Source: Acidobacteriota bacterium
GTDB lineage: Bacteria > Acidobacteriota > Thermoanaerobaculia > Thermoanaerobaculales > Sulfomarinibacteraceae
Assembly (NCBI GenBank): GCA_013152925.1
Contig: JAADFK010000230.1
Location: 1-40,861 of the forward strand
Direction: 5' to 3'
DNA: 40,861 nucleotides
In this document: piece after piece, positions 1 to 40,861 of the stretch
Numbering within the stretch: the first letter of the stretch is position 1
Layout of the letters: each line of letters starts with the position of its first letter
Position numbers and translations under genes: made by a program
The notes under the pieces: generated by a model
Seen by the model: only the letters and a program-made list of their open reading frames with translations
Told to the model about the DNA's origin: nothing
Databases searched by the model: none

Positions 1-867
1 CCTGGCATCGTCGGCGTCGCCACCCTCGAGGCCGGCCGCCGCGGGCGGGTCCAAGCCGCTGCGGCGCGACGTGCCATGCAGGCGGCCTTGACAGCGGCCA
101 CGGGGGCCGCCACGGGCGAGAAGGCCGCCGCCATGCTCTTCGCCCCGGCTGATACGGTCGGCATCAAGCTCAACTGCCTGGGGGGCCGGTGGCTCTCACC
201 CCACCCCGAGCTCGTGGAGGCCCTGGCGGTCCTGATCGGCGCCGCCGGCGTTCCGCCGGACCGCATCCTCGTTTTCGAGCGGTCCAGCCGAGAGCTCCGG
301 AGGGCCGGATTCTCTCGGGGAGTCAACGCCCACTACCGCTGCCTGGGCATCGACAACGACTACGAGCCCGAGCCGGCCGTCTCGGGGGAGATCGGCTCCT
401 GCTATGCCACCATCGTCTCCCGGCGCTGCACGGCCCTGGTCTCCTTCGGCGTCGTCAAGGACCACGACTTGGCCGGCGTCTCGGCCGGCCTCAAGAACTG
501 GTACGGCGTCATCCACAACCCCAACAAGTACCACGACAACAACTGCGATCCCTACGTGGCCGACGTGGTCAACTACCCGTGGATCCGGGACAAGCTCCGG
601 CTGACGGTTCTGGACGGCACGCTCGCCCAGTACCATGGCGGCCCCGCCTTCAACGCCGCCTTCACCTGGCCCCTGGGCCGCATCGTCGCCAGCACCGATC
701 CCGTGGCGGCCGACGCCTGGGCCTGGAAGGTCCTCGATGCCGAAAGGAAGCGGCGCGGCAAGCCCTCCCTGGAGGCCGACAAGCGGACACCACGCTTCAT
801 CCTGACGGCGGCGCGCTACGGGCTCGGCGTCGGCGATCCGTCCAAGATCCGGGAGGTGCGCGCATGA
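1..867 (+). CDS. DUF362 domain protein, 5' end outside the window
   Basis: The frame is open from base 1 through the first ATG at 76 to the TGA at 865-867, so the true start lies upstream and this is a C-terminal fragment. The sequence matches DUF362 proteins: a VGIKLNCLGG segment near the start of the visible part, a central VKDHDLAGVSAGLKN-like stretch, and a C-terminal STDPVAADAWAWKVLD block that is characteristic of the family. DUF362 proteins are poorly characterised; many carry a Tat signal or ferredoxin modules. The stop overlaps the ATG of the downstream radical SAM gene by 3 bp, so the two are translationally coupled and probably work together. No function can be assigned beyond the family. 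Confidence 0.85.
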   Translation, partial: PGIVGVATLEAGRRGRVQAAAARRAMQAALTAATGAATGEKAAAMLFAPADTVGIKLNCLGGRWLSPHPELVEALAVLIGAAGVPPDRILVFERSSRELRRAGFSRGVNAHYRCLGIDNDYEPEPAVSGEIGSCYATIVSRRCTALVSFGVVKDHDLAGVSAGLKNWYGVIHNPNKYHDNNCDPYVADVVNYPWIRDKLRLTVLDGTLAQYHGGPAFNAAFTWPLGRIVASTDPVAADAWAWKVLDAERKRRGKPSLEADKRTPRFILTAARYGLGVGDPSKIREVRA

Positions 868-2012
868 ACGGTGGCATCGACCGGAGGCGCCTGATCGTCC
901 TGGGCACCGCCGGCGCCCTGGCGGCCGCGCTGCCCGGCCGTGCGGCCACCCGCGCCGCCGCCAGGCTCCAGCCGGGGGAACGGATCACGGACAACCACTT
1001 TCCGGCCCCGGAGGCCTCCTGGTACAAGAAGCTGGACGAGGGGCGCGTCGAGTGCCACCTCTGTCCCCGCAAGTGCCGGGTGGCCAACGCCGAACGGGGT
1101 TTCTGCGGAGCCCGGGAGAACCGGAAGGGGACCTATCACACCCTGGTCTGGGGCGCCTCCTGCGCCGTCCACGTGGACCCCATCGAGAAGAAACCCTTCT
1201 TCCACGTGCTCCCCGGCGAGAAGGCACTCTCCTACGCGACCGCCGGCTGCAACGTCGAGTGCAAGTTCTGCCAGAACTGGGAGATCTCCCAGTTCCGCCC
1301 GGAACAGGTCAGCTCCTACTGGCTCCCGCCGGACGCCATGGTCAAGCTGGCCGGCCAGTACGGCGCCAAGCTGACGGCGGCGACCTACTCGGAGCCCGTG
1401 ATCTTCTGGGAGTACGTCCGCGACGTCGCCAGGGCGTCGAGGAAGGCCGGCCTCCGCCCGACGGTGGTCAGCAACGGCTACATCCAGGAAAAGCCGCTGC
1501 GGGACGTGCTTCCCATGCTGACCGCGTACAAGGTCGACCTCAAGTCGTTCAGCGAACGCTTCTACAAGAAGCTGATCCGCGGCGAGCTCAAGCCCGTGCT
1601 CGACACCCTCGTCCGGGCCAGGAAGATCGGCACGTGGCTGGAGATCGTCGTGCTGATCATCCCCACCTGGAATGACTCCGACCAGGAAGCGCGGGGCCTC
1701 TCCCGATGGGTCGTCAAGAATCTGGGCCCCGACGTTCCCGTCCATTTCACGCGCTTCCATCCCACCTACCGCCTGACTGACCTGCCACCCACTCCCGTGC
1801 CGACCATCGAGCGCCTGTGGAAGATCGGCAAGGCCGAGGGCCTGCACTTCGCCTACGTGGGCAACGTGCCGGGACACCCCGGGGAGAGCACCTATTGTCC
1901 GGGATGCGGCGCGCTGCTGATCCGGCGCCTGGGTTTCCAGATCCTGGCCAACCGCCTCGAGAACGGCCACTGCCCCGACTGCGGCCGGAAGATCCCAGGA
2001 GTGTGGAAGTAA
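864..2012 (+). CDS. AmmeMemoRadiSam-type radical SAM enzyme with Tat-like leader
   Basis: This 382-residue protein has the radical SAM motif C129-x3-C133-x2-C136, which binds the [4Fe-4S] cluster that cleaves SAM. A cysteine set upstream (C64, C67, C71, C81) and two C-terminal CxxC pairs (CPGC and CPDC, a probable zinc ribbon) fit the AmmeMemoRadiSam radical SAM family. The N-terminus has a twin-arginine stretch (RRRLIVLG) followed by an Ala/Leu-rich segment, resembling a Tat signal. The ATG at 864 follows GGGAGGTG and overlaps the preceding stop. The usual MEMO1 and AMMECR1 partners are not in the window; the coupled neighbour is a DUF362 protein. The substrate is unknown. Family assignment is firm; export is inferred. 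Confidence 0.9.
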   Translation: MNGGIDRRRLIVLGTAGALAAALPGRAATRAAARLQPGERITDNHFPAPEASWYKKLDEGRVECHLCPRKCRVANAERGFCGARENRKGTYHTLVWGASCAVHVDPIEKKPFFHVLPGEKALSYATAGCNVECKFCQNWEISQFRPEQVSSYWLPPDAMVKLAGQYGAKLTAATYSEPVIFWEYVRDVARASRKAGLRPTVVSNGYIQEKPLRDVLPMLTAYKVDLKSFSERFYKKLIRGELKPVLDTLVRARKIGTWLEIVVLIIPTWNDSDQEARGLSRWVVKNLGPDVPVHFTRFHPTYRLTDLPPTPVPTIERLWKIGKAEGLHFAYVGNVPGHPGESTYCPGCGALLIRRLGFQILANRLENGHCPDCGRKIPGVWK

Positions 2013-2116
2013 GGGGGAGACGTGAGGAGTTTGGAGTCAGGTGTGAAGGGCCAGAGTCAAGAGTGAGGGGGTGGGGGGCAAGCTCGCCGCCCAACAACCT
2101 GCTCCTCATCAGCCGC

Positions 2117-3103
2117 TCATGGCGCCGCACCCGGCTGGAGCGGCATCAGGACGATGGAGGGGGGCGGAGTCTCGGACTTGATCTCGAGCACCGAGCCGCG
2201 GACGATCCCCGCCAGCAACCACCGCGTCTGACCCGGCAGGACGACGACCGTCCTGAAGGGAGCACGCGAATCGGGGGCTCCGTGCCGGCTGACGCGAATC
2301 CTCATGGTTGCGGATGGGGGCAGCTTCCCCTCGAGCCACAGCAGACCCGTGAACAGCCGGTGGAGGTCATACCGCCAGACACCCTGGCCGTTGCGGCGAA
2401 GCTTTGCCGATGGTATCCGGATCTCGTCGCCGCGGGTGGCCTGGGCCAGCGGGAGCTGGTACCGGATCGGGGCTGGGTACACCCAGGGGTGATCAGGAGG
2501 CCGCCCCCACACCCACGGTACCCGCCCCCCAGCCGGAGCGCGGCCGGGAAAACCCGGCCAGGCACGGTCCAGCACACGCCAGCTGCGATCGCTGACGAGA
2601 ACGTTCCGCCCCCTGGGATCGCCCTCCCGCCACCCCTCCTCCGAGGGCACCAGGTCGAGAGAAAAGAGGACGCCGCCCACCGAGGTCGGGCTCCGGGCCT
2701 CGATGGCGATCAGGTTGGGCCCCGGGGCCAGCAGGTCGGTCACCGAAACGACGTCCAGGTGATAGTCGGGGCGGTTGTACCCCGACAGGGCCGGCTGCCC
2801 GTTGATCCACAGCACGTAGCTCCGGTCGCCACAGACCTTGGCGACGGCCTCCAGGGGGCGTTCGTGCAGCTCGAGGATCCGGTAGAAGACGCAGGCCGTG
2901 GGCTCGGGAGCCCGCACGTCGTCGCTGATCCAGATCCACTGCGCATCGCCCGTGAAGTGGTACAGCTCCTGGCGGTAAAACCCCCGCAGGTAGAGGAAGA
3001 GGCTGGCCAGAGCCAGACCCGCGACGGTCAGCCGAAGCACCCACACCCGCCGTGGTGTCAACCAAGCCCCGCCGCCCCTTCCGGTAGCGAGCTTCACGTT
3101 CAC
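2117..3103 (-). CDS. Membrane-anchored protein with galactose-binding-like beta-sandwich
   Basis: This is a 328-residue protein of unknown function. Residues about 20-42 form one hydrophobic membrane segment preceded by basic residues. The following part (WIWISDD, ACVFYRILEL, SYVLWINGQPA, LAPGPNLIAIEAR) has the pattern of a galactose-binding-like or glycosidase-associated jelly-roll domain, as in sugar-binding modules that precede GH2/GH78 catalytic domains, but no catalytic domain follows. The start is GTG at 3103. It lies 27 bp downstream of the polyprenyl synthase gene on the same strand and may be co-transcribed with it. It could have a cell-surface carbohydrate-related role; that is inference from the fold pattern only. 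Confidence 0.65.
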   Translation of the reverse strand: MNVKLATGRGGGAWLTPRRVWVLRLTVAGLALASLFLYLRGFYRQELYHFTGDAQWIWISDDVRAPEPTACVFYRILELHERPLEAVAKVCGDRSYVLWINGQPALSGYNRPDYHLDVVSVTDLLAPGPNLIAIEARSPTSVGGVLFSLDLVPSEEGWREGDPRGRNVLVSDRSWRVLDRAWPGFPGRAPAGGRVPWVWGRPPDHPWVYPAPIRYQLPLAQATRGDEIRIPSAKLRRNGQGVWRYDLHRLFTGLLWLEGKLPPSATMRIRVSRHGAPDSRAPFRTVVVLPGQTRWLLAGIVRGSVLEIKSETPPPSIVLMPLQPGAAP

Positions 3104-3130
3104 GACTTCGCTCGCCGTTCCGCCGGCGGC

Positions 3131-4138
3131 TCAGGTGCGCCGGTCCAGAAGCAGGGTGGCGGCCCGCAGCAGGGCCTCACGCTCGGGGCACTCGGGGAAG
3201 CGGGCGGCACACTCCTCGGCCCTGCTCGCAAAGGTGTGGGCCCGGTCGTGACACGTCTCCAGCACACCCGAAGTCTTGATCATCTCCAGGACCTCGGTCT
3301 CGGAGATGGCCTCGAAGCTCCGGCTGCGGACCACCTCTTCGATGCGGCGGCGCTTCTCCCGGCTCAGCCGGGGCAGCAACAGGATCATCGGCAGTGTCAC
3401 CCTGCCCTCCCTGAGATCCGCCATCACCGGCTTGCCCAGCTCCCGGCGCGAGGCCGTGTAGTCCAGGGCGTCGTCCACAAGCTGGAAGCAAAGACCCAGG
3501 TTCCGGCCAAAATCGGCCAGCGTATCCGTCAGGTGGAGCGTGGACGGCTGGAAGAGCGCCGGAAGCGAACAGGCGGCGGCGAAGAGCTCCGCAGTCTTGC
3601 GCCGCGTGATGTCCATGTACGTCGTATCGTCCACGTCGATCCGCCCGCGGACCCGGTCGGCGAGGATCTCGCCCTCGGTCATCTGGAGGGTCGCACCGGT
3701 CAGGATCCGCATGACATTCACATCGCCCAGCTCGAGGCAAAGGTCCATGGCGCGGGTGTAGAGCCAGTCTCCCACGAGCACGGTGGTCTGGTTACCCCAT
3801 CTCCGGTTGGCCGTCGCCTTGCCCCGGCGCAGGTCTGACTGATCGATGATGTCGTCGTGGATCAGGGTGGCCGTGTGAATGAGCTCGATGACCGCCGCGT
3901 ACCGGACGTCCCGCTCGCCGCCGTAACCCAGCATCCTGCTGATCAGCAGGACCAGCGCGGGACGAATCCGTTTCCCGCCGCTCCCAAGGACATAGCCGGC
4001 GACCTTGCCGACCAACGGCAGGGCGTTTTGCATCTCCCGGTCGAGGAACGACTCCACTTCCCGGAGCCTTTCCTGGACTCCTCCGAACACCTGGCGGATT
4101 TCCCGGGCCTGACGGATTGCGTGAACGCTTCCAACCAC
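3131..4138 (-). CDS. ispB: Trans-polyprenyl diphosphate synthase
   Basis: This 335-residue protein is an all-trans long-chain prenyl diphosphate synthase, which extends an allylic diphosphate with isopentenyl diphosphate to make the side chain of a respiratory quinone. It has the GGKRIRP substrate-binding motif, the first Asp-rich motif (DDIID, preceded by LIH) and the second (DDALD, preceded by QLV). The length is normal. The GTG at 4138 is supported by TAGACT ending exactly 6 nt upstream with TCGACA 17 bp further up, so the gene probably has its own leaderless promoter although it follows the LolA-like gene by 52 bp. The chain length cannot be read reliably; octaprenyl or nonaprenyl is typical. 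Confidence 0.92.
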   Translation of the reverse strand: MVGSVHAIRQAREIRQVFGGVQERLREVESFLDREMQNALPLVGKVAGYVLGSGGKRIRPALVLLISRMLGYGGERDVRYAAVIELIHTATLIHDDIIDQSDLRRGKATANRRWGNQTTVLVGDWLYTRAMDLCLELGDVNVMRILTGATLQMTEGEILADRVRGRIDVDDTTYMDITRRKTAELFAAACSLPALFQPSTLHLTDTLADFGRNLGLCFQLVDDALDYTASRRELGKPVMADLREGRVTLPMILLLPRLSREKRRRIEEVVRSRSFEAISETEVLEMIKTSGVLETCHDRAHTFASRAEECAARFPECPEREALLRAATLLLDRRT

Positions 4139-4144
4139 GGGCGA

Positions 4145-4173
4145 AGTCTACCCTGGATCTCGCGGACTGTCGA
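4145..4173 (-). promoter_or_regulatory. Promoter for ispB, predicted leaderless
   Basis: On the minus strand TCGACA (4173-4168) and TAGACT (4150-4145) are separated by 17 bp. Six bases separate the -10 from the GTG at 4138, which would place the transcription start at or next to the start codon. No Shine-Dalgarno sequence is present. Confidence 0.6.
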
Positions 4174-4190
4174 ACGGTTCTCGTGGGCCG

Positions 4191-4862
4191 TCACCGCGCA
4201 TTGTCTCCTCCATCCACCGGCTGGCACGTGACGCCCTCCGGCGGCCGGGGCATCCACCGCCCGCCGGGAGGACCCGCCGCCGGAGCCCAGGCCGTGAACC
4301 AGAGGCGGTTGACCGCCCCCTGGATGTCCACGACCGTCACCTCCTCCGGCAACCCGGAGGCACCGACGACGACCTCCACGCGAGCGACGCCGCCGCGCTC
4401 CAACGGCTCCAGCGAGAGGCCCCGCTTCCCCAACAGCTTCACGCTGAAATGATCCAGCGCATGCCGTGGATCGAGCACGGCCACCAAGGGGATACGCTCC
4501 CACTCCTGGTCGTCGAGCACGTGCTCCTCGCAGCTTCCCAGCTCCAGGTCAATCAGGCGGACCGCCCGGCCCTCGAGGGCCATCTTCCGCTGGGCGGGAT
4601 CACCGGTGATGAACAGGGCGCGGTCCGGCCAGGCAAGCCACACGGAGCCCGCGGCGGACTCCCCCCGCTTCATACCTGCCGGGATGTACTCCTGACGGTA
4701 GGATGCCGTCCAGACGGCATGGCTTCTGAACGCCCTGCCCAACGCGGCCAGCCGGTCGATGGCCTGTTGAGCTGGAGATGGAGCTCCCGCCGCCACAACC
4801 GCCGCCGTCAGGGCAACGGCCGCCATCGCGCAAAGCCACGCTCCCCGCCGGATCGAGGCCAC
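4191..4862 (-). CDS. LolA-like outer-membrane lipoprotein carrier protein
   Basis: This 223-residue exported protein has an N-terminal signal sequence (basic residues, then an Ala/Val-rich core, with cleavage plausible after about residue 25). The body looks like the LolA/LolB half-barrel: an AIDRLAALGRAFRS helix, a TASYRQEYI strand, GSVWLAWPDRALFIT, and late strands ending in TVVDIQGAVNRLWFTAW. LolA proteins carry lipoproteins across the periplasm; related proteins have other lipid-carrier roles. The start is GTG at 4862, 12 bp after the stop of the small upstream gene, which suggests one operon. Sequence divergence leaves the exact role open. Confidence 0.7.
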   Translation of the reverse strand: MASIRRGAWLCAMAAVALTAAVVAAGAPSPAQQAIDRLAALGRAFRSHAVWTASYRQEYIPAGMKRGESAAGSVWLAWPDRALFITGDPAQRKMALEGRAVRLIDLELGSCEEHVLDDQEWERIPLVAVLDPRHALDHFSVKLLGKRGLSLEPLERGGVARVEVVVGASGLPEEVTVVDIQGAVNRLWFTAWAPAAGPPGGRWMPRPPEGVTCQPVDGGDNAR

Positions 4863-4874
4863 GGCTGTCGGCCC

Positions 4875-5282
4875 TCAGCCCTCGATCGCCAGCGAGGCCA
4901 GGGCGCTCGCGACGACGAAGATCTTCTCGTTGTTGGAATCCTTGCTGGTGGGATAGAGAAAGAAACCACCGTCACTCATGGAGTAGCTGACCACCCGCCC
5001 GTGAATGATCTCGCCGTCCTGAAAGACCACGCGGGCGGGCGCTCCAGGAGGCTCCTCCCCGCTCTTTACCCCGTATTCCATCTCCAGCACCCGCCGCTTG
5101 GGATCCTTGAGGAAGAAGATGGCCTTGAGCTCATCGAGCGGGACCGAGCTCTGTGCCCCCTCCTCCGTCACCGCCTCCACGGTCCGGTCTCCTGGCTCGA
5201 AAGGCCCCACCAGCCGCCCGTGAACCACGCCGCCGTCTCGAAAACGCAGCACAACCCCGGGGCGGGAATGTTCTTCAGCCAT
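4875..5282 (-). CDS. Small conserved protein with two repeated beta motifs
   Basis: This is a 135-residue soluble protein without signal or membrane segment. It contains two similar motifs, VVLRFRDGGVVHGRLVG near the start and VVFQDGEIIHGRVVSYS in the second half, so it appears to be an internal duplication of a small beta module. The second copy is followed by GFFLYPTSKDSNNEKIFV, a phrase seen in PilZ-associated and DUF6982-like proteins; that link is from memory. The ATG at 5282 follows GGAGGGG. The gene starts an apparent operon with the LolA-like gene 12 bp downstream and diverges from the exported protein at 5374. The function is unknown. Confidence 0.7.
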   Translation of the reverse strand: MAEEHSRPGVVLRFRDGGVVHGRLVGPFEPGDRTVEAVTEEGAQSSVPLDELKAIFFLKDPKRRVLEMEYGVKSGEEPPGAPARVVFQDGEIIHGRVVSYSMSDGGFFLYPTSKDSNNEKIFVVASALASLAIEG

Positions 5283-5372
5283 GACCCCTCCAGCCGGTCC
5301 CCCGGCCTTCCAATATCCCATCCTCGTTCGCCCCCATGGTATCACCCCGGTTTCGCCATCCGCAGCTCGTAG

Positions 5373-5378
5373 TATGAT
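5373..5378 (+). promoter_or_regulatory. -10-like TATGAT before exported-protein gene
   Basis: TATGAT lies 7 nt upstream of an in-frame GTG at 5386 and overlaps the ATG codons at 5374 and 5377. If it is the real -10 element, the gene is leaderless and starts at GTG 5386; otherwise the ATG at 5374 is the start. Confidence 0.35.
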
Positions 5379-6321
5379 GCCTGCCGTGAGCCCACCGGTC
5401 CTGCCCACAGCTCTCCTCCTCGTGCTCGCCGCCGGTCCGGCGTTCGCCGGTACGCCCGTCAGGGTCGCACCGGCCGCATCCCCCCTTCTCGAGGTGGACC
5501 TGCCCTGGACCGAGCTCGAGCTCGGCGCCAGGAAGCTCATCTTCAGCGCCACCGTCCGGATCAGCGTCGGGAGCCTCCCTTCGGGCCAAGCCCTCGAGGA
5601 CATCGTGGCCGCCGGTGGCGATCTCGAGGGTCTTCTTCCAAGCGGCGAGACCGTGGACAGGATCCACACGGTCGCCAGCATGACCACCGGAAAGACCGAG
5701 GTCGTCGACACCTGGATCGACGCCTCCAACGGTGCAGTGCTGCAAACGATCAAGGAGACCCACGGGAGGAGCAACTACTGGAAGCTCCGGCGTTTCTATG
5801 CCGACGGCTACCACGAGATCCGCGAGGCGCCCATGGACAAGAAAGAGCGAAAGGCGCGCCGCCGGGCCTGGACCAAGCACGAGGAACGCATGATCCGCTG
5901 GAATCCGTTGCCCCCCAAGGGCGCCGTCGTCACCAGCTCGTACGCCACGATCTACCTGCTCTCGCGAAGCCGATTCGGCCCCAAACGCCAGACGCGGAGT
6001 TGGTTCATCCCCGTCCGCGAAGGTCTCGTGGAGATCCGGTTGACGGCGGGAGACTTCGAGCGAACCCGGCTCAGGCTCGATGAGAGCTGGCCCCGCGGCT
6101 CCGCACGGCTCGACACCAGGCTCGACGCTCCAACCCTGAGGCTCTCGCCGAGGTGGCTTGACGGCCATTCGGGCGGCCCGGCCTCCACCGGTTTCATGGG
6201 AATGCGGGGGCCCGCAGAGATCACCCTCCTCCCGGGAACCGGCCTCCCCATCCGGATCGACGGCCGCGTCAGGGGCGCCGGCCACATCACATCCCGGCTG
6301 CTTCGCGTCCGCTGGAAGTAG
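5374..6321 (+). CDS. Exported protein of unknown function
   Basis: The protein has 315 residues from ATG 5374 (311 from the alternative GTG 5386). It begins with a signal peptide ending near GPAFAG and has no further membrane segment. The mature part contains a VDTWIDASNGAVLQT segment followed by WKLRRFYADGYHEIR, reminiscent of DUF3108-type periplasmic beta proteins, and a basic stretch (KKERKARRRAW). A GMRGPAEITLLPGTGLPIRIDGRV strand pair lies near the C-terminus. I do not recognise a named family with confidence. It is divergent from the operon at 5282 with about 90 bp between, and convergent with the lipoprotein gene at 6472. Confidence 0.7.
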   Translation: MMPAVSPPVLPTALLLVLAAGPAFAGTPVRVAPAASPLLEVDLPWTELELGARKLIFSATVRISVGSLPSGQALEDIVAAGGDLEGLLPSGETVDRIHTVASMTTGKTEVVDTWIDASNGAVLQTIKETHGRSNYWKLRRFYADGYHEIREAPMDKKERKARRRAWTKHEERMIRWNPLPPKGAVVTSSYATIYLLSRSRFGPKRQTRSWFIPVREGLVEIRLTAGDFERTRLRLDESWPRGSARLDTRLDAPTLRLSPRWLDGHSGGPASTGFMGMRGPAEITLLPGTGLPIRIDGRVRGAGHITSRLLRVRWK

Positions 6322-6471
6322 CGCCCGCCTGGGTGACGCTGGGCTCCGGGGCCGGTCCTCAGCGGCATGTTCCCGCACACCATGGGAGGTCCGCCGTCAG
6401 CGCCATCCCAGCGCGATGCCGAAGATCAGGCCCCCGGCACGAACGGCCTTCGCCCGGCCCGGTTCCTCCGA

Positions 6472-7017
6472 TCAGGAGCTCCGGCCCTGGCTCTCCTGGC
6501 CCCGCGGCGCCGGAGAATCGTCCTCCCAGGGGCCGGCCTTCTCGCCGAACTTCGGCGGCGCCGTGAACCGCACCTTCTCGACGATCCACGCGCCCCCCCG
6601 GCGCTTCAGGATGTACACCTTCTCGTACACGTCTTCGGATGGACGCCCGACGAGCTCCCCCGTGCTGAGCTGACGGTCACAGTAGCACCAGCGCTCCTTG
6701 GTGCGGACGGCCACCGATCCCCGGCCCTTCTGCACGCCGACGACCTCGAGGTCCTCCAGCCTGGACTCCAGGGCGAGATCCCGCTGGAGCCTCGCCTTGA
6801 TCAGCTTTTCCATCCTCTCCGCCTGCCCGGTGGCAGCCACTCCCCTCAAGTATCCCGCGTCCCCTTCCTTGAAGGCCTGGATCACCTTGCCGTTGTAGGC
6901 CGTGACCACCTCTCGCGCCGTGCTCTTGTCCAGGCGCTGGCAGGCGACCAGCGTCAGCCCGAGCAGCACGACAAGGCAGGCCGAAACCACGAGACGGGTT
7001 TCCTCCCCATTCTTCAT
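6472..7017 (-). CDS. Lipoprotein with IMS/ARC6-like C-terminal domain
   Basis: This 181-residue protein starts at ATG 7017, which has AGGGGAGG upstream. A hydrophobic leader ends in the lipobox LTLVAC, so the mature protein should begin with a lipid-modified cysteine. The rest (AREVVTAYNGKVIQAFKEGD, then MEKLIKARLQRDLALESRLEDLEVVGV, then KERWCYCDR and YEKVYILKRRGGAWIVEKVRF) resembles the IMS/DUF4101 domain found in ARC6 and some bacterial lipoproteins, where it acts as a protein-interaction fold. The C-terminal tail is charged and probably disordered. No operon partner is evident. The role is unknown; it is probably attached to the cell-envelope periplasmic face. Confidence 0.75.
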   Translation of the reverse strand: MKNGEETRLVVSACLVVLLGLTLVACQRLDKSTAREVVTAYNGKVIQAFKEGDAGYLRGVAATGQAERMEKLIKARLQRDLALESRLEDLEVVGVQKGRGSVAVRTKERWCYCDRQLSTGELVGRPSEDVYEKVYILKRRGGAWIVEKVRFTAPPKFGEKAGPWEDDSPAPRGQESQGRSS

Positions 7018-7342
7018 GATTGCCTCCCCTGCTCGACTATTCCGACACTTGCGCATCTGATCCCATCGTAGTGTTTCATGCGCACGTGGGCAAGTCCCTT
7101 GTATTGCCCCAAGGGCTCCTCTCACGACAGAGGAACAGGTGAGCCCCCATCCCCTGGCGCCTCGACCGTGTCAGCTCGGTTCTCCACCGGAGGCCATGGC
7201 AACCGATGGGCGGCCCGCGAGAGCTCCGCGATTTCCGGCACATGGCGAGGAGCGGGCGGAGGACGCCGCGGCGGCTACTGGCCGGACCAATCGTGCGGGA
7301 ACGCCACCACGAGCGGCGCCCCGCGCCCTTCGTCACGAACCC
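7018..7342. other. Non-coding spacer with hairpin and 3' repeat module
   Basis: No convincing gene lies in these 325 bases. GGGCTCCTCT (7113-7122) can pair with AGAGG (7129-7133) and GAGCCC (7141-7146), giving a bulged hairpin. The right end, from about 7311, is shared with the dispersed CCCGGAT element found again near 19360. Confidence 0.5.
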
Positions 7343-7360
7343 TCATGAATCATCCGGGCT
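7311..7360 (-). repeat. Dispersed CCCGGATGATTCATGAG element, partial copy C
   Basis: Bases 7311-7360 match the end module of the larger copy at 19227-19405: CGCGCCCTTCGTCACGA, then CTCATGAAT and ATCCGGGCT. The remaining body is not obvious upstream. The stop codon and the last residues (SPDDS) of the sensor/GGDEF gene lie within it. Confidence 0.6.
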
Positions 7361-10333
7361 GGCCCCGCCGGTCGCACGAGGCGTACCGTCATCGCTGGGC
7401 GGCCAACGCCGTCCGGAAACCGCGTTCCGCCTGTTCTTCGCCTCGTACAGGGCATCGTCCGCCGCGGCGATCAGCTCCTTGGGATCGGTGCCCTCCGCCG
7501 GAGTCACGCTGGCCCAACCAACGCTGACAGTGACCACCGTCGCGATGGAAGACGCCTCGTGGACGATGCCGAGAGCGGCCGTGCCGCGCCGTACGGACTC
7601 CGCGATCTCGGCCGCGCCGTCATTCCCGACGCCCGGCAGCAGGATCGCGAACTCCTCTCCTCCGTACCGTGCGACGAGATCCCCCGGACGCCTTGCGAAC
7701 CCCGCCAGAATCTGCGCGACCTTGCGAAGACACCCATCGCCTTCCACGTGTCCGTAACGATCGTTGAAGGCCTTGAAATGATCGATATCGACCATCAGCA
7801 GGCAGAGGGGTTGCCGGATTCGGATAGCCCGCCGCCACTCGGCATCGAGAACCTCGTCGAGGCGCCGGCGGTTGGCCAGGCCGGTCAGGGGGTCCGCCGT
7901 GGCCAGCCGTTCGAGCTCGGCGTTCGCCTCCTCGAGCTCCGCGGTACGCCGGGTCACCAGGCTGCGAAGACGCCGTTCCCGCACCCTGAGCTGAGCAGTC
8001 CGTACGCGGAAGATCGCCAGCCCCGTCAGCCCCAGGACCCCCAGCACGAGAACGAAGAAGAGCGGCGTCTGGTGGAACGCCGGACGAACGTCCAGCATCA
8101 CGAGGGCCGGCGGATCGCTCCAGCGCCCGGTGCCGTGGCGCGCGATGACGGCGAAACGGAGCTTTCCGGGAGGAAGGCCCGTGAAGTGGGCCTCCCGGGT
8201 GCGCCCGGCATCGATCCAGTCCGCATCGTAGCCGTACAGCCGGTACCGGAAGGACAGCTTGTCCGCAGCCTCCAGCGAGATCGCGCCGAAGCCGACCTGG
8301 ACCCGGCGCGTGCCGCTGGGAACCTCGAAGGTCGGCACGCCGGCGGTCTCCAGCGGCGCGGCGGCGCGGCCGTCGATCACGACCTCCTCGATGGACACCG
8401 GCGGTGGCCGCTCCAGGGCGCGCAGCCGGCGGGGATCCACGCAGGCGACACCGTTGGTCGTCGCGAAACAAAAGGAGCCGTCCCGGCGCCGGGCGCCCGC
8501 CGGATGGCCGCTGTTGCACTCGGTGGAAGGCATCCCGTCGCTGCGGCCGATCACCAGGGCCTCCAGGCGCGACCGCTTCCCCGCGAGCACCTCTTCGATC
8601 GCCTGCCGGCCGATACGTAGGATCCCGAGGTCGCTGCTCACCCAGAAATACCCCTCCTCGTCCGTGAGAATCCAGTAGAGCATCTCGTTCGGGAGCCCCT
8701 GCTCGCTGCCGATCAGGTCCAGGCGGCCGTCCTCCAGCCGGCCGAGGCCGGCGTCGGTCGCCAGCCACACCACGCCGTTCTCACCCTGACGGATACAGTG
8801 GATGCGAGCCTTTGCCAGGGCGCGGGTACCAGGGACGGCTGCGAGCTTCCCCCGGCGGATCCACGCGAGACCCGCCGTCGTACCCACCCAGATTCGGCCG
8901 CGGGAGTCCTCGCTCAGGCTCCGGACCACCGTGTGTTGCCCGGCCTCGCACCGGTACCACGTGGCGCGCCCACGTTCATCCAGCAGCGCGAGCCCATCTC
9001 CCGTGCCGACCCACAGGCGCCCTGACCGGTCCTCCAGAAGGCAGTAGACGACGTTCCGCTGGCCGGATCCCGAGAAGCGGCGCCAGTGGACAGCTCCGCC
9101 GCGAACCCGGGCCAACCCGTTGCCGCTCGTACCGATCCAGAGCTCGCCCCGGCGATCGGTCAGGAAGGACCTGATCTCGACGCCGCTCAGGCCCGGATCG
9201 CTGAAAGGGGGCCGCTCGGGGGATCCATCTTCGAGCCGCACCACGCCACCTCCGCTGGTCCCCACCCACAGGCGGGAGCGAGGATCCTCGTACACCGACC
9301 AGACGAAGGGCACGGGCAATCCCTCGCGGACCGTCCACGAGGTGACCGCCCCATCCCGAAGTCGCGCGAGCCCGCCCGCGGTGACGAACCAGAGAGAGCC
9401 ATCGCGATCCTCGAAGATCTGGCGAACGAGATCGTCCGGCAGGCCTTCCGCCGTGGAAAGCCGTTCGAGCCGGCCGCCGTAAAACCGGTAGGCGCCGTTG
9501 CCCCGCGTGCCGATCCAGACGTTGCCGTCCCGATCCTCGAGGAGGGAGCGGATCCAGAGCCCCTCCAGCAGCCGCAGCTCCTGCGGCTTTCTCCGGCGGC
9601 CATCCTGGACAACGACCAGGCGACGCGAGGTCCCGATCCACAACCGGCCGTGGGAGTCGTCCAGGACCGCATTGACGATCTCGTCGCCCACGTACTCGTC
9701 GACCGCCGGGACCCTTTCCGAAACCGTCTTGAGCTGGAGCAGACCTCGCATGGTCCCGCCCCAGATGCGTCCGCTTTGACCGCGCGCCACCGCCAGCGCC
9801 GACGCCGCGCCAATACCGGCCCCCGTGCCGGGCTGCACCTCCCCCGTGACCGGATCGAAGTAGGCGATGCCCTGATCCGTCGCCAGGGCGAGGGTACCGT
9901 CATCGCGGGCCACCACGCCCATGGCGCCCTCGCCGGGAAGGCCGGCCTCCCGCCCCCAGCGCGTGAAGATTCCTCGGCGCACACGGAACAATCCGTCACG
10001 CGTGGTGAGCCAGAGGTCACCATCCGGGCGCGCCAGGAGCCCCGTCACGTAGTGGTCCCCCGGGCTCGAGCCCTGGGGAAACTGAAAACGCCGGAAGCGG
10101 GACCCGTCGAAGCGGAACAGCCCCGACGGCGCTCCGATCCAGAGGGCGCCGTCCAGCCCCTGCGCCACCGCCGTGATGGTCTCCTGGGGAAGCCCGTCCT
10201 TCGCCTGCCAGACCGTCAGCGTGTACTGCGTCACCCGCTTGCCGGGGTCCAGACCCCACGCCACGGAAACACTCCCGAGGCAAACGGCAACCACAACGAA
10301 GAGCTCCAAGAGGCGGCGTCGCACAACATTCAT
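7343..10333 (-). CDS. Beta-propeller sensor diguanylate cyclase (GGDEF)
   Basis: This 996-residue protein is a membrane sensor that should make cyclic di-GMP. After a signal/anchor (residues about 5-26), some fourteen two-component-regulator propeller repeats with patterns such as DGxLWIGT form periplasmic propellers up to about residue 670. A Y_Y_Y domain (SFRYRLYGYDADWIDAG) follows, then a membrane helix near 755-777, a coiled coil, and a GGDEF domain. The active site is intact (GGEEF near residue 893), and an RxxD inhibitory site (RPGD) lies five residues before it. The ATG at 10333 was chosen because the hydrophobic leader follows it directly. It diverges from the PadR promoter. The ligand is unknown; propeller sensors of this type often respond to carbohydrates. 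Confidence 0.92.
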   Translation of the reverse strand: MNVVRRRLLELFVVVAVCLGSVSVAWGLDPGKRVTQYTLTVWQAKDGLPQETITAVAQGLDGALWIGAPSGLFRFDGSRFRRFQFPQGSSPGDHYVTGLLARPDGDLWLTTRDGLFRVRRGIFTRWGREAGLPGEGAMGVVARDDGTLALATDQGIAYFDPVTGEVQPGTGAGIGAASALAVARGQSGRIWGGTMRGLLQLKTVSERVPAVDEYVGDEIVNAVLDDSHGRLWIGTSRRLVVVQDGRRRKPQELRLLEGLWIRSLLEDRDGNVWIGTRGNGAYRFYGGRLERLSTAEGLPDDLVRQIFEDRDGSLWFVTAGGLARLRDGAVTSWTVREGLPVPFVWSVYEDPRSRLWVGTSGGGVVRLEDGSPERPPFSDPGLSGVEIRSFLTDRRGELWIGTSGNGLARVRGGAVHWRRFSGSGQRNVVYCLLEDRSGRLWVGTGDGLALLDERGRATWYRCEAGQHTVVRSLSEDSRGRIWVGTTAGLAWIRRGKLAAVPGTRALAKARIHCIRQGENGVVWLATDAGLGRLEDGRLDLIGSEQGLPNEMLYWILTDEEGYFWVSSDLGILRIGRQAIEEVLAGKRSRLEALVIGRSDGMPSTECNSGHPAGARRRDGSFCFATTNGVACVDPRRLRALERPPPVSIEEVVIDGRAAAPLETAGVPTFEVPSGTRRVQVGFGAISLEAADKLSFRYRLYGYDADWIDAGRTREAHFTGLPPGKLRFAVIARHGTGRWSDPPALVMLDVRPAFHQTPLFFVLVLGVLGLTGLAIFRVRTAQLRVRERRLRSLVTRRTAELEEANAELERLATADPLTGLANRRRLDEVLDAEWRRAIRIRQPLCLLMVDIDHFKAFNDRYGHVEGDGCLRKVAQILAGFARRPGDLVARYGGEEFAILLPGVGNDGAAEIAESVRRGTAALGIVHEASSIATVVTVSVGWASVTPAEGTDPKELIAAADDALYEAKNRRNAVSGRRWPPSDDGTPRATGGASPDDS

Positions 10334-10509
10334 GGACTTGAAACAAGTGTACCCGAACCATCGCACCGCGACCACGTACATTCCCTCGCCTGCGCGGTGC
10401 AGCATCAACCCGGGGGCATCGGCGTCCCCTGACACGTGTCGCACGCACAGCTCGCCGGCGATCAACTCCTGTGACGAGATCCCGATTCCGGGCCTTCGGG
10501 AGCAGGCCC

Positions 10510-10561
10510 TTGCAAAGACCTATACAATGCATTATACTTTACCGTGTTATGCATGGTATAG
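10510..10561 (+). promoter_or_regulatory. padR promoter with inverted-repeat operator
   Basis: TTGCAA (10510-10515) and TATACT (10533-10538) are spaced by 17 bp. A nearly perfect inverted repeat, CTATACAATGCAT (10520-10532) and ATGCATGGTATAG (10549-10561), matches at 12 of 13 positions. The left arm lies in the promoter spacer and the right arm just past the predicted transcription start. This arrangement predicts autorepression by the PadR protein encoded directly downstream. Confidence 0.75.
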
Positions 10562-10577
10562 GGTCGAGGAGGTGAAC

Positions 10578-10919
10578 ATGAACATCAATCGATGGAAGTC
10601 ACAGCTGATGAAGGGGGCGGCGGAGCTCGCCTGTTTGGCGATTCTGCGAGAGCGGCCGTGCTACGGGGTCGAGATCCTGGAAACTCTGAGCTCGTTGCAG
10701 GGGCTCGAGATCTCGGACGGCTCGATCTACCCGCTGCTCAACCGGCTCCAGCGCGATGGAAAGCTCGAGGCGGCGTGGCGCGAGGACGAAGACGCCATCC
10801 ATCCCCGCAAGTACTACCGGCTGACGCCGTTGGGACGGGCGGCCCTGGGTGAGATGGTCAACGAGTGGCGCGGCTTCTCCCGCGCCGTGGATCGGCTGAT
10901 CCAGGGAGGTGGACAATGA
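10578..10919 (+). CDS. PadR family transcriptional regulator
   Basis: This 113-residue protein is a short PadR-type winged-helix repressor. Its helices ELACLAILRERPCYGVEILETL and the wing SDGSIYPLLNRLQRDGKLEA...RKYYRLTPLGR are typical. PadR proteins respond to small molecules or antibiotics and commonly control a neighbouring membrane-protein gene. The ATG at 10578 follows GAGGAGGTG. Its TGA overlaps the start of the DUF1700 gene by 4 bp, so the operon is translationally coupled. The palindromic operator just upstream suggests that it represses its own operon. Confidence 0.92.
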   Translation: MNINRWKSQLMKGAAELACLAILRERPCYGVEILETLSSLQGLEISDGSIYPLLNRLQRDGKLEAAWREDEDAIHPRKYYRLTPLGRAALGEMVNEWRGFSRAVDRLIQGGGQ

Positions 10920-11527
10920 CTCGGACTGCAGAGGTCAACGCGATGATGAACAACTATCTCCGCCGGTTGCGGTGGGGGCTGTCGCCGCTCTCCGAGGCTG
11001 ACCGGCAGGAGATCGTCCGTGAGGTCGGCAGCCACCTCATCGACCGGCTCGGCGCCTCGCCTTCGGCCGAGAACCTGCACGAGGAGCTCGCAAAGCTCGG
11101 TGCGCCGGAGGAGTATGCGCGCCAGTTCGTCGAGAGCTTCGACCTCTCGTCCGCGATCGCTTCTGGTGCACCGTGGCCCATGATGCGGCAGGCCTTCCGT
11201 ATGGCGGGAAGCGGCGCGCTGACGGCCCTGCACAGCGCCGGACTGCTCGTCCTTCTCGCCGTTTCCGCGAGCCTCATGGCCCTGGCACCACTCAAGCTCG
11301 TGTTCCCTCAGAATGTTGGAGTGTGGCTCGGGCCCGGTCGATACTCCTTCGCCGCGGGGTTTCTGGCGCATCCTCCCCTGGGGGGCTCCGAGGTGCTCGG
11401 CTACTGGATCATCCCGGCCGGAGCCCTCCTCGGCATTGGCCTCCTCAAGATCAGCATCGTGCTGCTCAGGAGGCTCCTTCTCACCGTGCAGGAGGCGGCG
11501 GACCACCGTGCCGGAGGACTGTCATGA
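10916..11527 (+). CDS. DUF1700/HAAS-domain membrane protein
   Basis: The protein has 203 residues. The N-terminal half (NNYLRRLRWGLSPLSEADRQEIVREVGSHL, then LHEELAKLGAPEEYARQF) matches the HAAS/DUF1700 helical domain, which is nearly always encoded next to a PadR regulator. Two membrane segments follow, near residues 102-125 and 160-182. It overlaps padR by 4 bp and the CPBP gene by 4 bp, so the three genes form one coupled unit. In known pairs the HAAS protein is thought to be part of the PadR-controlled membrane response; the mechanism here is unknown. Confidence 0.88.
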   Translation: MTRTAEVNAMMNNYLRRLRWGLSPLSEADRQEIVREVGSHLIDRLGASPSAENLHEELAKLGAPEEYARQFVESFDLSSAIASGAPWPMMRQAFRMAGSGALTALHSAGLLVLLAVSASLMALAPLKLVFPQNVGVWLGPGRYSFAAGFLAHPPLGGSEVLGYWIIPAGALLGIGLLKISIVLLRRLLLTVQEAADHRAGGLS

Positions 11528-12067
11528 ATCACCAGCGACGAGATCTCTACGGGTACCTGATTCTGGTTTTCCTCCTCGGCTATGGCACGCAGATGCTTGC
11601 GGTTCGTGCCGGCCTTTCCCAGGGCGGTCGCTTCTGGGTCTGGCTGACCATGTGGACGCCCGCCGTGGCGGTCCTCCTGGTGTCGTCACGGACCCGCAAG
11701 CTGGTCCGAAGGTCCTTCCACATGCGCGGTCTTCGCTTCGTCCCGCTGGGGATTGCCGTTGGCTGGAGCCAGATCCTGCTGACCAAGCTGTTCCTCGTGC
11801 TCGCCGGACGGTACCGGTGGGACACGGAACACTTTCCTCTGGCCGCGGATGGGAACGGCGTGGCAGGCATCCACGGGCTCGGAACGCTTCTCGGCCCGAA
11901 CGCCCAGAGCTTTGCGTATCTCGCCCTCAACCTCCTCCTTTCCATCGCCCTTGCCTCGATCGTCAACGCCGTCATCGGCGGCCTCGGTGAGGAGCTCGGG
12001 TGGAGAGTCTTCCTCCAACCGTTTCTGGAAGCCCGGAAGGGTCCACTTCTGGGCACGCTCGTCACTG

Positions 12068-12200
12068 TCGGGTCGCATTCTTTCGCCTGGGTACGTCAGC
12101 CAACGGATCGGAACGCCCTCTCCGCCCGTCATTCCGACCGGAACGCCCCGAAAGGGGCCGGAAGTGGAGGAATCTCCCACGCCGTCGCCGGAGGTCGCCC
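12068..12200. repeat. Palindromic repeat at the CPBP break
   Basis: The sequence GTCATTCCGACCGG...GAGGAATCTC around 12129-12179 has inverted ends (ATTCC/GGAAT) and an inner inverted repeat GCCCC-gaaa-GGGGC. It resembles the dispersed GTCATCCCGACC...GAGGGATC element seen at 32415-32670. It begins shortly after the point where CPBP homology stops. Confidence 0.45.
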
Positions 12201-12243
12201 CCCCGAGGCGCGCTGCCCTCGTTCATCAGGCCCCACCGCGGGC

Positions 12244-12249
12244 TATAAT
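12244..12249 (+). promoter_or_regulatory. -10 element TATAAT before the homoaconitase gene
   Basis: A consensus TATAAT stands 40 nt upstream of the ATG at 12290 in otherwise GC-rich DNA. No strong -35 is visible at the usual distance. The leader contains a GGGAGCAAGG ribosome-binding site. Confidence 0.55.
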
Positions 12250-12289
12250 CCCTTCCCCGGCCCATGACCGGCCGCGAAAGGGAGCAAGG

Positions 12290-14233
12290 ATGCCACAGAC
12301 CGTCACCGAGAAGATCGTTCAGGCCCACGCCGTGGGCTTGCCGGAAGGACACGAGGTCCTGGCCGGGGACATGGTCACCGTCCGGCCCTTCCACGTGATG
12401 ACCCACGACAACACCGGTGCCGTCATCCCCAAGTTCCGGACCATCGGCGCACGGCGCATGGCCGACCCGGGCCAGCCGGTCTTCGCCCTGGACCACAACG
12501 TCCAGGACACTTCGCCGGAGAACCTCGCGAAGTACGAGAGGATCGAGGCCTTCGCCCGGGAGCACGGCGTGGTCTTCCACCGGGCCGGCGAGGGGATCGG
12601 CCACCAGCTGATGATCGAGCGGGGCTTCGTCCACCCCGGGCGCCTGGTGGTGGCCTCGGACTCCCACTCCAACATCTACGGCGCCCTCTCGGCGCTGGGT
12701 ACCCCGGTGGTCCGCACCGACGCCGCCGCCCTCTGGGCCACCGGCACCACCTGGTGGCAGGTGCCCCGGACCGTCCGCGTGGTCCTGGAGGGCGAGCTGC
12801 GGCCCGGCGTGAGCGGCAAGGATGTCATCCTGACCCTCTGCGCCCTCTATTCCGGCGGCGAGGTGCTCAACGCCGCCGTGGAGCTCCACGGTCCCGGCGT
12901 GGCCTCGCTCTCCATGGCCCAGCGCATGACCATCGCCAACATGACCACCGAGTGGGGCGCTCTCGTGGGGTGGTTCCCCTTCGACGCCACCACCTCCGCA
13001 TATCTCCGTGCCCGCGCCCGGGTGCTCGCCTCCATGGGCTTGGGGGAGCGGCTGGACGAGGCGCGCATCGCCGCCTGGGAGGCCGACCCGCCGGCGCCGG
13101 ACCCCGGCGCCGCCTACGCCGCCGAGATCGTCCTCGACCTGGGACGGGTCTCGCCCCACGTCACCGGTCCTGACACCGTCACCGTCAGCCGGCCGGCCGC
13201 CGTCCTGGCCCGCGAGCGGATCCGCGTGGACCGCGCTTACCTGCTCTCCTGCGTCAACGGCCGCCTGGAGGACCTCCGGGAGGCGGCGGCCATCCTTGCC
13301 GGCCGGCACGTGGCCGGCCATGTCAGGCTCTACGTGGCCGCCGCCTCGGCGGAGATCGAGGCGGCCGCCCGGGCCGACGGCACCTGGCAGCAGCTCGTGG
13401 ACGCCGGCGCCGTCACTCTGCCGCCGGGCTGCGGCGCGTGCATCGGTCTCGGCCAGGGGCTCCTGGAGCCCGGCGAGGTGGGCATCTCGGCCACCAACCG
13501 GAACTTCAAGGGCCGCATGGGCTCGCGGGACGCCAGCGCCTACCTGGCCAGCCCCGCCGTTGTCGCCGCCTCGGCCCTGGCCGGATACATCACGGCCCCG
13601 GAGGGCGTGCCGGAGGACGGGCCCGGGTACCGCTTCCGCGACCTGGGATGGAAGCCCGAGCCACGCCCCGTCGAGATCCTTCCCGGGTTCCCGGACCGCT
13701 TCGAGGGCCGGATCCTCCTGCTGCCGGAGGACAACCTCGACACCGACGGCATCTACGGCAAGGACGTCACCTACCGCGACGACCTGACGCCGGAGCAGAT
13801 GGCCGGCTACGCCATGCTCAACTACGACCCGGCCTTCGGCGAGATCGCTCACGAGGGCGACATCATCGTCGGCGGCGCCAACTTCGGCACCGGCTCCTCC
13901 CGCGAGCAGGCGGCCACGGCGCTCGCCTACCGCGGCATCCGGATGGTCATCGCGGCCAGCTTCTCCGCCACCTACCTGCGCAACGCCTTCAACAACGCCT
14001 TCATCTGCCTGGAGAGCCCGGAGCTCGTGGCGGCCGTGCGCAAGGCCTTCGCCGACGAGGCCGGGGCCGGCCGGCGGACCATCCCCGCAGGCGATCTCAC
14101 CGTGGACATCGCCCGATCCGCGGCCCTGTGGCGCGGGCGGGAGTACCCAGTCTCGCCCCTGGGGCCCGCCGCCCAGGAGCTCATCCTGGCGGGTGGCCTG
14201 GAGGCGCTGACCCAGAAGCGCCTGGGGCTGTGA
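12290..14233 (+). CDS. Homoaconitase, single-chain Lys4 type
   Basis: This 647-residue protein belongs to the aconitase family and most resembles fungal-type homoaconitase (Lys4), which isomerises homocitrate and homoisocitrate in the alpha-aminoadipate route to lysine. Stretches such as SDSHSN, VRTDAAALWATG, TWWQVP and TIANMTTEWGAL follow Lys4 as I remember it. The [4Fe-4S] ligands are C321 (SCVNGR), C381 and C384 (CGACIG). The C-terminal swivel domain (NFGTGSSREQAATAL, near residues 531-545) is fused to the catalytic part, unlike the two-subunit LysT/LysU of Thermus. The start is ATG 12290 after GGGAGCAAGG. No other lysine gene is nearby, so a different 2-hydroxy acid substrate remains possible. 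Confidence 0.85.
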   Translation: MPQTVTEKIVQAHAVGLPEGHEVLAGDMVTVRPFHVMTHDNTGAVIPKFRTIGARRMADPGQPVFALDHNVQDTSPENLAKYERIEAFAREHGVVFHRAGEGIGHQLMIERGFVHPGRLVVASDSHSNIYGALSALGTPVVRTDAAALWATGTTWWQVPRTVRVVLEGELRPGVSGKDVILTLCALYSGGEVLNAAVELHGPGVASLSMAQRMTIANMTTEWGALVGWFPFDATTSAYLRARARVLASMGLGERLDEARIAAWEADPPAPDPGAAYAAEIVLDLGRVSPHVTGPDTVTVSRPAAVLARERIRVDRAYLLSCVNGRLEDLREAAAILAGRHVAGHVRLYVAAASAEIEAAARADGTWQQLVDAGAVTLPPGCGACIGLGQGLLEPGEVGISATNRNFKGRMGSRDASAYLASPAVVAASALAGYITAPEGVPEDGPGYRFRDLGWKPEPRPVEILPGFPDRFEGRILLLPEDNLDTDGIYGKDVTYRDDLTPEQMAGYAMLNYDPAFGEIAHEGDIIVGGANFGTGSSREQAATALAYRGIRMVIAASFSATYLRNAFNNAFICLESPELVAAVRKAFADEAGAGRRTIPAGDLTVDIARSAALWRGREYPVSPLGPAAQELILAGGLEALTQKRLGL

Positions 14234-14937
14234 CCACCCCACCCGGCCGCAACGGTGGGACCTTCCCGGGCCCTTGCGCCGGGGACGCCAGGGCCCCGGA
14301 CAACGCCGGCGACGCCGTGGAACGGCGCCGCACCCGGCGCTTCTTCAACCTGGTGGCCCCGGCCTTCCATCTCATCGACCGGAACCTCATCCCCGCCTAC
14401 CGGGAGGTGCTGGAGGGCCTTCGGTTTCCCCCGGAGGACACGGTCCTCGACCTTGCCACGGGCACGGGCACTCTGGCCCTGGCCTTCGCCGAACGGGGTC
14501 ACACGGTCACCGGGATCGACTTCGCCGGACGTCTTCTCGCCAGGGCGCGCCGCCGCCTCCCGGGGGGCGACCTCCGCCAGATGGACCTGGCCGAGCTCCC
14601 CTCGCTCCCGGCGGCTTCCTGGGACGGCGTCGCCATGGCCTACCTGCTCCACGGCCTGTCCCCGGCCTTCCGCCGCTTCGTTCTCTGCGAGGCCGCGCGC
14701 CTGGCCCGCCGCTGGATCCTGGTCTTCGACTACCCCGGGCCCGGTCCCCTCATCGTCCGCATCATCGAGCGGATCGAGGGCCCCCACTACCCGGGCTTCA
14801 TCGCCCGCCCCTTCGAGGATCACGCCGCCGAGGCCGACCTCGCCGTCGCCGGTCACGGCGTCACCTCCCACCACGGCGGCTGGTGGCTACTGCGTCCGGG
14901 CGCCGGGACTCCTAGCGGGGGCGAGGAGCTCTCGTAG
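14230..14937 (+). CDS. Class I SAM-dependent methyltransferase
   Basis: This 235-residue protein has the Rossmann methyltransferase motifs: motif I VLDLATGTGTLALAFAERG, an acidic residue at the end of the next strand (GIDFAGRLLARAR), and DLAELPSLPAASWDGVAMAYLLHGL for the post-motif region. The substrate is unknown. A later YPGPGPLIVRIIERIEGPHYPGF segment is typical of small UbiE-like enzymes. The GTG at 14230 overlaps the homoaconitase stop (GTGA), so it is translationally coupled to that gene. An N-terminal extension of about 30 residues before ERRRTRRFFNLVAPAF looks unstructured, so a later start would also be possible. Confidence 0.8.
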   Translation: MTTPPGRNGGTFPGPCAGDARAPDNAGDAVERRRTRRFFNLVAPAFHLIDRNLIPAYREVLEGLRFPPEDTVLDLATGTGTLALAFAERGHTVTGIDFAGRLLARARRRLPGGDLRQMDLAELPSLPAASWDGVAMAYLLHGLSPAFRRFVLCEAARLARRWILVFDYPGPGPLIVRIIERIEGPHYPGFIARPFEDHAAEADLAVAGHGVTSHHGGWWLLRPGAGTPSGGEELS

Positions 14938-15109
14938 GCGGCGAGAAGGGGAATGCAAGGCCACGACGCATGGACCCGCTACCCCTTCCCATCCAAGAGC
15001 TCCCCTCGGAGCACCCGCAGCACCCGCAGAGGAAAGCAAGCGACATGACCTCTCTTCATTCATCATTCATCGATCTCGTCGACCACCCGTGCTCCGTGCC
15101 CGGGCCTGC

Positions 15110-15115
15110 TACTGT
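15110..15115 (+). promoter_or_regulatory. -10-like TACTGT, predicted leaderless start of dtd-like gene
   Basis: TACTGT ends exactly 6 nt before the GTG at 15122. No Shine-Dalgarno sequence or clear -35 was seen. Confidence 0.4.
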
Positions 15116-15121
15116 GGAGCC

Positions 15122-15562
15122 GTGCGAGTGGTCGTGCAGCGCGTCACGGGGGCCCGGGCCTCTTCCGACGGTGAGCCGGTGGCCTCCATCGGGCCGGGGC
15201 TGGTGGTCTTCGCCGGGTTTTCCCGGTCAGATTCCGGCGAGATCGTCCGGCGCCTGGCCGGCAAGATCGCGCGGGCCAGGATCTTCGAGCGCTCCGGGAG
15301 CCTCTTCGGAGCCTCGGTCCTCGACACCGGCGGCGAGGTCCTGACCGTCGCCCAGCTTCCGCTGATGGCGGACTTCGCCCGGGGTGCGAAGCCGGGGTTC
15401 CAGGACGCCGCGTCCCCGGAACGTTCCCGCGCCCTCTACGAGCTGCTGGGGGATGCCCTGCTGGCCACCGGGGTCGTGAGCGTGGTCCAGGCCCCCTTCG
15501 GCACTCGCCTGGCGCTTGGCGTGGACAGCTGGGGACCGTTCACCATCGTGCTGGAGGGTTGA
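15122..15562 (+). CDS. Divergent D-aminoacyl-tRNA deacylase (DTD family)
   Basis: The 146-residue protein aligns over its whole length with D-aminoacyl-tRNA deacylase, which removes D-amino acids (and glycine from tRNA-Ala) from mischarged tRNA. It keeps the N-terminal VVVQRVTGA strand, GPGLVVFAG, KIARARIFE and the C-terminal WGPFTIVLE containing the Gly-Pro motif (residues 138-139). The usual SQFTL segment is AQLPL here (residues 77-81), so both the Ser and the catalytic-pocket Thr are changed, and the MNLS motif has become FGAS. The protein may have altered chemistry or substrate. The GTG at 15122 begins the conserved N-terminus. TraB/GumN follows one base after the stop. Confidence 0.85.
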   Translation: MRVVVQRVTGARASSDGEPVASIGPGLVVFAGFSRSDSGEIVRRLAGKIARARIFERSGSLFGASVLDTGGEVLTVAQLPLMADFARGAKPGFQDAASPERSRALYELLGDALLATGVVSVVQAPFGTRLALGVDSWGPFTIVLEG

Positions 15563-15563
15563 C

Positions 15564-16451
15564 ATGGTACGAAACATCGTCCGGAAGGCCGCAATCCTCG
15601 TGCCGGTGCTGGCCGGGCTCACGCTCGGCGCGGCCGGTACCGCCACCGCCCGGGACCACACCTGCCTGTGGAAGATCACCGGAGACCACAACGCGGTCTA
15701 CCTCCTCGGCTCCATCCACATGCTGCCGCCCGACGCCTGGCCTCTTCCCAACCCCATGCAACGCGCGTTCGACCACGCCAAAAGGGTCGTCTTCGAGGCC
15801 GATCTCGGTGACACCGTCGGGGCCGGCATGCTGATGCTCCAGCGCGCTGCATTGCCCCGCGGTACGACCCTGTCCACTCTGCTTCCGCCGGAGCTTCACC
15901 GGCGTTTCGTCGCCGCCCTCGCCAAGGTTGACGGCGATCCGGAAACTCTCGAAGGTGTCAAGCCATGGTTCGCCTCCATGACGCTCGCCAGTCTGGAGCT
16001 TCAGGCCGCCGGCTACCAGGCCTCGGAGGGCATCGACCTTCGCCTGTGGAGCGAGGCCATCGAGGCCGGCAAGAAGACGGGAGGACTCGAAACGCTCGCT
16101 CACCAGATCGAGATCCTTGACAGCTTCACCATGCAGGAACAGATCGAGCTCCTCCGCCAGACCCTCGACGAGCTCGATCAGGTGGCGCCGCAGCTCGGGA
16201 CCATGACGCAGCTGTGGCGCACGGGCCAGGCCGATGCCCTGGCCAAGATGCTGATATCCACCTTCAAGGACGCTCCCAAGGCATACCAGAAACTGGTTGT
16301 CGAACGGAACCAGGCGTGGCTCCCGCACATCGAGGCCATGACCCATGAAGACGGCGATGTGCTGGTGGTCGTGGGCGTGCTCCACCTCGTTGGCCCCTCC
16401 GGTCTTGTGGAAGCTCTCCGGTCACATGGTCTCCTCGTGATCCAGCAGTGA
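15564..16451 (+). CDS. TraB/GumN family protein
   Basis: This 295-residue exported protein has a signal peptide (cleavage near TATA-RD, residues 28-30) and the TraB/GumN motifs: YLLGSIHMLP near the N-terminus, VFEADLG, the ERN (residues VVERNQAW) and a C-terminal VVVGVLHLVG. The two GxxH motifs and the Glu/Arg set resemble those of the Tiki/TraB metalloprotease-like fold. PrgY-type members inhibit pheromone peptides; most bacterial GumN proteins lack a tested function. The ATG at 15564 follows the DTD stop by one base after GGAGGG, so the two are probably co-transcribed. Confidence 0.9.
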   Translation: MVRNIVRKAAILVPVLAGLTLGAAGTATARDHTCLWKITGDHNAVYLLGSIHMLPPDAWPLPNPMQRAFDHAKRVVFEADLGDTVGAGMLMLQRAALPRGTTLSTLLPPELHRRFVAALAKVDGDPETLEGVKPWFASMTLASLELQAAGYQASEGIDLRLWSEAIEAGKKTGGLETLAHQIEILDSFTMQEQIELLRQTLDELDQVAPQLGTMTQLWRTGQADALAKMLISTFKDAPKAYQKLVVERNQAWLPHIEAMTHEDGDVLVVVGVLHLVGPSGLVEALRSHGLLVIQQ

Positions 16452-16542
16452 GGCCGCAAAACCACCAACAGCATTGAGAACGAGACTGCGCTGCTGTCGA
16501 AATTTGCACACTGCCTCAGTTGAGAACAACCTCCACAACTGC

Positions 16543-16571
16543 TTGCATTTCATGCACTTATGACTCATATT
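16543..16571 (+). promoter_or_regulatory. Promoter with inverted repeat for the DUF5320-NifX-ATPase operon
   Basis: TTGCAT (16543-16548) and CATATT (16566-16571) are 17 bp apart in a local AT-rich patch. A perfect inverted repeat, TGCAT-ttc-ATGCA (16544-16556), overlaps the -35 and may be an operator. Two direct TTGAGAAC copies lie upstream at 16474 and 16520. Confidence 0.5.
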
Positions 16572-16661
16572 AGAGATACGAGAAGGATCCGGAGCTCGGG
16601 GCCGGGTCCCAAGACCATGAGCCCAAAGGCCGCGAGCCGAAAGGGCTCGAGGGAGGTCATC

Positions 16662-16997
16662 ATGCCGTACGGAGATCGTACAGGACCGTTGGGCGCCGGT
16701 CCCATGACCGGCCGTGGAGCGGGATTCTGCGGTGGATTCGACGGACCGGGTTCCGCCAATCCCTGGGGAGGCCGGATGGGCTTCGGCCGGGGTTGGGGCC
16801 GTGGCCGGGGTTTCGGACATGGCGGAGCTTTCGGGCGCCGCTTTGCCGGCGGCGGCTGGACGGGCTGGAGCGTTCCATGGCCGCGGACCGCGGAAGCCGA
16901 CGAACGTTCCTTCCTGGAGCGGGAGGCCGAGGCCCTTCGCGGCCGCCTGGATGCCATTTCCCGTCGTATCGACTCGCTGGTTTCCGACAAAGGATGA
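16662..16997 (+). CDS. DUF5320 family small Gly/Arg-rich protein
   Basis: This 111-residue protein begins with MPYGDRTGPLGAGPMTGRG, the signature of DUF5320 proteins. A Gly/Arg/Phe-rich low-complexity middle follows, and the C-terminal 40 residues form a predicted helix (FLEREAEALRGRLDAISRRIDSL) that could be a coiled coil. DUF5320 proteins are of unknown function but are regularly encoded beside NifX/NifB-like proteins and ferredoxin-containing MinD ATPases, as here. The ATG at 16662 follows GGGAGG. Confidence 0.88.
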   Translation: MPYGDRTGPLGAGPMTGRGAGFCGGFDGPGSANPWGGRMGFGRGWGRGRGFGHGGAFGRRFAGGGWTGWSVPWPRTAEADERSFLEREAEALRGRLDAISRRIDSLVSDKG

Positions 16998-17067
16998 ACC
17001 ATTGTGCGGGCGGGCCCCACCGGGCCCGCCCAACCGGATCCCACATACACCCGAATGGATGGAAACG

Positions 17068-17430
17068 ATGAAAGTGTGTGTAACCGCCCAGGGACAGGGT
17101 CTGGACGCGCCGGTCGACCCCCGCTTCGGCCGTGCCGGCGCCTTCGTCCTCGTCGACACGGAAACCATGACCGCCGAGACTCTCGAGAGCTCCAGCGCCG
17201 ATTCCAACCACGGCGCCGGTGTCAACGCCGGCATGACCCTCGCCCGCTCGGGGGTCCGGGCCCTCCTGACCGGTCACGTAGGGCCCAAGGCCTTCGACGT
17301 GCTCATGGCGGCGGGGATCGATGTCCACACGGGAGCGTCCGGAACGGTCCGTGATGCCGTCACGGCCTTCCTCGACGGCACACTGCCAAAGGCCACCGGC
17401 GCCGATGCCGGCAACGGGAGCCAGGGTTGA
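17068..17430 (+). CDS. NifX/NifB-type FeMo-cofactor-like protein
   Basis: This 120-residue protein is a dinitrogenase iron-molybdenum cofactor biosynthesis domain protein. It has KVCVTAQGQGLDAPVDPRFGRAGAFVLVDT, then SNHGAGVNAGMTLARSGVRALLTGHVGPKAFDVLMAAGI, the standard fold of NifX/VnfX and of stand-alone homologues in organisms that do not fix nitrogen. The latter are thought to bind metal or Fe-S clusters. ATG 17068 was preferred; ATG 17059 is in frame. The stop overlaps the TTG of the ATPase gene. With DUF5320 and the ATPase it forms a typical cluster-assembly or cluster-carrier operon of unknown target. Confidence 0.9.
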   Translation: MKVCVTAQGQGLDAPVDPRFGRAGAFVLVDTETMTAETLESSSADSNHGAGVNAGMTLARSGVRALLTGHVGPKAFDVLMAAGIDVHTGASGTVRDAVTAFLDGTLPKATGADAGNGSQG

Positions 17431-18125
17431 AGGTAGCCGTCGCCAGCGGCAAGGGTGGGACCGGCAAGACCACCATCGCCACATCGCTCGCACGGATCCT
17501 GGACACCTGCGAGGGCTGCGCCGTCTGTTCCATCGTCTGTCCCGAGGAGGCCATCGTCATGAAGCGACGGACCGCCGGAAGGTGGGCGGTGGGCGAAACA
17601 CGCTTCGGTCCGCTCGTTCACGCGACCCTCTCCGCCGGTGGAGAGACCTCCGGCAAGCTCGTCACCCAGGTCCGCAGGCGCGCGGCGGAACTGGCCGGAG
17701 AGCTGGCCGCGCCCCTGGTGCTGGTGGACGGCCCGCCGGGGATCGGCTGCCCCGTCATCGCCGCCATGAGCGGCGCCGACATGGTCGTCGCCGTCACCGA
17801 GCCCACGCCCTCGGCCCGGGCCGACCTCGAGCGCCTCCTGACCGTCGCCGGACACTTCGAGGTGGAGGTGGCCGCCGTGCTCAACAAGGCCGACCTCAAC
17901 GTGGAGTTGGCCGACACCCTGAGCCGCGAGATGGAGACACGGGGCGTGACCGTACTGGGCCGGGTCCCCTACGATCCCTCCATCGTCGACTGCCAGCGGC
18001 GCGGGCTGACCCCGGCCGAGTGCGGCGGTCCCGCGGCCGTGGCGCTCCAGTCGATCCACCGGCGGTTTCAGGAACACCTGGGCCCCTTGCCCGTCCATGT
18101 CCTCCCCGTGTTCGGCGGATCGTGA
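17427..18125 (+). CDS. MinD-family ATPase with ferredoxin insert, apparently shortened
   Basis: The 232-residue protein starts at TTG 17427 (TTGA overlap with the NifX stop) with a deviant Walker A, SGKGGTGKTT (residues 7-16), and has a later LVDGPPGIGCPV Walker B-like motif. Family members normally carry about 60 further residues after Walker A: a DCDVEEPN switch region and a first ferredoxin motif. Here SLARIL (residues 20-25) runs directly into C28-x2-C31-x2-C34-x3-C38-P, which corresponds to the second [4Fe-4S] motif. The frame is intact, so the shortened protein may be made, but without the switch region its ATPase function is doubtful. A clean in-frame deletion or an assembly fault could explain this. 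Confidence 0.85.
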   Translation: MKVAVASGKGGTGKTTIATSLARILDTCEGCAVCSIVCPEEAIVMKRRTAGRWAVGETRFGPLVHATLSAGGETSGKLVTQVRRRAAELAGELAAPLVLVDGPPGIGCPVIAAMSGADMVVAVTEPTPSARADLERLLTVAGHFEVEVAAVLNKADLNVELADTLSREMETRGVTVLGRVPYDPSIVDCQRRGLTPAECGGPAAVALQSIHRRFQEHLGPLPVHVLPVFGGS

Positions 18126-18240
18126 ACCTCGCCACTTTTCGCGCTCGCGCTCCCTGCTTTACCCGAAGCAGCGTTCTCCTCGACACCGCTGGATCCTGGC
18201 CGGTTCCAGAGAGCCACCAATCCCGGCGCGGGTACCCCCA

Positions 18241-18423
18241 AGCCCGGATTCTTCGCGAGGCTTCGAAACGAGAGAGGCGAGGCACCGTGCATGTTGGGAT
18301 TCTCGCGCGATGAGGGAGTGAAGGCCTGCTCGTTACACGTCGAGCGACCGAATCGAGAACACGCCGCCAGACATGGTGCGTCCCGCACCGCAGAAGATGG
18401 AGGAATGATGCATGATCCGGGCT
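18241..18423 (-). repeat. MITE-like element with terminal inverted repeats, copy A
   Basis: The 183-bp stretch begins with AGCCCGGAT (18241-18249) and ends with its exact inverse ATCCGGGCT (18415-18423). Its body is shared with copy B at 19227-19405, including GGGAGTGAAGGC, GACCGAATCGAGA and CGCCGCCAG. The stop codon of the nucleotidyltransferase gene (18422-18424) overlaps its right end. No transposase is encoded. Confidence 0.7.
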
Positions 18424-18958
18424 AGTGAAGGCCCTCCAGCTCCTCCCACAGCCGCCGGGCACGCGCCGGGAGAGCATGAACCCTGGTGGAGATCTCCTGC
18501 TCCAAAGCCTCGCGGTCTTCCGCACGCCGGAGGAGTTGCTCGATATCCCAGCGATCCTGTGGACCTCCCGCGTACAGCTTGAGAAGAACCAAGCCAAGGA
18601 GCGTTGCGATGGGAGCCGTTGTTCCCGCCACAGTACCAGGAATGGCTTCGTTCACGACTCGGTCCTGCCACGGTGCTTCGCCCACGATAATGTCGACCGG
18701 CCGGCCGCCGTTTTCAGAGACTGTGACCACCCCCAGCAGGGGGTCCAAGATGTCGCCCAGGCGAATCTCAATCTCCAAGCCAGTATTCCTCAACGGCTCC
18801 CAGAAGTTTCTTCGTAGAACTCGACGATCCGTCGTCAACAGGTCCACGTCCAGCGTCGACCGAACGACACCTCGGACCGCCATGCCGGAAGCGCCGATCA
18901 CCGCGAAGCGGACTCCGGCAGCCCGTAGGACCTCCAGCACCCTTTCCAGGGCCGTCAT
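18422..18958 (-). CDS. Nucleotidyltransferase-fold protein
   Basis: This 178-residue protein has the pattern of the minimal nucleotidyltransferase fold: FAVIGASGMAVRGVVRSTLDVDLLTTD near the N-terminus, where the GAS and DVD residues would bind nucleotide and metal, and VDIIVG as the third-strand acid. The remainder resembles DUF6036/AbiEii-type nucleotidyltransferases, a group that includes toxin-like enzymes. The ATG at 18958 overlaps the stop of the 72-residue upstream gene by 4 bp. The pair lies between direct copies of a repeat with terminal inverted repeats. A toxin-antitoxin or other accessory role is a reasonable guess but not shown. Confidence 0.75.
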   Translation of the reverse strand: MTALERVLEVLRAAGVRFAVIGASGMAVRGVVRSTLDVDLLTTDRRVLRRNFWEPLRNTGLEIEIRLGDILDPLLGVVTVSENGGRPVDIIVGEAPWQDRVVNEAIPGTVAGTTAPIATLLGLVLLKLYAGGPQDRWDIEQLLRRAEDREALEQEISTRVHALPARARRLWEELEGLH

Positions 18959-19173
18959 CGCCCCTCTCCCAGGAAGGAGCACGGCGTCCTCCCCTCCTGT
19001 CTCCCGAGGCGGAGGATGCGCAACGCTTCTTCGCGGGAGATCCCTTCGGCGCGGCACAACGCCTCCAGGTCCTGCCACCCCAGTTTCAGGGCCAGTTCGA
19101 CCCTCTCCGAGGAAGCCATGGCCAAAACCCGCTGCTCGTGGCGTTTCCGGACATCCTCCGCGATCTTGCTCAT
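18955..19173 (-). CDS. Small helical partner of the nucleotidyltransferase
   Basis: This 72-residue protein starts with MSKIAEDVRKRHEQRVLAMASSERVELALKLG and continues as charged helices with a likely HTH-like segment (LEALCRAEGISREEALRIL). It resembles the small proteins encoded directly before DUF6036-like nucleotidyltransferases. The ATG at 19173 lies 6 nt after TATACT with no ribosome-binding site. The 4-bp overlap with the next gene suggests coordinated production, as in antitoxin-toxin pairs. Confidence 0.7.
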   Translation of the reverse strand: MSKIAEDVRKRHEQRVLAMASSERVELALKLGWQDLEALCRAEGISREEALRILRLGRQEGRTPCSFLGEGR

Positions 19174-19179
19174 GCAACG

Positions 19180-19185
19180 AGTATA
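19180..19185 (-). promoter_or_regulatory. -10-like TATACT, predicted leaderless start
   Basis: On the minus strand TATACT ends 6 nt before the ATG at 19173, so transcription would start at the start codon of the small helical protein. No clear -35 was seen. Confidence 0.5.
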
Positions 19186-19226
19186 CCGTGCGGCGCCGGG
19201 GCCGACCTCCCCTCTCCACCCGCCCT

Positions 19227-19405
19227 GGCCCGGATGATTGTCAAACATCGTCGCGAAGGGCAAAAGGCGCCGTGCATGGTGGTGTTCTCGCAAGACGAGG
19301 GAGTGAAGGCGTGCTTGCGGCACGTCGAACGACCGAATCGAGACAACGCCGCCAGGTGCGGTGCTCCGCGCCCTTCGTCACGACGCCTCATGAATTGTCC
19401 GGGCT
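19227..19405 (-). repeat. MITE-like element with inverted ends, copy B
   Basis: This 179-bp copy has the ends GGCCCGGAT (from 19227) and GTCCGGGCT (to 19405), an imperfect inverted pair, and aligns with copy A over most of its length. It overlaps the last 28 bp of the MATE gene and supplies its final residues and stop. It points the same way as copy A, so the two bracket the nucleotidyltransferase module as direct repeats. Confidence 0.7.
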
Positions 19406-20736
19406 ACCCGCCGGAGGAACCGTTGGACCCAGAACCAGGCCACGCCGGCGCCGAGGATGTTCGCCAGTGCCAGGGCGCCGAAGATCCCGGGAACACCGAA
19501 GAGGCGGGAGCCCAGCCAGGCCAGAGGGACTGCGAAGACGAGGAGCCGGAGGATCACCAACCCGGCGGCGTTGAGAGGTTTTCCCAGGGCGTTGAACACC
19601 GAACCGGCGAGCAGGCCGACGCCGGCGGCCCAGTGGCTGAAGGGGACGATCCTCAAGAAAAGAGCGCCGGTGGCGATGACCGTGGCGTCATCGGTGAAGA
19701 TTCCCATCAACACCGTTGCCAGGGTTGCCAAAACCAGAAGGGAAGCGGCGCCCCAGGCGAGAGAGAACCGGGCACCTTCCCGCGCCGCCTCGCGGATCCG
19801 GTCCCACGAGCCGGCGCCGAAGTTCTGCCCGACAAACGGCGTCATGGCCGCTCCCATGGCCATCAGCCCGATGAGAGCCATGCTCTGAATGCGGGTGGCC
19901 ACCCCAAAACCCGCCACCGCCTTGGGGCCATGCTCTGCCACCAGCCGGGTCACGTAACCGATCGTCAGGGGCGCCAGCAGGTTCGTCCCTGCCGCCGGGA
20001 CGCCGATGGCGAGAACGGGCTTCCAGGATTCCAGAACCTGCCGTGGATGGGGAAGCGTCGGACGCAGCATCTTGAGGCGCCAGCCCAGGATCCAGGTGGA
20101 GGCCGCCAGCGCAACGACCCATGAGCAGACGCTGGCGACGGCGGCCCCCCGGAGCCCCATGGCCGGAAACGGTCCCAGGCCGAAGATCAGGAATGGATCG
20201 AAGACCGCGTTGATGCAACCGGCGAGGATCATGATCACCGCCGGCGTCCTGGTGTCCCCGGTGGCCCGGATGGCGCTGTTGCCCATCATGGGGACCACCA
20301 GGAGGCCGATGCCGGCGAACCAGGGCACCATGTAGCTGCGGATGAGCCCCAGCAGCTCCGGCGGCGCCCCGAGCAGCCGGAACAGCGGGTTCATGCCTGC
20401 GAGTCCGCTTACGGAGATCGCCACGACCACCAGAAGGCCCAGCAGCAAGCTGTCCGTCGTCAGCGAGCGGACGCGGTCGCCATCGCCGGAGCCCAGCACG
20501 CGGGAAATCGTCGCCGTGATACCGATACCCAGCCCGATGGTCACCGACTTGAGGATGAAGGTGACGGGAAAGGTGAAGCCCATGGCCGCCAGCGCCTCGG
20601 GGCCGAGGCGGCCCACCCAGAAGGTGTCCACGATGTTGAAGAACATGATGGCGACGATTCCCGCCGCCATGGGCGCCGCCAGCCGGATCAGCGTGGGCAT
20701 CACCGGGGCCTCGAGGAGTCGTCGATCTCTCACCAC
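19378..20736 (-). CDS. MATE family efflux transporter
   Basis: This 452-residue protein has about twelve hydrophobic segments in the two-bundle order of MATE exporters, with family phrases such as FNIVDTFWVGRLGPEALAAMG in TM1-2, SRVLGSGD and the second-half VGQNFGAG. MATE pumps export cationic drugs or metabolites using sodium or proton gradients. It starts at GTG 20736, 6 nt after TACAAT, so it is probably leaderless. Its 3' end lies within repeat copy B. It is convergent with nothing and stands alone as a transcription unit next to NRDE. The substrate is unknown. Confidence 0.92.
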   Translation of the reverse strand: MVRDRRLLEAPVMPTLIRLAAPMAAGIVAIMFFNIVDTFWVGRLGPEALAAMGFTFPVTFILKSVTIGLGIGITATISRVLGSGDGDRVRSLTTDSLLLGLLVVVAISVSGLAGMNPLFRLLGAPPELLGLIRSYMVPWFAGIGLLVVPMMGNSAIRATGDTRTPAVIMILAGCINAVFDPFLIFGLGPFPAMGLRGAAVASVCSWVVALAASTWILGWRLKMLRPTLPHPRQVLESWKPVLAIGVPAAGTNLLAPLTIGYVTRLVAEHGPKAVAGFGVATRIQSMALIGLMAMGAAMTPFVGQNFGAGSWDRIREAAREGARFSLAWGAASLLVLATLATVLMGIFTDDATVIATGALFLRIVPFSHWAAGVGLLAGSVFNALGKPLNAAGLVILRLLVFAVPLAWLGSRLFGVPGIFGALALANILGAGVAWFWVQRFLRRVARTIHEAS

Positions 20737-20742
20737 CGGCCG

Positions 20743-20748
20743 ATTGTA
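20743..20748 (-). promoter_or_regulatory. -10-like TACAAT, predicted leaderless start of MATE gene
   Basis: TACAAT is followed by CGGCCG and the GTG at 20736. The same TACAATCGGCC string precedes the recD2 ATG on the other strand. Confidence 0.5.
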
Positions 20749-20772
20749 GTGCGGCCCGGCGATTCCCTCCGC

Positions 20773-21495
20773 TCAACCCGGCGCGGTCCCTCCCAGGGAG
20801 ACCCTGCGCCATGGCGTCCTGCAGGGCGGACCGTCGGCGTGGAGGATCAGGCTCTCCCGGAAGGGCCCGGCCAGCAGCATCACCGTGGAAGAAACCGTCC
20901 CGCCGTGCTCCAGGTGGTGGCAGGCCGTGGGCGGCTCGTGGCGGGCCAGGAGCCCCTGGAGGTGCGCGGCGAGGTCTTCTGGCGTCCGGACTGCGTCCGG
21001 CGGCCGCCCCATCTCCATGAGCGCCGCGATCCGCCCGTCCCCGGCGAAGACCGGCGTATTGCCGACGCCGAGAGCGGGCTCCACAACCCGCTCCACCCGG
21101 GCCTCCGGAAGGTTCGTGGCGGCGACGGCCCCACGTGCCGAGGCCACCACCACGTTGACCGGCGCGTAACGGAGAAGGTCCTCCTCGAAGAGCGACCGGG
21201 AGGCCTCCTCGAAGTCGCCGCGCCGGGCCAGGTCGAGGGCCAGAAGCCCGCGGCTCCGCTGCCCCGGTCTCCGTTGCGCCCCGAGCCTCGCGTTGGTCAC
21301 CGCCACGACGAAGCCCGCTCCGTTGAGCGCCAGCCAGGTTCCCCCGGCCTCGGGGTCCATCCCACCGACGATGGGAGGATCGTGCCCGATCCAGCCGAAG
21401 CTCCCCGCGGGACGCGAGTGGAGCTCGTCACGGTTGGCGGCCACCGCCAGCTCCACGGCGGGCAGGGGCCGCCTGTAGATCAGCAGCGTGCACAT
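20773..21495 (-). CDS. NRDE family (TANGO2-like) protein
   Basis: This 240-residue protein begins with MCTLLIYRRPLPAVELAVAANRDE, the NRDE motif that names the family. Cys2 at the N-terminus fits an Ntn-hydrolase nucleophile. Further family segments are PEAGGTWLALNGAGFVVAVTN and HGGTVSSTVMLL. TANGO2 homologues in animals affect heme trafficking and Golgi organisation; the bacterial function is not established. The ATG at 21495 lies 6 nt after TAGGAT, without a ribosome-binding site. Confidence 0.9.
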   Translation of the reverse strand: MCTLLIYRRPLPAVELAVAANRDELHSRPAGSFGWIGHDPPIVGGMDPEAGGTWLALNGAGFVVAVTNARLGAQRRPGQRSRGLLALDLARRGDFEEASRSLFEEDLLRYAPVNVVVASARGAVAATNLPEARVERVVEPALGVGNTPVFAGDGRIAALMEMGRPPDAVRTPEDLAAHLQGLLARHEPPTACHHLEHGGTVSSTVMLLAGPFRESLILHADGPPCRTPWRRVSLGGTAPG

Positions 21496-21501
21496 GCCGG
21501 C

Positions 21502-21507
21502 ATCCTA
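21502..21507 (-). promoter_or_regulatory. -10-like TAGGAT, predicted leaderless start of NRDE gene
   Basis: TAGGAT is followed by GCCGGC and the ATG at 21495 on the minus strand. Confidence 0.4.
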
Positions 21508-21579
21508 CACCTCACGCCCCGAAGAATCCTTGCTTTCTCCCCAACGTCACGGGGTTTCCCTTCGTTCGGCTCCGGCGTC

Positions 21580-21618
21580 CGTTTCCCCGCGGCCCCTTCG
21601 GGTGGCCGCGGGGAAACG
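21580..21618. repeat. 15-bp perfect hairpin with TTCG-containing loop
   Basis: CGTTTCCCCGCGGCC (21580-21594) pairs perfectly with GGCCGCGGGGAAACG (21604-21618). The 9-base loop is CCTTCGGGT, where CC/GG can close a TTCG tetraloop. There is no T-run, so it is not a standard rho-independent terminator. Confidence 0.8.
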
Positions 21619-22120
21619 CCGTCCTCCTCCGGCGGGCGCGACGTTGTCGGAAGGACGAGGCGTCGAGAGCGCCCGCCGGAGTCCGGTGCGGGACGCCTCT
21701 CAGGAGGGCCAACACCTTCTACCGCCGGTGTTCCCGCGCATTGCCAAGCTCGGCGTTTTCCACCGGCGCGCTGGTCACCTGGAGGCTCTCCAAGAAAACG
21801 CCGAGCATGGCACGTGCCGCCCTTCGCGCCCTGCCGTGGCGCGATGGGTGGCCATCTCCTCGGGCGAAGGGATCGCTGGACGGGACGTGCCACCCACGGA
21901 CTTCTCCAGAGCGCGTCGGCGATCCCTTTACGCCAAGGAGAGAAGTGCGTGAGTGGCACTCCACGGGAAGGGTGGCCGGAGCATTCGTGTGCCATCGAAG
22001 GAGGCGTTCCGCGACGCATTCCGGCGGACGGCGTTCCCGGGCGGGCCTCCGCCCACCCGCCCGGGAGCGAACGCCGGCGCCAAGGAGAACCGCTCCCGCC
22101 GGCGCCTCGGTGTGGTCACG

Positions 22121-22126
22121 TACAAT
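22121..22126 (+). promoter_or_regulatory. -10-like TACAAT, predicted leaderless start of recD2
   Basis: TACAAT is followed by CGGCCC and the ATG at 22133. No Shine-Dalgarno sequence is present. Confidence 0.5.
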
Positions 22127-22132
22127 CGGCCC

Positions 22133-24355
22133 ATGAGTGGAACCGACGAGCCTCAGCTCCTGGAATCCCCGGAGGACGAGGGGGGCGAGACGGTCTCCCT
22201 GGAAGCCCGGGTGGTCCGTCCCCTGTTCACCAACGAGGAGAGCGGATGGGCCGCCGTTCGCATGAAGACCGCCGGCGGGGAACGGCTGACGGCTGTCGGA
22301 CCGTTGATCGGCGTTCGCGACGGCGACACGCTCCACATGACCGGCCGCTGGAAGCAGCACGAGCGTTTCGGACGCCAGCTCGAGGTCCAGTCCTGGATCC
22401 ACGTGTCACCCAGGACCCCCGAAGGTCTGGCGGCCTTCCTGGCCTCCGGCCGCCTGCCCGGGGTCGGCCCCGTGATGGCCAGGCGCCTGATCGAGGCCTT
22501 CGGCATGGAGGTCCTCGACGTTCTGGACAACCACCCCGAACGGCTGACCTCGGTTCCCGGTATCGGCGCCCGCACGGCCGCCAAGATCACGAAGGCATGG
22601 GAGGAGGCACGGGGCATCCAGCAGATCATGGTGTTCCTGCTGTCCCACGGCATCCCTCCGGGCGTCGCCATCAAGGCGCACAAGCGCTATGGCGCCTCGG
22701 CCCTGGCCGTCGTCCGGGAGAATCCGTACCGGCTGGCCGACGAGGTTTTCGGCGTCGGCTTCCGGACAGCGGACGGCGTGGCGCGATCCCTCGGGGTCCC
22801 TCTGGACGCGCCGGAGCGCCTCCAGGCCGGGCTCCTCTTCACTCTCCAGGAAGCCTCGGGCGAGGGCCACGTCTACCTTCCGGAGCCGGTGCTTTTCGAA
22901 CGCGCCGCCGCCATTCTCGAGACCGGCGCCGGCGACCTCCCACCGCACCTCGAGGAGCTGGAGACCTCCGGCAAGGTCGTCGCCGAGGGCACCAACGGGC
23001 AGCGCGCCGTCTACCTCCCCAGGCTGCACCGGGCGGAGGTCACCGTCGCCGGCCGCCTCTTCCAGATCTCCCGCGCCCCCGCACGCACCGTCACCGACCG
23101 GCCCAAGCGCGCCGTACAGTGGTACGAGCAGCGTTCCGGCCTCGAGCTGGACCCGACCCAGCGCCACGCCCTGACGGCGGCCCTGACCGAGAAGATCCTC
23201 GTGGTCACCGGCGGTCCCGGCACCGGCAAGACGACCCTGGTCCGCGGGCTGACCTCCATCCTCGCAGCCAAGGACCGCTCCGTAGAGCTGGCCGCCCCCA
23301 CGGGCCGTGCCGCCAAGCGCCTGGCCGAGGCCACCGGCCGCAAGGCGCGGACCATCCACCGCCTCCTCGAGTACACGCCGGCGAGTCACAGCTTCGCCCG
23401 CTCGGAGGACAACCCCATCTCCGCCGACTCCATCGTCATCGACGAGACTTCCATGCTCGACGTTGAGCTGGCGGCGGCCCTGCTTCGCGCCGCTCCCTCC
23501 AGGGGCCGCTTGCTGCTGGTCGGCGACGCCGATCAGCTCCCCTCCGTCGGGCCAGGCAGCGTCCTTGCCGATCTGATCGCCTCGGGCGCCCTGCCGGTGG
23601 TCCGCCTCGAGCACATCTTCCGCCAGGCGGCCCAGAGCCTGATCGTTCAGAACGCCCACCGGATCAACCGAGGCCACATGCCCCTCATCCCCAAGGACCC
23701 CGAGGGCGCCGACTTCTTCTTCATCGAGCGGGAGGATCCCGGCGCCCTGGTGACCACGGTCGGCGACCTGGTGCAGAACCGGATTCCCAAGGCCTTCGGC
23801 CTCGACCCGGTGGACGACATCCAGGTCATGGCGCCCATGCACCGGGGCGACGCGGGCGTCGCGGCTCTCAACGCCGCCCTCCGGCAGCTGCTCAACCCGC
23901 CGGACGCCGGACCCGAGCTCGTTCAGGGCTCCCGCAGCTTCCGCGGCGGCGACAAGGTGATGCAGATCCGCAATAACTACGACCTCGAAATCTTCAACGG
24001 CGACCTGGGGCGTATCGCCTCCGTCGATCCCGGCAAACGGAGCATCCTGGCCGTCTTCGACGGCCGCCTGGTGGAGATCCCTCCCGAGGGGATCGAGGAC
24101 CTCCAGCTGGCCTACTGCTCGACCATCCACAAGTCCCAGGGCTCCGAGTTCCCCGCCGTGGTCGTCGTTCTCCACCACTCCCACCACATCATGCTCGAGC
24201 GCAACCTCCTTTACACCGCCGTCACCCGCGGCCGGCGCCTCGTCGTCATCGTCGGCAGCCGCCGCGCCCTCCACCGCGCCGTCCGCACCACCACCCAAAG
24301 AAAGCGCCACACCGGCCTGGCCCCGAGGCTCCAGGATCTGTTCGGCCAAGGGTGA
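22133..24355 (+). CDS. recD2: RecD2-type ATP-dependent 5'-3' DNA helicase
   Basis: This 740-residue protein is a RecD2 superfamily-1B helicase that acts without RecB/RecC in DNA repair. The N-terminal OB part (residues about 20-90) and tandem helix-hairpin-helix motifs (LPGVGPVMARRL and VPGIGARTAAKI) identify the RecD2 subgroup. The helicase core contains the Walker A VTGGPGTGKTT, motif Ia APTGRAAKRL, motif II VIDETSMLD, motif III LLLVGDADQLPSVGPGSVL and a C-terminal TIHKSQGSEFP with YTAVTRGRR. The length is normal. The start codon follows TACAAT by 6 nt. It is convergent with the kinase gene at 24503. Confidence 0.95.
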   Translation: MSGTDEPQLLESPEDEGGETVSLEARVVRPLFTNEESGWAAVRMKTAGGERLTAVGPLIGVRDGDTLHMTGRWKQHERFGRQLEVQSWIHVSPRTPEGLAAFLASGRLPGVGPVMARRLIEAFGMEVLDVLDNHPERLTSVPGIGARTAAKITKAWEEARGIQQIMVFLLSHGIPPGVAIKAHKRYGASALAVVRENPYRLADEVFGVGFRTADGVARSLGVPLDAPERLQAGLLFTLQEASGEGHVYLPEPVLFERAAAILETGAGDLPPHLEELETSGKVVAEGTNGQRAVYLPRLHRAEVTVAGRLFQISRAPARTVTDRPKRAVQWYEQRSGLELDPTQRHALTAALTEKILVVTGGPGTGKTTLVRGLTSILAAKDRSVELAAPTGRAAKRLAEATGRKARTIHRLLEYTPASHSFARSEDNPISADSIVIDETSMLDVELAAALLRAAPSRGRLLLVGDADQLPSVGPGSVLADLIASGALPVVRLEHIFRQAAQSLIVQNAHRINRGHMPLIPKDPEGADFFFIEREDPGALVTTVGDLVQNRIPKAFGLDPVDDIQVMAPMHRGDAGVAALNAALRQLLNPPDAGPELVQGSRSFRGGDKVMQIRNNYDLEIFNGDLGRIASVDPGKRSILAVFDGRLVEIPPEGIEDLQLAYCSTIHKSQGSEFPAVVVVLHHSHHIMLERNLLYTAVTRGRRLVVIVGSRRALHRAVRTTTQRKRHTGLAPRLQDLFGQG

Positions 24356-24366
24356 GGGAACCCGTG

Positions 24367-24436
24367 CCGGCCTCATGATCCCGAGGCCGGAGGTGCACCG
24401 CACACCGGTGGAGGACCGCAGGCCGCTGCAGCGGCC
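24367..24436. terminator. Inverted repeats between convergent recD2 and kinase genes
   Basis: CCGGCCTC (24367-24374) pairs with GAGGCCGG (24383-24390) across an 8-base loop. A 16-bp perfect palindrome, GGCCGCTGCAGCGGCC, spans 24421-24436. Both could end transcription from either side, but there are no T-runs, so this is a weak terminator call. Confidence 0.4.
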
Positions 24437-24502
24437 GCGCCACCGCTCCCACCGGGACCGTGGCCGTGGAACCGCTGCGATACGAGACCGGTCCCGGCCG
24501 GC

Positions 24503-25597
24503 CTAACCCCTGGCGGTCAGCGGCAGTATGACGGTGAAGACGGTGCCAGCGCCCTCCTCGGAGAGGACGGTGATCCGGCCGCCGTGGGCGCAAACGACGC
24601 GGTAGACCACCAGGAGCCCCAGGCCGGTTCCACCGCTGCCCTTGGTGGTGAACATCTCCTCGAAGACGGAGCCGCAGAGGCGGCGTGGGATACCGGGACC
24701 GTTGTCGGCGACCTCCAGGTGAAGCTGGCCGCCGGCCTCCAGGAAGGTCTTGACGCTGACCCAGTGCCGCTCGGTGTCCGTGTCGAAACGGCAGGCGTCC
24801 AGGGCGTTGGACAGGAGGTTGGTCACCAGGCGGTGAACGCCCTCGGCATCCAGCCACCCCGTCCCCAGGCGGGGATCGAGCTCGACGCTCAGCCTGGTGC
24901 CCTCCTGCACGGCCCGGGGCCGGTAAAGCTCCACGGCCTCGCAGATCAGCGGGTTGACCGGGATCTCCGCCATCTCGGGCGGCCGCTCCCTGGAGCAGAA
25001 GAGCTGGTCCCTGGACAGCTTGCCCACGCGCTCCACGTTGCGGCGAACCATCTCCCAGCCCTCCCTGAGGAGCGCCTCGTCGCCGCTCTCCATGGCCTCC
25101 TCGACCACGTAGAGACCCCCGTCGAGACCGGTCAGGAGGTTCTTGATGTAGTGCGCCATCCCCGCCATGGCCTGCCCCAGCAGCACGAGCTCCTGCTGTT
25201 CGGCGACGGTCCGCGAGATGTCAGTCATCACCTCCATTCCGCCCGAAATCCCGCCGTCCCGGTCGACGAGCGGGGCGGTCTGCACGGCCACCTGGAGGAT
25301 CTCCCCATCGGCCGTCCGGACGACCTCCTCGCTCTGGTGGATCTCGCCGTCCGCGAAGGTCCTCGCCATGGGACAGTCCAGGCAGACCTCCTCTCGCCCC
25401 TTGTAGGCGGCAAAGCAACAGTCGCCGACCCGGTCGCCGAAGAGGCGCCGGAACGTGGCGTTGACCCGGACGATCCGGTAGTCCCGGTCCTGGATGGAGA
25501 TGGCGCTGGGAACCAGGTCGAAGAGGCGATCCACCTCGAGCCGGACGCTGGCGGCACCTGAGCCTCCCGCCGAACGCTGGACCTCTGTGCCGGACAT
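24503..25597 (-). CDS. PAS-domain sensor histidine kinase
   Basis: This 364-residue soluble kinase has an N-terminal PAS domain (about 22-130), a DHp helix with the phospho-accepting H149 (GMAHYIKNLLTGL) and a HATPase_c domain with N-box (LVTNLLSNALDA), G1 (DNGPGI) and G2 (GGTGLGL). No membrane segment is present. The PAS domain carries four cysteines, C60, C61, C72 and C75, in a CC...CxxCP layout, seen in PAS domains suspected of metal, heme or redox sensing. It is the last gene of the DsrM-DsrK-HEAT-regulator-kinase operon, 5 bp after the response regulator gene, its probable partner. Confidence 0.92.
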   Translation of the reverse strand: MSGTEVQRSAGGSGAASVRLEVDRLFDLVPSAISIQDRDYRIVRVNATFRRLFGDRVGDCCFAAYKGREEVCLDCPMARTFADGEIHQSEEVVRTADGEILQVAVQTAPLVDRDGGISGGMEVMTDISRTVAEQQELVLLGQAMAGMAHYIKNLLTGLDGGLYVVEEAMESGDEALLREGWEMVRRNVERVGKLSRDQLFCSRERPPEMAEIPVNPLICEAVELYRPRAVQEGTRLSVELDPRLGTGWLDAEGVHRLVTNLLSNALDACRFDTDTERHWVSVKTFLEAGGQLHLEVADNGPGIPRRLCGSVFEEMFTTKGSGGTGLGLLVVYRVVCAHGGRITVLSEEGAGTVFTVILPLTARG

Positions 25598-25602
25598 GGG
25601 GC

Positions 25603-25992
25603 TCAGCCTGCCGTCGCCGTCCCCGTCAGCTCCGCCGCGAGGCGGAGAAGCTCCTCCCGGTCCGGAGGCTTCTCCACGAAGGCCTCGGGCTGCGGAACCT
25701 CCTCGAAGTCCTGTGCGAAGAAGGCCCTGTACTGGGAGAGCCCCGTCAGGATCACCACGGGAACCTGCCCCAGCCCGGGGTCCTTCTTGATGCGGCGATA
25801 GAGCATGATGCCCGTCCGTTTGGGCATCATGATGTCCAGGAAAATCAGCTGTGGACGGCTCTTCCGAGCCAGCTCCAGCCCCTCCTCCCCATCGGCGGCC
25901 GTCACCACCTCGTACCCCGCCCTGGTGAACAGGGTCCGCAGATAAATCCTGACGTCCTGCTCGTCATCGATGATGAGAATGCTCGCACCCAT
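25603..25992 (-). CDS. Single-domain response regulator
   Basis: This 129-residue protein is a CheY-like receiver without an output domain. The acidic pair D9/D10, phospho-acceptor D53 (FLDIMMP), T83 (ILTG) and K108 (VEKP) are all in place. It lies 5 bp before the histidine kinase gene and 12 bp after the HEAT gene. With no DNA-binding domain it probably acts by protein contact or passes phosphate onward. The HEAT protein in the same operon is a candidate partner; that is inference. Confidence 0.93.
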   Translation of the reverse strand: MGASILIIDDEQDVRIYLRTLFTRAGYEVVTAADGEEGLELARKSRPQLIFLDIMMPKRTGIMLYRRIKKDPGLGQVPVVILTGLSQYRAFFAQDFEEVPQPEAFVEKPPDREELLRLAAELTGTATAG

Positions 25993-26004
25993 GACAGTCT
26001 CCTC

Positions 26005-26856
26005 TCATGCCTTCTCCAACGGCGGGCTCAACAGGGCCGCAGCCTCCTTGCGGACCCCTGGATCCGGGTCCTCCCCGGCCAACGGCTCCACGGCATCCAC
26101 CGGAAGCGCGCCTGCCCCGGCCAGCTGCCGAAGCGCCGCAAGGCGAACCTCCGCCCGTGCATGGCGCAGCTGCCGCGTCAGGATTTCCACCGCGCGGCCG
26201 CCGGCGCTGCCCCCGCGAGCCGCCAGCGTCCCGAGGGCCTGGACCGCCGCCGTCGAATCACGAAAGGCCCCCAGCATCTCGACCACCACATCGGGGTCGT
26301 AGGCATCGAGGACCCGGTCGATGCGGCCCGCCCGGTGCTCTTCCTCCAGCTCGGATTCCAGTTGGCGCCGGAGACAGGGATCCTTCACCCTGTCCATGGC
26401 CGCCCGCCGCAGGCCGGGCTCCCGCACCGAGCGCAGCACCTCGAGGAGCAGATCCTGGTCGGCGAACATGTTGATGGCGATGCGCCGTGCCGTGACGCTC
26501 TGCCGGGGATCGCGCGCGATCTCCGCAAGAGTTTCCTGGTCGCGGATTCCCTCGAAGCACGTCATCATCAGCTCGGGTTGCTTGCGCTTCCTCATGATGC
26601 CCGCCAGGGTCCGGGGATCGCCGATGCGCCGTGCCGCCTTGAGCCGCGACTCCAGATACTCGCCACCGATGGCCACCGCGGTCAGCCCCTCCTGTGAGCC
26701 GATCCTGCCGACCGCAAGCAGCCGCACCTCCAGATCGGGGTCGCTGGAGGCCAGGCGTACCAGGGTCTCTTCGTCGTCGAGCCGCTTGACCGCCTCCCGC
26801 CGTACCGCGGGGTCGCTGTGCCGGTGCCTGGGTTGCAACAGGTTGACCAGTGCCAT
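26005..26856 (-). CDS. HEAT-repeat protein
   Basis: This 283-residue soluble protein consists of helical repeats with recurring patterns such as DPxxxVRxxAVxRL, LAxIARDP, and DPDPGVRKEAAALL at the C-terminus, typical of HEAT/PBS-lyase-like scaffolds that bind other proteins. No catalytic motif was seen. It lies between the DsrK-like gene (15 bp upstream) and the response regulator gene (12 bp downstream), which suggests that it connects the redox enzyme with the two-component system. Other HEAT/LRV-like proteins occur at 29638-30714 and 31540-32280. Confidence 0.85.
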   Translation of the reverse strand: MALVNLLQPRHRHSDPAVRREAVKRLDDEETLVRLASSDPDLEVRLLAVGRIGSQEGLTAVAIGGEYLESRLKAARRIGDPRTLAGIMRKRKQPELMMTCFEGIRDQETLAEIARDPRQSVTARRIAINMFADQDLLLEVLRSVREPGLRRAAMDRVKDPCLRRQLESELEEEHRAGRIDRVLDAYDPDVVVEMLGAFRDSTAAVQALGTLAARGGSAGGRAVEILTRQLRHARAEVRLAALRQLAGAGALPVDAVEPLAGEDPDPGVRKEAAALLSPPLEKA

Positions 26857-26871
26857 GAGCCTCCCCCCCGG

Positions 26872-28482
26872 TCAGTGGAGATTCCACTCGATGAAGCCCT
26901 CGCGGACGTCCACCATGGCGTTGACGATCAGCTCCACCAGGCCGCCGTACAGAATGCCGCAGCGGTTCCACGCGTCGTAGTAACCCAACAGGTCACGCAT
27001 CTGCCCCTTGCAGTTGGAGCAGGGTGCGCAGAGGTACTTCTTGGTCTCCGGCTCGATACAGTCGGAAAACGCCTCGAGGATCTGGCGGAGCTTGACCCGG
27101 CCGGAGACCCGGGTCCGCCACTCTCCGAAGTTCAGGGAAGAGCAGATGGCGAAGCCGGAGCCACCGCCGCAGCAGTAGTTGCTCACACCGTGCGGCTCCA
27201 TCTCACGGAACCTCGGAGCGACCCTGGCGAGGATGTTCCGCTGGGGTTGAACGATCCCCATGGAGCGTGTGATGTTGCACGGGTCGTGGAGGGTGACCGG
27301 AAAGTCGTTCCGCGACGGATCGAGGAGGATCTTCTCGTTGACGACGATGTCCTCGAGCACCACCAGGCAGCTCTCCGTCCGCACGCGGAGGGAATCGGGA
27401 ATCAGCCGGTCCGCGATGGGCATCAGCGCCTTGTGGGCGTGCCCGCACTCCCCCACCATCATCTTCTCGACGCCCAGCTTCTTGGCCACCTCGTAGTGCT
27501 TGAGGGCGACCCTGGCGTACTGCACGTCGTCGTAAAAGAGGCCGTAGTTGACCGAGTCGTACCCCACCAGCTCCGACGAGAGTGTCCAGGAAACGCCGGC
27601 CAGCTCGAGGATGACGGCGAAGGCCTGGAGGTTCTCGGGCCACGACAGGAACTCGCCGGCGTTGTGCATGACCAGGTATTCGGCGCCCTCCACATCGAAG
27701 GGGATCTTGATGTCCAGCCCGGTTTTCTCCCGGATGTCCTCCTCGGCGAACTCCATGATGTCGGCCAGCCCCGCCCGGTTGAGACCGGTGGAAGAACCGA
27801 CCTCCAGCTGCTTGACCGTTCCCTTTTCGTGCAGCTCCGGCATGTGGATGCCCAGCTCCTGGCTGAAGAGCTTGCGAATCTCCCGGGTGATCAGGCCGTT
27901 GTCCAGCCCCACGGGACAGGCCTGCGCGCAGCGGCGGCACAGTGTGCAGCGGTAGGAAAGCTCGGCGAGCTTGACCACTGTCTCCCAGTCGAGCTCGATG
28001 TCATGTCCACGCAGGCCGGGGAAGAGGCGGCCTGCTGGTTTCAGGTGGCGGGCGACGATCTTGCGCAATATCTCCGCGCGAAAGGTCGGCCGGTAGACCT
28101 CCATCCTCCCGGAGCCCGTGTAGATGGGGCAGGCCTCCGCGCAGGTCTGGCACTTGACGCAGTTTTCCATGGAAAGGAGCAGCGGCTGGAGGAAGGTCCA
28201 GTTGTTCTCCCTCGTCAGCAGCTTTCTCAGCCCGTCCAGGAAGCCCGCCACGAGGCGTTCCCGCTCCTCCTCGCCGCCGGGGATGGGAATCTGCGCGGCG
28301 CTGACGCCGTCCGGGCCGGGTTCAATCCGCGCCCGCTGGGACTCGGTCAGCGGTGGGATCGCCTCGTCACGCCAGTCCTCGTAGGGAAAGGGAAGGGGTA
28401 CCAGCCGCGCCGGATCGCACCCCTCGTTCCCTGCCAACAAGCGGGCCAGGGCGTCCGCCGTCGCAGTCCCGGCCTCTGCCAT
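26872..28482 (-). CDS. DsrK/HdrD-like Fe-S oxidoreductase
   Basis: The 536-residue protein has two ferredoxin motifs, CVKCQTCAEACP and CTLCRRCAQACP, followed by CCG-type domains (NYCCGGGSGF, and CAPCSNC near the C-terminus), which hold the catalytic [4Fe-4S] cluster of heterodisulfide reductase HdrD and DsrK. Such proteins take electrons from a membrane cytochrome partner to reduce a disulfide, or the reverse. The ATG at 28482 shares one base with the stop of the DsrM-like gene, which is its natural partner. An N-terminal region of about 100 residues precedes the first cluster. The substrate (for example DsrC trisulfide or another disulfide) cannot be told; no dsrC is in the window. Confidence 0.9.
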   Translation of the reverse strand: MAEAGTATADALARLLAGNEGCDPARLVPLPFPYEDWRDEAIPPLTESQRARIEPGPDGVSAAQIPIPGGEEERERLVAGFLDGLRKLLTRENNWTFLQPLLLSMENCVKCQTCAEACPIYTGSGRMEVYRPTFRAEILRKIVARHLKPAGRLFPGLRGHDIELDWETVVKLAELSYRCTLCRRCAQACPVGLDNGLITREIRKLFSQELGIHMPELHEKGTVKQLEVGSSTGLNRAGLADIMEFAEEDIREKTGLDIKIPFDVEGAEYLVMHNAGEFLSWPENLQAFAVILELAGVSWTLSSELVGYDSVNYGLFYDDVQYARVALKHYEVAKKLGVEKMMVGECGHAHKALMPIADRLIPDSLRVRTESCLVVLEDIVVNEKILLDPSRNDFPVTLHDPCNITRSMGIVQPQRNILARVAPRFREMEPHGVSNYCCGGGSGFAICSSLNFGEWRTRVSGRVKLRQILEAFSDCIEPETKKYLCAPCSNCKGQMRDLLGYYDAWNRCGILYGGLVELIVNAMVDVREGFIEWNLH

Positions 28483-29384
28483 CACTCTCCTCCCTTCGTT
28501 TCGGCCGGCGGCAGCGAGGTCGCCACCTCGCCCCACGAGCGGCCCGCTCCCACATGTTCCGCGGACCAGTCGACCCCGTACTCCAGGGCGGCACGCAGCC
28601 GCCGGGCCATGGGGCTGCCGGGCTCAAGGGGCTCGTCGTCCCACCGCACCTTGTGGTAGGTGAAGTACTTGGCGAAGAGGTGGACCATCCGCGTGAACGG
28701 CAGGTAGAACAGAAAGAGGGCGCCAACGGCCGCGTGCACCGCCACCAGCGGTGGGATCGGCGCAGGCCGCCCCCGTGCGGTGTCGGCCAGTGCCGTGGCG
28801 GCTCCCAACACACCGCCTTCCGAAAGAGCGATGGACGCGCTCAGCGCGCCGAGAACCAGGAGCACGCCCAGGTTGAGCCGGTCCAGAGGCGTGGTGTAGG
28901 GCTTCAGCTTCGCGTCGGCGGAACGCAGAGCCAGCAGGCCGCCCGCGCCGAGCGCCAGCAGGAGGCCGCCCGCGCCGCCGGCGACACCGAGCACCAGCCT
29001 CGCTCCCGGACCGTTCCAGCCCAGCGCCGCGGCGAAGATCCCCAGGCTCGTCACCACCAGGAGGTAGAGCCCCCAGTGAAAGGGCAGCGACGCCCTCCAG
29101 AGCCGCCGGTTGTTCTCCCGGACCCCTTGCAGCAGAACGATCTCGCCCAGCATGGCCAGGAGCTCGCCCCAGAGGCTGCGTTCCCGTGGCTTCTTCCACC
29201 ACTCCTTCTCCTCGAGGTAGGAACCGCCGTGCTCCCGCCGGGCCTTGGGCTCGTGCGCAACCGGGTAGAGATCCCACCGCAGGTGTACGGGCGCACTCCG
29301 GTAACGCCACGCCCTCCAGCCACAGCCGAGAACGAACACCACGAGGCCCACCGCCACCCAACCCAGCAGCACCTCACCTGCCAT
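28482..29384 (-). CDS. DsrM/NarI-like membrane cytochrome b subunit
   Basis: This 300-residue protein has about six membrane segments (from residue 5; then near HWGLYLLVVTSLGIFAA, VLGVAGGAGGLLLALGAGG, LGVLLVLGALSASIA, VHAAVGALFLFYLPFTRMVHLF). Histidines in HWGLYLL and FTRMVHLF match the heme b ligand positions of NarI/DsrM-type subunits. Such subunits pass electrons between menaquinol and a cytoplasmic DsrK/HdrD partner, whose gene follows at once. The ATG at 29384 follows GGAGGG. It is the first gene of the five-gene operon down to 24503. Confidence 0.85.
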   Translation of the reverse strand: MAGEVLLGWVAVGLVVFVLGCGWRAWRYRSAPVHLRWDLYPVAHEPKARREHGGSYLEEKEWWKKPRERSLWGELLAMLGEIVLLQGVRENNRRLWRASLPFHWGLYLLVVTSLGIFAAALGWNGPGARLVLGVAGGAGGLLLALGAGGLLALRSADAKLKPYTTPLDRLNLGVLLVLGALSASIALSEGGVLGAATALADTARGRPAPIPPLVAVHAAVGALFLFYLPFTRMVHLFAKYFTYHKVRWDDEPLEPGSPMARRLRAALEYGVDWSAEHVGAGRSWGEVATSLPPAETKGGE

Positions 29385-29637
29385 CGTCCCTCCCTGGAGC
29401 CCTTGCTCCACGGAACAACCGAGCAAGAACCATGCCGCGGCGAACCTACCGGCGAGAACCGGACGCCGTCCGGATTCCATCGGAAAAGGCCATTCCTCTC
29501 AAGGAGTTCATCGAGATCACGCGGGTCCGCCGGCAGCTGTTGCCCCGCCGTTGGCGCCCAGCAGCGTTACTTGAACGTAACCGGTTCCTCGCCGCGTTTC
29601 CTTCGCCACCCGCCAGGGAGCCGCCGATGGAATGCGC

Positions 29638-30714
29638 TCAACGCCGGTTCTGGATGAGGCGCAGGGCGTGCTGACGAACGGCCGGGTGGATATTCCTGTT
29701 CTTGGAGACGTTCTTCAAGTGCCGGATGTTGAGCCGGGGCAGAAGGTGCATGGCCTTCCGGATCGGCGTCTTCGGATTCTGCGCCAGCGACAGCACAACG
29801 GGGTATCGCCGAAGCCACCGCGGATTCTGGCAGATGAACCGGATGACCTCCTCCGAAACGCTGCGGGAGGCGGCGAACTTCTCGATCTCAGAGTCACTCA
29901 ACTTGGGGCTCGACAGAACCGCCCTGACAACCAGGCGATTGCGCGACATGATCAGGATCGTGCGATCCTCCCGGCTCCCCTTGAGCGCCGTGATGATCTT
30001 CTGGGGGGTTGTCATCGTCAGGATCCGGGCGGTGGCGCTTTGACCCTTCGCCGCGGCCTTCTGAGCCAGCTCGAGATCCTTGTGCTCGGGGATCGTCAGG
30101 TCCTCTCCGGTGGGGAGGTGCGACCCGATCGCCTTGAGCTCGGCCAGGGCCTCCTCGATGCTGGGGCCCGCCTCCAGGCCTTCGATCTTGCCATCGGCCT
30201 CCGCGGCCTTGCGGATGAACTCCTCCTCGAACTCCTTGACCCGCCGCAAAATGACCTTGCTGACCTGGGGGTTCTCCCGCAAATCCTCCAGGATGTCCAG
30301 GCATCCCAGGATCCGGACCTGGTTGGTCATGATGATGTCCTGGATGAGCGCCGACCCGTTCCGTGCCAGCAAACGGAGCGTCTCGTCGGAGGTCCCCGGG
30401 TGGGCCGCGATCCGCGCCCAGACGGATTCCTCATTCCTCAGGCGCGCCGTCAGCTCCAGCTCCAGGGGCTGGAGCATGTCGTTCTCAAGCCACTGCAGGA
30501 TGAGCTCCCGATCCTCCTGCTGCACCGACGCGCGGGCGATGGACGCCAGCTCCTCGTCGGGATCGGCGCTGAGGATGATCTGGAGCCGCAAGAGGTCCTC
30601 GCGGGAGACCGGAAGCAGGCCCTGGGCGGCGAAGAGACGAACCTGGCGGGGAACCTGCCCCCTGGTGATCCCCTCGATCAACTGGTCGACGGTCTGGATC
30701 GGCCCCTCAGCCAT
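29638..30714 (-). CDS. HEAT/LRV-like helical repeat protein B
   Basis: This 358-residue soluble protein is built of helices in HEAT- or leucine-rich-variant-like repeats, with strings such as IAAHPGTSDETLRLLARN and LRENPQVSKVILRRV. A charged central linker (about 170-215) divides two repeat blocks. Its C-terminal segment, LAQNPKTPIRKAMHLLPRL, matches IAQNPRTPPQVRRQAERKLL in the gene at 31540, so they are related. It begins 8 bp inside the 3' end of the RodZ-like gene. No catalytic residue was seen; a scaffold role is likely. Confidence 0.8.
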   Translation of the reverse strand: MAEGPIQTVDQLIEGITRGQVPRQVRLFAAQGLLPVSREDLLRLQIILSADPDEELASIARASVQQEDRELILQWLENDMLQPLELELTARLRNEESVWARIAAHPGTSDETLRLLARNGSALIQDIIMTNQVRILGCLDILEDLRENPQVSKVILRRVKEFEEEFIRKAAEADGKIEGLEAGPSIEEALAELKAIGSHLPTGEDLTIPEHKDLELAQKAAAKGQSATARILTMTTPQKIITALKGSREDRTILIMSRNRLVVRAVLSSPKLSDSEIEKFAASRSVSEEVIRFICQNPRWLRRYPVVLSLAQNPKTPIRKAMHLLPRLNIRHLKNVSKNRNIHPAVRQHALRLIQNRR

Positions 30715-31540
30715 CGTTCGAGCCCGGACGAAGCCGGGTCAGCCCCTCCGGCGTCACCTCCAGATGCACCACCTGACCGTCCTTGCCCAGGTCCGTGAAG
30801 CTTCGGCCCTCCACCTCCACCGAGACGGCCCCCGCGTTGCCAAGTGTCAGCCGCACCGGCGAGGGCAGGTGAAACCTCCTGGTGCGGCCCCCGCCGACGA
30901 GCTCGCGGGAGGTCCTCCCCGTCGCATCCCGGTAGCGCAACCAGCACTCCCCCAGAGGCGTGACGGTGACCGAGAACCCGACGGTACCCTCCTCGGCCCG
31001 TTGTACGGGCGTCGGCTCCGCCACTTCTGCCGCCGGGGCCGGCACGTAGGCCGTCACCGCGGGGCGGGCGGGGGAAGCCGCCGCCACCGGCGTCGCGACG
31101 GCACCGAGCCCGGGAAGCTCGGGTGGCTGGTGCCAGGTCCTCCAGATGAGCACGGCCGCCACCAGAAGACCCACGGCGGCCAGGATGATCGGTACCACCA
31201 GGGCCCAGTGAATGGACCGCTTGGGTGGCGGCGGAAGAACCAGCACACCGGAATGGCTGCCCGACTCCTCCTCGAAGCTGCTCCACGCCGCTTCGAAAGC
31301 CTCGGCAAGACGATCGTCGTCCATGCCGATGATGTGACCGTACTGGCGCACGAAGTTGCGGCTGAACACCTTTTCGGGAAGGTACTTGAACTTTCCTTCC
31401 TCCAACGCTCGGAGGATCCGGGGTGAGATCTTGGTCTCCGCCGCGATGTCCTCCATGGTGAGCCCGGCACTCTCCCGCAAACGCCTCAGCTCGCTGCCGA
31501 AGTCCATCGGGCTGGTGGAGAAACGCCGGTCCGTTGTCAT
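30707..31540 (-). CDS. rodZ: RodZ-like cytoskeletal/HTH protein
   Basis: This 277-residue protein has an N-terminal helix-turn-helix (FGSELRRLRESAGLTMEDIAAETKISPRILRALEEG) that in RodZ binds MreB, followed by KFKYLPEKVFSRNFVRQY, one membrane helix near residues 103-127 (ALVVPIILAAVGLLVAAVLIW), a Pro/Ala-rich linker and a C-terminal beta domain of the DUF4115 type. RodZ links MreB to wall elongation. The ATG at 31540 shares a base with the stop of the upstream HEAT-like gene (TGATG); TTG 31543 is an alternative. TACAAT at 31555-31550 could give an internal promoter. Confidence 0.85.
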   Translation of the reverse strand: MTTDRRFSTSPMDFGSELRRLRESAGLTMEDIAAETKISPRILRALEEGKFKYLPEKVFSRNFVRQYGHIIGMDDDRLAEAFEAAWSSFEEESGSHSGVLVLPPPPKRSIHWALVVPIILAAVGLLVAAVLIWRTWHQPPELPGLGAVATPVAAASPARPAVTAYVPAPAAEVAEPTPVQRAEEGTVGFSVTVTPLGECWLRYRDATGRTSRELVGGGRTRRFHLPSPVRLTLGNAGAVSVEVEGRSFTDLGKDGQVVHLEVTPEGLTRLRPGSNDG

Positions 31541-32280
31541 CAACCGCCGATTGTATCACCCTGTTCCACGGCCCTCTCCGATTTCCGCCGCGCGAGGCTG
31601 ATTGCGGCATCCCGGAGCTCATCCCGCAGGCCCGGCACACCAGAGATCTCGATCAACGCGGCCGGTCCCAGCTCCACCAGCAACCCCATGGCCACGGGGA
31701 GCGGCAGCCGGGCGTGACGCACCGCCCGCTTGCGCACCGCGTACGAACGTCCCCACCGCCCGTGGCGCAGGATTCCGAGCAACACCTCCAGCGGAAGGCT
31801 CTCCCGGTGGAGCAGCAGGAGCACGTCGTTCTCCACAAGTCGCGTGTTGTCCAGGACCGCCATCTGCACCTTGGGCAGGTCGGTGGCGATCAGCGCCGGC
31901 AGGAGGGGGCGGTGTGCCAGCCGCGCCAGGGCGATGGTCTCGCCGAGACTGAGCTTCGGCAGCGTGTTCAAGAGCTTGCGCTCCGCCTGGCGCCGCACCT
32001 GGGGAGGCGTCCTGGGGTTCTGCGCAATGTGGAGGACCGACAGCCACGGGAGCGTCGGCAGCAGGCTCATGGCCCGTGCGAAGCTCATCCCGGGGAAGCC
32101 GGCCAGGCGCTCTCGAACCGTGTGCCAGCCCAGGAGCTCGCGGCGCGTGACGAGAACCTCCGCCACTTCTGCCGTGCAGAAGGGGTTGCGGAGCACCTCC
32201 AGCACCTGCCCCTCGTCCAGCCCGTCGCCACGGGCGAGCTCCAGCAGCTGGGGAGCGTTCATGTCCGCGATCCGCATCAT
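31540..32280 (-). CDS. HEAT/LRV-like helical repeat protein A
   Basis: This 246-residue protein consists of helical repeats (QLLELARGDGLDEGQVLEVL, VLHIAQNPRTPPQVRRQAERKLL, IATDLPKVQMAVLDNTRL). It shows no signal peptide, no membrane helix and no catalytic motif. It is related to the protein encoded at 29638-30714 and coupled to rodZ by a TGATG overlap. ATG 32280 lies 6 nt after TATCAT; a second ATG follows directly at 32277. The gene appears to start the transcription unit. Confidence 0.75.
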   Translation of the reverse strand: MMRIADMNAPQLLELARGDGLDEGQVLEVLRNPFCTAEVAEVLVTRRELLGWHTVRERLAGFPGMSFARAMSLLPTLPWLSVLHIAQNPRTPPQVRRQAERKLLNTLPKLSLGETIALARLAHRPLLPALIATDLPKVQMAVLDNTRLVENDVLLLLHRESLPLEVLLGILRHGRWGRSYAVRKRAVRHARLPLPVAMGLLVELGPAALIEISGVPGLRDELRDAAISLARRKSERAVEQGDTIGG

Positions 32281-32286
32281 GGCCCC

Positions 32287-32292
32287 ATGATA
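32287..32292 (-). promoter_or_regulatory. -10-like TATCAT, predicted leaderless start
   Basis: TATCAT is followed by GGGGCC and the ATG at 32280 on the minus strand. Confidence 0.45.
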
Positions 32293-32414
32293 GCCCGCAT
32301 CCCCGGCACACCCCACGTTGCCCGGCGCGCTCCGGTTTCCATGGGAATGGGTCTCCACCAGGCCGCCGGAGCGGCCTCGAAGGAGCGGGAGACCCGTCGC
32401 CCTTCGACGCCGCG

Positions 32415-32670
32415 GGGGATCCCTCCACTCGCTGCGCTCGGTCGGGATGACAGAGAGGGGCGGGGCGGCCGGAATCACGCTACTCCCTGTCATCCCGGCC
32501 GGGCAAGCGAAGCGAGTGAGCAGAGGGGGGCGGGGCGGCCGGAATCACGCCACTCCCTGTCATCCCGGCCGGGCAAGCGAAGCGAGTGAGCAGAGGGGGG
32601 CGGGGCGGCCGGAATCACGCAACTCCCTGTCATCCCGACCGAGCGAGCGAAGCGAGTGAGCGGAGGGATC
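32415..32670. repeat. Three 70-bp tandem repeats with an inverted partner
   Basis: The units start at 32461, 32531 and 32601 with CGGGGCGGCCGGAATCACGC and are nearly identical, the first two differing by very few bases. Each contains CTGTCATCCC and AAGCGAGTGAGC. The stretch 32418-32453 is the inverse of the third unit's 32627-32670, so the whole block can fold on itself. Related to the common dispersed GTCATCCCGACC...GAGGGATC type of bacterial repeat. Confidence 0.85.
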
Positions 32671-32724
32671 TCACCCGGCATCGTGCACCTCGTCGCGGTG
32701 CCCGCACCCGCCCCACTCTCCGGA

Positions 32725-33744
32725 TCAGGTTGACGCTGCCGAAGCGTCCCCGCTTCCCAGAATCTCCCGGAGGCGCTGCCGGAGCTGCACAACCTCCAAC
32801 CCGGCGAGGTCGCGATCCTCCCCCGTCACCCGTCGAAGGGCATGCTTCCGGAAAGCCAGCCGGGTCAGCAGACGGCACAGGACGGTGCGCTCCTGCCGCG
32901 AGGGCCACCACGCTCCGCGGATGCGCCGGCGGTAGAAGGGGATGATCTCGGCAACCCAGGCCGGAAGAACCCCGAGCTCCACCTCCTCGGAGAGCTCCCG
33001 CAGCAAGATCCTGTGGTCCATGCCCGTCGCCACGAAAAAGACCGCCACGAAACACAGCTCCAGGAACACCGCGGCCAGGATGACCACGCCGGCTTCGGCG
33101 CCGGTACGGCCGAAGAGCTGGAGCCGGACCAGGGCCAGGTTCCAGCCGGCGTGCACGCCGACGGCTCCCACCAGGCCGGCAAGTGCAAGGCCGAAACGGC
33201 GCGGCCACGAGGCCGCCAGCCGGGCGGCCCCCAGGGTGCCGCCGAGAACCGAGGTCGACAGGGCGTGGATTCCCGCGCTGAGGATGGTGCGGCCCAGCAT
33301 CAGCGAGACGACCGCCCCGGCGCCGCCGGCCACCGCGGCGCTCAGGCCGTACAGCACGTTCTCGGCTGCAGCGAACCCCAGGCCCACAGCCGTACCGTAA
33401 ACCATGCCGTCGGTGGCGTTGTCCACGTTCCGGGACAGTCCGACGAGCAGAAAGAGACCAACGCCCTTGGCCAGCTCCTCGATAAACGGCGCCACCAGCA
33501 CCGCCCCCGCCACCGCGCTCAGGTACGGGCCCTGGCTCGGCAATATCAGCCCCCGCACGGGAAGCTCGCCGGCCAGGGAGAGGAACGGGGCCGCCACGGC
33601 GCCCCAGACGAAGGCCAGGAGCACCAGGCCGAGCGGCTCCCGCTCGTAGCGGTCCAGCCACCACACCAGCAACACCACCAGCCCGAGCACGACGGCGCTG
33701 AGCACGATGGACAGGGCGGCGCCCGCAAGGCTGACGGTATCCAT
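32725..33744 (-). CDS. PrsW family intramembrane metalloprotease
   Basis: This 339-residue membrane protein has the PrsW motifs in order: PFIEELAKG (EExxK), GFAAAENVLYG (ExxxY-type), a His in ILSAGIHALSTS and a final VHAGWN. About seven to eight membrane segments precede a soluble C-terminal tail. PrsW enzymes cleave membrane anti-sigma factors or are CAAX-like proteases; the substrate here is unknown. The ATG at 33744 shares a base with the ribF stop (TGATG), so it is translationally coupled to RibF. Confidence 0.9.
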   Translation of the reverse strand: MDTVSLAGAALSIVLSAVVLGLVVLLVWWLDRYEREPLGLVLLAFVWGAVAAPFLSLAGELPVRGLILPSQGPYLSAVAGAVLVAPFIEELAKGVGLFLLVGLSRNVDNATDGMVYGTAVGLGFAAAENVLYGLSAAVAGGAGAVVSLMLGRTILSAGIHALSTSVLGGTLGAARLAASWPRRFGLALAGLVGAVGVHAGWNLALVRLQLFGRTGAEAGVVILAAVFLELCFVAVFFVATGMDHRILLRELSEEVELGVLPAWVAEIIPFYRRRIRGAWWPSRQERTVLCRLLTRLAFRKHALRRVTGEDRDLAGLEVVQLRQRLREILGSGDASAAST

Positions 33745-34721
33745 CACGGCAGGATGAGCTCCAGCTCCTCCAGGTCGTGCTGGAGGTTCCACAACCTCGC
33801 AGCCTCCACGTCCCGACGGATCTGGGCCACCAGCGCCATGGTCGAGGAGAAGACCTTCTCCTCCCTGAGACGCGAGAAGAAGAACACCCGGACCTTTTCC
33901 CGGTACACATCGGCGGTGAAATCCAGGAGATGGCTCTCCACCGTCGTGCGGTACTTTTCGTAGACTGTCGGCCGGACTCCGATGTTGGTGACGGCCGGAA
34001 AGGTCCTTCCGAACGAGGGGATGTGCACCGCCGTCACATAGACGCCGTGGGCCGGGTACAGCTCGTTCTCGATGGCGGTGTTGAGGGTGGGGAAGCCCAG
34101 CCGGCGGCCGAGGCGCTCACCGTGGTACACCTGTCCATCGATGAACAGAGGCCGGCCGAGCAGCTTCCACGCACCTTCCACATCCCCGTGGGCCACCAGC
34201 CGGCGGACCCGGGTTGACGAGACCGGCTCGCCCTCGAGCTGTACCGGCGGTACCGCGTGCGCGTCGAAGCCGAGATCCCGCCCCATGGCGGCCAGCAGGT
34301 CGATGGAGCCCTCCCGGTCGGCGCCAAAGTGGAAGCTGCTGCCCACGAAGAGCTCGCGGATGCACAGGCGCTCCACCAGCACCTGGCGAACGAACTTCTC
34401 CGCCGGCATGCGGGCCAGGCGATGGGTGAAGGGCAGCACCAGGCAGGCCTGGGCCCCGTGGCGCTCCAGAAGCTGAAGCCGCTGATCGAGGGTCGTCAGG
34501 AGACGCGGCGCCTGCCTGGGCTGGATCAGCTTCAGGGGATGCGGGTCGAAGGTCATGGCAGCGGCGGTCGCGTCCAGCTCGCCGGCACGCTCGACGACCA
34601 GCCTCAGGAGCTCCTGGTGCCCCAGGTGCACGCCGTCGAAGTTGCCGATGGTGCAGATGGCCCCGCGCGGCGGCTCGTCGTTGCCCAGCGGATCGCGGAG
34701 GACCTCCATGGACACGCTCAC
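33744..34721 (-). CDS. ribF: Bifunctional riboflavin kinase/FAD synthetase
   Basis: The 325-residue protein makes FMN and then FAD from riboflavin. The N-terminal FAD synthetase part has the nucleotidyltransferase motif TIGNFDGVHLGHQELL and FDPHP, with VSSTRVR near residue 165. The C-terminal flavokinase part has GRRLGFPTLNTA with the conserved PTxN, GVYVT, and ESHLLDF. The length is standard. The ATG at 34721 overlaps the rimO stop by 4 bp, and its stop overlaps the PrsW start, so the three are translationally coupled. Confidence 0.96.
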   Translation of the reverse strand: MSVSMEVLRDPLGNDEPPRGAICTIGNFDGVHLGHQELLRLVVERAGELDATAAAMTFDPHPLKLIQPRQAPRLLTTLDQRLQLLERHGAQACLVLPFTHRLARMPAEKFVRQVLVERLCIRELFVGSSFHFGADREGSIDLLAAMGRDLGFDAHAVPPVQLEGEPVSSTRVRRLVAHGDVEGAWKLLGRPLFIDGQVYHGERLGRRLGFPTLNTAIENELYPAHGVYVTAVHIPSFGRTFPAVTNIGVRPTVYEKYRTTVESHLLDFTADVYREKVRVFFFSRLREEKVFSSTMALVAQIRRDVEAARLWNLQHDLEELELILP

Positions 34722-36121
34722 CCAACCACCGGCAGGAGGGCCGGCGCCGGCCGTCCCTCCGCCCGGACGGCCACCAGCCGCCCCACCAGGTCGTAAGGAT
34801 GCGCCCCGGTGATCTCCACCTCCACAAGGGAGCCCGCCGTCGCCGTTCCGTCGTTGATCAGCAGCCGCCCGTCGATCTCCGGAGCATGGCGCCGAAGACG
34901 CGCCGCAGTCAGGATCTCCATCTCATCGAGCGGACCCTCCACCAGGGCCTCCAGCCGTTTCCCCACCAGCGCCTCGTTGTGCTCCCGGGAGATCTCCTGT
35001 TGGAGCTCCATCAGCCGGTCCCGCCGCGCCGCCTTGACCTGTTCGGGCACCGGATCGCCCAGCTCCGCCCCGGGGTTCTCCTCCTGCCACGAGTAGGCGA
35101 AGACGCCCATGTGGTCGAATCGCATCTCGGCGACGAACGCCTCCAGCTCGGCGAGCTCCGCCTCCCCCTCCCCGGGGAAGCCGACGATGAAGGTACTGCG
35201 CACGGTCAGGTCCGGCACCGTCCCGCGGGCCTCCTCGATCAGCCTCCGGTAGCTCGAGGCGTCACCGCCCCGCTTCATGGCCTTGAGCACCCCGCGGCTC
35301 GCGTGCTGGAACGGAATGTCGAGGTAGGACAGGAATCGCGGCTCCGAGGCCATCAGGGAGAACAGCCCGGTGTCCAGGGTCGAGGGGTAGGCATAAAGAA
35401 AACGGATCCACGGGAAGTCCGTCTCGGCGAGCAGCCGTTCGATCAGCCTCCGGAGCCCGTGTTCCTGGCCCAGGTCCTCGCCGTAGCGGGTGGTGTCCTG
35501 GGCGATCAGCACCAGCTCCTGGACCCCTCCGGCCCGCAGCGCCCGGGCCTCCCGGACCAGGTCGTCGGCCGGCCGCGACCGGAACGAGCCCCGCATGGCG
35601 GGGATGTGGCAGAAAGCACAGGGGTTGTCACAGCCCTCGGCGACCTTGAGATAGGCGTGACCGGTCGTCGAGAGCAGCCGCGGGTTGCCGGCATCGTACA
35701 CACGAACCGCACCGCGCTGATCGGGAACGTGACCGTCCAGCATCCCGGTGACGGCCTCGGCCACCCGATCCAGCTCGTCCAGCCCCAGGAAGGCGTCGAT
35801 CTCCGGGATCTCCCGCCCCAGCTCCTCGGCATAGGCCTGGGACATGCACCCGGCCACCACCAGGCGCCGCACCCGGCCCTCGCGCTTGGCCTCCGCAACC
35901 CCCAGGATCGCGCCGATGGACTCCTCCTTGGCCTCGGTGATGAATCCACAGGTGTTGACGATGATGACGTCGGCCTTCTCCGCGTCGGCCGTTACCTCGA
36001 ACCCCGAGCCGGCCAGCCGTCCGAGCATCACCTCGCCGTCCACCAGGTTCTTGGCGCAGCCGAGGCCGATCATTCCCACCCGTACCGGCCGCTCACCCCG
36101 CCCACCGGAAAGCTCGCCCAT
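34718..36121 (-). CDS. rimO: Ribosomal protein S12 methylthiotransferase RimO
   Basis: This 467-residue radical SAM enzyme adds a methylthio group to an Asp of ribosomal protein S12. The N-terminal UPF0004 domain has MIGLGCAKNLVDGEVMLG and VNTCGFITEAKEES with cluster cysteines; the radical SAM motif is C-x3-C-x2-C (CDNPCAFC); FIVGFPGEGEAE and a C-terminal TRAM domain (residues about 395-455) follow. CAKNLVD and GCDNPC phrases favour RimO over MiaB. A TAGAAT (36145-36140) and GGAGGG lie upstream of the ATG at 36121. It heads the rimO-ribF-prsW unit. Confidence 0.95.
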   Translation of the reverse strand: MGELSGGRGERPVRVGMIGLGCAKNLVDGEVMLGRLAGSGFEVTADAEKADVIIVNTCGFITEAKEESIGAILGVAEAKREGRVRRLVVAGCMSQAYAEELGREIPEIDAFLGLDELDRVAEAVTGMLDGHVPDQRGAVRVYDAGNPRLLSTTGHAYLKVAEGCDNPCAFCHIPAMRGSFRSRPADDLVREARALRAGGVQELVLIAQDTTRYGEDLGQEHGLRRLIERLLAETDFPWIRFLYAYPSTLDTGLFSLMASEPRFLSYLDIPFQHASRGVLKAMKRGGDASSYRRLIEEARGTVPDLTVRSTFIVGFPGEGEAELAELEAFVAEMRFDHMGVFAYSWQEENPGAELGDPVPEQVKAARRDRLMELQQEISREHNEALVGKRLEALVEGPLDEMEILTAARLRRHAPEIDGRLLINDGTATAGSLVEVEITGAHPYDLVGRLVAVRAEGRPAPALLPVVG

Positions 36122-36171
36122 CGTCCCTCCAGACGGGGGATTCTACCATTGAGGCAGCGTCTCCGTATGAT

Positions 36172-37881
36172 TCACTCCAGCGATGGGTGATCCCCGCCAT
36201 CGACGCGTAACGGGCGATAAAACTCGCGTCGCACCTCATCCGCGAACCGCTCGATCTGTTGGTCTGGCACCTGAAGGTGCAGCAGAGCCTGGCGCGTCAC
36301 CTCGAGCCCGGCTTCCATTTGCGGCAGCACGACCTCGTGCACGCCCAGCTCGCGCAGCTCTTCCAGCAGCTCGTTCGTCTCGGCGCGGGCGACGATGTGC
36401 AGATCCGGCCGCTGCTGCCGGGCGTGGCGAGCGGTAGCGAGCGTGATCACCGGCGAGGAGGTTGTGATCAGTAGCACGCAGGCCCGCATCAATCCCGCCG
36501 CTTCCAGGACCAGCGGGTGACTTGCGTCGCCGTAGATGACGGCGAGGCCTGAGGTGCGGCAGGTTTCCAGGCGGTGTTGGTCGAGCTCGATCACCACGTA
36601 CGGCAGCCCCAAACGCTGCAGGACCCCGGCCACCGTGCGACCCATGTGCCCGGCTCCCGCCACGACGACGTGGTCGTGAAGCTCGTCGTGGGCAATGTTG
36701 GTCGTCAGCGCGGGCTCTTCCGGGCTGCGCCTCCTGAGAAAGCCATAGACCGGAGCTGTGGCCCGTGACACGAACGGCGTCAGAAACATGGTGACCAGGG
36801 TGACGGCCATGATCACCGAATAGAGATCGGCGCTGATGCTCTGCGTGGCTACCCCAACCCGACCGATGACGAAGGCAAATTCGCCCGCCTGGAACATGGT
36901 CAGACCCAACGCCAGGGGCACCACGTTGCGGTAACCGAAGGCCCACCCCACCCCAGAGCTGACCAGGCCTTTGGTCAGGGAGATCACGGCAGACAACCCC
37001 AGCACTAGCAACAGGTTGTCATGAACGAAGTGCGGTTCCAGCAGCATGCCCACCGACGCGAAGAACAGCAGGCCGAAGATGTCCCGCAGGGGAATGATGT
37101 CGCTCAGCGCCTGGTGGGCATGGTCCGACTCGCTGAGTACAATGCCCGCCACGAAGGCGCCAAAGGCGAAGCTCAGACCCACCTTGTAGGTGGCATAGCC
37201 GATGCCCAATCCCAGCCCCGCGACGGTCAACAGAAAGAGCTCACGGGAGTTCCAACGACTGACCTGACGCATAAGCCAGGGGATCACCCGCGTACCTACC
37301 ACGATCATCAGTGCCAAAAAGACCGCCGAACGCACGAGAGCCGAGCCCAGGTCCGGAAGTCCCGCCCGCAGATCCGTCAGCTTGGGAAGCAAGATCAGGA
37401 ACGGCACCACGGCCAGGTCCTGCACCAGCAGCATGCCGATCATCACCCGGCTGGAGAGCGTGCCGAGGCGACCTTGACTCTGCAGGGTTTTCAGGACGAC
37501 CATGGTGCTGGACAGCGACACGCAGCCACCGAACCAGATGCCATCGGTCCAGGACCAACCCAGCGCCCGGCCGACTCCCGCCGCCACACCCACGGTCAGC
37601 AGGATCTGGATGGACGTGCCCAGCAGAGCCACGTTTCGCACCGGGCGCAGCTCCTTCAATGAGAGCTCGATGCCCAGGGCGAACAGCAGCAAGGCAATAC
37701 CGATTTCCGCGAGAAGCTCGATGTCGTGGGGATCGGAGATAAACGCGCCACCGGTCACCGGCCCGAGGACGATACCGGCGGCGATGTACCCCAGGATCAG
37801 CGGTTGCTTGAGGCGTTGAGCGACGACACCGCCCAGGAAACCGGCTATGACAATGATGGCAACATCTGCGGCGATTCCCAC
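36172..37881 (-). CDS. KefB-type cation:proton antiporter with TrkA-N domain
   Basis: This 569-residue protein has about twelve or thirteen hydrophobic segments of the Na+/H+ exchanger (CPA2) fold to about residue 385, and then a TrkA-N nucleotide-binding domain ([17 protein letters not shown], with [25 protein letters not shown]). KefB/KefC-type systems exchange K+ for H+ and are often gated by NAD(H) or glutathione. GTG 37881 is 5 nt from TAAGAT, a probable leaderless start. Its upstream side abuts a dispersed repeat copy. No ancillary KefF/G-like gene is next to it. The transported ion is not certain. Confidence 0.93.
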
Positions 37882-37886
37882 ACTGC

Positions 37887-37892
37887 ATCTTA
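37887..37892 (-). promoter_or_regulatory. -10-like TAAGAT, predicted leaderless start of the antiporter gene
   Basis: TAAGAT ends 5 nt before GTG 37881 on the minus strand, just beside the repeat element at 37895. Confidence 0.4.
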
Positions 37893-37894
37893 TC

Positions 37895-38045
37895 CTGGCC
37901 GGGATGATGCATGAGTCTCCTGCTGCAAAGCGCGGGGCACCGCTGGACTCCAGAGCAGCGGAACGTCAACCCACCGGCAGCCGTCACCGTCGAAACCACG
38001 CGAGGACATCCGCAGGGAAGCAAGGACGATGCATTCCATCGGGGT
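37895..38045 (+). repeat. Related dispersed element, copy D
   Basis: On the plus strand, GCCGGGATGATGCATGAG starts a stretch that resembles the minus-strand reading of copies A-C (CCCGGATGATTCATGAG) and later has GGGGCACCGC against GGAGCACCGC in copy B. The rest of the body is only loosely similar, so it is a diverged or different family member sharing the end module. The start codon of the glycoside-hydrolase gene lies within it. Confidence 0.45.
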
Positions 38046-39606
38046 ACACGACGCCGGCAAGGACCGGCCGCTTGGAATCGGGTGGCCCGCCCTCCCCGTG
38101 AAGGGGCTCTTTCTGGCTGCCATGTTCTGGGGAGGGGGTTCCTGGCTTTTCAACGCCGGCCCCGCGCCGGCTGGTGGCTCGTCGGCTCTCCCGCCACCCC
38201 CGCCGGCTGCGAAAACGGCCCGGTCGAGCCCACCCCGCGCCGCACGGCGCCCGAGGGGCCGGATTCTACCCGCCGGCACCCCCGGCTTCGCCTCGGCCTT
38301 CGGCATCGATGCCGGGGCGTACACCCAGGAGTACGATTACTTCAAGGTCCGAATGGGCTTCAGCGACCAGGATTACTGGGACTGGGCGGATATCCACTTC
38401 CAGGAGCTGGGCGCCCACTGGACGCGCAGCAACCTGCAACTGGTGTGGGACCTGGTCGAGCCGGTGATCGGCGGAGGCTATGACTGGGACAACCCCATGC
38501 TCACCGACGAGGTCGTCACCCACGTCTACCGGGCGCCCGGTGGCGTCCACTGGCTGGGAGTGTTCCACGAGGGTACCGCGCACGGTGACCTTCGCAACCC
38601 GCTGGACCACCCCCGGGAGTACGCCGCCTTCGTGCGGGCCGCCGTGGAGCGTTACGACGGCGACGGACACGACGATGTCGCACCCGGGGTGGCGGTCAGG
38701 TACTGGCAGGTGGGCAACGAGATCCCCATCTGGCTCAACAGCGGGCGGGACGTGGACGACTACGTGTCCTTCCTGCGACTGGTCCGCGGCGCAGCCCTGG
38801 CCGCCGATCCCGGAGCGAAGCTGGTGCTCATGGCACCGACGACGACAGAGGTAACCGACCCCTTCCTGCTCACCGTGATCGCCCGGCTGGCCCCGGCGCA
38901 CGAGCTCGATGTCCTCGACCTGCACCACTGGGGGCCGGCCGGCGAGTGGAAGATGAACGCCCTGCCAGCCTACCGGAGACTGCTCGACGATCTGCAGCTG
39001 CAAGGGGTTCAAATCTGGTCCTGCGAGCACGCGACATGGGTGGGCGCACCGGCCGGACAGCCCTTCCAGGATGAGCGGGACCAGGCCCGCTCCCTGGTCA
39101 AGCGCTTCGTCTGGAACCGGGCCCATGGGCTGGACAAGCTCTTCTGGAGCCAGTTGATGGATCGCTACCGCTTCGAAGGCAACCCCGGCAGCATCTTCAA
39201 CTCGCTGGGCCTGATGAGCGACGGCCAAAACAGCGGCGATCCGCCCGAGCGCCTGGACACCGAGCGAATCGCGTACTGGAGCTACCGCCTGCTGGCCGCT
39301 CACACCGATACCCCAGTCGCCACGCAATCCGGGGAGATGTCCCTCACCGGTGGGGGGCTCTATGGCTACGGCTATCGCCGGCGCAGTGACGGCCGTGCAC
39401 TCCATGTCCTGTGGCATGAGACGAGCGAGGTCACCGTGACCCTCCCGGCGGGGACGGCCCTGGTGCATGTCACGAACCTCATCACAGATCGTTTCGGCAA
39501 CACCGAGGAATATGATCTCGCGGCCAGGGACGGCCAGGTGACATTGACGGTTGGGCAGGACCCGCTGCTGGTCGAAGAAGGGACGGATGCCCGGCCGGCC
39601 TGGTGA
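38029..39606 (+). CDS. Exported clan-A-like glycoside hydrolase
   Basis: This 525-residue protein has an N-terminal hydrophobic segment (residues about 28-48) and a Pro/Arg-rich linker, then a TIM-barrel-like catalytic region. The segment VRYWQVGNEIPIW holds the Asn-Glu pair of clan GH-A acid/base residues, and VQIWSCEHATW late in the barrel supplies a likely nucleophile Glu. A small beta domain (ALHVLWHETSEVTVTLPAGTALVHVTNL) ends the protein. GH39 or GH5-like xylosidase/mannanase families are possible. The start codon lies in a repeat copy and only AGCAAGGA serves as a weak ribosome-binding site. It appears to be a single-gene unit. Substrate unknown. Confidence 0.8.
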   Translation: MHSIGVHDAGKDRPLGIGWPALPVKGLFLAAMFWGGGSWLFNAGPAPAGGSSALPPPPPAAKTARSSPPRAARRPRGRILPAGTPGFASAFGIDAGAYTQEYDYFKVRMGFSDQDYWDWADIHFQELGAHWTRSNLQLVWDLVEPVIGGGYDWDNPMLTDEVVTHVYRAPGGVHWLGVFHEGTAHGDLRNPLDHPREYAAFVRAAVERYDGDGHDDVAPGVAVRYWQVGNEIPIWLNSGRDVDDYVSFLRLVRGAALAADPGAKLVLMAPTTTEVTDPFLLTVIARLAPAHELDVLDLHHWGPAGEWKMNALPAYRRLLDDLQLQGVQIWSCEHATWVGAPAGQPFQDERDQARSLVKRFVWNRAHGLDKLFWSQLMDRYRFEGNPGSIFNSLGLMSDGQNSGDPPERLDTERIAYWSYRLLAAHTDTPVATQSGEMSLTGGGLYGYGYRRRSDGRALHVLWHETSEVTVTLPAGTALVHVTNLITDRFGNTEEYDLAARDGQVTLTVGQDPLLVEEGTDARPAW

Positions 39607-39805
39607 CGGAAGCGATCCATCCCGGGAGCAAAGGTCGTCGAGGTATGCCTCGGTGTCGGCGACATCGGCTTCAGGTAGAGATGGTGGTTGTGGAGCGTTC
39701 CCATTGTCCAGCTCACAGCGCTTGGGCGCCGATCCCCGTCGGCACCGATGGAACCGACGCCTGCCGCCGCCGTGGGCAGCGGGGGCGTTTCCCGCAGGAG
39801 CGAGC

Positions 39806-39848
39806 TTGCCATTCAGCCACATGGCGTGTATATTGTTGCCATCTGGCA
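39806..39848 (+). promoter_or_regulatory. Toxin-antitoxin promoter with two palindromic operators
   Basis: TTGCCA (39806-39811) and TATATT (39829-39834) are 17 bp apart. The palindrome GCCACATGGC (39816-39825) lies in the spacer and TGCCATCTGGCA (39837-39848) covers the predicted transcription start. Their centres are 22 bp apart, two helix turns, so one dimer pair could bind both sides, as in autoregulated toxin-antitoxin operons. Confidence 0.7.
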
Positions 39849-39859
39849 GAGGAGGAGCC

Positions 39860-40357
39860 ATGGCATCGTTTGCACAGGAAACTCACTCCGAGGTCCTCGC
39901 AGACGTGCGCCGGTTTCGGGAGGCCAAGCTCTCGGCGGCCCCGGGCAAGCACGCCTACGTCGCGTTGCTGGGTCTCAGGTCGTTCGACACGAGGCACCTG
40001 ATCCGCCGCGTGCAGCAAGGGCTCTCGTTCGCCTCCTTCGAGCGCCTCCGGCGGAACATGGAGCTATCGACTGCTGACCTGGCGGAGCTGGTGCAGATCA
40101 GCCCACGCACGTTGAGCCGCCGCAAGAAGGCCCGGAGGTTGCAGCCCGACGAGTCTGACCGGCTGCTGCGGCTGTCACGGGTCTTCGCGGAAGCCATCGA
40201 TCTCTTCGAGGGCGATGCCGACGCAGCTCGCTCGTGGCTCGCGCGCCCCCAGCCGGCGTTCGACGGCGAAACGCCGCTGAACCTGATGACGACCGATGTC
40301 GGCACCCGCGAAGTGGAGGCGCTCATCGGACGCCTCGAGCACGGCGTGTTCTCGTGA
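39860..40357 (+). CDS. Xre/MbcA/ParS-type antitoxin
   Basis: This 165-residue protein carries a helix-turn-helix (FERLRRNMELSTADLAELVQISPRTLSRRKK) followed by the DUF2384 C-terminal domain (RLLRLSRVFAEAIDLFEGDADAARSWL...PLNLMTTDVGTREVEALIGRLEHGVF), the standard layout of RES-domain toxin antitoxins. The ATG at 39860 follows AGGAGGAG. It overlaps the RES gene by 4 bp. It should neutralise the RES protein and repress the promoter upstream. Confidence 0.93.
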   Translation: MASFAQETHSEVLADVRRFREAKLSAAPGKHAYVALLGLRSFDTRHLIRRVQQGLSFASFERLRRNMELSTADLAELVQISPRTLSRRKKARRLQPDESDRLLRLSRVFAEAIDLFEGDADAARSWLARPQPAFDGETPLNLMTTDVGTREVEALIGRLEHGVFS

Positions 40358-40812
40358 GCCTGATCTCCTGGAGGGTCACGAAAACCAGGCACAGCAAAAG
40401 TGCCTTCGATGGGGAAGGCGCCCGCCTCTACCCCGGCCGTTGGAACAGCGCGGGCCACCCGGTCGTCTACACCTCCGAGCACATTGCTCTGGCCGTTCTC
40501 GAGATTCTCGTTCACGCCGGCGAATCGCTCTTGCCGCATTACACGGCCCTGTCGGCAACCTTCGACGAAGGGCTCGTCACCGAGGTCGGCGAGGACGATC
40601 TGCCCCCCGGCTGGCGCGGCTTCCCGGCACTCGATGAGCTCAAGAGAGTTGGCGACGCGTGGCTCGACTCACTCCGCTCGCCCGTGCTCAAGGTTCCAAG
40701 CGCCGTCGTCCCCTGCTCGTGGAGCTTCCTGCTCAACCCCCTGCATCCGGACTTTCCCTCGATACGCCTCGGGGACCCGCTCCCACTCAAGCTTGATCGC
40801 CGGCTCGGCTGA
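40354..40812 (+). CDS. RES-domain toxin (NAD+ phosphorylase family)
   Basis: This 152-residue protein has the RES signature: WRVTKTRHSKSAFDGEGARLYPGRWNSAG and VVYTSEHIALAVLEILVH. R29, Y39, E50 and the late Ser in SWSFLLNP correspond to the RES active-site positions as I remember them. Members such as MbcT break down NAD+ and arrest growth. The GTG at 40354 overlaps the antitoxin stop (GTGA). The protein is full length. It ends 21 bp before a probable CRISPR repeat. Confidence 0.93.
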   Translation: MSLISWRVTKTRHSKSAFDGEGARLYPGRWNSAGHPVVYTSEHIALAVLEILVHAGESLLPHYTALSATFDEGLVTEVGEDDLPPGWRGFPALDELKRVGDAWLDSLRSPVLKVPSAVVPCSWSFLLNPLHPDFPSIRLGDPLPLKLDRRLG

Positions 40813-40833
40813 CCCGCCCATCGGCTCTGTCAA

Positions 40834-40861
40834 GTTTCAATCCGCGCCCCCGCGGGGGGGG
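40834..40861 (-). CRISPR. Partial CRISPR-type repeat at the window edge
   Basis: GTTTCAATCC followed by GCGCCCCCGCGGGGGG (40834-40861) looks like the inverse of a type I-C-like repeat, whose usual end is GGATTGAAAC and whose middle is a GC palindrome. If so, it is the last repeat of an array running on the minus strand out of the window. Only one incomplete unit is visible, no spacer and no cas gene, so this is tentative. Confidence 0.45.

Follow-up and report, generated by a model that had tools for sequence, protein, structure and literature searches.

The spacer between the divergent NRDE and recD2 genes is, with a probability of about 0.62, an inverted pair of non-coding, dispersed, non-autonomous repeat units of the mobile type (MITE- or BIME-like), which, within the genomes sampled, are restricted to a single Thermoanaerobaculia family. 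The repeat is most likely parasitic, mobile-type DNA, and its pair at NRDE/recD2 is most likely a neutral passenger. The boundaries of the unit (~270 bp) were obtained from alignments and an iterated profile. Table 1 collects the features in the window, i.e. the whole stretch of 40,861 nucleotides that was analysed. The two units are separated by 9 bp and together form one long imperfect inverted repeat of ~560 bp. Hairpin P3 is absent from unit 2 in the alignments, and it was apparently lost by a deletion between short repeats.

Table 1. The NRDE/recD2 spacer, its flanking genes and the parts of the inverted pair of repeat units
Feature	Position	Strand	Description
Spacer	21496-22132		between divergent NRDE and recD2
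NRDE gene (Pfam TANGO2)	20773-21495	minus	
recD2 gene	ATG at 22133	plus	
Unit 1, full-length repeat	21565-21845	minus (strand with G-U excess)	model positions 1-269; covariance-model match of 214.6 bits, E 3.7e-49; copy in training set
P1 of unit 1, closing stem of three-way junction	21574-21579 with 21692-21697	minus	covarying helix 2
P2 hairpin of unit 1	21580-21618, arms 21580-21594/21604-21618	minus	perfect 15-bp stem, CCTTCGGGT loop (TTCG); helix 4
P3 hairpin of unit 1	21627-21681, arms 21627-21639/21669-21681	minus	perfect 13-bp pair, 100%; helix 3
P5 hairpin of unit 1	21742-21812, arms 21742-21760/21794-21812	minus	19-nt pair, 95%; covarying helix 1
Unit 2, inverted (5'-to-5')	21855-22084	plus	covariance-model match of 155.6 bits, E 8.1e-35; outside training set
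10-bp inverted pair	21867-21876/21919-21928		
P5 hairpin of unit 2	21887-21959, arms 21887-21906/21940-21959	plus	20-nt pair, 90%
P1 of unit 2	22003-22008 with 22070-22075	plus	encloses P2
P2 of unit 2	22032-22045/22056-22069	plus	14-nt pair, 93%

The inverted repeats that the sequence-only reading had listed for the spacer are all present with slightly different lengths, and the perfect stem with a TTCG-containing loop (P2 of unit 1) was confirmed. That reading had asked beforehand for folding against shuffled controls, and the structure exceeded chance on both strands: the spacer gave z = -4.7 (minus) and -8.9 (plus), with none of the 20 dinucleotide shuffles for each strand folding as well. 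Unit 1 alone gave z = -5.6 as RNA and -7.6 as ssDNA. The value for unit 2 alone was weaker (z = -2.6; 5 of 200 shuffles folded equally well). The statement that no reading frame explains the spacer also stands. A coding sequence was rejected, as every one of the six frames is interrupted by a stop in 11 to 18 of 30 units, and the unit lengths vary freely modulo 3; two spurious ORFs had no Pfam match. The proposed switch between alternative folds is not supported. It had been based on sequence shared by two of the inverted pairs (21820-21876 and 21919-21928), and in the 5'-5' layout this shared sequence (CCCTTCGC at about 21821-21828 and GCGAAGGG at about 21864-21871, with a partner at 21919-21928) lies at the meeting point of the two units, whose 5' ends are homologous and face each other.

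The consensus fold of the ~270-nt unit consists of the long hairpin P5, a linker of near-constant length (39-42 nt) and a three-way junction formed by the closing stem P1 and the hairpins P2 and P3. It was derived from the alignment A3 (32 units from four genomes) and evaluated on the same alignment, in which 91.2% of the cells formed a standard pair compared with 75.0% after shuffling. Double changes were found at 33 of the 55 pairs (the covarying stems that had likewise been asked for beforehand), amounting to 291 cells versus 104 in the shuffled alignments. None of 500 shuffles reached any of these values, and pairing was only 37-47% when the partner was slid by 1-3 columns. The measure of further pair types was not above the shuffles in A3, with 205 of 500 as high. 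In the second alignment A4, comprising 61 model matches at other loci that lie mostly outside the model but were fitted to it and include some training copies, 89.7% of the cells were paired, double changes occurred at 45 of the 55 pairs, and each of the five measures was higher than in any shuffle. For the closing stem P1, 96-98% of the cells were paired and two to three pairs showed double changes. Whole stems differ between copies yet remain complementary. The copies within A3 and A4 are related to one another, which bears on all these statistics, but chance is implausible because of the effect size and the exchange of whole stems.

Used as a DNA query against the organism's own genome (G000), the spacer had 58 matches, which are spread over many places and together cover about 21542-22106 of the window. 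The covariance model found 48 matches there, with the repeat scattered about 40 times, and 51, 36, 62, 16, 97 and 136 matches in six other genomes of the family. Units were thus present in seven of the eight family genomes of the first sample (own genome included), or six of the seven relatives. Another genome of the same family from the class sample (G013) carried two units, and none was detected by the covariance model in G004, G008 and G009 of this family. No unit was found in four genomes of a sister family, in 20 genomes of other families in the class sample, or in the remaining 23 genomes sampled across the phylum, one of which belongs to the class sample too. Altogether, the covariance-model search outside the family was negative in all 44 distinct genomes. 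As scoring covered the best 78-150 candidates per genome, a strongly diverged relative may have escaped detection.

Exact-pattern matches in public genomes came from Thermoanaerobaculia/Acidobacteriota MAGs and from one MAG labelled Planctomycetota, apparently of the same assembly series as one of the former. The Planctomycetota-labelled MAG and a Thermoanaerobaculia-family MAG that carry units (L046, L047, L050; JAADGH01, JAADFN01) apparently stem from one metagenome, and the units of the latter are of the G000 type and lie near contig ends, as after transfer or misbinning. A viral origin was rejected with no match of the exact pattern in viral contigs, and a plasmid or phage origin with no blastn match in plasmids or phages. 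No known Rfam family reached its gathering score in the window, where the best sub-threshold hit scored 22.7 bits against 52 (E 0.88). Literature searches on Acidobacteriota or Thermoanaerobaculia yielded nothing directly relevant to such repeats.

In a tree of 85 units the copies formed clades by genome, with 47 copies in G007 (support 0.999), 13 in G005 (0.987) and 7 in G006 (0.978). The G000 copies fell together in one group, within which the only G013 copy is placed. Therefore, the units multiplied within each lineage or were homogenised there; gene conversion among old copies could produce such clustering. The sequence-only reading had suggested either mobile palindromic repeats or a new non-coding RNA. 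The dispersed repeat is well supported by the copy number in this genome and its relatives and by the grouping of copies by genome, and the structured molecule is supported by the strong covariation and the strand asymmetry described below, while an RNA of a single locus is not.

The 5'-5' inverted dimer of the window recurs at four further loci of the own genome (C114, C4, C118 and C76), with 9-10 bp between the model ends. Units also stand alone, in truncated form or in direct arrays, one of which in G007 has a period of 286 bp. Truncations affect both unit ends, and many copies are degraded or lack a hairpin. Outside G000, 54 of 59 units did not overlap a predicted gene according to home-made gene calls. 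By-eye comparison of the flanks, in which the outer ends are fuzzy, revealed no evident target-site duplication. At three loci, the genes lying between or next to adjacent units were housekeeping, of the toxin-antitoxin type or unknown, with no transposase among them. The toxin-antitoxin type genes adjoining units in the own genome (L036:6357-6980, L029:1933-2154 and L040:2375-3127) are HigB with HTH, HicB-like and AbiEii/nucleotidyltransferase-like. In addition, a C-rich motif, CCCCC-R-CCCACCCGG, is arrayed in the 5' flanks of G007 and G005 units (L079, L082, L083, L090, L097-L104). It alternates with stretches of 25-40 nt in which purine-rich 7-8-mers are repeated in tandem, their sequence changing with the locus (GTGACGGA, GGGAAAC, GTGATTAG and GTGAAGAC, among others); in G005, tracts of 6-mers are present on the opposite side as well. 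The C-rich motif occurs 48 times in 167 kb of G007 loci and is absent from the window. A tandem array of a 70-bp unit (3.1 copies, 95% matches) lies at 32451-32667 of the window.

At NRDE/recD2 itself, the end of unit 1 lies ~70 nt ahead of the NRDE start and that of unit 2 ~48 nt ahead of the recD2 start, both in sense, as would be expected if each unit were a riboswitch-like cis-regulatory leader reading toward its gene. We regard such a leader as highly improbable: recD2 has neither a unit nor an NRDE neighbour within the fetched flank in ten family relatives, and outside G000 the gene downstream of a unit is antisense twice as often as sense. Since recD2 of these relatives lacks a unit, the NRDE/recD2 location is not special for the repeat. 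The gene order around recD2 is not conserved among relatives, so an empty site could not be shown there. Gene context elsewhere bears on another explanation, namely that the units are gene-end elements acting as transcription terminators or as mRNA 3'-end stabilisers, as some REPs have been proposed to do. Units outside G000 do favour gene 3' ends, with 21 between convergent and 7 between divergent genes, but insertions that avoid promoters would account equally well for this bias. Between tandem genes they show no orientation preference (10 same, 8 opposite), the G000 units occur in mixed contexts, and the pair in the window sits between divergent gene starts, where the intrinsic terminator signal was not above chance (1 found, 0.6 expected). 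A role at gene ends is hence rather improbable.

The chief rival to mobile DNA is that the unit is transcribed into a structured RNA that has an activity of its own, either a multicopy non-coding RNA or a spreader by reverse transcription, in which selection would keep the RNA and not the hairpin DNA. We consider it unlikely, even though the multibranched fold, the long-range closing stem and the near-constant linker would suit an RNA. On the strand named for the units, G-U cells outnumber A-C cells in both alignments (74 vs 34 in A3 and 164 vs 53 in A4), with a reversal in G005 alone (2 to 14). The consensus energy as RNA is also slightly better on that strand (-161.9 vs -154.2 kcal/mol). The excess of G-U over A-C therefore suggests one particular strand as the one that folds, whether RNA or ssDNA; the alignments fit either, and single-stranded DNA transposition predicts a named strand as well. 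Moreover, the many copies per genome, often degraded or without a hairpin, argue against an RNA, as do truncations at both ends instead of the 5' end only. In the spacer of the window no promoter-like match was found, although this is a weak test. It is distinctly improbable that the unit is a self-spreading structured RNA whose transcript is recognised by an enzyme and copied back into the chromosome. If this were true, the unit would be a SINE-like bacterial element with a fold kept by selection for retrotransposition.

A non-autonomous mobile element with the fold as its recognition signal is preferred because of the dispersal, the lineage grouping, the dimers, the degraded copies and the kept fold. 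For such an element, the fold would be recognised by an enzyme acting in trans, possibly a transposase that uses hairpin ssDNA or a factor that works on the transcript, and this enzyme may copy units into neutral spacers. The fold would persist as unfolded copies could not spread, and the stem sequence would be free to change in pairs. Y1 transposases were present at 22 loci in eight of the nine genomes searched, with no unit in the fetched flanks (up to ~1.5 kb). One genome, G004, has a Y1 transposase and no units. A link to Y1 transposases was thus rejected. One such gene in G007 (L126, G007:C229:7800-8129) has its own ends (AATCACTAAATATGGAAGCCTGGCACC and its inverse), unrelated to the unit.

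Among known systems, REPs are single hairpins of 20-40 bp with stems of 5-13 bp, and REP/BIME palindromes carry GTAG and CGTC tags (PMC3733652). The unit shares with them intergenic dispersal, inverted dimers including heterodimers, fixed spacers in some dimers, subfamilies with alternative complementary stem residues, and G-T pairs in stems (PMC3733652). The inverted dimers with fixed spacing that characterise REP/RAYT systems are found here as well (five 5'-5' dimers at 9-10 bp in G000). In contrast to REPs, the unit has ~270 nt, a long-range closing stem in addition to three hairpins, and four covarying helices; unlike in REP/RAYT systems, no Y1 transposase gene has a unit within the fetched flanks, and the window units have no GTAG/GYAG tag at their ends. 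Only in G007 does GTAG precede the unit by 4 bases in 14 of 42 cases and GYAG in 22 of 42 (background 0.24% and 0.98%), which recalls the tag of RAYT-linked REPs. The unit resembles MITEs in being short, non-coding, multicopy and largely intergenic with terminal inverted repeats. It differs from them in its single units and direct tandem arrays and in an internal multi-stem fold kept by covariation, and no target-site duplication (flanks by eye) or parent transposon (genes at three loci) was found. The bcr1-type repeats of the Bacillus cereus group are intergenic repeats of the mobile type described as keeping secondary structure. By this description they are like the unit in being intergenic and structured, in a different host phylum; the comparison by sequence or model extends to the Rfam scan. 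The best reading is that the repeat represents a new family of structured interspersed repeats, MITE/BIME-like and not a member of the REP/RAYT family.

Bacterial interspersed palindromic repeats, REPs among them, are mostly short single hairpins, and here a multi-branched fold of ~270 nt is involved. Dozens of paralogous copies from several genera have kept this fold while exchanging whole stems, and they document selection on structure with unusual clarity for a dispersed repeat. Meanwhile, the covariance model can serve as a ready probe for finding the enzyme that moves the unit. For structured intergenic sequence in these genomes, copy number should be checked before a locus-specific RNA gene is called.
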